A stretch of 47,427 bases of DNA from an uncultured Bacteroidales bacterium (lineage in GTDB: Bacteria; Bacteroidota; Bacteroidia; Bacteroidales; FEN-979): NCBI GenBank assembly GCA_903885595.1, contig CAISJJ010000101.1, positions 1-47,427 of the forward strand. The letters run 5' to 3'. The notes under the pieces were generated by a model. It was not told the DNA's origin and ran no database searches. It saw only the letters and a program-made list of their open reading frames with translations. Each line of letters opens with the position of its first letter. The stretch's first letter is position 1. The translations under genes and the position numbers were made by a program. Positions 1-47,427 of the stretch are shown here, one piece after another.

Positions 1-357
1 CTATCCGTGATTTTTATTCTTTCGTCATGTAACAAGGATCTCATTGTTCCCGATCCTCCTTCACCTCCACCTCCCCCTCCTGTACCGGGGCAAATCAGTT
101 ACGCACTTGAAATCCAGCCTGTCTTTACTGCAGAATGTGTCAGATGTCATGGCGAAGGACAGGTCGCCCCGATTCTAACCGAGGGTAAATCCTATGTTTC
201 ATTGAAGAATATGCCCGACATGATTATTGTCAGCGCCCCGGCAAACAGCATCCTGTACAGGAAAATGGCTACCGGTGGGAGTATGGCCACCTATTGTACG
301 CAAGCTAATGCTGATTCGGTGTTCAAGTGGATCAGCCAGGGAGCTAAAAACAATTAA
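1..357 (+). CDS. Monoheme c-type cytochrome lipoprotein, 5' end cut by the window
   Basis: The reading frame is open to the first base, so the true start probably lies upstream; the GTG at 7 falls inside what looks like a lipoprotein signal peptide. A lipobox (L-S-S-C) is followed by a proline-rich tether (PDPPSPPPPPPVPG) and one CxxCH heme site (CVRCHG). A methionine in the later KMATGGSM stretch could be the distal heme ligand. This layout suggests a membrane-tethered electron carrier facing the periplasm or cell surface. It lies 44 bases upstream of a DUF5777 beta-barrel gene and may share its electron-transfer role. The heme site is seen directly; the cellular location is inferred. Confidence 0.75.
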   Translation, partial: LSVIFILSSCNKDLIVPDPPSPPPPPPVPGQISYALEIQPVFTAECVRCHGEGQVAPILTEGKSYVSLKNMPDMIIVSAPANSILYRKMATGGSMATYCTQANADSVFKWISQGAKNN

Positions 358-401
358 TGAGTTATTCACACTAACAATCAATAGAAATGCATACATATAC
401 T

Positions 402-1469
402 ATGGGTAAAATGAGACGATTCTTCTTAAGCTTCATCTTTGTTATGAGCAGTTTTGGCGCACTTGTCGCCCAGGATTCGATCCAGGAACCACCAGCACAA
501 AAGCCTTTGGAAAAAGCAGCATTTGAAAGCGGCTATTTCATTGCGGATCAGACCGTATCATTGGCCCCGGCAAGAACGCTTGAAGCTGTAATACAGCATG
601 ATTTCGGCACGATACAAGAGCACTGGTCAGACCTTTATGGAATTTGGGGTGCCTCCAACATTCGTATCGGGTTGAATTATACCATTACTAAAGACCTTCA
701 GGTTGGCTTTGGAACGACAAAACTTAAAATGCTGCAGGATTTTAATATTAAATATGTCATTGCACGCCAGCGGAAGGGTGGCTTTCCTTTAACCATCACC
801 TTTTTTGGCAATGTGGCGCTCAATGCAAGCAACAAGAAATTCCTGGGGAATAACAAATTATCTTCCGACCTCGATTTCAATTCGCTTGTGTATGATACCG
901 CATTCCAAAGAAGTATAGCCAATCAGGTCATTCAAAATGACACAAATTACGGATTGGATTATATTACCTATAATCAGGCCAGTGTACTGAATGGCGCCAA
1001 TGAATCAGACCTTGGTTCCCTGTTTGATCAAACCTTTAAGGCTTCATACAGGTTTTCCTATTTTGCCGAATTTATGTTCGCACGCAGGTTCTGCAAAGAA
1101 TTTTCAGCACAATTAGGGATTTCGTGGATACATTACAACCTGGTTGATTCTGATGAGATGACCGCTAACCATGTAAATGGAATGCCTAATGACAACATCA
1201 ATATTTCCGGGATCGGTAAAATCAAAATAAGCCCGCAAACCTCCATTATGCTGAGTTATTCTCAGTCTGTTTTTACATACGTAAACACTGCTCCCTGGCC
1301 AAACATGGGTGTAGGTGTGGAAATATCGACCAGTACGCATGCTTTCCAGATTTTTCTGACAGCTGCCAATGGTCTTGTTCCGCAGGAGACGGCGATGTAT
1401 AATCGTAACAATCCGTACAATGGCGCCATTCTTCTTGGATTTAATATAACCCGGTTGTGGACATTCTGA
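402..1469 (+). CDS. DUF5777-type outer-membrane beta-barrel protein
   Basis: The protein has an N-terminal signal peptide ending near ALVAQ, then about 330 residues of alternating polar and aromatic strands, and ends in an aromatic residue (LWTF), as outer-membrane barrels do. The opening (SGYFIADQTVSLAP, then a region with HDFGTI and GIWGASNIRIG) matches what I recall of the DUF5777 family of Bacteroidota. The family has no established function. Possible ATGs lie at 387, 402 and 411; 402 or 411 puts the charged region directly before the hydrophobic core. Heme proteins on both sides suggest a role in moving electrons or a redox substrate across the outer membrane, which is inference. Confidence 0.75.
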   Translation: MGKMRRFFLSFIFVMSSFGALVAQDSIQEPPAQKPLEKAAFESGYFIADQTVSLAPARTLEAVIQHDFGTIQEHWSDLYGIWGASNIRIGLNYTITKDLQVGFGTTKLKMLQDFNIKYVIARQRKGGFPLTITFFGNVALNASNKKFLGNNKLSSDLDFNSLVYDTAFQRSIANQVIQNDTNYGLDYITYNQASVLNGANESDLGSLFDQTFKASYRFSYFAEFMFARRFCKEFSAQLGISWIHYNLVDSDEMTANHVNGMPNDNINISGIGKIKISPQTSIMLSYSQSVFTYVNTAPWPNMGVGVEISTSTHAFQIFLTAANGLVPQETAMYNRNNPYNGAILLGFNITRLWTF

Positions 1470-1513
1470 TTCACCTCCATTTAAATATGTTTAACAAATA
1501 AAAAACAAAAATT

Positions 1514-1930
1514 ATGAAAACATCACAAAAAATTGCAACAATTATGGCAGCTGCATTCCTTGCTGTATTTTTTATGTTCAGTACAGCGGTTCAAGCTCAA
1601 CAGGCAAAAGCCAAAGCATGGCCGGTCCCTGATAAGGACAAGGCAATGAAAGCACCTGCAAAAGCTGATGTTGCAACAGGAAAAGAACTCTGGGCAAAGC
1701 ATTGCAAATCATGTCACGGCAGCAAAGGTCTCGGTGATGGCCCAAAGAGCGCATCGTTAAAGACTTTTGCAGGGGATTTCTCTTCGGCAGCATTCCAGGC
1801 AGGAACTGATGGTGAGATTTTCTACCGCACCAACAAGGGCCGTGACGAAATGCCTGCATACGAAAAGAAAATTCCCGATGCAAACGATCGCTGGGCATTG
1901 GTTGCATTCATGCGCACAATGAAAAAGTAA
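1514..1930 (+). CDS. Periplasmic monoheme cytochrome c
   Basis: A clear Sec signal peptide (about residues 1-28, ending VQAQ) is followed by a lysine- and alanine-rich linker and a class I cytochrome c domain. The heme site is CKSCHG near residue 63, with GLGDGP just after it and a methionine in the DEMPAYE segment as the probable sixth ligand. At 138 residues it is the usual size of a soluble single-domain cytochrome c. It lies 44 bases after the DUF5777 gene and just before a terminator, so it closes the first transcription unit. It probably carries electrons between the inner-membrane complex encoded next and another partner. Confidence 0.88.
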   Translation: MKTSQKIATIMAAAFLAVFFMFSTAVQAQQAKAKAWPVPDKDKAMKAPAKADVATGKELWAKHCKSCHGSKGLGDGPKSASLKTFAGDFSSAAFQAGTDGEIFYRTNKGRDEMPAYEKKIPDANDRWALVAFMRTMKK

Positions 1931-1959
1931 ATGCATGATGTTTCATTCAAGATTCACGG

Positions 1960-2008
1960 AATGGGTGTCGACGGGTTTTCTCCGTTAACACCCATTTGTT
2001 TTTCTTTC
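1960..2008 (+). terminator. Rho-independent terminator after the monoheme cytochrome
   Basis: Arms AATGGGTGT (1960-1968) and ACACCCATT (1988-1996) pair, with further pairing inside, and a T-rich run follows. It separates the lipoprotein/barrel/cytochrome unit from the multiheme-cytochrome operon starting at 2040. Confidence 0.8.
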
Positions 2009-2039
2009 CCAACCCGATAAATTACCTACAATTATTACC

Positions 2040-3065
2040 ATGATTTATAAAGCAAATATCCGGCCCGCCTGGATCGTACTTTTGTTGATGTTGTTGTGCC
2101 TCCTCGCCTTCACCATGATTAAAACATCCGATACCTCTTCCCCGGTAAATATTAAAATTCAAACCGAACAGGAAACAACCTCCCGGGTTGATCATACGAA
2201 GTTCAAAAATGCCGCTGAAAATGAAAAATGTTTCAAATGCCACGGCCAGTCAAAATATACATATGAAAATCCGGAATCACAAAAAACAGTCACAAAGCGT
2301 ATGTTCTCAGAGCTGGTAATGGACCGTGATGTTTTCTATGTTTCAAACCACCGCGAATTTAAATGCACAGATTGCCATTCAGAAGATTATGAATCTTTCC
2401 CCCATGCCGGAAACCTTCGCATGGAGGCAATTGCAACTTGCATTGATTGCCATGGCGGAGATGAAAAATATGCCAAATTCGAGTTTGAAAAAATTGATAC
2501 TGCTTTTCTAGCCAGTGTGCATTCCGAAAAGCATAATGAAGATTTTACCTGCTGGATGTGTCATGATGCTCATACCTATAAAATAAATGCCCGCTCAAAT
2601 GAAAACCTGAAAGAAACGATTACCTATGATAACATGATCTGCCTGAATTGTCACGGGGATTTTAAAAACTATCAATTGCTTACCGATAAAGTCAAACCTA
2701 ATATCCTCAAAAAACATGAGTGGTTGCCCAACCAGGCATCACATTTTACCAATGTGCGCTGCATCGAATGCCATGCAAAAAATGAAGACACCCTTGTTGT
2801 TGCCCATCATGTGGTATCAAAAAAACAGGCAGTCAGGAAATGTGAGTCTTGCCATTCACAAAATTCCATTCTCTATGCTTCCCTGTATAAGTACCAGGTG
2901 AGTGAAAAGATTCAGAAAGAGGGGATTATTGTAGGTTTGCTTACGGGAGAATCTACCTCCATCGGCCCCGATAAAAGCAATACATTGAATATCATAAGTC
3001 TCGCCATTTTTGGATTAACAATCCTGGTCATAATTATACATGCGGTTCTTCGCATTAAAAAATAA
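2040..3065 (+). CDS. Membrane-anchored heptaheme cytochrome c
   Basis: Seven CxxCH heme sites begin at residues 64, 109, 134, 171, 201, 241 and 268. An N-terminal hydrophobic segment (about 11-27) and a C-terminal one (about 316-337) make it a periplasmic cytochrome held at both ends in the inner membrane. The spacing of the hemes, with several extra histidines between them, fits the NapC/NrfH-associated or Hmc/Tmc-type multiheme families, but I cannot assign a named family. It is the first gene of a tightly packed operon with cytochrome b, ferredoxin and NrfD-type subunits, and probably forms the periplasmic electron entry or exit of that complex. Confidence 0.88.
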   Translation: MIYKANIRPAWIVLLLMLLCLLAFTMIKTSDTSSPVNIKIQTEQETTSRVDHTKFKNAAENEKCFKCHGQSKYTYENPESQKTVTKRMFSELVMDRDVFYVSNHREFKCTDCHSEDYESFPHAGNLRMEAIATCIDCHGGDEKYAKFEFEKIDTAFLASVHSEKHNEDFTCWMCHDAHTYKINARSNENLKETITYDNMICLNCHGDFKNYQLLTDKVKPNILKKHEWLPNQASHFTNVRCIECHAKNEDTLVVAHHVVSKKQAVRKCESCHSQNSILYASLYKYQVSEKIQKEGIIVGLLTGESTSIGPDKSNTLNIISLAIFGLTILVIIIHAVLRIKK

Positions 3066-3074
3066 ATCGAACGT

Positions 3075-3698
3075 ATGAACCATCAAGCTGAAAAACTCTA
3101 TTTGTATCCTGTCTGGGTCAGGATCTGGCACATGACAAATGCCCTGCTCTGCCTTATTTTAATAATCACCGGTTTAAGCATCCAGTTTTCCAATCCCTCA
3201 ACAGTAGTTAAATTCAATGCCGCGGTAACAGTTCATAATTTAGCAGGAATTATTCTGACGATCAGCTATGGATTCTTTTTTCTTGGCAATCTTTTTACAC
3301 CCAATGGCTTACATTATGTCATATCAGTAAAAGGGTTTTTTCTGCGTCTGAAAAAACAGTTTCTTTATTACACGATAGGGATTTTCAGGAAGGAAACTGC
3401 ACCATTCCCCGTTGATGAGGATAACAAATTTAACCCACTCCAACAGGTTACCTATGTTGTATTAATGTATGGATTCGTTCCGTTTGTCATTGTTTCGGGC
3501 TGGGGTCTTCTTTATCCGGAAATGACACTTTACAGCGTTTTAGGAATCAGCGGACTTGATTTAACCGACCTGCTTCACATCACAGCAGGTTTTGGAATCA
3601 GTATAATTATGTGTGTTCATATTTACTTTTGTACGATTGGAAAAAATCCGACAAGCAATTTTAAAAGCATGATCAATGGTTATCATGAATCTCACTAA
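3075..3698 (+). CDS. Di-heme cytochrome b subunit (cytochrome b561 / Ni-Fe hydrogenase b-type)
   Basis: This 207-residue protein has about four membrane helices. Histidines at 19 (in WVRIWHMTNA), 54 (TVHNLAG), 168 (LLHITAG) and 182 (CVHIYF) sit in helices as expected for two b hemes in the formate dehydrogenase gamma / hydrogenase cytochrome b family. It starts 9 bases after the heptaheme cytochrome and ends 6 bases before the ferredoxin gene. In this family the protein passes electrons between membrane quinone and a periplasmic partner, here most likely the heptaheme cytochrome. The partner is inferred from gene order. Confidence 0.85.
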   Translation: MNHQAEKLYLYPVWVRIWHMTNALLCLILIITGLSIQFSNPSTVVKFNAAVTVHNLAGIILTISYGFFFLGNLFTPNGLHYVISVKGFFLRLKKQFLYYTIGIFRKETAPFPVDEDNKFNPLQQVTYVVLMYGFVPFVIVSGWGLLYPEMTLYSVLGISGLDLTDLLHITAGFGISIIMCVHIYFCTIGKNPTSNFKSMINGYHESH

Positions 3699-3704
3699 AT
3701 ATTA

Positions 3705-4673
3705 ATGAACGTGGAAGAAGAATTAAATAAAGATCCGAAAAACTCACGCCGGCAATTCCTGAAAAAAGGACTGATTGCAGGAGCTGGTGTTGCCGCTGGT
3801 GGTGGTCTGATTGCAGCATTTGTTGACGCAACGGCCACAGAAACCGGAGAAAAGGTAAAAGTTCTTACAACCGATGGCGAAATCATGGAGGTCGACAGGG
3901 GCTTACTCAAGCTGCCCCGTGTTTCAACCGAAGAGTCCCACAAAGGCATTCCGGGCCGCAAATTTGTGATGGTAATTGACCTTGGCAAATGTAAAAATGC
4001 AAGGAAATGCGTGGAAGCATGCCAGAAAGGTCATCACCTTCCAAAAAGCCAGGAGTTTTTAAAGGTATATCTTTTACAGGACTCTGAGAAAACCTCTCCT
4101 TACTGGTTTCCAAAACCATGCTTTCATTGCGATAACCCACTCTGCGTGAGTGTTTGCCCGGTGGGAGCCACTTATAAACGCACCGACGGCATTGTACTGA
4201 TCGATAACGAACGCTGCATTGGCTGCAAATTTTGCATGACCGGTTGCCCCTATTCAACCCGTGTTTTTGCCTGGAAGCATTATCCTGAATTCGATGAAGA
4301 TAAAGAGCCCTATTCCCCTGAGGCAAGCAGCCCCGGCAAGGAAGGGACCGTTTCTAAATGTGATTTTTGCCCCGACCTTATCCGGGTTGGTAAAATTCCC
4401 TATTGCGCCTCAGCCTGCCCGATGGGAGTGATCTATTTTGGCGATGTGGATGAAGACACGGTTACGAATGGAACCGAAACCTTCCAGTTCAGCAAGCTGA
4501 TCAGCGACCGCGCCGGATACCGGTATCTTGAAACACTTGGTACCCGCCCATGCGTTTATTATCTGCCTCCTGTTGAGCGTCAGTTTGAAGTTGAACGGGG
4601 TTTTGCCGATATGGACCAGGAAATTATTGATCGTTATAAGGATACACCATACAGTAAAAAAAATAAACCGTAA
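3705..4673 (+). CDS. Tat-exported four-cluster ferredoxin subunit (DmsB/HybA/PsrB-like)
   Basis: The N-terminus carries a twin-arginine motif (SRRQFLKK) followed by a glycine/alanine-rich hydrophobic stretch, so the protein is probably exported folded. Four cysteine groups for [4Fe-4S] clusters follow: CKNARKCVEAC, CFHCDNPLCVSVC, CIGCKFCMTGC, and CDFC with a later CASAC. This is the standard electron-wire subunit found with NrfD-type membrane proteins. It overlaps neither neighbour, with gaps of 6 and 2 bases. No molybdopterin or other catalytic subunit is encoded nearby, so the electron donor or acceptor on the periplasmic side is unknown; the heptaheme cytochrome is the obvious candidate. 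Confidence 0.9.
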   Translation: MNVEEELNKDPKNSRRQFLKKGLIAGAGVAAGGGLIAAFVDATATETGEKVKVLTTDGEIMEVDRGLLKLPRVSTEESHKGIPGRKFVMVIDLGKCKNARKCVEACQKGHHLPKSQEFLKVYLLQDSEKTSPYWFPKPCFHCDNPLCVSVCPVGATYKRTDGIVLIDNERCIGCKFCMTGCPYSTRVFAWKHYPEFDEDKEPYSPEASSPGKEGTVSKCDFCPDLIRVGKIPYCASACPMGVIYFGDVDEDTVTNGTETFQFSKLISDRAGYRYLETLGTRPCVYYLPPVERQFEVERGFADMDQEIIDRYKDTPYSKKNKP

Positions 4674-4675
4674 CC

Positions 4676-5989
4676 ATGGAACTACTTCGAAAAGACCCAT
4701 TGAGAGAATTTGCTCCGCAACTCGAGCGGACATCTATACAGGGATATCTGTGGATTGTTTTCTTGCTAGCCGTAATCGGTTTGGGAATTTATGCCTTTTT
4801 TTCACAGGTGTTTTATGGTCACGAAGTTACAGGCATGCGTGACAATGTGGTTTGGGGCGTTTATATCGTCAATTTTATCTTTTTTATGGGGATCAGCTAT
4901 GCCGGGGCGCTCATTTCGGGAACCCTGCATCTTTTTAAAACAGCATGGCGAAAACCGATCATCCGCATGGCCGAATTCATCACCATAATCGCGCTGCTTA
5001 TCGGACCATGTTTTATCCTGCTCTGCATCGGCCGGCTCGATAAACTCCATTATCTCGTCATTTTCGGAAGAATCCAGTCGCCCATCACCTGGGACGTAAT
5101 CGCCATCTCAACCGATATTTTCGGGTGCTTTATCTTCCTTTATCTCTCCGTTTTACGCGACCTGGCCAAACTCAGGGATTATGAACTACTTCAGCTGCCA
5201 AACTGGAGAAAGAAACTCTACAAGTTACTCGCTCTCGGTTATACCGGTACTCCTGAACAAAAGCAGCGCCTGAACAGGGCCTCGGACATCATGGCCGCCA
5301 TGGTCATTGCCATTGCAATCATCGTGTATTCTGTTTTGGCCTGGATTTTCAGCGTTACCCTGCAACCCGGCTGGCACAGTACCATTTTTGGTCCCTACTT
5401 CGTTATTGCAGCCGTGTATTCCGGAAGTGCCGTGTTGATATTATGTATGTGGATTTTCAGAAGGATATACCATCTCGAAGAATATATAACCAAAAAACAC
5501 TTTGTGGCAGTTGGGGTTATCATGCTTGTTCTGGCAGCTTTTTTCGGCTACTTTACCTTCAGTGATTACCTCACCAAGTGGTATGGTTCCGAAAAAAATG
5601 ATGAAATGCTGATCCAGTTGCTTTTCAAGGAGTTTTACTGGCCCTTTATTATTTCAAACTATATTGGCGTGCTCCTGCCTCTTATCGTTGTTGGAATTGC
5701 CAAGTTCAGAACAATAACCAATATCACGATTACTGCTATTGTCGTTATCATCGCGCTTTGGCTCAACCGGTATATCATTGTTGTACCAACACTTGAATCT
5801 CCTTATTTGCCTATCCAGGATTCACGACCCGAATGGCTGAACTACACAGCGACCTGGGTTGAATGGAGCCTCACAGCCGCAGGGGTTGCAGTTTTCGCAC
5901 TGCTGTTCACCTTGGCATCCAAGTTCATTACCATCGTCCCGGTTTCGGGCTTACATGGAGAAGAACATAATGAAGAAGCCATTGTTTAA
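4676..5989 (+). CDS. nrfD: NrfD/PsrC-type quinone-interacting membrane subunit
   Basis: This 437-residue protein has about ten hydrophobic helices. The early segment WGVYIVNFIFFMGISYAG is characteristic of the NrfD/PsrC/HybB family, which oxidises or reduces membrane quinone and hands electrons to a ferredoxin partner. It starts 2 bases after the ferredoxin gene, which suggests translational coupling. The helical hairpin and long loop around residues 160-210 resemble the larger NrfD members of Qrc and alternative complex III rather than the short NrfD of nitrite reductase. The gene symbol marks the family, not a proven role in nitrite reduction. Confidence 0.88.
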   Translation: MELLRKDPLREFAPQLERTSIQGYLWIVFLLAVIGLGIYAFFSQVFYGHEVTGMRDNVVWGVYIVNFIFFMGISYAGALISGTLHLFKTAWRKPIIRMAEFITIIALLIGPCFILLCIGRLDKLHYLVIFGRIQSPITWDVIAISTDIFGCFIFLYLSVLRDLAKLRDYELLQLPNWRKKLYKLLALGYTGTPEQKQRLNRASDIMAAMVIAIAIIVYSVLAWIFSVTLQPGWHSTIFGPYFVIAAVYSGSAVLILCMWIFRRIYHLEEYITKKHFVAVGVIMLVLAAFFGYFTFSDYLTKWYGSEKNDEMLIQLLFKEFYWPFIISNYIGVLLPLIVVGIAKFRTITNITITAIVVIIALWLNRYIIVVPTLESPYLPIQDSRPEWLNYTATWVEWSLTAAGVAVFALLFTLASKFITIVPVSGLHGEEHNEEAIV

Positions 5990-6019
5990 TTATTCACCGG
6001 AATCACTCAATTTGTCCTT

Positions 6020-6910
6020 ATGAAAAGAGTTTTTGCAGTATCATTAATCATTGTTTCCATCTTTTTTAGGCCAACATTCACACGGGCCGGGGAACAAACA
6101 GATTCCACAAACATACCCGTTGAATCACGTATGGCGCTCAACTACCTCTGCACTACCGATTCTATAATATTGACTGCAACCCTGAGTATCAGAAAGGGTG
6201 ATTTCACCCTCGGACTGGAAAATGCCCCGGTTGAGTTAACAGCATCCAATGGAACAACCATTAACCAGTTAGGTAAAGCAAAAACCGACCAGGAGGGTAA
6301 TGCTGTTTTCAAAGTTCCTGCTGCAGGATTACCCTCTGATAAGGATGGGCTGGTATCTTACCTGGCAAAGTTTACCGGTACTGACAAATATCCTGAAGCC
6401 GAGGCCTCATTTATTGCTAAACCTGCTAAAATAAAGCTTTCCTTCAATATTGAGGACTCAATGAGGATCATGAAAGTGACGGCAATCCAGAAAAACGAGA
6501 AAGGGGAAGAGATTCCAATCGCCAAGGAAACCGTGCACATTTATGTCCCACGGCTATTTAGTTTATTGAAAATCGGAGAAATTTCCCTGGAAGAAGATGG
6601 AACCGGAACCCTGGAATTTCCAAAGGAAATAGTGGGAGATACCCTTGGAAACCTTGTCGTGATTGCTAAAATCGAAGAACATGATCAATTTGGTTTTATA
6701 GAGGGCCGGAATACGATCAACTGGGGAGTTCCCAAGCAATATTATAAGGCGGAGGTGCCCTCCCGTGAATTATGGACGCCGATCGCCCCACTGTGGATGA
6801 TTATCACCCTGCTGGTTATGTTGGCCGGTGTGTGGGCCCATTATGTGTATGCCGTGTATGAACTCGTCATGATCAAACGTCTGAGCAAAAAAGATAAGCC
6901 CATTTTATAA
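6020..6910 (+). CDS. Membrane-anchored Ig-like accessory protein of the redox operon
   Basis: I do not recognise a named family. An N-terminal signal peptide (about 1-23) is followed by two beta-rich segments that look like Ig or bacterial-surface folds (around residues 35-130 and 135-230, with patterns such as VELTASNGTTINQLG), then one transmembrane helix near residues 260-282 and a basic tail. The protein would sit mostly in the periplasm. It follows the NrfD gene by 30 bases and is the last member of the operon, so it may be a structural or assembly part of the complex. No heme or cluster motif is present. Confidence 0.65.
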   Translation: MKRVFAVSLIIVSIFFRPTFTRAGEQTDSTNIPVESRMALNYLCTTDSIILTATLSIRKGDFTLGLENAPVELTASNGTTINQLGKAKTDQEGNAVFKVPAAGLPSDKDGLVSYLAKFTGTDKYPEAEASFIAKPAKIKLSFNIEDSMRIMKVTAIQKNEKGEEIPIAKETVHIYVPRLFSLLKIGEISLEEDGTGTLEFPKEIVGDTLGNLVVIAKIEEHDQFGFIEGRNTINWGVPKQYYKAEVPSRELWTPIAPLWMIITLLVMLAGVWAHYVYAVYELVMIKRLSKKDKPIL

Positions 6911-6944
6911 TTTAAATTCGATTAATCGGTAGCTTTGCTCTCCC

Positions 6945-7397
6945 ATGAGCCTCCCGTTTAATTCACCTCAGGTACTTGAAGCTTTATCCAGGGGAATGAT
7001 CCTTGAAGCCAATGAATTGATGGGAGGTCCCTATTCGATCAGTGCTTCTGTTATACACGGAAATCACCTTGGCCGGCAGCTTGGATTTCCAACTGCTAAT
7101 CTTGAATTACCGGAAAAAAAACCTTTATTGTTGGCTCATGGTGTATATGCCGTAAAGATCGAATTTGACCAGGCATGGTACAAAGGAATGGCCAATGTTG
7201 GAATTCGTCCTACTGTCGACGGAAAAAATCTGACCATTGAGATTAACTTGTTCGATTTTTCAGGAGATCTATATGGAAAAAAACTTATGGTCCATTTTAT
7301 TGGCCGAATCCGGAATGAGAAAAAATTCAATAATCTTGATGCATTGGTTGATCAACTTCACCTGGACAAACAACAGGCCTTAAATTTACTTTTGTGA
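6945..7397 (+). CDS. Stand-alone riboflavin kinase domain (RibF C-terminal half)
   Basis: The protein converts riboflavin to FMN, judging from the riboflavin kinase signature: VIHGNHLGRQLGFPTAN near residues 37-53, the catalytic-region segment IEINLFDFSGDLYG, and a typical C-terminal end. The first about 30 residues (SPQVLEALSRGMILEANELMGG) match the linker that joins the FAD synthetase and kinase domains of bifunctional RibF, which is about 310 residues. An in-frame stop at 6930-6932 shows the N-terminal domain is absent here. It may be a truncated paralogue that kept its kinase residues. It overlaps the convergent GldH-like gene by 12 bases. Confidence 0.85.
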   Translation: MSLPFNSPQVLEALSRGMILEANELMGGPYSISASVIHGNHLGRQLGFPTANLELPEKKPLLLAHGVYAVKIEFDQAWYKGMANVGIRPTVDGKNLTIEINLFDFSGDLYGKKLMVHFIGRIRNEKKFNNLDALVDQLHLDKQQALNLLL

Positions 7398-7880
7398 TTC
7401 AACCATCCTGATACCAACTCCGATAATACCTTCAGTTACCAGGCGGGGGGTGAGATTCTCAATTTCAATTTTCAAAATGCCTGGTTTGGCTAAATAAAGT
7501 TGCTTTTTTAATAATATACGCCCTTCACAGGAATCATTCTTACATTCAATGACAAAACTACCTGCTTTGGATTTAACCTCCATTTTGTATTCATGTATTC
7601 GCTCTTCTCCGGCTGGAGTATTCATAATCATATTAAAAATAAGCGCATTATATTGATAATCAGGCGTAAATCGTCCAAATAAATAAACATCAAATGATTT
7701 ATCCGCTTCTTCAACCGGGATTTCAAAACTAAGAAGGTTAAACCGGGCCCAGGTATTACCAGTAAATTTATGGTATAATTCCTTTGTGTTGGGCTTATTA
7801 CAACTGCTTATGCAATAAAGAAGTAAAAATGCAATAGAGCAGAAGAAAAGAGACTTTTTAAATGATTTATTTTTATACAT
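7386..7880 (-). CDS. gldH: GldH-like gliding motility lipoprotein
   Basis: A short basic N-terminus and hydrophobic core lead to a lipobox (C-I-S-S-C), so this is a lipoprotein of about 164 residues, the usual GldH size. The body follows the GldH pattern: a strand with FDVYLFGRFTPDYQYNALIF, a middle CKNDSCEG segment, and the ending KPGILKIEIENL then GIIGVGIRM. GldH belongs to the gliding/T9SS-associated lipoproteins of Bacteroidota. The start at 7880 overlaps the stop of the upstream kinase by 8 bases, so the two are probably co-transcribed. Assignment rests on remembered family patterns and should be taken as likely, not certain. Confidence 0.6.
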   Translation of the reverse strand: MYKNKSFKKSLFFCSIAFLLLYCISSCNKPNTKELYHKFTGNTWARFNLLSFEIPVEEADKSFDVYLFGRFTPDYQYNALIFNMIMNTPAGEERIHEYKMEVKSKAGSFVIECKNDSCEGRILLKKQLYLAKPGILKIEIENLTPRLVTEGIIGVGIRMVESQK

Positions 7881-9087
7881 CTGGATCATCAGCTGGAATT
7901 TTTATTATAAAAGTTGCGCCCTCAGGGATATTCGGGATAAATGATATTTCACCGTGCATGCCTGACACAATTCCTTTAACGATCGCCAGCCCCAGGCCCA
8001 TTCCACTTGTTTTTGTAGTAAAATCAGGCTGGAATATTTTCCCGGCCTGTTCTGCTGAAATCCCGGAACCATTATCAGAGACCACAACGACAAATTGTTG
8101 ATAACCCGAAGATAACCTGATTGAAATATTTCCATCCGGTCTTTCACCTATGGCTTGAACGGCATTATTCAGTATGTTGGTAAATATACGGATTAACAAT
8201 GTTCTGTCAGCCCATATAACCGGATTTGGTGATGTTGCCTGAAAATCATATTGAATGTCTGAGGTGTCCCTGTACATCGATAAAACAAAAAGAATCAGAT
8301 CTTCCAGATTAACCTGTTCATTAACCGCCTCCGGCATTTTTGCAAAATTGGAAAAATCTGAGGCGATGGCTGACAATGTATCGATCTGTTCAATTAAAAT
8401 TTTTGTGAATCTCGACAGCCGCTCACCCATATCAGGCGCTTGATCAAGCCAGGCTTTTTGCAAATGCTGGGCGCTTAATTTCATGGGAGTAAGGGGGTTT
8501 TTTATCTCATGCGCTACCTGCCGGGCCATTTCACGCCATGCACTTTCACGTTCCGATTGTGCCAGCAAGGCAGCACTCTTTCCCAATTCATCGATCATCC
8601 GGTTATATTCCGAAACTAATTGTCCTATTTCGTCACCGTGATACCAGGCAATCTTATCGTTGTCAACACCCAACTTTATTCTTGACATTTTTTCAGCAAG
8701 CATCGATAAGGGTGCCGTTATATAATTGGAAACCAATATTGTAATAAATATTCCAAAAATAATCAGCAAGATATAGATATTTAAAAAGGTAACCAGGAAG
8801 GAGGAAATCTCTTTCTTTATCTCATCCTGACGTGCAAAATAAGGAAGGTTAATGTATCCGAGCAAAGTATTTTGTTCATTGTATAAGGGCAAATACGCTG
8901 AACTGAACTGCATGCTGCCTATCGATTCACTATGAATAAAAGCCGAGCCTTTTTCAATGTTCATTTTCCAAAATGCCTCCGGATTCATCCTATCAGAAAC
9001 CAGTCCCTCTTCGAATATTTGCTGACGGCTTGAGGCTAACAGGACCCCTGATCCTTGATAGAAATTTATGTCAGTAAAAAAAAACAT
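7873..9087 (-). CDS. C-terminal part of an NtrY-like sensor histidine kinase (frameshifted)
   Basis: This reading frame holds the rest of a sensor kinase whose N-terminal part is encoded at 9071-11632. Domains in order: end of a periplasmic sensor region, one membrane helix (about 98-123), a HAMP linker, the H-box with HEIKNPLTPMKLSAQHL (around residue 195), the N-box NILNNAVQAIG, the G1 box DNGSGIS and the G2 box GMGLGLAIVKG. All catalytic boxes are present, and the H-box is of the NtrY type. The apparent start ATG-TTT-TTT-TTT lies in the T9 tract and is probably not a true start. No response regulator gene lies beside it. Confidence 0.8.
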   Translation of the reverse strand: MFFFTDINFYQGSGVLLASSRQQIFEEGLVSDRMNPEAFWKMNIEKGSAFIHSESIGSMQFSSAYLPLYNEQNTLLGYINLPYFARQDEIKKEISSFLVTFLNIYILLIIFGIFITILVSNYITAPLSMLAEKMSRIKLGVDNDKIAWYHGDEIGQLVSEYNRMIDELGKSAALLAQSERESAWREMARQVAHEIKNPLTPMKLSAQHLQKAWLDQAPDMGERLSRFTKILIEQIDTLSAIASDFSNFAKMPEAVNEQVNLEDLILFVLSMYRDTSDIQYDFQATSPNPVIWADRTLLIRIFTNILNNAVQAIGERPDGNISIRLSSGYQQFVVVVSDNGSGISAEQAGKIFQPDFTTKTSGMGLGLAIVKGIVSGMHGEISFIPNIPEGATFIIKIPADDPDV

Positions 9088-11632
9088 TAGATAGTTTTAC
9101 AAGAAAGTCTTCCAGTTCATTTTTTGCAACTTCCGTTATCGTATTTCTATTTCCATACCGGTGTTGTACTTCAACCTGTATAGAATATGCCTTTTCTCTT
9201 AAATTAGCTATGTTTTTTTTGGAATTGATATTGATGATATTAAGTATCTGAACAATCCCAATTACAAGCAAAGTTAAAACCAAAACACCAAGTAAAGAAA
9301 GGTGCAGCCTGTTACGAAGACTTGATGGTATGAGATGTAAGATTCCCTTATAATTGCTCAGACCGTAGACCAGTAAAACAATGATGGCAAAAAGAATAAA
9401 TAGATATGAAAAAGGAGTGATCATCGTCAGAAAAGTCTCATCCTTTTTACTTATCAGCAATGAATTGGTATTATTGACAGCATAGTGATAGTGGATCATT
9501 CCATCATCCGGAAAGTATAATGCCGGAGAAGCATAGTTTTTATATTGGCTTAATTCCATTCTGTAGTTGTAAGTTCCCACACTGTGAACAAGCCGGCCAT
9601 TTTGAAATAATCCGTATGAGTAATCTGATAAATTCGGAAGGTCGATTCTTGTATTGTCCATCAATAAACCAGGATATCCCGGATCGGGATAAGCATTGAG
9701 CAAATTAAACTCCATTACAATTGTCGGCAGGTTTCTGCGATTGGAACTGAAATGGTTTTCAGATAGGATCGCCAGATAATACTCTTTTCCAAACCCAAAA
9801 TCCAGGAAAAAAAGATTTGGGAGGAGTGTTGCTTCACCATAATTTTTAATGATCCCTTGAAAATATGAATTACAGTTTATCAGATAACCTTGCGGCTGGA
9901 TCTGTAACTCCTTCATTGAATCACATATCGTAACCTGTATATCATATTTTTGCCAGTAATCCTTAAAATATTGGGTTTTCAGATAATTAATCAGGCTATC
10001 CTGATTGATAAAACTCCCGGCATTGGGTGTTTTTAACACCACTTTCATCCATGCATCTCCCCTAAGTTTTCGTTCCAGTTGTTCATAGAGTACCTCCGTG
10101 ACCGGATTTCTTCGTGTCGCAAGTTTTATTGCCAGGAGGTTCCTTTTTTCATATTCCCTTTGATTGTTAGATCTGTTGAGAATAAAAGTTGAGAAAATTG
10201 CATAAAAAAACAGAATGAACAACAGATTTTGAACAGAAAATAGCTCGCGGTTTTTAGATTTAATATACCAATATGAACCAAGATAACCAGCGAAGAAAAG
10301 GAGGATCAGATAATCAACATTACCAATTGTTATCCATGAAATCATACAATAAAGAAATACGGAGATTGCTGCGGAGAGAACAATACTTTTTTCTCTGCCC
10401 GAAACAGCATAGATACCATCAAACAACTTTGTTGAAATCAACCAATAGGAACCCAATAAGATAGTTATAATGAAAAAACCAAACGCGCTTTCATAAACCA
10501 ATCCAGCGATATTCTGAAGATTCAACGGTAAAGATGAATTTAGAACCAGGTTGGTAGTCAGATATCCAACGAGGTGCAAACAACAAAGAACAAAGAATAA
10601 TACTATCGAGTTTGCTATGATTTTCCTTCGAGGGGATTCGCTGTACCATGTGGGTAGGATAGAAGTGTGCTTATAAAGAGTCAGGCATATTATAAAAACC
10701 ACGATTATATTGAGCGTGAAATCCCCCAGTGACGGTAATATTGCCGACGATGAATATAAAGCAGGACTGAATATCTCGGATTGGGTCAATTCTCCGGGAA
10801 ACCCTGACCAGTATTGAAGAACCCTCAGTAAAAGAATGTCAAACGAAAAGAAAAGGACCATCAGGTTTTTCCGTGTATCAAACCAGGCGAAAGAAAAATA
10901 TATCCGGAACACAAAATAAAACAAACACAATGATCCTGCTATGAAAAGCAGAAAGATCAGAAAGGTTGACACATCTGAATAAATGTTATAAGATGAAAAA
11001 TTCAGGCTGAATAAATAGCTTCCGTCAGAGGAGAAAATCGGGAATAAACCTTTTCTACTCTCAATCAAAACTGCTCCGGGACAATTAAACTGTGAAGAAA
11101 AGTTACTTCTTATAAAGTTATTCTGAATAGGAAATTCATTTTTTATGAGATAACTTCCTAAAAAAAGAAAACGACCCACTCTTTGAGTGTAAAAACCATA
11201 CCAACCATTTTTCAACCTGATAACACCCTGCTTTTCCCGCCCCCGGTTATTGAACTTTTCCGGTAAAATAATTTTATTGCTGCTCCAGAATATAAGCGAA
11301 TCCCTATCAAATACAAACATGGAAATTTGTCCTGCATCGGACCTTAGAACCTGTGTGCTATTTTTGAATGAAAAGAGACTCATACCTGAGTCTGTAACTT
11401 TGATGAAAGAGTTTACTGCTTGCTTTGTTTGTTTTTCAGACTGAAGAATTTTTTTTTGAAAACGGTTTGAAATATGTTTTGGGTTATTTCGATCTTTATA
11501 ATAAAACTGGATCCCATAGATTGATAGAAAAAAAAATAAAGCCATGAAAAAGTAGGGAATCCCCGGTCTTCTGTCGTGCATTGAATATAATTTCACTAAG
11601 TATTTGATTAATAGAGAAATATTATGGGGCAT
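9071..11632 (-). CDS. N-terminal part of an NtrY-like sensor histidine kinase (frameshifted)
   Basis: This 853-residue reading frame has a first membrane helix near residues 27-45, an extracytoplasmic region, a group of about eight helices between roughly residues 215 and 480, a second large extracytoplasmic region and a further helix near 800. It ends abruptly at VKLSNVFFY within a T9 tract. Removing one T would join it smoothly to the kinase frame at 7873-9087, giving about 1250 residues, a size I recall for large Bacteroidota sensor kinases. The start may instead be the internal ATG at 11581. The alternative to a real frameshift is a homopolymer sequencing error. Confidence 0.75.
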   Translation of the reverse strand: MPHNISLLIKYLVKLYSMHDRRPGIPYFFMALFFFLSIYGIQFYYKDRNNPKHISNRFQKKILQSEKQTKQAVNSFIKVTDSGMSLFSFKNSTQVLRSDAGQISMFVFDRDSLIFWSSNKIILPEKFNNRGREKQGVIRLKNGWYGFYTQRVGRFLFLGSYLIKNEFPIQNNFIRSNFSSQFNCPGAVLIESRKGLFPIFSSDGSYLFSLNFSSYNIYSDVSTFLIFLLFIAGSLCLFYFVFRIYFSFAWFDTRKNLMVLFFSFDILLLRVLQYWSGFPGELTQSEIFSPALYSSSAILPSLGDFTLNIIVVFIICLTLYKHTSILPTWYSESPRRKIIANSIVLFFVLCCLHLVGYLTTNLVLNSSLPLNLQNIAGLVYESAFGFFIITILLGSYWLISTKLFDGIYAVSGREKSIVLSAAISVFLYCMISWITIGNVDYLILLFFAGYLGSYWYIKSKNRELFSVQNLLFILFFYAIFSTFILNRSNNQREYEKRNLLAIKLATRRNPVTEVLYEQLERKLRGDAWMKVVLKTPNAGSFINQDSLINYLKTQYFKDYWQKYDIQVTICDSMKELQIQPQGYLINCNSYFQGIIKNYGEATLLPNLFFLDFGFGKEYYLAILSENHFSSNRRNLPTIVMEFNLLNAYPDPGYPGLLMDNTRIDLPNLSDYSYGLFQNGRLVHSVGTYNYRMELSQYKNYASPALYFPDDGMIHYHYAVNNTNSLLISKKDETFLTMITPFSYLFILFAIIVLLVYGLSNYKGILHLIPSSLRNRLHLSLLGVLVLTLLVIGIVQILNIININSKKNIANLREKAYSIQVEVQHRYGNRNTITEVAKNELEDFLVKLSNVFFY

Positions 11633-11715
11633 TCCTGTGGCGCATAAAGGCGTTTCTCATGCAGGTTGATGTATCCCCTTCAAAATGGACCTTGCGTTCA
11701 ATTCAGGGCTTAAAA

Positions 11716-12609
11716 TTAACCTTTTTTGAATGATAATAAGAAAACCTGACTTGAATGACCAATTCCCGGCTTTTTGGCGTACCAATTTGACCAAAAACCA
11801 TGCAATAAGGATCTAACATAGTTGGTCTGACCAGATTTGTATTTTTCACTCAGCATCGAAACATAATATGCATCAAGATTCTGGGGATAAATTTTCAGGA
11901 TTTCAAAACCATGTTTTGATGCGAGTTGCTGCAGCGTCTCTTTGGTAAAATGATAAAGATGCCTGGGAACATCATATGCTGCCCAATATTTTTTATAATA
12001 TCGGGCATCCCAGGAATTGGAATTAGGAACTGCGACAACAAATACCCCATCAGGCCTCAATCGCTTACTGACATTTAGAATTAAATCATTCAGGTTGTGT
12101 ATATGTTCAAGGACATGCCACATGGTTATACAATTGAACGTGCCATCACTCTCTGATAATGACTCCAGCTGATCAAACACATGGACCATGTTTTTTGACT
12201 GGGCAAATGACCGGGCTTTATCACTTGGCTCAACACCCAATACTTCAAAACCTTTGGCCTGACAATACTTAAGAAACTCGCCGGTGCCGCAACCTATATC
12301 TAAAAGTTTTCCACCAGAGGCAAATTTCCGGACAATCTTGTATTTATTGCTAATCGAGATAACTCGGGCCAACTTATAAACACTGCTCAGCAAATCAGTA
12401 TGTCCGGCGTCATGCGAAATATATTCATCAGATTGATAGTATTTTCCAATAACGGCCGTATCTGGCCTGGGACTTACAAATTTAAATCTGCAGGAATTGC
12501 ATTCCTGGATCGAAAAAATTTCATGTGATAAAAAATAATCTTCGACCTCGAGGAATGGTAAAAAAGAGGTGTTTCCACAAACAGGACAGTTTGAAATTAG
12601 TTCATCCAT
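11716..12609 (-). CDS. Class I SAM-dependent methyltransferase with N-terminal zinc ribbon
   Basis: Residues 9-43 contain two CxxC pairs (CPVCGN and CNSCRF), a zinc-ribbon layout common at the N-terminus of sugar and lipid methyltransferases. The SAM-binding motif LLDIGCGTGEFL is near residue 100, and WHVLEHI near residue 163 is typical of the Methyltransf_23 type. The substrate cannot be told from the sequence. The gene begins 27 bases after mnmG; that gap is almost filled by a parS-like site. It is probably read with mnmG. Confidence 0.85.
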   Translation of the reverse strand: MDELISNCPVCGNTSFLPFLEVEDYFLSHEIFSIQECNSCRFKFVSPRPDTAVIGKYYQSDEYISHDAGHTDLLSSVYKLARVISISNKYKIVRKFASGGKLLDIGCGTGEFLKYCQAKGFEVLGVEPSDKARSFAQSKNMVHVFDQLESLSESDGTFNCITMWHVLEHIHNLNDLILNVSKRLRPDGVFVVAVPNSNSWDARYYKKYWAAYDVPRHLYHFTKETLQQLASKHGFEILKIYPQNLDAYYVSMLSEKYKSGQTNYVRSLLHGFWSNWYAKKPGIGHSSQVFLLSFKKG

Positions 12610-12620
12610 TTTATATTTTT

Positions 12621-12636
12621 TATTTCACGTGGAACA
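12621..12636. promoter_or_regulatory. parS-like ParB binding site 1
   Basis: On the - strand the 16 bases read TGTTCCACGTGAAATA, one base from the classical parS form TGTTCCACGTGAAACA. It sits exactly between the mnmG stop codon and the next gene's start, like parS sites near gidA/mnmG in other bacteria. The match is seen directly; binding is inferred. Confidence 0.75.
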
Positions 12637-14505
12637 TCATCGTCCGAGATAAACAATCAGAACCGAAATGTCAGCTGGAGAAACACCACTAATCCTCGAT
12701 GCCTGACCTATTGTTCTAGGTTTAATCCGGCTCAGTTTTTCCCGGGCTTCATGTGATAAGGAGGTCAATTCAGAATAATTTATACCGGGAGAGAGGGAGA
12801 GATTTTCGAGATTTGATATTTTATCGGCAATCTCTTGTTCCTTTTCCAGATAGCTTTCATACTTGACCAGCAATTCGGCCTCCTCCAGAATGTCATTTGA
12901 TTGAAATTCTCCATCAATAACGACACTATTTATTTCAGGAATCCGGGAACTCAATTCCTTCAACGAAACCAGAGGCCGTAATAAAAGTGTTGCAGCTTTT
13001 TGTTTCTGTGTTATTCCTTTTTCTCCTAATTCAGTTAGATAACTGTTTACCTGAGATGGCCTGACGCTTTCAGTTTTGAGAAATGATATCAAGGCATCAA
13101 CCTTCCCATATTTGATTACTACATTGTTGAATCGTTCGGCAGAAGCCAGGCCAATCCCCTTTGACAAAGGGGTTAACCTTCTGTCGGCATTGTCTTGCCG
13201 AAGTAATAACCGGTATTCGGCCCTTGAAGTGAACATGCGGTAGGGTTCTTCTGTGCCTTTTGTTATCAGGTCGTCAATTAAAACACCTATATACGCATCC
13301 GATCGTTTCAATACAAATTCTTTCTCTTTTTTCAATTTCAAATGGGCATTAATCCCAGCCATCAAACCTTGCGCAGCCGCCTCTTCATATCCTGTAGTTC
13401 CATTAATCTGTCCGGCAAAATAAAGATTTTCTATAATCCTGGTTTCCAGCGTAAAATTCAATTGCATTGGTGGAAAATAATCATATTCGATCGCATATCC
13501 TGGTCTGAAAAACTTTGCTTTTTCAAAACCCTTTACTTTTCTTAACGCCTTAAATTGAACATCCTCTGGCAGTGAGGAAGAAAATCCATTTACATAATAT
13601 TCCTCAGTATTCCAGCCTTCGGGCTCAATAAAAAGTTGGTGACGTTCCTTGGAAGAAAACCTATCAATTTTATCTTCTATAGATGGGCAATAACGCGGTC
13701 CCCGACCCTGAATTCTTCCGGTATACATTGGAGATTTGTCGAAGCCTGTCCTCAGGATGTCGTGAACTTCAACACTTGTATAGGTTAAGTAGCAACTTCG
13801 TTGCTTTTTTTGTACTGGTGTGTTAGTAAAAGAGAATTTCCCTGGAATTGAATCTCCCGGCTGTTCTTCCATTATTGCAAAATTCAGTGAACGTCCGTCG
13901 ACTCGTACAGGCGTTCCTGTTTTCATTCTGTTTGAAACAAACCCATATCCAAGTAATCGCTCAGTTAGATTAATTTCTGCCCCTTCACCAATCCTTCCAC
14001 CAGAAAACTGCTTTTCACCAATATGAATGATACCATTTAAAAAAGTACCGTTAGCTAAAATTACCGCCTTACAAGTAAATGTAACGCCTAGCCCTGTTTT
14101 AATTCCGGTGATTTTTCCGTTTTTAACAACAATATCAACAACAGAATCCTGCCAGAAATCAATGTTCTTAATATTTTCAAGTAGCCGTCTCCATTCCACA
14201 GAAAAGAGAAACCTGTCATTTTGAGCCCTTGGACTCCACATCGCAGGTCCTTTAGAACGGTTCAGCATTCTGAACTGAATCATGGTACGATCAGTTACAA
14301 TTCCCGAATATCCCCCTAAAGCATCAATTTCTCTGACAATCTGTCCCTTTGCTATACCTCCCATAGAAGGATTGCATGACATCTGAGCCATATTCATCAT
14401 GTTCATGGTAATCAGAAGCACTTTTGATCCCAGGTTCGCGGCTGCGGCAGCAGCTTCACAACCTGCATGACCGGCCCCAACAACAATGATGTCATACTTA
14501 TTCAT
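12637..14505 (-). CDS. mnmG: tRNA uridine-5-carboxymethylaminomethyl modification enzyme MnmG (GidA)
   Basis: MnmG works with MnmE to modify the wobble uridine of several tRNAs, using FAD, a folate carrier and NADH. The FAD-binding motif GAGHAG is at residues 10-15, followed by the family-typical SCNPSMGGIAKGQIVREIDALGG region near residue 44, and CPSIEDKI near residue 272. At 622 residues it is full length, with the expected helical C-terminal domain ending ISGVSPADISVLIVYL. In many bacteria this gene lies near the replication origin; the parS-like sites on both sides support that here. Confidence 0.97.
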   Translation of the reverse strand: MNKYDIIVVGAGHAGCEAAAAAANLGSKVLLITMNMMNMAQMSCNPSMGGIAKGQIVREIDALGGYSGIVTDRTMIQFRMLNRSKGPAMWSPRAQNDRFLFSVEWRRLLENIKNIDFWQDSVVDIVVKNGKITGIKTGLGVTFTCKAVILANGTFLNGIIHIGEKQFSGGRIGEGAEINLTERLLGYGFVSNRMKTGTPVRVDGRSLNFAIMEEQPGDSIPGKFSFTNTPVQKKQRSCYLTYTSVEVHDILRTGFDKSPMYTGRIQGRGPRYCPSIEDKIDRFSSKERHQLFIEPEGWNTEEYYVNGFSSSLPEDVQFKALRKVKGFEKAKFFRPGYAIEYDYFPPMQLNFTLETRIIENLYFAGQINGTTGYEEAAAQGLMAGINAHLKLKKEKEFVLKRSDAYIGVLIDDLITKGTEEPYRMFTSRAEYRLLLRQDNADRRLTPLSKGIGLASAERFNNVVIKYGKVDALISFLKTESVRPSQVNSYLTELGEKGITQKQKAATLLLRPLVSLKELSSRIPEINSVVIDGEFQSNDILEEAELLVKYESYLEKEQEIADKISNLENLSLSPGINYSELTSLSHEAREKLSRIKPRTIGQASRISGVSPADISVLIVYLGR

Positions 14506-14640
14506 ATTCTAATCCTTGTATATTCTTGCCGAATTGGTCTATTTTAATTATCATATACTGTTTGTATTAACGAAGCCAGCACGAACATTTCATGTGCAAA
14601 TATTTATTTTTACATGCGGTCACAGTTAACACCGATAAAC

Positions 14641-14670
14641 CGATAATTAAAATCTCAGTTTTCATTATCG
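14641..14670. repeat. Intergenic hairpin
   Basis: CGATAATTAAAA and TTTTCATTATCG pair at 11 of 12 positions around a 6-base loop. No T-run follows on either strand, so it is not a typical terminator. A following segment resembles the dispersed repeat listed nearby. Confidence 0.6.
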
Positions 14671-14725
14671 ACGGTAGTATGGTTATCTCCTACGATATTA
14701 ACTAATATTTTATCGCTCAGAGAGT

Positions 14726-14770
14726 ACATCCATACATCAGCACTTACAGTTTGCATGAACATACTATCCC
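14726..14770 (-). repeat. Dispersed palindromic repeat, copy A
   Basis: It contains the shared core CAGTTTGCATGAACAT at 14747-14762, identical over 16 bases to copy B, with flanks resembling copies C and D (ACAT..ATAC before the core, a C-run after it). It lies between ybeY and mnmG, 27 bases from parS. Confidence 0.6.
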
Positions 14771-14788
14771 AGGATACTTCACATCAAA

Positions 14789-14804
14789 TGTTTCACGTGA
14801 AACA
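14789..14804. promoter_or_regulatory. Perfect parS site 2
   Basis: The 16 bases TGTTTCACGTGAAACA form a perfect palindrome and equal the classical chromosomal parS consensus bound by ParB. Together with the near-match at 12621 it brackets mnmG. This is strong evidence for a chromosome-partition site in the origin-proximal region. Confidence 0.88.
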
Positions 14805-14842
14805 AGCAAAGATTTCAGGCAAATACTAACTCCTGAAATATT

Positions 14843-15274
14843 TCAAAATAACAATAACTGTTCTAAATAGTAGTTTTCCTTTGCTCGCATTTCCCCTTTT
14901 TGTTCCTCTGAAGAATCATTATAACCAATTAAATGCAATACACCATGAATAACGACCCTGTGTAATTCATCGATCCTTTTTTGATTAAATCTTTTAGCAT
15001 TATCAATGATCCGGGGAAGACTGATATAGATATCTCCGCCGATAATACTTTCTTGATCAATCATCGGGAATGTAATAATATCAGTAAACGTATTCCGTTT
15101 TAAATATTTCCGATTAATCCTACGTAAATAACTATCATCACAGAAAATTATACAAATTTCTCCGGTGATTTTATTTTCTTCAGCGGCTGTATTGGTAATC
15201 CATCGACGTAATTTCCTTTTACCTTGAAGTCGATAGGTAATTCCTTCGGTAAAGAAATGAATTGTATTAGTCAT
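14843..15274 (-). CDS. ybeY: rRNA maturation endoribonuclease YbeY
   Basis: YbeY is a zinc-dependent ribonuclease for 16S rRNA 3' maturation and ribosome quality control. The metal motif is visible as HGVLHLIGYND near residues 109-119, and DIITFPM matches the conserved strand before it. The third usual histidine (GYDH in E. coli) is not present at that place, as seems common in Bacteroidota members. At 143 residues it has the family's usual size. Its start overlaps the stop of the upstream gene by four bases (ATGA), which points to coupled translation. Confidence 0.93.
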   Translation of the reverse strand: MTNTIHFFTEGITYRLQGKRKLRRWITNTAAEENKITGEICIIFCDDSYLRRINRKYLKRNTFTDIITFPMIDQESIIGGDIYISLPRIIDNAKRFNQKRIDELHRVVIHGVLHLIGYNDSSEEQKGEMRAKENYYLEQLLLF

Positions 15275-15756
15275 TTCTTTTGTTTTACCTCATCCTTTCT
15301 TGTCCAATACTCTTTCAGCTGATTTATTCTTTGAAGTGATTTCTCATAATTCATACTCGAAACATAAAAAACCAGTATGATACTTTTTGCATTCACAGAA
15401 ATGGTAATCTCATCTGTCAAAGCTTTAATAATAAAAATATCCCTTGACAGTTTGTGCTTTCTTATCTCAAGATCGAGAATGTCTTCCGTATTATCAACTC
15501 TGTCACCGGCACTGTCGAGCCTGATTTTAAAAACCAGACCTTTCGGATTCCTGTCAAAAGAAATAGAAATTTTTCCGCCTTCCAGTTCTTCGTTCAAAGC
15601 AAATAAAATTTGTGCTGCCTCGGTTGACGCCAAAAGAATATTACCAAAGTATTCGTTGTTTATGTTATAATAGTCGCATATTTCTTCAACGAACCGCTCT
15701 AATTTTGAAATTTCCTTTTTGCCAGTGATGACCAGCTCCCTGTAATCCTGTTTCAT
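15271..15756 (-). CDS. Degenerate HATPase-like (RsbW-type) protein
   Basis: The overall pattern resembles small ATP-binding anti-sigma kinases of the RsbW/SpoIIAB type: a first helix, then GNILLASTEAAQILFAL where the ATP-binding N-box would be, then ISISFDRNPKGLVFKIRLDSAG where G1 would be. The N-box asparagine is replaced and the glycine-rich G1 and G2 loops are not recognisable, so ATP binding is doubtful. It sits between DUF4175 (1 base away) and ybeY (4-base overlap), a fixed arrangement that suggests one operon. Function is unknown. Confidence 0.65.
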   Translation of the reverse strand: MKQDYRELVITGKKEISKLERFVEEICDYYNINNEYFGNILLASTEAAQILFALNEELEGGKISISFDRNPKGLVFKIRLDSAGDRVDNTEDILDLEIRKHKLSRDIFIIKALTDEITISVNAKSIILVFYVSSMNYEKSLQRINQLKEYWTRKDEVKQKK

Positions 15757-15757
15757 A

Positions 15758-18700
15758 TCAGTATCCTATTTTCACGATATAACTATTTACTTTGCTTTTG
15801 TAAAACGAACTCAGTACCGGTAAAAATAATTGAATATTGTCAAAACTCGCTTTACGTTTCATGTTATACTTAAAATTTTGCACAGGGTTACTTATTTTAT
15901 TGTTTTTTGATTCCGTCGACTCTCTTTTTTCTTCTTGGTCCCTAATTTGCTCTGCCTTTTCTGATTCTAGTAACCTTGTCATAATTTCCTGTTGTCTACG
16001 CATTGTTTCCTGGGTTACATTCTTATTGATCAAATCTTTTTCAATCTTTTCCATTTCTCTAACTGCCTCATTTAACGATCCTTGCTCTTTTAAACCTCTT
16101 GAACCCATTTCATCCCGATACCGTTGCATTTCATTTCTTAAAGCTTCCTGCTGGGCAGCGAGTCTCGCAATTTCTTTATTTAAACCGCCATTCGCTGCTT
16201 TATTTCCTCCCGATTTACCACTCTTTGCATCCATTCCCTCTTTAAGTTTTTGTAATTGCTGACCTATTTGATTCTGTAGTCCTTTCATTCCCTTTACTGA
16301 CGCTTTTCCTTCTTTACCCGAAGAATTTTTACAAGATTTTTTACCCCCTTTTGATTGCATGCTTGACGACATTTGTTCCTTCATTCTTTCCAAAGATTCA
16401 TTTAGCAACACTGCAAGGTTATTGATCGAGGTCATAGTGTACTGCTGTTTTGCTACAGCATCATTAATATTACGATTATCCATAGCCAACAGTGTCAATT
16501 CAATATTTTGTCTGATTGATCCGATTTCCTTCGAGACAAAGGGTTTCATTGTAAGTTGGCGCCTTGCAATAGAAATTAATGAATCTTCGACCACTGTCAA
16601 TTTCACACCATACTCACGTTGTTTAACAACAATTTCCGGGAATCGCGGATCGCTTCTTGAAATTACCCTTGTAAGACCAATCAGGTTCTCCTGTTCAAAA
16701 GAAAGCCTTATTAAATTTTCAAGAATCATCCTCAAATTTTCTGCGTCCTCTCCCAGCTGTTCATCTTCGTTTTCCTGCTGCGACAGCTCCATCTGGTCAG
16801 CGAGTTCACTCATTTGCTTAGCAGCTTCTTTTTGTGATTTCTCTGCATCCTTAGTATTTTTTTCTTCAAGGCTAATTTTGCTTTTTTTCTGGTTTTTCCT
16901 TATACTATCTTGTTTGGCTTCCGTATTTCCCAAATCGGCAGGCGTTTCCAGTTTCTGCCCTTCCGTTTTCAAGTTGTTTATTTGTTGAGAAATTGAATCT
17001 GTTTTCTCATTAATTTTCTTTTGTTGATCGAGTAGTTTTTCAACTGGAGATAATTTCATACCTGTTTCATTAGCCAGGTTTTCTTGCTTTTCAGCAGTCT
17101 TTCTCAATTCATTGCTTAATGCTTCCAATTTTCGTTCGAATTCAACCTGTTTCATCAGAGCAAGATTTCGGTCTAACTGGGTTTCAAGTTCCTCATTGGT
17201 TACTTTCATTTTCTCCATGAGTTCTCCCAGTTTTTCTTTATCAACCTTTTTAAGCAGATCCCGCAACTCTTCTATAATTTTTTTTAAATCATCCGATAGC
17301 AACTCTTCCATCAACTTGTTCAGCTGTTTTTGCTTCTCGGTAATTCGTTCGCTGGTTTCCAGGTACTTTTCTTCATTTGCTATGTTTTCTTCATTTCTTT
17401 TGATTGCCTCTTTTACTTTTTCTTCAATCGACTGATTAGCCTTAATCAAATCTTCAATTTTTTGTTTTTCCTGCCACGAAATGGAGCTTTGATCAACCAT
17501 CTTTTTATTAAGCTCATCCATGGTCTTCCGGATAAACTCAGATTCATTTAATCCATTCTCCATTTCGTCATTCATCATTTTTTCGTTCTTATTCGTAAGG
17601 TTTATCAGATCATCAATTGATGGGGTAGTTATTGTTTTTTCCTCAGATTTGGTCATTTTTGGTCCATGTATTCCATCATTATCCCATATTTCAAAAAAGT
17701 ATTTGATATTCATTCCAGCTTTAGGCATAAGTTTAACCAGGTCAGCTTCATAATAAAAAACCTGGTTATTAACATTGTTTTCAATTGGAATGCTCTCAGT
17801 AAATATTTTCGCCTTAGATGTGTCATTATCAAGAAAGATACTATAGTTGAATGTCAATTTTGTAAATCCATAATCATCTTTCAGAATACCATTAAAAAAG
17901 ACGGCACTGTTAAGAGCCGAATCACCAGTTTCGGAAACAATAATTGAAGGATATACGTCACTGATCACGGTAATTCGATACACCAAAGAGTCAGGCTTTA
18001 AAACATTATCATTCAAGGGTAAAAGACAATAAGTAGAAGTTTGAAGATTACCTGCAGTATAGGAAAAGGTGGTATTTTGTTTATCGCTAAGGTTGATTTC
18101 TTTATCGCCTAAACGAAATTTAATGATATTTACATCTTTAGTAAAAAAGTTCCATTTGACAACCGACCCTTCAGGAATAATAAAATCTCCAATATTTTCA
18201 ATTGTTTCCGATTGTTTGTTAAGATAAGATGGAAATATTGTTTCAATATTAAAACTCAGCAGAATTGGTTTTGGAAATACTTTGATTTCAAATTTTTCCG
18301 AATCGAAATCTCCTGCAGTAATCCAGAAAATGATGTTTTCCTGCAGTGATTTGAAAAGATGGGTGAATACAAATCCCTTCTTTTTTATCATTTTGTAGGT
18401 TACGTCCTTTGTTTTAATAAAAAATTCAATTGGAATCTCATTACCGGTAACTTCGATTTGCAGGTCCAAATCCTCTTGTTGTATTGCACTTAAATCTTGA
18501 TTCAGAACTTCAATTTTAAAAGGTCGCTGCCGGGTAAACGCTTTATTAAATTGAAGGATGCGGGAGGTTGGATCTGAAATTATTTTAGGTTCAAATAAGG
18601 CCATTATTACAAAAACGAAAACAGGAACTAATGCAAAACGGATATAACGAAAATTTTTACGGAGATCGATAACTTTGGTAAACCGGAACACTTTAAGAAC

Positions 18701-19111
18701 TGCTGTTTTTTGTTCAATACTGGCAGTGAGTAATTCGGAATGATCATTCCCTGATTCATTCTTTTTTATCAATTGCAATGCATTCAACAATTTATCCTGA
18801 ATTTCGGGAAAATGGTTTCCTATTATCACAGCAGCCTGAACATAAGAGATAACCTTCCCAATCTTAATTAACTGAAGGATTGGAATAAAAATCAGTCGAG
18901 AAAAAAGAAACACAGTTATGGTCAGAAAAGTAAAAAACAGAACTGTCCTTCCTGTCTGATTGAATTGTAATACATATTCACTGGTAATAATAATGAGATA
19001 ATATACAGCTAGAATTGAGAATGTCCACAAGAGACCCCTCATTAATTTGTTCTTATAATATTTACGGATGAACTCATCCAGTTTGTTTATCAGTATGTTT
19101 TCTTCAGCCAT
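15758..19111 (-). CDS. DUF4175-type large membrane protein with coiled coil
   Basis: Three hydrophobic segments lie near the N-terminus (about 26-48, 55-82 and 157-172). A beta-rich periplasmic-type region (about 180-500) follows, then a very long lysine/glutamate/glutamine-rich coiled coil (about 515-1070) with a low-complexity serine-glycine-lysine patch around 945-1000. This layout matches the DUF4175 family of Bacteroidota and alphaproteobacteria, whose function is not established. At 1117 residues it has the expected size. Many long reading frames on the opposite strand here are shadows of the lysine/glutamate-rich coding sequence. It heads a unit with the HATPase-like gene and ybeY. Confidence 0.82.
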   Translation of the reverse strand: MAEENILINKLDEFIRKYYKNKLMRGLLWTFSILAVYYLIIITSEYVLQFNQTGRTVLFFTFLTITVFLFSRLIFIPILQLIKIGKVISYVQAAVIIGNHFPEIQDKLLNALQLIKKNESGNDHSELLTASIEQKTAVLKVFRFTKVIDLRKNFRYIRFALVPVFVFVIMALFEPKIISDPTSRILQFNKAFTRQRPFKIEVLNQDLSAIQQEDLDLQIEVTGNEIPIEFFIKTKDVTYKMIKKKGFVFTHLFKSLQENIIFWITAGDFDSEKFEIKVFPKPILLSFNIETIFPSYLNKQSETIENIGDFIIPEGSVVKWNFFTKDVNIIKFRLGDKEINLSDKQNTTFSYTAGNLQTSTYCLLPLNDNVLKPDSLVYRITVISDVYPSIIVSETGDSALNSAVFFNGILKDDYGFTKLTFNYSIFLDNDTSKAKIFTESIPIENNVNNQVFYYEADLVKLMPKAGMNIKYFFEIWDNDGIHGPKMTKSEEKTITTPSIDDLINLTNKNEKMMNDEMENGLNESEFIRKTMDELNKKMVDQSSISWQEKQKIEDLIKANQSIEEKVKEAIKRNEENIANEEKYLETSERITEKQKQLNKLMEELLSDDLKKIIEELRDLLKKVDKEKLGELMEKMKVTNEELETQLDRNLALMKQVEFERKLEALSNELRKTAEKQENLANETGMKLSPVEKLLDQQKKINEKTDSISQQINNLKTEGQKLETPADLGNTEAKQDSIRKNQKKSKISLEEKNTKDAEKSQKEAAKQMSELADQMELSQQENEDEQLGEDAENLRMILENLIRLSFEQENLIGLTRVISRSDPRFPEIVVKQREYGVKLTVVEDSLISIARRQLTMKPFVSKEIGSIRQNIELTLLAMDNRNINDAVAKQQYTMTSINNLAVLLNESLERMKEQMSSSMQSKGGKKSCKNSSGKEGKASVKGMKGLQNQIGQQLQKLKEGMDAKSGKSGGNKAANGGLNKEIARLAAQQEALRNEMQRYRDEMGSRGLKEQGSLNEAVREMEKIEKDLINKNVTQETMRRQQEIMTRLLESEKAEQIRDQEEKRESTESKNNKISNPVQNFKYNMKRKASFDNIQLFLPVLSSFYKSKVNSYIVKIGY

Positions 19112-19160
19112 CCTCTTTTATTAATAACTAACTGGTTGCACAGAATTTACTCTAACAATG

Positions 19161-19168
19161 CAAAAATA
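19161..19168 (-). promoter_or_regulatory. Promoter -7 box for the DUF4175-ybeY unit
   Basis: TATTTTTG on the - strand matches the Bacteroidota -7 element TAnnTTTG, 49 bases before the DUF4175 start. The -33 element is weak. Confidence 0.5.
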
Positions 19169-19212
19169 CGAATATTAAAAATGGCGATTGAATCAGAATG
19201 GCTAGAATAGCT

Positions 19213-19220
19213 TAATTTTG
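19213..19220 (+). promoter_or_regulatory. Promoter -7 box for gltX
   Basis: TAATTTTG matches TAnnTTTG, 22 bases before the gltX ATG. It is divergent from the DUF4175 promoter. The -33 element is weak. Confidence 0.5.
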
Positions 19221-19242
19221 TGTCAATCAAATAAACACTCAG

Positions 19243-20781
19243 ATGAAACCAGACCATGTCCGCGTACGATTTGCACCAAGTCCTACCGGACCTTTGCACA
19301 TTGGCGGTGTTCGAACCGCTTTATATAATTTTCTGTTTGCCCGAAAACATGAAGGCACCATGATTCTAAGGATTGAGGATACGGATCAGAACCGTTTTGT
19401 GCCCGGCGCAGAACAATATATTTGTGAATCTCTCGATTGGTGTGGTCTCGAATTTGATGAAAGTCCCGAACTTGGAGGGCCATATGCGCCTTACCGGCAA
19501 TCAGAACGTTCGGCGATATACAGGGAGTTTATAGGCCGGTTAATTGAAGCAGGCCATGCTTATTATGCATTCGATACAGAGGCCGAATTGGAGGAAATGC
19601 GCAGGTTGGCAAAAGTAGAAGGAAACCGGGTTTTTCAATATGACCAGCAAACACGAAAATTACTAAAAAATTCGATCGTGCTTCCCAGCCATGAAGTAAA
19701 GGAGTTGCTAACATCCTGCGCATCATATGTTGTTCGGATAAAGATTCCGGAAAACCAGCAAGTTGTTGTACACGATCTGATCAGGGGAGAGGTGGTGGTA
19801 AATACAGCCAATCTCGATGATAAGGTACTTTTTAAATCTGATGGCTTACCTACATACCATCTCGCAAATGTCGTAGATGATTACCTCATGAAAATCACCC
19901 ATGTAATCCGTGGTGAAGAGTGGCTTCCTTCGGCGCCATTGCATGTTTTGCTTTACCGCTTTTTCGGATGGGAGGACATTATGCCTCAATTTGCACATCT
20001 GCCTCTTATTTTAAAACCTGATGGAAATGGTAAATTAAGCAAGCGTGATGGCGACCGGCTAGGCTTTCCAGTGTTTCCCATTGAATGGAAAGATCCCAAC
20101 ACCGGCGAAACTTATTCCGGGTATCGTGAAACAGGGTATTTACCAGAAGCTGTTGTCAATATTCTTGCTCACCTCGGTTGGAATCCAGGCACAGAAAAAG
20201 AGCTATTTTCGTTGGAAGAACTAATTGAAGAATTTTCAATCGAAAGAGTAGGAAAACATGGCTCCAAATTCGATCCTGAGAAGGCAAAATGGTTTAATCA
20301 CCAATATATGCAGAGAAAGTCAGACGAAGAACTTGGATTGATGCTTAAGCCATACCTGGAGTCGCACTTTGTTTTTCCGACAAAAGATTATATTGGTAAA
20401 GTTATCCATTTGGTAAAAGATCGGGTTGTTCTTAGTTCTGATTTATGGGAGGCATCCTGGTTTTTTTTCATGTGTCCGCAGCAATACGATGATGAGGTCT
20501 ACAAAAAAATTTGGCAATCAGGAACTTCCGGATATATTTCTGATTTTTTACATGAAGTAGAGAAGCTGGAAGATTTTAATAAAGACACCCTGCATACGCT
20601 TGTTCAGGAATTTACTGCGACTACTGGCATTAAAATGGGACAACTGATGAGTCCCTTGCGATTATTGATGGTTGGCACAAATCAGGGACCAGGGATGATG
20701 GATCTTGCGGATGTTTTAGGAAAAAATGAATTCGTTTCAAGAATCAACGTTGGCCTCGAAATAATTAACAGGACAAGGTAA
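19243..20781 (+). CDS. gltX: Glutamate-tRNA ligase
   Basis: The enzyme charges tRNA-Glu with glutamate in the cytoplasm. The class I HIGH motif appears as PSPTGPLHIGG (residues 12-22) and the KMSKS motif as KLSKRDG near residue 265. The catalytic core segments IEDTDQNRF and VIRGEEWLPSAPLH are also present. The length of 512 residues fits a complete GltX with its anticodon-binding C-terminal domain. A separate glnS is encoded nearby, so this enzyme is probably discriminating rather than mischarging tRNA-Gln, which is inference. Confidence 0.97.
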   Translation: MKPDHVRVRFAPSPTGPLHIGGVRTALYNFLFARKHEGTMILRIEDTDQNRFVPGAEQYICESLDWCGLEFDESPELGGPYAPYRQSERSAIYREFIGRLIEAGHAYYAFDTEAELEEMRRLAKVEGNRVFQYDQQTRKLLKNSIVLPSHEVKELLTSCASYVVRIKIPENQQVVVHDLIRGEVVVNTANLDDKVLFKSDGLPTYHLANVVDDYLMKITHVIRGEEWLPSAPLHVLLYRFFGWEDIMPQFAHLPLILKPDGNGKLSKRDGDRLGFPVFPIEWKDPNTGETYSGYRETGYLPEAVVNILAHLGWNPGTEKELFSLEELIEEFSIERVGKHGSKFDPEKAKWFNHQYMQRKSDEELGLMLKPYLESHFVFPTKDYIGKVIHLVKDRVVLSSDLWEASWFFFMCPQQYDDEVYKKIWQSGTSGYISDFLHEVEKLEDFNKDTLHTLVQEFTATTGIKMGQLMSPLRLLMVGTNQGPGMMDLADVLGKNEFVSRINVGLEIINRTR

Positions 20782-20820
20782 AAAGACTTTTACCGTCCTC
20801 CGTACCGTCCCCTATACGTA

Positions 20821-20853
20821 AAAAACCCCCGTAAACTATTGATTTACAGGGGT
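20821..20853 (-). terminator. Terminator of tRNA-Gln
   Basis: On the - strand the AACCCCTGTAAAT arm pairs with AGTTTACGGGGGTT around CAAT and runs into six T residues. The same hairpin lies behind the convergent gltX and may also halt its transcripts. Confidence 0.75.
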
Positions 20854-20859
20854 TCGTTG

Positions 20860-20932
20860 TTGTCCGACTAGGGGTCGAACCTAGACTCTAATGATCCAGA
20901 ATCATTTGTGTTGCCAGTTACACCATCGGACA
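20860..20932 (-). tRNA. tRNA-Gln (anticodon CTG)
   Basis: The acceptor arms TGTCCGA and TCGGACA pair fully, the anticodon stem AATGA/TCATT encloses the loop TTCTGGA with anticodon CTG, and the T-loop GGTTCGACCC is standard. CCA is not encoded. It lies between the genes for GluRS and GlnRS. Confidence 0.95.
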
Positions 20933-20941
20933 ATCTGGGTG

Positions 20942-20949
20942 CAAAATTA
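20942..20949 (-). promoter_or_regulatory. Promoter -7 box for tRNA-Gln
   Basis: TAATTTTG, followed by CACC after G-C, lies 9 bases before the tRNA 5' end. The same TAATTTTGCA string precedes tRNA-Ala, tRNA-Cys and glnS. Confidence 0.6.
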
Positions 20950-20976
20950 ATACATTTTTCGCTAAATTGTCACATT

Positions 20977-22680
20977 TTATTTAACTTTTTCCACTTTGGA
21001 CCATGAATCTTTTAAAGGCACAACTCTGTTGAAAACCAGCATATTAGTGGTTGAATCCTTATCAACAGAAAAATAACCGGTTCGTTCAAATTGATATTTC
21101 TCGAGAATCTGTGCGGCTTTTACCGCCGGTTCAATCAATGCTGAGACAATGTTCAGAGAATTTGGGTTCAGGAAATCTTTGTAGGTAGCTCCCAATTCAT
21201 TTTCATCCGGATTTTCCTTTAGGAACAGCCTGTCGTAAAGTCTTACTTCGGCCGCAACGGCATGCTTTGCGCTAACCCAGTGTAACGTTCCTTTTACCTT
21301 CCGGTTGCTTTCAGGCATACCACTTTTCGTCGTAGGGTCATACGTACAATGAATTTCTTCAATTTTTCCTGTTTTGGGGTCCTTGGCGACACTTTCGCAT
21401 TTAATGATATAGGCAGCCTTCAGTCTGACTTCACGGCCAGGAGAAAGGCGGAAAAATTTATTGGGAGGATCTTCCATAAAATCGTCTCGTTCGATGAAGA
21501 CTGTTTTTGAAAACGGAACTTTTCTTTTTCCCTTTGATTCATCTTCAGGATTGTTTACTGATTCCATCTCTTCTACCAGGTCCTCAGGATAATTATCGAG
21601 GATAACCTTTACAGGATCCAGCACAGCCATCAGCCTGTTTGCACGATTATTCAGGTCTTCCCGAATGCAGAATTCGAGGAGACTCACATCAATAATATTG
21701 TCACGTTTCGCAACGCCAATGATATCGGCAAAATTGCGAATAGATTCGGGTGTATATCCGCGCCGGCGCAATCCGCATATTGTAGGCATGCGGGGATCAT
21801 CCCAGCCGCTAACATTTCCTTCACGGACAAGCTCCAGTAATTTACGTTTGCTCATAACCGTATAGGTCACATTCAACCGTGCAAATTCAATTTGTCTCGG
21901 AGCATAAATGCCGATTTCCCGGATAAACCAATCATAAAGTGGCCGGTGAACCTCAAATTCAAGGGTGCAGATAGAATGAGTAATATGCTCAATGGAGTCG
22001 GATTGACCATGGGCAAAATCGTACATAGGATAAATACACCATCTGTTTTCCGTGCGATGATGATAGGCATGCAGAATCCGGTAAAGAACAGGGTCGCGCA
22101 TGTGCATGTTCGGAGAGGTCATATCGATATTTGCCCTAAGCACCCTGGTACCATCGGGAAACTCACCAGCACGCATTCGTGAGAACAAATCAAGATTTTC
22201 TTCGACAGAACGAATCCTGAATGGACTTTCTTTACCAGGCCGGGTTGGTGTGCCGCGGGTTTCGCTGATCTCTTCGGCCGTCATGTCACAAACATAAGCT
22301 TTCCCTTTTTTGATCAGGATTATGGCGTATTCGTAAAGCTGGTCAAAATAGTCCGACGCATAAAACAAGCGGTCCTGCCAGTCAAATCCCAGCCATTTAA
22401 CATCTTCCATAATCGACTCTACATATTCAACATCCTCCTTAACGGGATTGGTATCATCGAAACGTAGGTTTGTTTTACCATTATACTTATTCCCCAAACC
22501 AAAATTAAGGCAAATCGATTTGGCATGTCCAATGTGCAGATAACCATTGGGTTCGGGTGGAAACCGCGTATGAACACGTCCTTCATTAACACCATTCCTG
22601 ATATCTTCTTCAATAATGTCTTCGATAAAATTCAGAGCGCGGTTTGTTTTTTCGTCTTCAGCTATTTTTATTTCTTCCAT
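20977..22680 (-). CDS. glnS: Glutamine-tRNA ligase
   Basis: The enzyme charges tRNA-Gln directly with glutamine. The class I motif is [15 protein letters not shown], and MSKRKLL supplies the KMSKS equivalent near residue 273. The tRNA-contact region RFDDTNP is also present. The reading frame is open up to 22740, but the ATG at 22680 (start [11 protein letters not shown]) fits the family N-terminus much better. The length from this start is 567 residues. Its presence together with gltX and tRNA-Gln indicates the direct route to Gln-tRNA rather than transamidation. Confidence 0.97.
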
Positions 22681-22767
22681 AAAATCAGATCTATTTTGCA
22701 CTTTGTCATACGGGAAAACGTAAATTTGATCGCTAGTCACCCTCTAACAGAGCAGTAGATTAAATTG

Positions 22768-22775
22768 CAAAATTA
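22768..22775 (-). promoter_or_regulatory. Promoter -7 box for glnS
   Basis: TAATTTTG followed by CA matches the tRNA-Gln promoter at 20942. A transcript starting about seven bases on would have a leader of roughly 80 bases to the preferred glnS start. Confidence 0.5.
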
Positions 22776-22844
22776 CTACAATTTAAAAACAGGACAGCAA
22801 GTTCATCTGAATTTGATAATTTCACCGTTTGAAAACTATACACT

Positions 22845-23201
22845 ATGGGCCAAATTTTATTAGAAGGAATGGAGTTTTTTTCATTTCACGGGTGTTTCAA
22901 AGAAGAACAAATTATTGGAACTAAATTTATTGTTGACCTTAGTATTGATGCTGATACTGAAAAAGCCGAAGCATCGGACCATCTCAGGGATACTGTTGAT
23001 TACGTCAGTCTTTACCGGTGTGTGAAAAAGGAGATGGAGCAGAAATCCTATCTGTTGGAACATGTTGTCCGGCGTATTATGGTTGCTATACAAAACGAAT
23101 TTCCAGCTATTTCATCCATTGAACTCAAGCTTGCTAAGATTAACCCGCCAATGGGTGGAAAAATGCTCCAGGTAAGTTATAAAACAAAGTGGAAGAAATG
23201 A
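22845..23201 (+). CDS. folB: Dihydroneopterin aldolase
   Basis: FolB cleaves dihydroneopterin in folate synthesis. The 118-residue protein shows the family's typical opening (LEGMEFFSFHGCFKEEQ), with the active-site glutamate of the HGC-x-x-E region, the central DTVDYVSLY segment, and a lysine near the end (ELKLAKINPP). Its length matches the family. It stands alone on the + strand between glnS and tRNA-Cys; no other folate gene is adjacent. Confidence 0.95.
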   Translation: MGQILLEGMEFFSFHGCFKEEQIIGTKFIVDLSIDADTEKAEASDHLRDTVDYVSLYRCVKKEMEQKSYLLEHVVRRIMVAIQNEFPAISSIELKLAKINPPMGGKMLQVSYKTKWKK

Positions 23202-23202
23202 G

Positions 23203-23235
23203 TTTGTGCTTATTTAAAAATTTTTTATAATTTTG
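23203..23235 (+). promoter_or_regulatory. Promoter of tRNA-Cys
   Basis: TTTG (23203-23206) and TAATTTTG (23228-23235) are 21 bases apart, close to the Bacteroidota TTTG / TAnnTTTG consensus. The tRNA begins 16 bases later. Confidence 0.65.
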
Positions 23236-23251
23236 CACTCCCATTACCTAT

Positions 23252-23322
23252 GGTTTCGTGGCCGAGTGGCTAGGCAGCGGTCTGCAAAACCGTGTACAGC
23301 GGTTCGACTCCGCTCGAAACCT
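23252..23322 (+). tRNA. tRNA-Cys (anticodon GCA)
   Basis: The acceptor arms GGTTTCG and CGAAACC pair, the anticodon loop is CTGCAAA with GCA, the T-arm GCGGTTCGACTCCGC is intact and the discriminator is T, as expected for tRNA-Cys. CCA is not encoded. Confidence 0.95.
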
Positions 23323-23326
23323 CCCT

Positions 23327-23358
23327 AAACCCGTTTCTCGAAGAAGCGGGTTTTTTAT
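23327..23358 (+). terminator. Terminator of tRNA-Cys overlapping the mreD stop
   Basis: ACCCGTTTCT (23329-23338) pairs with AGAAGCGGGT (23342-23351), followed by a run of six T residues. The T-run overlaps the stop codon of convergent mreD, so the hairpin may also serve as its 3' end. Confidence 0.8.
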
Positions 23359-23867
23359 TTTGAACTTGCAAAGGTATATTCACTTATCAGGACAAGCATT
23401 AAAGTAAAAGTACTGCTTAACAGAATTCGAACAAAAGTTGCGAAAAATTCGGTTAAGCGGAAAATTTCCAGGTAGAACAGAGAAATATGATGCACCAGGA
23501 CAAGAATTATCGCATAGTAAAGAAACCATTTCATACCCTGGCTTCTGAGAGATGGAGTTTCCCCGATGAGCGACTCGGGACCAGAAGAGATCGCGGAAAT
23601 TACAAAGGGACGGGCAAATCCCATTAGAACACAAGCAGCCGCATTCAACCCGATAGTATTGGTAAAAATATCAATGCCTATTCCTAAAATGAATGAAAGA
23701 ACCAACAGCATCCAACGGGGTGTGGAAAATGGCAGGAGAAGAATAAAATAGATGTAAAAATAGGGATTTATATAACCTCCCAGGTTTATATGATTTAAAA
23801 TCAGAACCTGAAAAATGATCAGGAAGAAAAAACGTATAATATTGAAAAAAACCGTTCTTGAAGTCAA
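23355..23867 (-). CDS. mreD: Rod shape-determining protein MreD
   Basis: A small, very hydrophobic protein of 170 residues with about five membrane helices, the typical size and profile of MreD in Bacteroidota. It follows mreC by 27 bases. MreD joins MreC and MreB in the elongasome that directs peptidoglycan synthesis along the cell side wall. Sequence identity alone is weak for this family; the position after mreC decides the call. The usual next genes, mrdA (PBP2) and rodA, do not follow; tRNA-Cys and folB lie there on the opposite strand. Confidence 0.88.
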   Translation of the reverse strand: MTSRTVFFNIIRFFFLIIFQVLILNHINLGGYINPYFYIYFILLLPFSTPRWMLLVLSFILGIGIDIFTNTIGLNAAACVLMGFARPFVISAISSGPESLIGETPSLRSQGMKWFLYYAIILVLVHHISLFYLEIFRLTEFFATFVRILLSSTFTLMLVLISEYTFASSK

Positions 23868-23894
23868 AGTCGTTTTTTTTTCGTCTTGTATAAG

Positions 23895-24725
23895 TTATTG
23901 GGATTTAAAAGATGCTTTCAGCTCTTCTTTTTCTTTACGCATCATGTCTACTACCACTTCAACATATCCCAAACTGTTAAAATCAGTGGAAAAAAGAAGT
24001 TCAGCATTGTTAAAATTTTCATCCTGTGGATTATTGAACTGGTTGATAGTACCAATGAGTAATCCTTCAGGAAATATGTCGGAGTTGCCACTGGTAATGA
24101 TTGTATCTCCTTTGACCATGACAATATGTTTCGGTATTTCTTTTACCTGGCCTTTCCTGTAACTGCCTCCTTTCCACTCCACGTTTACCAACTGGTTATT
24201 CTTCTTAAATTTCCCGGAAACCCTGCTGTCTTTGTTCAGCAATGACATTGCCCAACTAAAATGCGGGGATACACTTACTACCTGACCAACAATCTTATTT
24301 CCAATAATGACTCCCATATGGTTTTCGATTCCATGCATCGATCCTTTATTGATCATGAGGAAGTTATTCCGCTTGTTGGTAGAATTGCTTATCACTTTAG
24401 CGCTGATATACTTATACTCAAGTTTTACTATGGAGTCTTTCTTATAAAAAATATTGAGATCGGTTGTATAAAAGGCCTCAGGAATGCGGGAATGCAATTT
24501 GGCCATTTCTTCAATGAGAACTCTGTTTGTTTTTCGAAGGGAAAAATACTCTGATATACCGTTAAACATGTTATTCACAGAACCCGAAACGGCATTGGAA
24601 ACCGAGTAAAGGGAACTGCTTTGAAATTCGTTATAGTTGAAAAACAGAATCAGTGAAAGTGTCTCAAGAAGCAGGAATAGGAAATAGAAATAATGCTCCC
24701 TCAGAAATAAAAAAAGATTCCGCAT
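23895..24725 (-). CDS. mreC: Rod shape-determining protein MreC
   Basis: The protein has a short cytoplasmic start, one membrane helix (about 13-30), a coiled-coil stretch around residues 60-80 and a periplasmic beta-barrel part with the typical GSMHGIENHMGVIIGNKIVG segment near 128-147. At 276 residues it is normal for Bacteroidota MreC. It scaffolds the elongasome, linking MreB filaments to periplasmic penicillin-binding proteins. It starts 8 bases after the mreB stop. Confidence 0.93.
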   Translation of the reverse strand: MRNLFLFLREHYFYFLFLLLETLSLILFFNYNEFQSSSLYSVSNAVSGSVNNMFNGISEYFSLRKTNRVLIEEMAKLHSRIPEAFYTTDLNIFYKKDSIVKLEYKYISAKVISNSTNKRNNFLMINKGSMHGIENHMGVIIGNKIVGQVVSVSPHFSWAMSLLNKDSRVSGKFKKNNQLVNVEWKGGSYRKGQVKEIPKHIVMVKGDTIITSGNSDIFPEGLLIGTINQFNNPQDENFNNAELLFSTDFNSLGYVEVVVDMMRKEKEELKASFKSQ

Positions 24726-24733
24726 GGTACCTC

Positions 24734-25747
24734 TTACTTGATGAGGAAGGTAAACTTATCAAAATTTTTCAATGCGATTCCTGTTCCGCGGGCTACAGCG
24801 CGCAATGGGTCTTCGGCGACATGAACTTTTAATTTTGTTTTCAGATGGAGTCTCTTATCCAAGCCCCGGAGCAATGCGCCGCCTCCTGTCAGATAAATAC
24901 CTGTTTCGAAAATATCGGAAGCCAATTCCGGAGGTGTCATTTCCAATGCATTGAGAACAGCCGCTTCGATTTTGGCCACCGATTTGTCGAGACAGTGTGC
25001 AATCTCAGAATGGTTAACTATTACCTCTTTGGGAATACCAGTGAGCAAATCGCGGCCATGAACGGCATAATCAGGTGGCGGATTGTCAATGTCGGCCAGT
25101 GCCGCACCTACTTCAATTTTAATCCGTTCAGAAGTACGTTCCCCAACGTTGATATTGTGTTGTTTCCGCATATATTCTTCAATGTCGGCATTGAATTCAT
25201 CGCCGGCAATGCGAATGGATTTACTGTTGACGATACCACCCAGTGCAATAACTGCTATTTCACTGGTACCTCCGCCGATGTCGATCACCATGTTTCCCAC
25301 CGGTTCAAGCACGTCAATCCCAATACCAATGGCGGCTGCCATAGGTTCATGAATCAGACGAACTTCCTTTGCCCCGGCTTGTTCAGCAGATTCCTTAACC
25401 GCACGTTCTTCGACTTCGGTAATCCCTGAAGGAATACAAATCACCATTTTCAATGCGGGAGGAAACCATGATTTGCGAAGGTCGATCATCTTGATCATTG
25501 CCCTTATCATATGCTCGGTAGCTTGAAAATCAGCAATGACCCCACCTCTGAGCGGGCGGATGGTCTTGATATTTTCATGGGTCTTACCATGCATCATTTG
25601 GGCCTTTTTCCCAACGGCAATGATCTTTCCCGAGCTGCGTTCTATGGCAACGATGGAAGGTTCATCAACAACAACTTTATCATTATAGATGATGACTGTA
25701 TTGGCAGTACCTAAATCTATTGCTATTTCTTTTGTGAACAAACCCAT
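24734..25747 (-). CDS. mreB: Rod shape-determining actin homologue MreB
   Basis: The actin-like ATPase motifs are plain: DLGTANTVIIY near residue 7 (phosphate 1), DIGGGTSEIAVI near residue 160 (phosphate 2), and TGGGALLRGLD near residue 290 (adenosine). The length of 337 residues is standard. MreB forms membrane-bound filaments that guide side-wall synthesis, so the organism is probably rod-shaped at some stage. It lies 11 bases after purH, the normal Bacteroidota order. Confidence 0.97.
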   Translation of the reverse strand: MGLFTKEIAIDLGTANTVIIYNDKVVVDEPSIVAIERSSGKIIAVGKKAQMMHGKTHENIKTIRPLRGGVIADFQATEHMIRAMIKMIDLRKSWFPPALKMVICIPSGITEVEERAVKESAEQAGAKEVRLIHEPMAAAIGIGIDVLEPVGNMVIDIGGGTSEIAVIALGGIVNSKSIRIAGDEFNADIEEYMRKQHNINVGERTSERIKIEVGAALADIDNPPPDYAVHGRDLLTGIPKEVIVNHSEIAHCLDKSVAKIEAAVLNALEMTPPELASDIFETGIYLTGGGALLRGLDKRLHLKTKLKVHVAEDPLRAVARGTGIALKNFDKFTFLIK

Positions 25748-25758
25748 TGAATCAATTA

Positions 25759-27285
25759 TTAATGTTTAAAATGTCGAATACCGGTAAAGACCATCGACAT
25801 GCCGTGTTCATTGCAGTAATTTACAGAATCGACATCCCTGATTGAGCCCCCCGGCTGAATTACAGCTGTAATTCCCACTCCGTGTGCGATTTCCACACAA
25901 TCGGCAAAAGGGAAAAAAGCATCCGAAGCCATCACCGCACCCGTCGTGCTAAATCCAAAGGCTTGCGCCTTTATTATCGCCTGCCTGAGTGCATCTACCC
26001 GTGAAGTCTGACCCATTCCACAACCAATAAGCTGTGAATCTTTAACCAGAACAATCGTGTTTGATTTCAAGTGTTTAACAACCTTATTGGCAAAAACGAA
26101 GGCTTCTGTTTCCTCCTGCGCAGGTTTCCTGTCAGTCACATATTGAAAATCAGCTTTCTCTTCTGTCTTGAGATCTTTTTCCTGTTCAAGAACCCCGTTC
26201 AGGATTGATTTGAATTGCCGTGGAGAGAAATCAAATGAAATTTTTTGCAAAATTATTCTATTTTTCTTTGATTTTAAACGTTCAAGAGCATCATTTTCAT
26301 ATCTCTCAGCAATTAAGATTTCAAAGAACAACTTATTAATCTCATCTGCCAATTCCAGATCAATGTTTCCGTTGACAATGATAATTCCACCGAAAGCCGA
26401 AACCGGATCACATGCCAGTGCATGCAGGTAGGCTTCCCTTAATGTGTTACGGCTGGCTATGCCGCATGGATTGGTGTGTTTAATAATAGCTACAGTTGGT
26501 CCGGTAAATTCACCAATCAGGTTAATCGCGGCATCCACATCAACCAGGTTATTATACGATAATTCCTTTCCATTCAAACGGGTAAAAACCTCTTCGATGT
26601 TTCCATAAAAAGTACCTTTCTGATGTGGATTCTCACCATAACGCATTGGATATGAAACAGGAATGCTTTGTTTGAATGATGGAATGTTCTCGTCTTGATT
26701 CAGATAGCCAAAAATCTTTGTGTCGTAATGAGAAGATACATTGAATGCCTGGGCAGCAAACTTGCGTCGATCGCTTAAACTGGTATATCCATTGTTTTTT
26801 TCCAACAATTCAATCAATTGCAGATAAGAGTCTTCTGAGGGAACAACCACAACATGGGCCCAATTCTTCGCTGCGGCGCGAATCAGGGAGATACCTCCGA
26901 TGTCGATTTTTTCAATGATCTCCTCTTCGTTTCTGGAAGCAGCAACTGTTTTTTCAAAGGGGTAAAGATCAACAATAACCAGATCGACTGAAGGAATTTC
27001 ATATTTTTCTACATCGTCCACATCCGAAAGCTGATCACGACGCCAGAGTATGCCACCAAACACTTTTGGATGCAGTGTTTTCACACGGCCGCCCAAAATT
27101 GATGGATAGGAGGTGATTGATTCTATTGAAGTTGCATGAATTTCCTTGCTCTTAAGGAAATCAAAGGTCCCTCCCGTGGAAATAATTTGAATCCCGTATG
27201 ATGCAATTTTACGGGCCAGATCTTCTATCCTTTCTTTAGAATAGACGGAAATGAGGGCGGATTTAATTTTAATCTGGTCTGTCAT
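25759..27285 (-). CDS. purH: Bifunctional AICAR formyltransferase / IMP cyclohydrolase
   Basis: PurH makes the last two steps of IMP synthesis. The N-terminal IMP cyclohydrolase part shows ISTGGTFDFLKS and GGRVKTLHPKVFGG; the formyltransferase part shows LRYGENPHQ-like MRYGENPHQKG and AIIKHTNPCGIA, then MASDAFFPFADCVE near the end. The frame is open to 27309, but the ATG at 27285 (MTDQIKIKSALISVYSK) matches the family start, with an AAAGGAAG purine run upstream. The length is then 508 residues. It heads the unit with mreBCD. Confidence 0.97.
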   Translation of the reverse strand: MTDQIKIKSALISVYSKERIEDLARKIASYGIQIISTGGTFDFLKSKEIHATSIESITSYPSILGGRVKTLHPKVFGGILWRRDQLSDVDDVEKYEIPSVDLVIVDLYPFEKTVAASRNEEEIIEKIDIGGISLIRAAAKNWAHVVVVPSEDSYLQLIELLEKNNGYTSLSDRRKFAAQAFNVSSHYDTKIFGYLNQDENIPSFKQSIPVSYPMRYGENPHQKGTFYGNIEEVFTRLNGKELSYNNLVDVDAAINLIGEFTGPTVAIIKHTNPCGIASRNTLREAYLHALACDPVSAFGGIIIVNGNIDLELADEINKLFFEILIAERYENDALERLKSKKNRIILQKISFDFSPRQFKSILNGVLEQEKDLKTEEKADFQYVTDRKPAQEETEAFVFANKVVKHLKSNTIVLVKDSQLIGCGMGQTSRVDALRQAIIKAQAFGFSTTGAVMASDAFFPFADCVEIAHGVGITAVIQPGGSIRDVDSVNYCNEHGMSMVFTGIRHFKH

Positions 27286-27529
27286 ATGACTTCCTTTTGT
27301 AACAATCATTGATTACCTGCGTCTAAATCTGCATTTCGGGGAAGTTTTGCAATGTTACCAAAAAATACCGGATCAAACAATGGATTGACTGAATTTTTGC
27401 GGTGCTGGCAATTCCTGCCTATTATCAAGAGAGGATTTTTGATTTAATGAACATGACTGAATAGCTTTAAATCGTAAATCATAAATATATGTACCTTTAC
27501 TGTTATTTTATTAGGAAATCAATTCGTCC

Positions 27530-28774
27530 ATGATTCTGATCTTACGTTTAATCCGAGAAAGCTATATATTTGCATTTCAGGCTATTATAGTAAATAAAGT
27601 TCGAACTGTTTTATCACTCCTTGGAATTACCATTGGGATATTCTGTGTCATCTCCGTCTTCACTGTTTTTGATTCAATGGAAAATGCGATCCGAAAAAGC
27701 ATCGCTTCGTTGGGGAGTAATGTTTTGTATGTCCAGAAATGGCCATGGTCAATGGGAAGCGATTATCCCTGGTGGAAATACTGGCAAAGACCAGAAACTT
27801 CGCTTGATGACATGCGCGAAATTGAGAAACGGTCAAACCTTGCTGAATCAGTAGCTTTCATGGTGCAAGTAAACAAAACTGTTAAATATCAGAATAACTA
27901 TATAGAAAATATCGGAATCCTGGGTGTATCTCAGGATTTCGATAAAGTGTGGAAATTTGAACTTGCCGATGGCAGATATTTTTCATCGACCGAATCGGCC
28001 AGCGGTAAGAATATTGTCTTGATTGGTGCCGATGTCGCTTCAAATCTGTTTCCCGAAGGTGATCCGATTGGGAAAAAAGTCAAGATTTTCGGCCGGAATA
28101 TTGAAGTGATTGGCGTTCTTACCAAGGAAGGGGAAGATTTTTTCGGAAATTCAAATGATAAGGTGGTCTATCTTCCGGTCAATTATTTTAAAACACTGGT
28201 CGAACTAAAGGATATGGATGCCACCATTGTAGTCAAGGCAAATCCGTTGGTTTCAAATGATGAATTGCGGGATGAACTGACTGGCCTCATGCGGTCGATC
28301 CGAAAGCAGAAACCATCGGCAGAAGATAATTTCTCCATAAACGAAACCGATATCATTTCTAAGGGTTTTGAGAGTTTATTTAACGTTATAGCAATGGTAG
28401 GATGGATTATCGGCGGGTTTTCCCTATTGGTAGGAGGATTTGGTATCGCAAATATTATGTTTGTATCAGTGAAGGAACGAACGAATATCATTGGCATTCA
28501 AAAAGCCCTGGGAGCCAAGAACTACTTTATCCTGCTGCAATTTCTTTTTGAAGCTATTTTTCTTTCCCTGATCGGTGGCATATTCGGATTGTTGATTATC
28601 CTCATCCTGACGATTATTGTATCAAACACCACAGAGTTTACCTTGTTGCTCACCCAGGGAAATATCATGCTGGGGATAGGAGTATCCGCAATTATCGGAC
28701 TGATTTCGGGTATAATACCGGCCTATTCCGCATCAAAACTCGATCCTGTAGAGGCTATGCGATCAGGAATGTAG
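27530..28774 (+). CDS. MacB/FtsX-type ABC transporter permease
   Basis: One helix near residues 22-44 is followed by a periplasmic MacB-like core domain (about 50-275) and three more helices (around 284-310, 335-365 and 380-402), the standard FtsX arrangement. The loop VKERTNIIGIQKALGAK and the ending PAYSASKLDPVEAMR are family signatures. Such permeases drive mechanical export or lipoprotein/peptide handling with a separate ATPase. No ATPase gene is adjacent, so the substrate is unknown and the partner is encoded elsewhere. An ATG-preceding box TACCTTTA near 27500 could be part of its promoter. Confidence 0.9.
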   Translation: MILILRLIRESYIFAFQAIIVNKVRTVLSLLGITIGIFCVISVFTVFDSMENAIRKSIASLGSNVLYVQKWPWSMGSDYPWWKYWQRPETSLDDMREIEKRSNLAESVAFMVQVNKTVKYQNNYIENIGILGVSQDFDKVWKFELADGRYFSSTESASGKNIVLIGADVASNLFPEGDPIGKKVKIFGRNIEVIGVLTKEGEDFFGNSNDKVVYLPVNYFKTLVELKDMDATIVVKANPLVSNDELRDELTGLMRSIRKQKPSAEDNFSINETDIISKGFESLFNVIAMVGWIIGGFSLLVGGFGIANIMFVSVKERTNIIGIQKALGAKNYFILLQFLFEAIFLSLIGGIFGLLIILILTIIVSNTTEFTLLLTQGNIMLGIGVSAIIGLISGIIPAYSASKLDPVEAMRSGM

Positions 28775-28775
28775 A

Positions 28776-29279
28776 CTAGAAAGGCCAGAATTGGTTATCA
28801 TTCCATATCTTTTCTTTCAATTCATTGTCCATATCGCTCAGGATTTTTAAATGTCCGCCTTCCCATTCGGCAAGCCATAAATAAAGAGCCTTTTCGTTTG
28901 GATCTGATGATGATTCCGCTTGCCTGGAATAAACCTCCACAGCCCTCTTTTCAAAGTCGATGGCAGCTGAAATCGCTGCTGCTTCAAATCCGGCTGAAGA
29001 TATTTTTGATTTCATATCGTCGGTCAGAATGAGGGTGGCAAAACCTTCATTGGCCAAATCGGGTAATTCGACTTTGGTGAAAGTATGATTTTTTTCATAC
29101 CCGATGTATTGTTCAGACAGAAATTTAACATGTTTCGTTTCCTCATCAGCCATTGTCAGAAAAATATGTTTTATCTCCTGATCGGGAGTTTGTTCGGCAA
29201 CTTTAGCATAAAAGGCATGGCCTCTTTTTTCCATGAGAATCGCCATTTTTAGAATTTCGAGAGCTTTCTGTGTTTCCAT
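28776..29279 (-). CDS. Rubrerythrin/ferritin-like diiron protein
   Basis: A 167-residue four-helix bundle with the diiron ligands of the rubrerythrin group: glutamate in LMEKRGHAFY (helix 1), EETKH (helix 2), DFEKRAVEVY (helix 3) and EWEGGH (helix 4). The C-terminal rubredoxin domain of classical rubrerythrin is missing, so electron input must come from another protein. Family members act in peroxide removal or iron handling in anaerobes. It ends 2 bases from the convergent permease gene and follows the DUF255 gene by 12 bases. Confidence 0.88.
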   Translation of the reverse strand: METQKALEILKMAILMEKRGHAFYAKVAEQTPDQEIKHIFLTMADEETKHVKFLSEQYIGYEKNHTFTKVELPDLANEGFATLILTDDMKSKISSAGFEAAAISAAIDFEKRAVEVYSRQAESSSDPNEKALYLWLAEWEGGHLKILSDMDNELKEKIWNDNQFWPF

Positions 29280-29291
29280 GATTTCTATTGT

Positions 29292-31331
29292 TTAAGGTTT
29301 CAAACTTACAACTTTTTCAAGAATCTGCAATGCTTCATGCACCGTTTCAACCGGACTGAAACAGGTTTTGTTTTTACAGATATAAATCAGCGTTTTCTCA
29401 ATGATGTTTACATTTTCAATAACTATACTGGATGTATTGGGGCGATTTCCCGAAAAAATAACACCAGGCAAATAATTTCCAGCAAATTCTTTTATGCGAA
29501 GAAGTTTTTCATCCCCTGTAATGTTCACTTCGGTCGGCCCGGAAATAAAATCATCAAGCAGTGCTGTCCAATTGGCATGAAATGAGGGGTTTCGTTTAAT
29601 TTGAGGAATCATTTTCCTGAGCATCCTTTCCGATCGTAATAAGAAAACTTCGTCCCCAACCAGGTATCCTAAAACAAACAGATTCCTTGCCATTTGCGAA
29701 TTTGAGGCAGGGATCACATTGTCTGAAAGCTCGATAGCATCCTGTATCAGCGGGGGTTCTTCATCAGAGGACAAGCGAAAAAGAATATTATCGGTACAAG
29801 AGAAGTGCCGTATAACCTCCCTTGTCAAGGCATCAGCTGACCAAATCCAGGCTTCATCAAGTGTTGACTGGTAAATATCAAGGAATGACTTTATCAAAAA
29901 GCTATAATCATCGAGGAAGCCGGAGATTTTAAAGCAGCCCGCTTTGGAATTGCGCCAGAGTTTACCGTTTTTTCCGTTTAAGCTACTGCGATAAAAATTG
30001 GCTGCATCAATGGCTTTGTCCAGCCAGGCTGGTTTATTTAATGCCCAGGATGCGTCAACCATGGCGCTGATCATCAGCGCGTTCCAGCAAGTCAGTATTT
30101 TATCGTCAGTTGCAGGACGGATTCGGCTGCTTCGAACTTTAAACAATTGGTTTTTATAAGTATCTAAAAAAGATAACAAGATGTCACAAGATATTTCATG
30201 AATTCTGGAAAAATCTTTATCGCTCTGCGATTTCCGTAACACATTCAGATTGAGCTCCCAGTTTCCGTTTTCTTCACAGGAATAATAATTCAGGAAGATG
30301 GAGGAAAAGTCGCCAAGGTATTTGCATAGCTCTTCATTGGTCCATGTATAATATGCGCCTTCTTTTCCTTCGCTGTCGGCATCGAGTGATGCATAGAAAA
30401 GTCCTGCAGGATTTGTAAGCTCACGGTCAATGAAATCAATGGATTCCTCGATCACCTTTTTATAAACATGTTTTTTAGTTGATGCATAGGCATTGGCATA
30501 TAGTGAGATCAGCTGGGCATTATCATATAACATTTTTTCGAAATGCGGTACATGCCAGTATGCATCAACTGAATAGCGGCTGAATCCGCCTCCCAGATGG
30601 TCATAAATACCTCCCTTGGCCATTTTATCAAGGGTAAGTTCTGTATAATCCAGTACCCGGCTATCCTGATACCGGCTAGCATACCTGAGCAGAAACCCAA
30701 GGTTAGCGGGCATGGGAAATTTCGGTGCGCCACAGGTTCCGCCATTCATAAAATCAAGCTCCCCTTCCCAGTTTGTAATCATGGCCTGCAGAAACTCTTT
30801 CGTTAATGGAAATGGTTCAGCCTGAATAGGGATGAGATGCTGCTGTTTCATACCATTTCCGATTTCTGATGCCTGGCGAATCAAATCTCCGGGCTGTGCA
30901 TGATAGGTATCAGTATAATATTTCAGGATTTGCAGCCAGTCGCTTTTTGAAAAGTAAGTTCCGGCAAAAATGGGCCGCTGATCGGGGAGTGCGATCACAT
31001 TCAGTGGCCATCCGCCGCGACCTGTTGTAGCGTAGGCCGCGGTCATATAAATTTGATCGATATCGGGTCGTTCTTCACGGTCAACTTTGACTGAGACAAA
31101 ATCGCGGTTCATTGTTTCAGCAACACCCCTATCCTCAAATGATTCGTGCTCCATCACATGACACCAGTGACAAGCGGCATAACCAATGCTGATAACCATC
31201 AATTTATTTTGCCCTTTTGCTGTTTCCAAAGCATCATTGCCCCAAGGATACCAATTCACCGGGTTATATGCATGCTGAAGAAGGTACGGGCTATTTTCCC
31301 CTATGAGGTGATTTGGTGTTTTTTCCGTCAT
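29292..31331 (-). CDS. DUF255 thioredoxin-domain protein (YyaL/SPATA20-like)
   Basis: The N-terminal thioredoxin-like domain opens with [19 protein letters not shown] and carries the CHWCHVM motif, both hallmarks of DUF255. The rest resembles an alpha/alpha-barrel of the glycosidase-like type (for example [14 protein letters not shown] and [16 protein letters not shown]). The frame is open upstream to 31526, but the ATG at 31331 fits the family start and gives 679 residues, overlapping the end of udk by 41 bases. Members occur from bacteria to mammals; their reaction is not established. Confidence 0.92.
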
Positions 31332-31947
31332 GACCATCAAGGTTGATGTGCGTTTTAATCCGGGAGGAGAGAATGTCGATAGCAACCCTGTTCTGTCCGC
31401 CCTGCGGCACAATGATGTCAGCATAACGTTTGGTGGGCTCAATAAATTGCAGGTGCATGGGTTTGACAAATTTGTCATAATGTTCCAAAACCTGCTGAAA
31501 TGAGCGGCCTCTTTCCTCAAGATCACGACGGATAATACGCATCAGCCGGTCATCTCCATCGGCATCAACAAAAACCTTGATATCCATTTTGCTACGGAGG
31601 CGGGGATTGGTGAGTATAAGAATCCCCTCAACAATAATTACCTTTGAGGGATTAACCGTTACTGTTTCCTTTGAGCGGGCACAAGTAACGTATGAATAAA
31701 TTGGCATTTCAATGGAAGTACTGGTTTTCAGGGTTTCCAGTTGCTTTATCAATAGTCCCCATTCAATGGAAGTTGGATGATCGAAATTGATCCTGGCCCG
31801 GTCTTCGGCTGATTTATGGCCATTGTCCTTATAGTAGGCATCCTGTGGAATTACGGTGACGGCTTCTCTGGGAAGGTGTTTGATCACCTGCTTGACGACA
31901 GTAGATTTTCCCGAACCAGATCCACCTGCAATTCCTATAATCAGCAT
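31291..31947 (-). CDS. udk: Uridine kinase
   Basis: Udk phosphorylates uridine and cytidine in pyrimidine salvage. The P-loop [12 protein letters not shown] follows directly on the ATG at 31947, which is why this start was chosen over 31998. Further family marks are [18 protein letters not shown] and [10 protein letters not shown]. The length is 218 residues. It begins 4 bases after the mmdB stop, so it is probably co-transcribed with the decarboxylase genes although it has no metabolic link to them. Confidence 0.95.
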
Positions 31948-31951
31948 AGTC

Positions 31952-33133
31952 TTATAATAAAAAACCCAGTAATAATCCGGCTGTGATTGCGCTTCCAATC
32001 AACCCTGCGATATTTGGCGCCATGGCATGACCGATAAGGTGGTTTGTCGGATCTTCCTTTAATCCCATTTCATGTGCAATCCTGGCGCTGTCGGGAACTG
32101 CAGCAACACCTGAAGCGCCAACAAGCGGGTTTATGCGATTTTCCTTTTTCAAAAAAATGTTCATCACCTTCGCAAAAATAACCCCGCCTGCTGTTGCAAT
32201 CATAAATGCAATTGCTCCGAGTACAAATATAAGAATTGATTCCCATTTAAGAAAAACATCAGCCTGGGTGGATGCACCCACGGTCAACCCAATCAGGACC
32301 AATACGATATCAATGAGAATTGTACTTACAGTGGTAGCAAGTTGCTTTGTGAGGCCTGATTCTTTAAGGATGTTTCCAAAAAAGAACATACCAAGCAATG
32401 GGAGGGAGGCTGGAGCAACAAATGCACTTAAAAGTAGTCCCAAAAGAGGAAATAAAATCTTTTCAAACTTACTAACTGTTCTTGGGGGTTTCATTCTAAT
32501 AAGCCGCTCTTTTTTAGTTGTAAGCAGCTTCATTATTGGAGGCTGGATTACAGGTACAAGCGACATGTAAATGTATGCAGCTATGGCAATAGGACCAATA
32601 AGATTCTGCATGTCAAGTCCATTTCCCGAAGCGTGTAACCCACTGGCGAGCTGAGAGGTAAGGAAAATAGCGGTATTCCCATCAGCTCCGCCAATAATTG
32701 CAATGGCTGCAGCTTCTGCCATCGGGAATCCAAATACCATGGCTCCAAGAAACGTGGCAAAGATACCAACCTGCGCTGCAGCGCCAAGCAACATTAGTTT
32801 CGGATTTGAGATAAGCGGTGAAAGATCCGTCATAGCACCGAGCCCAAGGAATATCAATGCCGGATAAATACCTTTCAACACGCCGAAAAACAGGTAATTT
32901 AACACACTTCCTTCCTGATATATGCCTGTGTGGTAGGCTGCTTCGTGCAGAAACGGAATATTACCCAGAATTACACCCATTCCAAGTGGTATGAGAAGGA
33001 GGGGTTTATAACTATATCGTATGGCAAGAAAAACTAGACCTATGCCAACCAGGATCATGATCAGGTTTCCCCAGTTTGCATTGTGAAAACCTGTATCTTC
33101 CCAAAGGCTGAATAATGCTTTAATTATATCCAT
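31952..33133 (-). CDS. mmdB: Na+-translocating methylmalonyl-CoA decarboxylase beta subunit
   Basis: This 393-residue membrane protein belongs to the OadB/GcdB/MmdB family, which exports sodium when the carboxybiotin is decarboxylated. Conserved segments are GGADGNTAIFLTSQLA and VGASGVAAVPDSARIAHEMG, and the ending HAMAPNIAGLIGSAITAG is typical. It has about nine helices. It starts 3 bases after the biotin carrier gene. With the epimerase and carboxyltransferase in the same operon, the substrate is most likely methylmalonyl-CoA, so the complex ties propionate formation to a sodium gradient. Confidence 0.93.
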   Translation of the reverse strand: MDIIKALFSLWEDTGFHNANWGNLIMILVGIGLVFLAIRYSYKPLLLIPLGMGVILGNIPFLHEAAYHTGIYQEGSVLNYLFFGVLKGIYPALIFLGLGAMTDLSPLISNPKLMLLGAAAQVGIFATFLGAMVFGFPMAEAAAIAIIGGADGNTAIFLTSQLASGLHASGNGLDMQNLIGPIAIAAYIYMSLVPVIQPPIMKLLTTKKERLIRMKPPRTVSKFEKILFPLLGLLLSAFVAPASLPLLGMFFFGNILKESGLTKQLATTVSTILIDIVLVLIGLTVGASTQADVFLKWESILIFVLGAIAFMIATAGGVIFAKVMNIFLKKENRINPLVGASGVAAVPDSARIAHEMGLKEDPTNHLIGHAMAPNIAGLIGSAITAGLLLGFLL

Positions 33134-33136
33134 CGG

Positions 33137-33568
33137 TTATGCAATTTCAACTAAAACTTCACTCTGAGCCACTGCTTGTCCTGGTTTAACATGGACAACC
33201 TTTACTGTTCCATCCTTTTCTGACAATACATTATTCTCCATTTTCATGGCCTCCATGGTTAAAAGTTTTTGCCCAAGACTCACCTTTTCACCTGCGGCAA
33301 CCAGAACTTTAATAATTGTTCCCGGTAAAGGCGCTTTGATTGCGACATTGGTCGTTTGGACAGGCGTTTTAGGTATTTTTGATTCCCTGGCAGTGGGTTT
33401 TGGCGCTTCGGCCCTGACCAGTGTCGGTGTTTTGGTCATTTTCAACTCCTTCTGAACCTCAACGTTGTATTGGGTTCCGTTTACCTCAACCTTTGCAATG
33501 TTCTCTTCAAATCCGAGCACTTCTACCTCATATGCATTGCCATTGATAACAAAACTGAATTTTTTCAT
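33137..33568 (-). CDS. mmdC: Biotin carboxyl carrier subunit of the decarboxylase
   Basis: The C-terminal half is a biotinyl domain with the EAMKMENN biotin-attachment site, and the lysine inside it is the biotin carrier. The N-terminal half is the small beta domain seen in decarboxylase gamma/alpha fragments, joined through a proline/alanine-rich linker (APKPTARESKIPKTP). At 143 residues it matches stand-alone carriers of Bacteroidota methylmalonyl-CoA decarboxylase. It moves the carboxyl group from MmdA to MmdB. A 96-base gap to the upstream oadG-like gene contains dispersed-repeat copy B. Confidence 0.93.
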   Translation of the reverse strand: MKKFSFVINGNAYEVEVLGFEENIAKVEVNGTQYNVEVQKELKMTKTPTLVRAEAPKPTARESKIPKTPVQTTNVAIKAPLPGTIIKVLVAAGEKVSLGQKLLTMEAMKMENNVLSEKDGTVKVVHVKPGQAVAQSEVLVEIA

Positions 33569-33615
33569 GGTTTACACGTATGTCATTTGATAATATTCAC
33601 TCTTTAAAAATAGGT

Positions 33616-33680
33616 AACATGGATACTCATAGGAATTTATGACCAGTTTGCATGAACATGCATCTTATGAATGTTTCATT
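33616..33680 (-). repeat. Dispersed palindromic repeat, copy B
   Basis: The core CAGTTTGCATGAACAT (33644-33659) is identical to that of copy A. The left flank ACATGGATACTCATA resembles copy C, and TTATGAATGTTT at the right partly pairs with it. It lies inside the mmd operon, in the 96-base gap between the oadG-like and biotin carrier genes. Confidence 0.6.
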
Positions 33681-34036
33681 GAATTCCAGATTCCATATAT
33701 TTTTGAACTCCAGGGAGAATATGTCTTAGATACTTTCCTTATTGTCATTACATACTTTTCTTCATCATGCAATTCGGAAAAGAACAAATAGAGCGCAGCA
33801 GCAATTGCGGCATTTTCCTCTCCCGTCATCACAACCTTTGGTTTCTCTTCTTTGCCCGATTCAGTATGTTCAGCAATCCTTCGATTTGCCAGAAAATCCT
33901 GGAAGGTATGCAGTCCGGTAAAAAAGTAGGCCATCAGGGCAAGAGCAAAAAGAACAATACAATACCCGGCAACTGTAATCACCAGGGTGTAATGATCAAT
34001 CAGTGACAGATCAAAAGTTATGGATAGCGTTTTCAT
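33665..34036 (-). CDS. OadG-family small membrane subunit of the decarboxylase
   Basis: A 123-residue protein with one membrane helix (about 20-41) and a charged cytoplasmic tail. The tail has the pattern EENAAIAAALYLFFSE that recurs in OadG/MmdD-like subunits. These subunits hold the carboxyltransferase to the membrane part and help assembly. Position between mmdA (17 bases) and mmdC supports the call. The sequence itself is weakly conserved, so family naming leans on the operon. Confidence 0.8.
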   Translation of the reverse strand: MKTLSITFDLSLIDHYTLVITVAGYCIVLFALALMAYFFTGLHTFQDFLANRRIAEHTESGKEEKPKVVMTGEENAAIAAALYLFFSELHDEEKYVMTIRKVSKTYSPWSSKIYGIWNSMKHS

Positions 34037-34053
34037 AGTTCGGCCGGGTTTAT

Positions 34054-35613
34054 TTATAACGGGATATTGCTATGCTTTTTGGGTGGTAAAGAATCTTTCT
34101 TTGTAGCAAGGGTCTGCAGGGCACGTATAATCCTGAACCGGGTATTCCTGGGCTCAATGACGTCGTCAATGTATCCATATTTTGCGGCATCATATGGATT
34201 GGCAAACTTGTTTTTATATTCCAGTTCTTTATCGGCAACATATTTTATTCTTTCCCTGACATCCTGAATTTCGCTGATTTTCCTTCCTTCCAGGATTTCA
34301 ATGGCACCCTTTGGACCCATAACGGCGATTTCGGCCGATGGCCAGGCGTAGTTCATATCGGCACGCAGTTGCTTGCAGCCCATTACGTCGTGTGCTCCGC
34401 CATATGATTTCCGGAGGGTTATGGTGATCTTTGGTACAGTAGCTTCACCATAGGCAAATAATAATTTTGCGCCATGGATAATGATCCCCCCATACTCCTG
34501 GTTGCTCCCAGGCAAAAAGCCGGGTACGTCGACCAATGTTATGATAGGTATGTTGAATGCATCACAAAAGCGCACAAACCTTGCAGCTTTCCGTGAAGCC
34601 TCGATATCGAGCACGCCTGCCAGGTAATTAGGTTGATTAGCCACTATTCCGCAAGGGATACCATTGAATTTAGCATAGCCAACCACAATATTCTTGGCAT
34701 AATGCTGATGTACTTCAAGGAACTGCTGATCATCAACGATACGATAGATGACATCCTTGACATCGTATGGCTGGTTTGGGTTGGCAGGAACAATGTCGTT
34801 CAGCGAATCCTCCAATCTGTCGATAGGGTCAGTGCATTCAGTTATAATTGGATCTTCAAGGTTATTCTGTGGCAAATATTCAAGAAGTTTGCGGATGAGC
34901 ATGATTCCTTCTTCTTCATTTTCAGAACGGAAATGAGCAACTCCTGATTTTGTGGAATGAATGGAGGCCCCGCCAAGGTCTTCGGTTGAAATATCCTCCC
35001 CTGTCACGGTTTTGGTAACTTTGGGCCCAGTCACAAACATGTAACTTGAATTTTCACTCATCACCACAAAATCTGTCAGGGCAGGGGAATAAACCGCGCC
35101 TCCCGCACAGGGACCAAAGATGGCTGAAATTTGCGGAACTACGCCAGAGGCTGCGATATTTCGCATAAAGATCTCTGCATAACCTGCCAGGGAATTTACT
35201 CCCTCCTGGATCCTGGCTCCACCGCTGTCATTGATGCCAATAACCGGTGCACCTACTTTTATAGCCTGGTCCATTATCTTGCATATTTTCCGTGCGAATG
35301 TCTCTGATAAAGAGCCACCGAAAACAGTAAAATCCTGCGAGAATACGAAAACAACCCGTCCATCGATGGTTCCGCGACCAGTAACCACCCCATCGCCCAG
35401 ATAATGTTCGTTTTCAAGTCCAAAATCAGTACAGCGATGGCTTACAAACATGTCGTATTCCTCAAAACTGCCTTCATCAAGGAGTTTCTCTATACGTTCC
35501 CTGGCAGTAAATTTGCCCTTTTTGTGTTGTGACTTTATGCGGTCCTCACCGCCACCAAGTTTTGCTTTTTCTCTTTTCTCGAGTAATTCGGATATTTTAT
35601 TTTCGTTGGACAT
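34054..35613 (-). CDS. mmdA: Methylmalonyl-CoA decarboxylase carboxyltransferase subunit alpha
   Basis: The protein belongs to the acyl-CoA carboxylase beta-chain family (PccB/MmdA) and transfers the carboxyl group from methylmalonyl-CoA to biotin. Typical segments are [20 protein letters not shown], the acyl-CoA site [19 protein letters not shown], and [10 protein letters not shown]-like [20 protein letters not shown]. It is 519 residues from the ATG at 35613 ([18 protein letters not shown]), chosen over the ATG at 35634 because it fits the family start. It opens the decarboxylase part of the operon after the epimerase gene. Confidence 0.95.
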
Positions 35614-35738
35614 ATTGACTGGGTTTAATATCAATAAAAAGCTGCGATGGAATATTCTTATTCTATTATTGCTGCTGAACTTATACAGTCAGATCGAGGT
35701 AAGGCGTTGCAATTATTAGCTTCTTATACCCGGAACTG

Positions 35739-36140
35739 TCACTTACTACAGAATTCTATTAGTACACCATGTGTTGATTTGGGATGCAAAAAGCCAATGT
35801 TCATTCCTTCAGCTCCCTTTCGGGCAACCTTGTCGATAAGTGAAAGTCCCATTGTTCCAGCTTCAGTAAGGGCATCGATTGCATTTTCAACTGCAAAAGC
35901 AATGTGATGAATGCCTTCGCCCTTCTTTTCAATAAATTTACCAATCGGGCCTTCAGGATCTGTTGATTCCAGCAATTCAATTTTAGTCTGGCCAATAAGG
36001 AAGAATGCAGTTTTAACATGTTGGTCCTTAACCTCTTCTACATTATAACATTGGGTCCCCAGTAACTTTTCATAATAAGGGATACTCTCTGTTAAACTTT
36101 TAACTGCAATTCCAAGATGCTCAATATGTGATGGTTTCAT
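35739..36140 (-). CDS. mce: Methylmalonyl-CoA epimerase
   Basis: This 133-residue VOC-fold enzyme interconverts the two methylmalonyl-CoA forms, feeding the decarboxylase encoded next. Family marks are HIEHLGIAVKSL at the start with a metal histidine, KIELLESTDPEGPI in the middle, GIHHIAFAVEN and the ending HGVLIEFCSK. It is the first gene of the operon. The 5' leader from the predicted promoter at 36349 is about 200 bases and holds two repeat copies. Confidence 0.95.
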   Translation of the reverse strand: MKPSHIEHLGIAVKSLTESIPYYEKLLGTQCYNVEEVKDQHVKTAFFLIGQTKIELLESTDPEGPIGKFIEKKGEGIHHIAFAVENAIDALTEAGTMGLSLIDKVARKGAEGMNIGFLHPKSTHGVLIEFCSK

Positions 36141-36159
36141 GTGTCAATAATTTGTTTTT

Positions 36160-36234
36160 CAGTGGTCACATGGAATACCCATAAATTAACATTCACGGTT
36201 GGTATGAACGTTGTCCTTATGGGAATTTCATATG
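36160..36234 (-). repeat. Dispersed palindromic repeat, copy C
   Basis: Arms ATGGAATACCCATAA (36170-36184) and TTATGGGAATTTCAT (36217-36231) pair at 13 of 15 positions. An inner pair AACATTCA / TGAACGTT continues the symmetry, giving a hairpin of about 62 bases. It aligns with copy D over about 56 bases. Confidence 0.75.
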
Positions 36235-36250
36235 TTAATGATTTTGATTT

Positions 36251-36328
36251 CAATGGTCATGTAGAATATCAATGATTAACATTCACAGTTTGCATAAACA
36301 TTGTCCCAACCGATATTCAAAGGTCATG
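36251..36328 (-). repeat. Dispersed palindromic repeat, copy D
   Basis: It contains ATTCACAGTTTGCATAAACA, similar to the core of copies A and B, with outer arms CATG..GAATATC and GATATTC..CATG. It is a tandem relative of copy C, 16 bases away. Confidence 0.7.
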
Positions 36329-36348
36329 TTGTTAATTTATTAACAGCA

Positions 36349-36378
36349 CAAAGTTAAATAGTTTTATGACACATCAAA
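36349..36378 (-). promoter_or_regulatory. Promoter of the mce-mmd operon
   Basis: On the - strand TTTG (36375-36378), 18 bases, then TAACTTTG (36349-36356) match the Bacteroidota TTTG / TAnnTTTG promoter. It implies a leader of about 200 bases ahead of mce. Confidence 0.65.
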
Positions 36379-36600
36379 CACCATTTATTCATGAACTTAG
36401 AAACAATGGAAAAATTTTTATCAAATTGTTGTATAAAATAAAATATGGTTTACTTGATGATGATATAATAATGGTATGAACCTGAAAATGGGGGGAACAT
36501 CTCTATGATTTATCTGGCTTGAATTTGTAACTTGCGATCATAAAAAACCTGTACTCTGCCAGGAAACATTATTCCGGCGTGTATAGATAAAGCACCGGCC

Positions 36601-37074
36601 ATGAAAAACACGGAGACTGAACGCAAATTCCTGGTAGACAGGAAGAAGTGGCTTACTATGAGCAAACCGTCATGCATCCCATACATACAGGGTTATTTAA
36701 GTATCGACGAGGACAAAGTCGTCCGCATCAGGGTTGCAGGGGAAAAAGGGTTCCTTACCATTAAAGGAAAATCAGAAACCTTTTCCCATCCCGAATTTGA
36801 GTATGTAATTCCAGCGGATGAAGCCGGGGAGCTGATCCAGTTGTATGCTATTTCAAGGATTGAAAAGGTCAGGACCAGGATACAGATAGGAAAACATGTT
36901 TGGGAGGTTGATGAGTTTCATGGGGATAATGAGGGGCTTCTGATGGCTGAGATTGAACTTGAAGATCCGGAAGAGTTATTTGATAAACCTGTTTGGCTGG
37001 GAGCCGAAGTAACAGGTGATAAGCGCTATTACAATGCTTATCTGTCAATCCATCCATACAAAACATGGCAATAA
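36601..37074 (+). CDS. CYTH-domain protein (triphosphate tunnel metalloenzyme)
   Basis: The start TETERKFLVD carries the ExExK-type motif of the CYTH superfamily, and further strands with VVRIRVAGEKGFLTIKGK and the acidic EVDEFHGDNEGLLMAEIELED segment complete the tunnel fold. The length of 157 residues is normal for bacterial CYTH proteins such as short-chain polyphosphatase-like members. Such enzymes act on triphosphates with a divalent metal. The actual substrate cannot be told. It stands alone between the mce leader and an IS remnant. Confidence 0.9.
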   Translation: MKNTETERKFLVDRKKWLTMSKPSCIPYIQGYLSIDEDKVVRIRVAGEKGFLTIKGKSETFSHPEFEYVIPADEAGELIQLYAISRIEKVRTRIQIGKHVWEVDEFHGDNEGLLMAEIELEDPEELFDKPVWLGAEVTGDKRYYNAYLSIHPYKTWQ

Positions 37075-37105
37075 ATAACCCCGGAAATAATCCGGGATAT
37101 TGACG

Positions 37106-37429
37106 CTACAGAGAGTGGAGGATATTGCTCCGGGCGTTTCTGAAGACGTTCAAATCATTTTCAGCGGCAGGGGTAATGAGCAGTTGTTTGGGGAAAGGAA
37201 TTTGATTTTCGCGGCGGAATGCCAGTGCATCGAGTTTGATTCCGTAATAGAACGTGGATTTTGTAGAACAACATCCTTTTACTGACAGTTCAGTCGCAAC
37301 GTTACCAACCATTTTGCCAGAGCACGTTATAACCGGTAAAGAATCCAGCAGAATCTCATGAATTAAACAATCTGAAGGCTGGCGGTTTTGAACTAATGAT
37401 TCTATCAATAAGCGAAAGACTTCAGACAA
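37106..37429 (-). pseudogene. IS982-like transposase remnant
   Basis: The segment resembles the central part of IS982-family DDE transposases: ILLDSLPVITCSGK carries the first catalytic aspartate, then KGCCSTKSTFYYGIKLDALAF and FPKQLLITPAAENDLNVF follow the family pattern. The usual N-terminal domain and the later catalytic residues are missing, and no normal start codon exists (the frame opens with TTG). No terminal inverted repeats were noticed. This is a decayed fragment and a sign of past insertion in this accessory stretch. Confidence 0.7.
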
Positions 37430-37607
37430 TCAGTTGATGCGATAATAACCTGCCCAGGCATTTGGATGTGTTCTGTTGCGGGAAAAATCCACTCTGATAC
37501 CGACATTTTTCCACGTCCTTACCAATGAATACATCTTTGGCCATTCCTTCATCCATACACGGAAAGAATTCAGTTCAAACCTTGATTGCTCCGGTATCTT
37601 TCCGGGC
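37424..37607 (-). pseudogene. Possible C-terminal gene remnant
   Basis: A frame on the - strand, without start codon, reads about 60 residues and ends with RTHPNAWAGYYRIN and a stop at about 37424-37433. It contains FELNSFRVWMKEW and looks protein-like, but I do not recognise it. It lies between the IS remnant and the phosphatase gene and may be the tail of a gene broken by rearrangement. Confidence 0.3.
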
Positions 37608-39521
37608 TTACTGTCTGCTTCCCACCTTCATCATACGGATGATGGCGGTGGAATAATCCCCCTTCAGCCGCAGGAAATAGATTCCCGGCGAAAGCGCCCT
37701 CCCCTCGCCTGGTAATTCCACGCTATACCGGCCGGGCCTTTGATTACAGTCAACCAGCTGGTAAACTATCCGGCCGTAAAGATCCGTGACCGTAACGGCG
37801 ATACGCTGCGCAGTCCTGACATCATAGGTCACAGTCGTGCTGCCGGAAAACGGATTCGGATGATTCTGCCACAGCTCCAGGTTGCCCGAGACGACAGCTG
37901 GCATCTCTTCCATTCCGGTTGGATAGAATAGCTTTTCTTCCGACCAGGGGCTCCACTTCAGGTTCATGTCCCGGTAGCGGATCCGGAAGCCATGCCGGGC
38001 GTTCGAATCGAGTTTCCCTGGAGGCACCGTGATAGAGTAGAGGTTTATTCCGGCATTTCTGTTGATGGGGATGAAATCCGGTAATCCGGTATTTTCGAAT
38101 ATGTTCTCGAAGTTCCTGACAGTATCCAATACCGGGTGCGTGTAGTCACCTGGTGTAAGGGTCACCTGGACTTCGGCCGACATGCACGAATCAGTCCCTG
38201 ACATGGGCGAGGAATTAAGTACGAGGGGATTCCATCCGGTCACCCCGATCACCTGCGGTTGTGCCGGAGGCGGCTGGTTCATCCTGAAATGAAAGGTGTC
38301 GAAAATCTGGTTGGCAATCGGGTGCTCCGGTTTGCCCAGCGTATAGGCTTCCGCGGTATAGGATTTTGCATCGACATCCACATCGATGATCGCGTAGCAA
38401 TAGTCATCGACGGCCTTGATGATCTCCGGAAAGTTCCTTGAATGGTTGGCGAAGCGGGTAAGTTCCGCCCCTCCCCCGCCCGACAGCAGCAGCCTCATGT
38501 CATGTTGCAGGTTTTCCGGGAGCTGGGTGAGTTCCCAAACACCCTGCTCGTAACAATGTGCGTGTCCACAGGAGTACTGGACTACTTTGTGATATTTCCC
38601 GAAGGTGCTGAAAAACACGATCTTCACTGAATCGCCGTCGCCTTCAGGCCAAATGGCTGACCGGTACGGATGGTGGGAATAAGGAAATACCAGGTCGACA
38701 GTATTGCTGGTATCGGAGGTAGCCAGGACCTTTTCGAGCCATGTACGCTGCAGCGACTCGCTGACCAGGTTGGAGTTAGAATTGAGTGCGAGGAATTCGC
38801 AGTTCAGGATCCGGAAGGAGTAGAACCGCTGGTTGAACCTGGTCAGCTGGATTTCCGGATCGGTGAAATCGGTGTATTTCATGTAATTGAAATAGTGGGG
38901 CGATTCATGCTCGTGGTTCCCGATAGAGACCATAAAGGGAACGGAACAGGAAAGGTTCGAGATCGGTGAGAAATATTCGGGTTCAAACCGGTTAATATCC
39001 GATCCCGACCAAACTACATCGCCTGTGTGCATGACCAGGTTCACCGAGTTGTACCAATCGGTCCCATACTTTGAAACCAACGTCTGCAGAATGTTTTCAC
39101 ACACGACAGGGAGGTAGGTCGGGATCGTGTCATTGTTGCGCGAATCTCCGACAACAACGAACCGGACATGCTGGCCCGGGGCCGATGATGAGGGCTGTGT
39201 CCGGAACGGGAAGACCTCCGACGAATCGGTACCGCTGATGCACCGGTAATAGTAGGTCGTCGCCTGTGTTAGCCCTGTGATTTTTACTGTGTGCCAGATC
39301 TTACCGGAGTTGTTCAGGAATGAGCCCTGTGCCAGGCTGTTCAGGGCGAAAGCGGAGCTCCCGTACCGGACCTGTGTAAAAGCCGTGTCTATCGAATGCC
39401 AGCTGATGTAAATCGACGTCGGAGTAGGGGTTTGCAGGTAAGGTTTCGGCTGCGAAACAGCGGATTGGCCCACCGAGGCGAGCCCTATCAGGGTCAGGAT
39501 GAAGAGTACGTGATCTTTCAT
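37608..39521 (-). CDS. T9SS-exported purple acid phosphatase-like metallophosphoesterase
   Basis: A signal peptide (MKDHVLFILTLIGLASVGQS) is followed by a fibronectin-III-like domain (about 25-110), then a metallophosphoesterase domain with metal-site motifs VVGDSRNND, HTGDVVW, GNHEHE, SHHPY and CGHAHCYEQ. A C-terminal sorting domain (from NHPNPFSGSTTVTYDV to the end) marks export by the type IX secretion system. The start at 39521 was chosen over 39551 because of the signal peptide. The coding sequence looks visibly richer in G and C than its neighbours, which hints at horizontal gain. It lies next to an IS remnant. Confidence 0.9.
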   Translation of the reverse strand: MKDHVLFILTLIGLASVGQSAVSQPKPYLQTPTPTSIYISWHSIDTAFTQVRYGSSAFALNSLAQGSFLNNSGKIWHTVKITGLTQATTYYYRCISGTDSSEVFPFRTQPSSSAPGQHVRFVVVGDSRNNDTIPTYLPVVCENILQTLVSKYGTDWYNSVNLVMHTGDVVWSGSDINRFEPEYFSPISNLSCSVPFMVSIGNHEHESPHYFNYMKYTDFTDPEIQLTRFNQRFYSFRILNCEFLALNSNSNLVSESLQRTWLEKVLATSDTSNTVDLVFPYSHHPYRSAIWPEGDGDSVKIVFFSTFGKYHKVVQYSCGHAHCYEQGVWELTQLPENLQHDMRLLLSGGGGAELTRFANHSRNFPEIIKAVDDYCYAIIDVDVDAKSYTAEAYTLGKPEHPIANQIFDTFHFRMNQPPPAQPQVIGVTGWNPLVLNSSPMSGTDSCMSAEVQVTLTPGDYTHPVLDTVRNFENIFENTGLPDFIPINRNAGINLYSITVPPGKLDSNARHGFRIRYRDMNLKWSPWSEEKLFYPTGMEEMPAVVSGNLELWQNHPNPFSGSTTVTYDVRTAQRIAVTVTDLYGRIVYQLVDCNQRPGRYSVELPGEGRALSPGIYFLRLKGDYSTAIIRMMKVGSRQ

Positions 39522-39687
39522 ATGAAAAGCGTTGGTGTTTATGATGGGCATGAGGTCAGTTTTGCTAATCTTTTGAGGGAAGAAAGGTACAAAATTCTAT
39601 CTTTTGTGAATGTAGATAAGCCGCAAATTTTTATAGATCCTGCATGGATTGCCCAAGTATTCGATTGTTTGGGTATTGGCAACCTCC

Positions 39688-39714
39688 ACAAAGCCCGGTG
39701 TGCTTTGTTTTTTT
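39688..39714 (+). terminator. Orphan rho-independent terminator
   Basis: ACAAAGC and GCTTTGT pair around a 7-base loop and run into seven T residues on the + strand. No + strand gene ends here, so it may mark the end of an unrecognised transcript or a relic. Confidence 0.6.
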
Positions 39715-39975
39715 CCGGGATAAAATACGTTCAGTTAGTTAACCGGGAAGTCCGAAATTAGAGATTGGATTTTGGAGAGATAAGAGAATTGCAAACTAGT
39801 CCCAACGCTTTGATTGATTCAGTTTTTGTTTTCATAGTTGTTTTTGATTAAGGGTTATATTTGTTCTTTAATTGCCAGGTGAGTATTGCTAACGATGCTA
39901 ATGTATGAACAGGGAGAATGAGAAGGGGAGCGTGAACCCGAAACCACAGTGAAAGTGTGTTGAATTCCGTATGTG

Positions 39976-40015
39976 GAAAAATAAAACAGGCCGTAAATTA
40001 ATAATTTACAGCCTG
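39976..40015 (-). terminator. Terminator of tRNA-Ala
   Basis: On the - strand CAGGCTGTAAATTA pairs with TAATTTACGGCCTG and is followed by TTTTATTTTT. Confidence 0.8.
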
Positions 40016-40031
40016 ATATGTAATAGAGTTG

Positions 40032-40105
40032 TGGAGAATAGGGGAGTCGAACCCCTGACCTTTAGACTGCCAGTCTAACGCTCTAGCCAACTGAGCTAAT
40101 CCCCC
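40032..40105 (-). tRNA. tRNA-Ala (anticodon GGC)
   Basis: The acceptor stem GGGGGAT/ATTCTCC contains the G3:U70 pair that marks alanine tRNAs. The anticodon stem TTAGA/TCTAA holds the loop CTGGCAG with anticodon GGC. CCA is not encoded. Confidence 0.95.
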
Positions 40106-40115
40106 AAAGTGGTTG

Positions 40116-40123
40116 CAAAATTA
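40116..40123 (-). promoter_or_regulatory. Promoter -7 box for tRNA-Ala
   Basis: TAATTTTG followed by CA lies 10 bases before the tRNA 5' end, as for tRNA-Gln. Confidence 0.6.
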
Positions 40124-40137
40124 AGAACTTTTTTGAT

Positions 40138-40728
40138 ATGAAACGTCTTTTTGCTGCTTTAAAAATTCAACCAGATGCTGAATTTCTTAAAAAATACCAC
40201 AAACTGAAGCAGGATCTGCAGCATGAACAAATAAAATGGGTGGAAGATCACAACATTCATATTACCCTTAAATTCTTCGGAGAAACTGATGACTGTAAAA
40301 TTCCAGAGATCAGTTCTGTCTTGAAAAAACGGGCATCGGCAACAGATTATTTTGTTTTGCAGTTAGCAGGATTGGGAATTTTCGGAAGTTCCTATGCTCC
40401 AAAAGTCATCTGGGCGGGCATTAACACTTTTTCAGAACTTTCACTTTTCATGAAAAACGTACATGACGATTTGGAAATCATTGGTTTCAAACCTGATCGA
40501 CAAAACCTTGTACCACATCTTACACTTGGAAGAATAAATTTTCTCAGGGATAAAGTTATCTTTAGTCGCTCCATTGATCAAATAAAAACCATTTCTTCAT
40601 TACCTATGCAAATCAGAGAAATGATACTTTATGAAAGTATCCTTCGCCGAGAAGGACCACAATACCTTGCATTGGAAAAATTTCCCTTTATAATAAAAAA
40701 GAACTCCCCTGATTACCTTGCGGTTTAA
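40138..40728 (+). CDS. thpR: RNA 2',3'-cyclic phosphodiesterase ThpR
   Basis: This 2H-phosphoesterase of 196 residues opens 2',3'-cyclic phosphate ends on RNA and ligates tRNA halves in vitro. Both HxTL motifs are seen: HITLKFFGE near residues 41-49 and HLTLGRI near residues 127-133. The opening KRLFAALKI is the family start. It lies on the opposite strand from tRNA-Ala, whose promoter it adjoins. Its last codons overlap a hairpin that serves the convergent DUF6249 gene. Confidence 0.93.
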   Translation: MKRLFAALKIQPDAEFLKKYHKLKQDLQHEQIKWVEDHNIHITLKFFGETDDCKIPEISSVLKKRASATDYFVLQLAGLGIFGSSYAPKVIWAGINTFSELSLFMKNVHDDLEIIGFKPDRQNLVPHLTLGRINFLRDKVIFSRSIDQIKTISSLPMQIREMILYESILRREGPQYLALEKFPFIIKKNSPDYLAV

Positions 40729-40738
40729 CCAGGGGAGT
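40703..40738 (-). terminator. Terminator of the DUF6249 gene within the thpR 3' end
   Basis: ACTCCCCTG and CAGGGGAGT pair across the thpR stop codon. Reading the - strand, the hairpin runs into TTCTTTTTTATT, so it terminates the gene at 40767-41096. Confidence 0.75.
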
Positions 40739-40766
40739 CAGTAATGAGCGGCATTTTTGCTACAGG

Positions 40767-41096
40767 CTATCCTTTGGCCGTCACTTCAAACTTATGTGCA
40801 ATAAGATGATAAATAATAAGCCCGATTCCGCCGAAGAGGCAGATCATTGAAAAGAACGCAGGTTCTTCTTCAAGAGTCGTGTACACAGCCAATAATTTAC
40901 CAAGCAGGATTCCTGTGCCTATTCCCACTAAAAGCAGTCCCCATTTCAAGGAAGAGGGTTGCTTAGAGGATTCAAAAATAGTTGCATCAGCGCCTTTTTG
41001 AATGAGCGCCAGGCGTTCTTTTTTCCGAACAAAGAGGAACACTATTCCAAATACCAGGGCAAAGAACGCGATTGGGATCAAAAATTCGTTAGTCAT
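40767..41096 (-). CDS. DUF6249-type small membrane protein
   Basis: A 109-residue protein with three hydrophobic segments (about 5-22, 51-70 and 82-102) separated by a basic loop RKKERLALIQKGADATIF. This KERLALIEKG-type loop is a mark of DUF6249 proteins of Bacteroidota, whose function is unknown. Such genes often accompany ECF sigma factor systems, and a sigma/anti-sigma pair lies 3 kb away, but a link is only a guess. It has its own terminator. Confidence 0.75.
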   Translation of the reverse strand: MTNEFLIPIAFFALVFGIVFLFVRKKERLALIQKGADATIFESSKQPSSLKWGLLLVGIGTGILLGKLLAVYTTLEEEPAFFSMICLFGGIGLIIYHLIAHKFEVTAKG

Positions 41097-41178
41097 TTCC
41101 GTTAAATTTTAGTTTATTTCCGTTTTCGATCCTTTTGACGCAGTATCAGCTCATTGGTTACATTTTATTAAAAAGTGC

Positions 41179-44028
41179 TTATTTCTCTATCACAACACTC
41201 CTGCTGATTCGGTCCGATTTAGTATCAACCTGTATCAGGTATAAACCCGGCTTTAAAGATGCTGTAGATACACTATATGTTTTGGATGTGGTGACTTTGG
41301 TGAAAACCATTTCGCCCAGATTATTGAAAATTTTAATTGATTGTAAATATTCATTTGATTTCACCATGATGAAGTCTTTGGCAGGATTAGGATAAATAAC
41401 TACCTGGTTGTTGGTCATGTTATCAAAACCAAGCAGAGCATCAATAATCCCATTTGTTAAAGTGGGAGCGAACACATTGCCATTATAATCGGAAAATTCA
41501 CGAGCGGTTGGCACATCACTCCAGGAAATAACAGATGATTCCAGAGAATTTGATGTGAAATGAAGATCAAAAAGCTTTGCATCGGAGATGGTAATACCGC
41601 TGAAATCAGCCGCCCAGACAAAAGTCAATTTTCCAGGTTGTGGATTTCCAATAATAACGTTTTCTATTCCATTATGCCAGTTATCTGTACCAGTATAGGT
41701 AAGTTTTGAAGGATCATACACAATGGAATACTGGAACGAACCAAGGTTGACAAGATCAGTAGTAAATACCGGAAGCGAGATAGTGCCATATTGAGCCTGT
41801 GCAGTGCCAATTGTCAGGCTGCCGGAAACCATTTTTATCTGTTCTGTCAATTGTGCACCTTTGGCTGCCGGAACATATGAACCATTGGCATCACCATAAC
41901 ACAATCCGTTGAAGTTCTGGGTGACATTACCCCCATTTATCTGTATTGGTGTATTGTTGAATAGCCAGTCGCCAACGACAAACGAGTTGATTATCTGTGC
42001 AACTCTTTTCTGAACTTGCAGGACATCGGCTGCAGAGAGGCTTCCTGAGCCATTTACATCGCCTGAGGCCAGGTAAATGCCACTCAGTAAGGCTATATTG
42101 GCAATATGTTTTTTAAACAGCAGCAGATCCAGAGCGGTAACGCCACCCCAGGGTTTCGTTGTGGTGGGTTCAAGGGTATAATTTCCGTTCTGTAAATCGT
42201 TGAAAGTATATCCTCCTGAGGAATTAGTGGTAGTCGTTGCAATTACGGATCCTGAGGAATTTTTCAAGGCGATATTTACTCCTGATAAGGGCGATTGAGC
42301 CGAATTTGCATATGCAATGGTTCCGTCAAGTGTAAATCCTGAACCGCCAGCCAGTACTTTAATATTGCAGGTACGTTTATGAACAGGGGTTCCGTTGGGA
42401 CCCGAAGCATAAAAAGTTGCGATATAATTACCCAAAGGCACATTGCCTGAAAGAACCAATTGAACTGGTTTTGTACTGGGATATTCGGTAATGTCGTTTC
42501 CTTCAGGATATTCAAATGAAATGGATCCTGTGGTCGGTTCAGGCGTAATGGATCCAGAAAGAATTACAGTATCAGTATAGAGCTTCACTTCCGGGATAGA
42601 TACCTGAAAAGTTGAAGTATAAGAAGTGGTATAGAGTGTGTCGGAAGTATGATCAATTGCCATGGCAAAATCGGGGAAATAACCGGTCATACTTTGGAAA
42701 GAACCCGACCTGAAATCGGTCCAGCCAAGCATGGAAACTTTTTTGTTGGAAACAACCCCATTGTAATCGCCCTGATACCTGGGAGTTCCCCCACCACCAC
42801 AGGTAGTACAGTTGATTTTCATTTTTTTATTGGAAATACACTGATTGGCAACAAAAGTAGCGCCTCCGTCATCAGAGTAACTGGCATAAATGAATGCACT
42901 ATCATGAGTCGGTGTATCCCGGGTGTCCATCCACATAACATACAATCGTCCGGTTTCCTTGTCACACCAAATTGCCGGATGCCATTGATTATGGTTTTGA
43001 GAATTCTCATCGTCATTCACTTTCACTGCATCAACATTCCATGTAGCTCCTCCATCGGTGGATGTATGGCAATATATATTGGGTTTATTTCCATTTCCCG
43101 GTGGATCGTTGGTTGCATAAACAACATAAAGGTTTCCCCGATGCGTACCATAACTGTTGTCGGCGGCAATCATCGGGTAGGGACGGGTTCTCATGCCCTG
43201 AACCGAGTTTCTTCCACTTACATCGGTGCCTACATACTTTGCATATTGTTTACTGGATTTAAGCTGGAAGGATTGGCCTCCATTGGTCGATTTATAAAAT
43301 GTATAGTTTGAGTTGAAGGCGCTACCGCTGTTTGTAACTACATAAACGGCGCCTCCCTGCACACCTCCTTCCGGTCCCACGCAGACCATCATACCAGGTA
43401 AGGATTGGGTTGAAGGTGTAAACGTATTGGTCCAGCTAACGCCATGATTTGTACTCCTGGCAAAATTTCCTCCACTACTGGAAGTCATGGTGGTATAAAC
43501 ATAATTTGCATAGGGCCCTGCGGTCTGATCGCATGCCATCCAGTTTTTATCAACCCCCGATATCGCGGTCACGGGAGCACTCCAGGATGCACCATTGTTC
43601 GTTGATGAAATGACCTTGCAACCCGTAATGTTGCCATACATGTTTTCATAAAACAAATTTCCCAGGCTATCGTAAGCAACCACCGGGTCCCCTTGAACAC
43701 TGGTCCCGAAATTGGCCGCATGAATAAACCAGTCAACCCCATTTTCAGTATGATGCGGGGCATTGGTGTTATAGGCTGTAAAATACCAGGCTGGTTGATT
43801 GGGGTTAGCGGCCATATTGTTTTCAGCAAAATCAACGCCAAGGCTATAATTATCCCAATTACCAATGGTTATTACAGAGGATAGGGGAGCATCCGGGTTT
43901 CCTGAACCTCTTTCACGAAGATATTGAGGAATCTGATCCAGGTTGGGATTATCCAACTGTCTTTGGGCAAATAGTTGGTTTACCGTTAATATCAATAACA
44001 ATAAACCGAAGGATGTAAACATTTTCAT
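41179..44028 (-). CDS. T9SS-secreted Asp-box protein with dockerin-like and cohesin-like domains
   Basis: A signal peptide (MKMFTSFGLLLLILTVNQLFA) precedes about 450 residues with at least five Asp-box-like repeats (such as STNNGASW, STNHGVSW, STNGGQSF, STDGGATW), the blade mark of sialidase-type propellers. A carboxypeptidase-regulatory-like segment (around FTLDGTIAYANS) follows, then a dockerin-like DVNGSGSLSAADVL region, a cohesin-like domain (FQYSIVYDPSKLTYTG) and a T9SS sorting tail beginning IYPNPAKDF. The 44028 start is chosen for the signal peptide. Catalytic sialidase residues were not found, so it may only bind or scaffold. Confidence 0.88.
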   Translation of the reverse strand: MKMFTSFGLLLLILTVNQLFAQRQLDNPNLDQIPQYLRERGSGNPDAPLSSVITIGNWDNYSLGVDFAENNMAANPNQPAWYFTAYNTNAPHHTENGVDWFIHAANFGTSVQGDPVVAYDSLGNLFYENMYGNITGCKVISSTNNGASWSAPVTAISGVDKNWMACDQTAGPYANYVYTTMTSSSGGNFARSTNHGVSWTNTFTPSTQSLPGMMVCVGPEGGVQGGAVYVVTNSGSAFNSNYTFYKSTNGGQSFQLKSSKQYAKYVGTDVSGRNSVQGMRTRPYPMIAADNSYGTHRGNLYVVYATNDPPGNGNKPNIYCHTSTDGGATWNVDAVKVNDDENSQNHNQWHPAIWCDKETGRLYVMWMDTRDTPTHDSAFIYASYSDDGGATFVANQCISNKKMKINCTTCGGGGTPRYQGDYNGVVSNKKVSMLGWTDFRSGSFQSMTGYFPDFAMAIDHTSDTLYTTSYTSTFQVSIPEVKLYTDTVILSGSITPEPTTGSISFEYPEGNDITEYPSTKPVQLVLSGNVPLGNYIATFYASGPNGTPVHKRTCNIKVLAGGSGFTLDGTIAYANSAQSPLSGVNIALKNSSGSVIATTTTNSSGGYTFNDLQNGNYTLEPTTTKPWGGVTALDLLLFKKHIANIALLSGIYLASGDVNGSGSLSAADVLQVQKRVAQIINSFVVGDWLFNNTPIQINGGNVTQNFNGLCYGDANGSYVPAAKGAQLTEQIKMVSGSLTIGTAQAQYGTISLPVFTTDLVNLGSFQYSIVYDPSKLTYTGTDNWHNGIENVIIGNPQPGKLTFVWAADFSGITISDAKLFDLHFTSNSLESSVISWSDVPTAREFSDYNGNVFAPTLTNGIIDALLGFDNMTNNQVVIYPNPAKDFIMVKSNEYLQSIKIFNNLGEMVFTKVTTSKTYSVSTASLKPGLYLIQVDTKSDRISRSVVIEK

Positions 44029-44070
44029 ATTGGAAAATTTTAAATGATTAATAACATGGATTATTAGATA

Positions 44071-44102
44071 CAAACGTACAAATAAACTCATGGATCAGCA
44101 AA
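44071..44102 (-). promoter_or_regulatory. Promoter of the Asp-box/cohesin protein gene
   Basis: On the - strand TTTG (44099-44102), 20 bases, then TACGTTTG (44071-44078) is a near-perfect Bacteroidota promoter, 42 bases before the chosen start codon. Confidence 0.7.
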
Positions 44103-44134
44103 TTAAATCTGCAAATGTATTGATGAAATGATAT

Positions 44135-44142
44135 TATCTTTG
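44135..44142 (+). promoter_or_regulatory. Promoter -7 box for the ECF sigma gene
   Basis: TATCTTTG matches TAnnTTTG, 46 bases before the sigma gene start. The -33 position is not a clear TTTG. It is divergent from the promoter at 44071. Confidence 0.5.
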
Positions 44143-44188
44143 TATCGTGCGGTGTAACCTATGTTAAAACATACCGTCTAAACCCTGC

Positions 44189-44755
44189 ATGAAATATCAG
44201 GATGACAACCACTACATTGATCGGGTACTCGGGGGTGATATTTCTGCATACGCGCTTTTGGTTGCCAAACATAAAAATCTTGTATTTTCTATCGCTCTCA
44301 AAATATTGAATAACCGGGAAGATGCAGAAGAGATCGCCCAGGATAGCTTTTTGAAGGCTTTTCAGGCATTGAAGACATTTGAGAGAAAATCTAAATTTTC
44401 GACCTGGCTCTATCGTATCGTTTATAATGCATCGATTTCAAAAACGCGAAAAAAGAGGTTAGAGCTGGTTCCTATGGATAATTACATAATCCATAATTAC
44501 TCGGAAGATGATGTTGCCGGTGGCATTGACGAAATTGAACCGGAAGAACAAAAAGCGATGATTGAACTTGCGATGGAACGCTTAACTGATGATGAAAGCC
44601 TGTTAATAACCCTTTTTTATAAAGGAGAAAATTCTATTGAAGATATCAGTAACATTACCGGGCTTTCGATGTCTAATGTTAAGGTTCGTTTGCACCGGAT
44701 CAGGAAAAAATTACATGATGAACTTGCCCTCATGATGAACAGGGCATTGAATTAG
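44189..44755 (+). CDS. ECF-type RNA polymerase sigma factor
   Basis: This 188-residue protein has the two sigma-70 regions of the ECF class: region 2 with KILNNREDAEEIAQDSFLKAF and FSTWLYRIVYNAS, and region 4 with the helix-turn-helix SIEDISNITGLSMSNVKVRLHRIRKKL. It directs RNA polymerase to a small regulon, probably in response to an envelope signal passed through the membrane protein encoded 10 bases downstream. The target genes are unknown; the divergent T9SS protein is one candidate by position. Confidence 0.93.
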   Translation: MKYQDDNHYIDRVLGGDISAYALLVAKHKNLVFSIALKILNNREDAEEIAQDSFLKAFQALKTFERKSKFSTWLYRIVYNASISKTRKKRLELVPMDNYIIHNYSEDDVAGGIDEIEPEEQKAMIELAMERLTDDESLLITLFYKGENSIEDISNITGLSMSNVKVRLHRIRKKLHDELALMMNRALN

Positions 44756-44765
44756 GAGGATTAAT

Positions 44766-45164
44766 ATGGAAAAAATTGATTTTTTACGAGAATTAATAGA
44801 AAAAAGTCCTCTCGAAAGCCCTTCGGATGATTTTGTCGATCGTGTTATGTCGAATATCCGGTTGGCCCCGGAAACAGCGCCGGTAAAAAAACCATTTTAC
44901 CTGTATCTTAAAACAGCCTTTCCATATGCTGCGGTATTACTGGTTTTGCTCTTTATTTTTACTACTTCGGATCTGCCCCTTTTCAATTGGATTCCCGGGA
45001 AAGAGTATTTTCTTAAAAGTCTGTTTACAACTTTCGGATCGTTTTTTACTGCGATGAAGAATGCGTTTGCCTCCAAATATGTCTCATTGGGCTTACTTAT
45101 CGGTTTTTCAGGTGGTTTACTCTTTATAATTGACCGCTGGTTTAGCCGGCGGACATCGGTGTAA
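44766..45164 (+). CDS. Probable membrane anti-sigma factor
   Basis: A 132-residue protein with a short charged N-terminal region (SPLESPSDDFVDRVMSNI, a pattern I recall from Bacteroidota anti-sigma-like proteins) and two or more membrane helices (about 53-68 and 108-122). The start codon follows a GGAGG-like run (AGGAGGATTAATATG), one of the few clear ribosome binding sites in the window. Position right after the sigma gene supports an anti-sigma role. No zinc-binding HxxxCxxC motif is present, so it is not of the classical ZAS type. Confidence 0.75.
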   Translation: MEKIDFLRELIEKSPLESPSDDFVDRVMSNIRLAPETAPVKKPFYLYLKTAFPYAAVLLVLLFIFTTSDLPLFNWIPGKEYFLKSLFTTFGSFFTAMKNAFASKYVSLGLLIGFSGGLLFIIDRWFSRRTSV

Positions 45165-45172
45165 CAAGAATC

Positions 45173-46555
45173 CTAAACCTTTGGCTGAGATTCTTTCCAT
45201 CGATCTTTGAAGCTCTTGGGCGCTATTTTGGGAAGGGTTCTGCGTTCTCCCCACATTTTACGGCCAAATTTGTTTATCATCTTGTTTTTCAAGCCTGAAC
45301 TTGGTTTATCGATCATCCAACGATGAAGCATAAAAATTTTCCACATTGAAATAACAGCGCGCCATTTAAAAGAAATGTACTTTTTTGAAACCGCTTCATG
45401 CCGGTTTCGAAGAAGTAATTCATGAAGTGGAATTTTTATTGGACATACTTCTGAGCATTTTCCGCACAGTGAAGAGGCAAAACTCAGGTGATTGAACTCC
45501 TTCATACCTAAATAATGTGGAGAAATAACCGATCCAATAGGTCCGGAATAGGTTGCTTTATAGGTATACCCACCGACACTTTTATAAATCGGGCACCCAT
45601 TCAGGCATGCTCCACACCTGATGCAGGAGAGCGCGCGACGTTGTTCCTTAAATTTTAACAATTCCGTTCGCCGGTTATCCAGTAGCACTACATACATCTC
45701 TTCCGGTCCGTCGGGTTCAAACTCACCCTGGGGTCCAAAAACAATGTTATTATATACGGTTATATGTTGTCCTGTCCCATGTTGTGCCAATAAAGGAAGA
45801 AAAAGATCCAGATCTTCAATAGAGGGAATTAACTTCTCGATGCCAACAATGACTATATGAATTTTTGGAAAAGCCATACAAAGCAAACCATTGCCTTCAT
45901 TTTCGGTGAGGCCTACAGCACCAACATCGGCTATGAGAAAGTTACCTCCTGTAATTCCAACATCGGCACGAATAAATTCACGCCGCAGTTTTTCCCTGAC
46001 AAATTTTGTAATTTGCTCAGGCTGGCTATCAGCTGGTAAATCGAATTTTTCATGAAACAGTGCAGCAACGTCCTCTTTTGATTTATGCATGGCAGGAGTA
46101 AGAATATGATACGGCTTCTCACCAGCCAGTTGAACAATATACTCCCCTAGATCGGTTTCAAATACTTCCTTTTTATTTCGTTCAAATAATTCATTCAGTT
46201 CAACCTCTTCCGAAACCATAGTTTTTTGCTTCACAATTACTTTGGCTTTGGCCTTTTTAATAATGTGCATGATCTCCCGCTGAGCATCCTTCTCACTGGG
46301 AGCCCAAATTATTTTTCCGCCCCGCTTACTGAAATTATTTTCAAACTCAACAAGATATTTATCAAGATTGTTAATTATCTTATGTTTCAAATTAGCTGCA
46401 CGCCGTTTGGCCAATTCAAGATTTTGATACTGACTTTTACCTTGTTCAACTTGTTCATCATAGCACCTAATATTGTGATTCAGTCGCTTGCGATGTTCAG
46501 GATCAAAAGATTTTTTTTCAGCCTCTTCGAGAAATTTTTGGTATATATAATTCAT
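45173..46555 (-). CDS. lutB: LutB-like lactate utilisation iron-sulfur protein
   Basis: The protein matches LutB of the LutABC L-lactate oxidation system: an N-terminal LUD domain (for example VGITGGNFLIADVGAVGLTENEGNG) and a C-terminal ferredoxin part with CIRCGACLNGCPIY and CGKCSEVCPIKIPL for two [4Fe-4S] clusters. At 460 residues it is full length. LutA and LutC are not encoded beside it in this window, which is unusual. It follows rpiB by 10 bases and ends 8 bases from the convergent anti-sigma gene. Confidence 0.92.
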   Translation of the reverse strand: MNYIYQKFLEEAEKKSFDPEHRKRLNHNIRCYDEQVEQGKSQYQNLELAKRRAANLKHKIINNLDKYLVEFENNFSKRGGKIIWAPSEKDAQREIMHIIKKAKAKVIVKQKTMVSEEVELNELFERNKKEVFETDLGEYIVQLAGEKPYHILTPAMHKSKEDVAALFHEKFDLPADSQPEQITKFVREKLRREFIRADVGITGGNFLIADVGAVGLTENEGNGLLCMAFPKIHIVIVGIEKLIPSIEDLDLFLPLLAQHGTGQHITVYNNIVFGPQGEFEPDGPEEMYVVLLDNRRTELLKFKEQRRALSCIRCGACLNGCPIYKSVGGYTYKATYSGPIGSVISPHYLGMKEFNHLSFASSLCGKCSEVCPIKIPLHELLLRNRHEAVSKKYISFKWRAVISMWKIFMLHRWMIDKPSSGLKNKMINKFGRKMWGERRTLPKIAPKSFKDRWKESQPKV

Positions 46556-46565
46556 TGTAAATTAG

Positions 46566-47015
46566 TTACAAAATTTTTTCAATTTTTTCAACTCTTCGAA
46601 CATGCCTGCCTTTTTCAAAACTTGTTTTAATAAACAACAATGATAATTTTGCAGCTTCTTCCATACTTATAAACCTGGCAGGAAGAGCAATAATATTTGC
46701 ATTATTATGTTTTCTTGCTAATTCAGTAACTTGATCATTCCAGCATATGGCAGCTCTTATTCCCTTATATTTGTTAGCAACAATAGCCATTCCATTGCCA
46801 CTTCCGCATATCAGAATGCCATAATGATAGTCACCATTCTGTATGGCTTTCGACAAAGGATGAGCTGAATCAGGATAATCCATACTCTCATCTGAAAAGG
46901 TACCAAAGTCACGAATTGTATATCCCTTTTCGACCAGGGTGCGTTTTATAAATTCCTTAGTTAAAAATCCGGCATGATCACTTCCGATAGCAATATATAC
47001 GACACTTTCTGACAT
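46566..47015 (-). CDS. rpiB: Ribose 5-phosphate isomerase B
   Basis: RpiB interconverts ribose 5-phosphate and ribulose 5-phosphate. The motifs GSDHAGF near residue 12 and ICGSGNGMAIVANK near residues 69-82 (with the catalytic cysteine) are present, and HNNANIIALPARF near residue 102 is typical. The length is 149 residues, as usual. A TATATTTG box at 47034-47041 lies 18 bases before its start. It probably shares a transcript with lutB. Confidence 0.95.
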   Translation of the reverse strand: MSESVVYIAIGSDHAGFLTKEFIKRTLVEKGYTIRDFGTFSDESMDYPDSAHPLSKAIQNGDYHYGILICGSGNGMAIVANKYKGIRAAICWNDQVTELARKHNNANIIALPARFISMEEAAKLSLLFIKTSFEKGRHVRRVEKIEKIL

Positions 47016-47427
47016 TGTTAATACTTTATTTCACAAATATAATTATAAACGAATCATTATGAATGAAAAAGAAAATTGGTAACCAAATATTATCCTCAAT
47101 ATCAAATTATTAAATTTTTAACACTGATATGTTCACAACTGATTAATTTTGTGCCTAAATAATGATAAAAAGACAGGATTGTTAAAAAGTGAACTACCAA
47201 AATAACAAAATCGCCAGTACAGCTCCAATTTTTAAGCATCTTTTAACAAAAATAAAAAATGAAATACATCTCTTTTTTAAACAATTCAAATTATTAACCA
47301 AATCTACAAAATTTATTAAAATACTGATTAATAATGTAATATAAATTATTTAATGTTAATAAGTTGTTAACCAAACATAAAAACTATAAAATCAAAATTT
47401 TCAGGGTAAAACTAATCAACCAAACTA
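47016..47427. other. AT-rich gene-free end region with AACCAAA repeats
   Basis: No reading frame is credible in these 412 bases. The stretch is very AT-rich and contains four copies of a T/G-x-AACCAAA motif (about 47079, 47294, 47367 and 47415). It also holds the rpiB promoter box. It could be a promoter region for a gene beyond the window or part of an origin; the sequence alone does not decide. Confidence 0.5.
47034..47041 (-). promoter_or_regulatory. Promoter -7 box for rpiB-lutB
   Basis: TATATTTG on the - strand matches TAnnTTTG. The -33 element is not clear. Confidence 0.5.

Follow-up and report, generated by a model that had tools for sequence, protein, structure and literature searches.

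A candidate operon for extracellular electron transfer in Bacteroidales, with a heptaheme/cytochrome b module, an optional NrfD cassette and an OcwA-like lipoprotein cytochrome

An operon that runs across two contigs

The window, i.e., the whole stretch of 47,427 nt that was analysed, is a complete contig (C101 of genome G000) of an uncultured Bacteroidales bacterium, and its start falls inside an operon. Eight reading frames, all on one strand, lie at the positions given in the original prediction; their domains and heme motifs were re-found, and the eight genes exist as described there. The first 141 bases of the contig are identical to the end of another contig (C517), on which the operon continues upstream with a hexaheme lipoprotein and then a Crp-type regulator gene. 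The features are the following:

1..357, plus strand: monoheme c-type lipoprotein (LIC11213-like; 44 bits against a model cut-off of 100; 5' end on C517)
387..1469, plus strand: outer-membrane beta-barrel, DUF5777 (PF19089; Pfam 209 bits, cut-off 23.1)
1514..1930, plus strand: periplasmic monoheme cytochrome c, class I type, with a conserved Met
2040..3065, plus strand: heptaheme c-type cytochrome (7 CXXCH, a hydrophobic helix at each terminus)
3075..3698, plus strand: four-helix cytochrome b (PF01292; four conserved His)
3705..4673, plus strand: ferredoxin-like FeS protein (DsrO/TtrB/NrfC type), 322 aa, with a twin-arginine signal
4676..5989, plus strand: NrfD-type integral membrane subunit (109.5 bits, cut-off 25.8)
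6020..6910, plus strand: secreted protein (signal, single helix at the C-terminus; unmatched to any family at E 0.001)
6945..7397, plus strand: riboflavin kinase, the downstream operon boundary in close relatives and probably outside the system
L005:314-1681, minus strand: hexaheme lipoprotein (contig C517), found through the contig overlap
L005:1936-2631, minus strand: Crp-type regulator (contig C517), in the upstream part of the operon

The original prediction had noted that no catalytic subunit accompanies NrfD. This holds only inside the window, where the operon's proteins gave no match to a molybdopterin or hydrogenase catalytic domain. Upstream, C517 encodes the hexaheme lipoprotein, a member of the NrfA/OcwA superfamily and the likely terminal cytochrome, so that the apparent lack reflects the end of the contig inside the operon. 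A molybdopterin gene was sought upstream, and there is none on C517 and none on the operon contigs of 12 genomes. We thus rejected a molybdenum partner: PF00384 was matched in 12/12 genomes, on no operon contig (controls 11/14).

A conserved core and an optional NrfD cassette

The gene order is the same in 10 out of 10 loci from the same genus or family. These close relatives were picked among genomes with a window-type NrfD, whose presence in them is by construction. Protein identity ranges from 39% to 77% for the barrel and from 28% to 70% for the hexaheme (28–30% in four of the ten relatives), and it reaches 74–91% for NrfD and 79–94% for the FeS protein. The barrel and the hexaheme are thus more variable than NrfD and the FeS protein, as is described for the surface parts of electron conduits (PMC6148476), and this speaks for extracellular electron transfer.

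We then used a wider set, fetched by the heptaheme, which consists of the best 80 of 106 loci, all titled as metagenome genomes and labelled with profiles seeded with the window's proteins. The counts refer to the 52 loci whose flanks reach at least 5.5 kb to either side of the heptaheme; the other 28 were omitted. The monoheme lipoprotein, DUF5777, the heptaheme (present by construction), and cytochrome b occur together in all 52. The hexaheme lipoprotein, counted as at least five heme motifs in at least 300 aa, shares the run with them in 37 loci and lies within the locus in 43; including small four-heme proteins gives 43 and 49, respectively. The remaining 9/52 have no hexaheme lipoprotein within reach, which counts against extracellular electron transfer (EET). 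NrfD is found in the gene run in 27 loci and anywhere in the locus in 31. It is missing from 25 runs together with the FeS protein. This corrects the original prediction: the pair is an optional cassette, and the four-gene core, not NrfD/FeS, is central. Across the order, the heptaheme was identified in 65 of 295 sampled genomes and 45 of 184 genera (E 1e-30), with 37 family codes by hand count. The phylogenetic tree is a quick one in which 17 of 78 inner branches are weakly supported.

Two putative modules of the inner membrane

The heptaheme has seven further conserved His outside its helices, which are N- and C-terminal. Each of the four His of cytochrome b is kept in at least 95% of the 77 b subunits compared, so that two b hemes are expected; its nearest curated model is the thiosulfate reductase cytochrome b (178 bits, under the cut-off of 204). 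The FeS protein has 15 conserved Cys, one less than four complete clusters would need, and the heme of the small cytochrome c is expected, from its sequence, to have His/Met ligation. The 6020–6910 protein is Ig-like by a weak match, seen in its paralogue. This comes from a paralogous operon on another contig of the same genome (C179), which holds an FeS protein, an NrfD-Ig fusion, and a cytochrome c, and nothing else of the system. Because NrfD is fused there to the Ig-helix domain, the 6020–6910 product is likely an NrfD partner.

Membership in described NrfD families was rejected. Scores stay below the curated cut-offs of the DsrMKJOP and Qrc systems (DsrO 168.4/200, DsrP 83/350, QrcC 118.7/400, QrcD 40.8/570 bits), and the FeS protein reaches 109.9 bits in the NrfC model (TIGR03149), for which the cut-off is 377.6. 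Alternative complex III has a second NrfD subunit and a large molybdopterin-like FeS subunit; the operon has one NrfD and one 322-aa FeS protein.

These modules might nonetheless form a quinol:cytochrome c oxidoreductase, alike in kind to alternative complex III, which reduces the small cytochrome c for an oxidase or reductase encoded elsewhere, with the outer-membrane genes as mere neighbours. The C179 operon, with its FeS protein, NrfD-Ig fusion, and cytochrome c alone, speaks for this, as do the molybdopterin enzymes found elsewhere in all 12 genomes and the presence of the cytochrome c in 26 of 27 runs with NrfD versus 7 of 25 without. However, the association between NrfD and cytochrome c is not significant after kinship correction, and the four core genes remain clustered in 52/52 loci, whether or not NrfD is present. 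We regard this explanation as quite unlikely.

Companions resembling ImcH and CbcL, and the direction of flow

ImcH-like or CbcL-like proteins are encoded in 22 of the 52 wider loci. An ImcH-like protein of ~500 aa is present in 20 of them and not in the window. Among its 27 full-length sequences, which include a seed from a locus outside the 80 (L047) and exclude shorter pieces, 26 combine three helices with one CX3CH and six CXXCH, at lengths of 496–511. ImcH is described with 495–519 aa, three N-terminal helices, one CX3CH, and six CXXCH (PMC6295460), and the likeness is one of motifs, helices, and length only. A very large multiheme protein occurs in 13/52 loci, 12 times with 19 hemes in ~930 aa and once cut off at 14; one that was scanned ends in a cytochrome b domain, as in CbcL (PMC6295460). 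ImcH and CbcL are quinol oxidases known from EET, and these companions speak for an EET reading of the core. A 19-heme protein was absent from the window's own genome at E 1e-20, and 4 of 46 relatives have one. The idea that NrfD and the CbcL/ImcH-like proteins are mutually exclusive was discarded: the raw table (23/4/7/18) gives a Fisher p of 5e-5, the six independent pairs are null, and the inverse occurrence loses its significance after correction for relatedness.

The same parts could also work inwards, with extracellular Fe(II), a mineral, or a partner cell as the electron source and the quinone pool as the destination. The comparison of CbcL and MtrH with MtoC in PMC6295460 presents no feature that separates quinol oxidation from quinone reduction, which leaves room for such a flow. 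A weak argument against it is that ImcH, whose likeness stands beside the core in relatives, is implicated there in quinol oxidation only. We consider inward flow very unlikely.

The hexaheme lipoprotein and the NrfA/OcwA superfamily

The hexaheme lipoprotein carries a lipid anchor and a collagen-like linker. Its match to the Pfam MtrC/MtrF domain is at 25.3 bits (cut-off 30), and reaches 42.5 bits in one relative. The best PDB match of its profile is 6i5b (E 3.4e-13), i.e., OcwA, an EET terminal reductase of Thermincola potens (PMC6703420). The nitrite reductases are nearly as close (NrfA, 6v0a, E 1.8e-12), and OmcS gives only E 0.0088; both values count against EET. The protein belongs, by these profile matches, to the NrfA/OcwA superfamily and is likely the terminal cytochrome of the system. 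A search for plasmid copies of the hexaheme of one locus (L060) gave no match. The PDB entry 6qvm is probably OmhA; 6QVM is not named in passages of PMC7829351.

Could this cytochrome itself be the enzyme of an Nrf-like respiratory reductase, acting on nitrite, hydroxylamine, or a sulfur oxyanion? Cytochrome b/heptaheme and FeS/NrfD would then feed it as NrfBCD feed NrfA, and the barrel would admit the substrate. FeS and NrfD genes are present, as in nrfABCD of E. coli, and besides the profile match, hemes 3–6 of the hexaheme align with hemes 2–5 of NrfA. The residues argue against it. The CXXCK heme, Tyr216, and His264 (E. coli numbering) are catalytic features of NrfA. The position of Tyr216 is an Arg in 55 of 57 hexaheme members; the heme that matches the CXXCK heme by order, outside the local alignment, reads CXXCH; and opposite His264, where the alignment is loose, a conserved His was not seen. 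The catalytic residues are thus not conserved where they can be aligned, and on this ground the hexaheme was not assigned to the NrfA nitrite reductases. All 57 members have six heme motifs, together with six further conserved His (five in 57/57, one in 56/57); this supply of one spare His per heme suggests that bis-His ligation is possible throughout. The divergence of the protein in four of the ten close relatives also speaks against an enzyme. Yet OcwA, equally devoid of CXXCK, reduces nitrite slowly (PMC6703420), so that a missing CXXCK does not exclude activity. On balance, a reductase of this kind seems unlikely.

The barrel and its monoheme lipoprotein

Once joined across the contigs, the monoheme lipoprotein has 130 aa from the likely Met, a lipobox LSSC, and a heme motif CVRCH. 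Its gene directly precedes DUF5777 in all 52 wider loci with enough flank and in 72 of all 80. Both it and the hexaheme lipoprotein are predicted to lie in the outer membrane. Outer-membrane conduits are recognised by three elements, namely a periplasmic multiheme cytochrome, a transmembrane-beta-sheet protein, and a redox lipoprotein (PMC6148476). By this scheme, two of the three are present, the barrel (DUF5777, 209 bits) and redox lipoproteins with a conserved lipobox Cys. The third may be the heptaheme, in a membrane-anchored form with its hydrophobic helix at each end. The comparison speaks for EET.

The barrel would have roughly 13–15 strands by a crude alternation score, and a sequence search for solved relatives of DUF5777 gave no PDB match. 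Judged by the size of the MtrB barrel, it seems insufficient to enclose a multiheme cytochrome in the way of MtrB, and this counts against EET. We rejected membership in MtrCAB: the barrel matched DUF5777 alone, and the MtrC domain of the hexaheme is below the cut-off in this genome.

DUF5777 and the monoheme lipoprotein also adjoin YceI genes across the phylum Bacteroidota, and the pair is therefore no specific mark of EET. This survey read 29 phylum loci and two of the own genome, out of 115 genomes that have DUF5777. Its 23 YceI genes had been selected by length and visual inspection among 37 short frames from 30 loci, ahead of the scan. The pair might accordingly be a two-piece outer-membrane electron port, similar in function to Cyc2, which is a fused monoheme porin. 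Such a port would be Bacteroidota-wide and could exchange its partners: in many members it would work with a YceI-type carrier, and in anaerobic Bacteroidales with the heptaheme/cytochrome b/hexaheme chain, for extracellular respiration. No fusion of the lipoprotein with DUF5777 was found among the frames of the 80 loci. We think such a port rather improbable.

A model for electron export

From the genes, their heme motifs and signals, the conserved order, and the superfamily of the hexaheme, we infer an EET operon of Bacteroidales in which a heptaheme/cytochrome b unit would serve as quinol dehydrogenase, an NrfD unit as a second and optional one, and an OcwA-like cytochrome as the surface component. 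We give this reading a probability of about 0.57. In this model, the operon stands behind the Crp-type regulator gene. Menaquinol would be oxidised in the inner membrane by the diheme cytochrome b together with the membrane-anchored heptaheme. The accessory NrfD/FeS/Ig-helix cassette would also oxidise menaquinol, handing the electrons to the small cytochrome c, so that the two inner-membrane modules would work jointly. The heptaheme and cytochrome c would carry electrons over the periplasm, in the outward direction, to the unit of DUF5777 barrel and monoheme lipoprotein. The exit would be through the hexaheme lipoprotein, held at the surface by its lipid anchor and collagen-like linker, and the final acceptor may be minerals, humics, or a partner cell. 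The original prediction had already traced a path from quinol through cytochrome b/NrfD, FeS clusters, and seven hemes to a heme lipoprotein beside a barrel, and had suggested EET in Bacteroidota. Sequence and context favour both the path and its putative use.

Extracellular electron transfer is well studied in Geobacter and Shewanella and little described in Bacteroidales. In the literature searched, EET in Bacteroidota appeared as homolog counts in Bacteroidetes (CbcL 5, ImcH 1; PMC6295460) and one uncharacterised cluster from an anode-enriched Bacteroidetes genome, with seven genes for a barrel and six multiheme cytochromes, proposed for EET (PMC8258643). The latter source mentions earlier links between Bacteroidetes members and EET. 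None of the papers searched uses the name DUF5777. If our reading is true, common anaerobes of lakes and sediments can put electrons outside the cell, with a bearing on iron cycling and syntrophy in these environments, and the reading names the genes to test.

Comparison with known systems

The anode cluster resembles the present operon in its Bacteroidetes origin and in combining a barrel with multiheme cytochromes; its genes are reported only as hypothetical, and the comparison is by description (PMC8258643). The MtrCAB, OmcB, and Ext conduits share with it a barrel and outer-membrane redox lipoproteins next to multiheme cytochromes. They differ in the barrel, since DUF5777 is small, belongs to another family, and has a monoheme lipoprotein as its partner, and in the soluble multiheme cytochrome, which this operon lacks.

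The nrfABCD genes of E. coli, the system that gave NrfD its name, encode a multiheme terminal enzyme and not a molybdenum one. The likeness comprises a multiheme terminal protein, a multiheme carrier, an FeS protein, and NrfD, whereas the operon lacks conserved NrfA catalytic residues where alignable and has an additional cytochrome b, a barrel, and lipid anchors. OcwA is a multiheme cytochrome of the NrfA superfamily and the best solved relative of the hexaheme profile. It carries nine hemes, including two open ones, on the surface of a Gram-positive cell (PMC6703420), whereas the hexaheme has six, possibly none open, and a lipid anchor with a collagen-like linker of its own.

In the inner membrane, the likeness to CbcBA and CbcL of Geobacter is one of layout only, with a multiheme c-type cytochrome and a diheme cytochrome b. 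CbcA presumably has seven hemes. The heptaheme and the four-helix cytochrome b are encoded separately here, and their layout provides the same combination of a multiheme c part with a diheme b part.

A conserved operon that extends upstream of the window

The eight genes that the original prediction placed between positions 1 and 6,910 are all present there, as judged from reading frames and profile matches. The window is one entire contig of a fragmented genome (6.0 Mb, 547 contigs, 94.5% complete), and its first 141 bases are identical to the end of another contig, C517. Joined across this overlap, the first gene encodes a 130-aa lipoprotein, counted from the likely Met. The upstream contig adds the following features.

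L005:314-1681 (C517), upstream: hexaheme lipoprotein, ~455 aa, with five CXXCH, one CX4CH and a collagen-like linker
C517, upstream of the window operon: Crp-type regulator gene and aspartate-semialdehyde dehydrogenase gene

The join is supported by ten loci from the window's genus or family. These were chosen from the 28 genomes, out of 61 searched, whose top NrfD match reaches 65% identity or more to the window's protein, and all ten show the same continuous order: semialdehyde dehydrogenase, regulator, hexaheme lipoprotein, monoheme lipoprotein, DUF5777, cytochrome c, heptaheme, cytochrome b, FeS protein, NrfD, Ig-helix protein, and riboflavin kinase. The predicted gene set is thus conserved in related genomes. 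An ImcH-like gene precedes the riboflavin kinase in two of these loci, and a second hexaheme gene is present in one. Among named loci, those nearest the window belong to uncultured Bacteroidales with isolate labels (Loclat, Pavin, Alinen, Kiruna) that suggest lakes; Prolixibacteraceae or Draconibacterium appears in the titles of single related records.

A probable terminal cytochrome related to OcwA

The operon had been predicted to lack a catalytic subunit. This holds for molybdopterin enzymes: no such gene was seen just upstream on C517, where reading frames were inspected by eye, and matches to PF00384 in 12 genomes never fell on the operon contig. However, the upstream hexaheme lipoprotein probably takes that place. 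Its family has one copy in the window's genome at a threshold of E 1e-10, and the best PDB match of the family profile (56 sequences) is 6i5b (E 3.4e-13). Passages of PMC6703420 give 6I5B as the accession of OcwA, a cell-surface terminal reductase of Thermincola potens with an NrfA-like build and two open hemes.

The next matches are NrfA (6v0a, E 1.8e-12), close behind OcwA, octaheme nitrite reductases, and the multiheme cytochrome 6qvm (3.2e-9). The protein could therefore be an Nrf-like reductase for a soluble acceptor. OcwA is described as reducing nitrite slowly even though it lacks CXXCK (same passages), so a missing CXXCK need not mean that the protein is inactive. Hemes 3-6 of the hexaheme align with hemes 2-5 of E. 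coli NrfA, but the heme matching, by order, the CXXCK heme of NrfA has CXXCH, and Arg stands in place of Tyr216 in 55 of 57 sequences. Opposite NrfA His264, in a loosely aligned stretch, the hexaheme alignment has no conserved His. Six His are conserved outside the heme motifs (five in 57/57 sequences, one in 56/57), which would allow two per heme. We thus regard an Nrf-like reductase as unlikely; the alignments favour an electron-transfer cytochrome, one of whose hemes may still be open.

Some relatives carry a second hexaheme lipoprotein in tandem, ~29-31% identical (L064:4386-5750, L068:4410-5855, L078:4770-6065), which suggests an exchange of terminal cytochromes.

A stable core with optional inner-membrane modules

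A scan of named genomes using the heptaheme profile found 106 relatives, and the best 80 were retained. Their titles are Bacteroidota-type, bar one Alphaproteobacteria (L080); that locus is near-identical to the Bacteroidales locus L079, and its title is probably wrong. Fifty-two of the 80 have at least 5.5 kb on either side of the heptaheme. In all 52, the heptaheme shares its gene run with the monoheme lipoprotein, DUF5777, and cytochrome b; the run also includes a hexaheme lipoprotein in 37 loci (43 if the whole locus is counted) and NrfD in 27 (31 by the same count). Five loci of the window's clade are devoid of the NrfD cassette, and their cytochrome b is followed directly by riboflavin kinase. 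Over a quick heptaheme tree, the cassette requires at least nine changes.

The cytochrome b has four His that 95% or more of 77 sequences share, so that two b hemes are possible. Seven CXXCH motifs and, outside its helices, seven other conserved His are present in the heptaheme, whose copy in the window has a hydrophobic helix at either end. Such pairing resembles CbcBA of Geobacter, in which CbcA has seven hemes. The sections of PMC12307469 consulted place CbcBA near -0.2 V. The FeS protein (window 3705-4673) is expected to face the periplasm because its twin-arginine signal is invariant; so are 15 Cys (42 sequences). Its first cluster motif is C-x5-C-x3-C, one Cys short, in all 42, and may bind a 3Fe-4S or odd-ligand cluster. 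The FeS protein, NrfD, the Ig-helix protein, and the cytochrome c could form a module of their own, since another contig of this genome, C179, carries them as a separate operon.

L007:8582-13114 (C179): second, paralogous operon, with FeS protein, an NrfD/Ig-helix fusion protein (738 aa), and cytochrome c

It is flanked by a divergent Crp-type gene and adjoins a DUF2339-like membrane protein gene. The small cytochrome c has a further copy, 63% identical, at L006:4827-5315 on contig C210, where the 20 kb read contain no NrfD gene.

One or both of an ImcH-like and a CbcL-like protein are encoded in 22 of the 52 loci. The former (~500 aa) has three helices, one CX3CH, and six CXXCH in 26 of 27 full-length sequences, the layout given for ImcH in the excerpts of PMC6295460 consulted. 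The latter has 19 hemes, within the range described there for CbcL.

L100:11650-14442, L126:11476-14274, L120:11586-14378, and 15 further loci among the 80 (some cut off): ~930-aa 19-heme protein

The single one scanned (L100) has a C-terminal cytochrome b domain, and the protein is a putative, very large CbcL-like quinol oxidase. The same excerpts describe ImcH and CbcL as quinol oxidases in the inner membrane that serve extracellular electron transfer (EET) in Geobacter, and their likes beside the core are the strongest guilt by association for EET. In raw counts, NrfD tended to be absent where these genes occur, but the trend was lost after kinship correction.

The DUF5777 barrel and its lipoprotein

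DUF5777 is a small barrel of ~13-15 strands by a crude score; sequence searches of the PDB found no solved relative, and no paper in the literature searched mentions it by name. Of 296 genomes sampled from the phylum, 115 encode it. A monoheme-family lipoprotein lies within ~1.5 kb in 25 of 31 loci read (including two from the window's genome). A YceI gene is present at 23 of 30 loci, and both genes at 21. The three occur together at L142:6210-9329 (C210) and in 20 of the 29 phylum loci L143-L171, across Bacteroidota. Because they are paired across the phylum, barrel and lipoprotein are general partners and the window's multiheme chain one of several settings, which weakens the reading of the barrel as an MtrB-like sheath. 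A two-piece monoheme port made of the two is conceivable. Directly before DUF5777 in L075, L076, L077, L081, L082, and L087, the heme motif of the lipoprotein is reduced to CTCH (C-x-C-H); other loci have CX3CH or CX4CH.

Comparison with known electron transfer systems

The original prediction offered an EET conduit or a quinol:cytochrome oxidoreductase. We favour the former and consider the cluster a candidate EET system, with a probability of roughly 0.57 from sequence and gene context. Of the three elements by which Geobacter outer-membrane conduits are recognised in the portions of PMC6148476 consulted, two are present and the third, the multiheme, is in anchored form. The putative quinol-oxidising module has a known EET layout, and the best solved relative of the probable terminal cytochrome is an EET reductase. 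That the cluster is a plain quinol:cytochrome c oxidoreductase seems improbable, and inward electron flow through the same parts would be more surprising still. By the tests applied, the cluster is none of MtrCAB, Dsr, Qrc, Nrf, and alternative complex III. A seven-gene cluster in an anode-enriched Bacteroidetes genome, described in PMC8258643, may be of the same kind as the EET candidate presented here.
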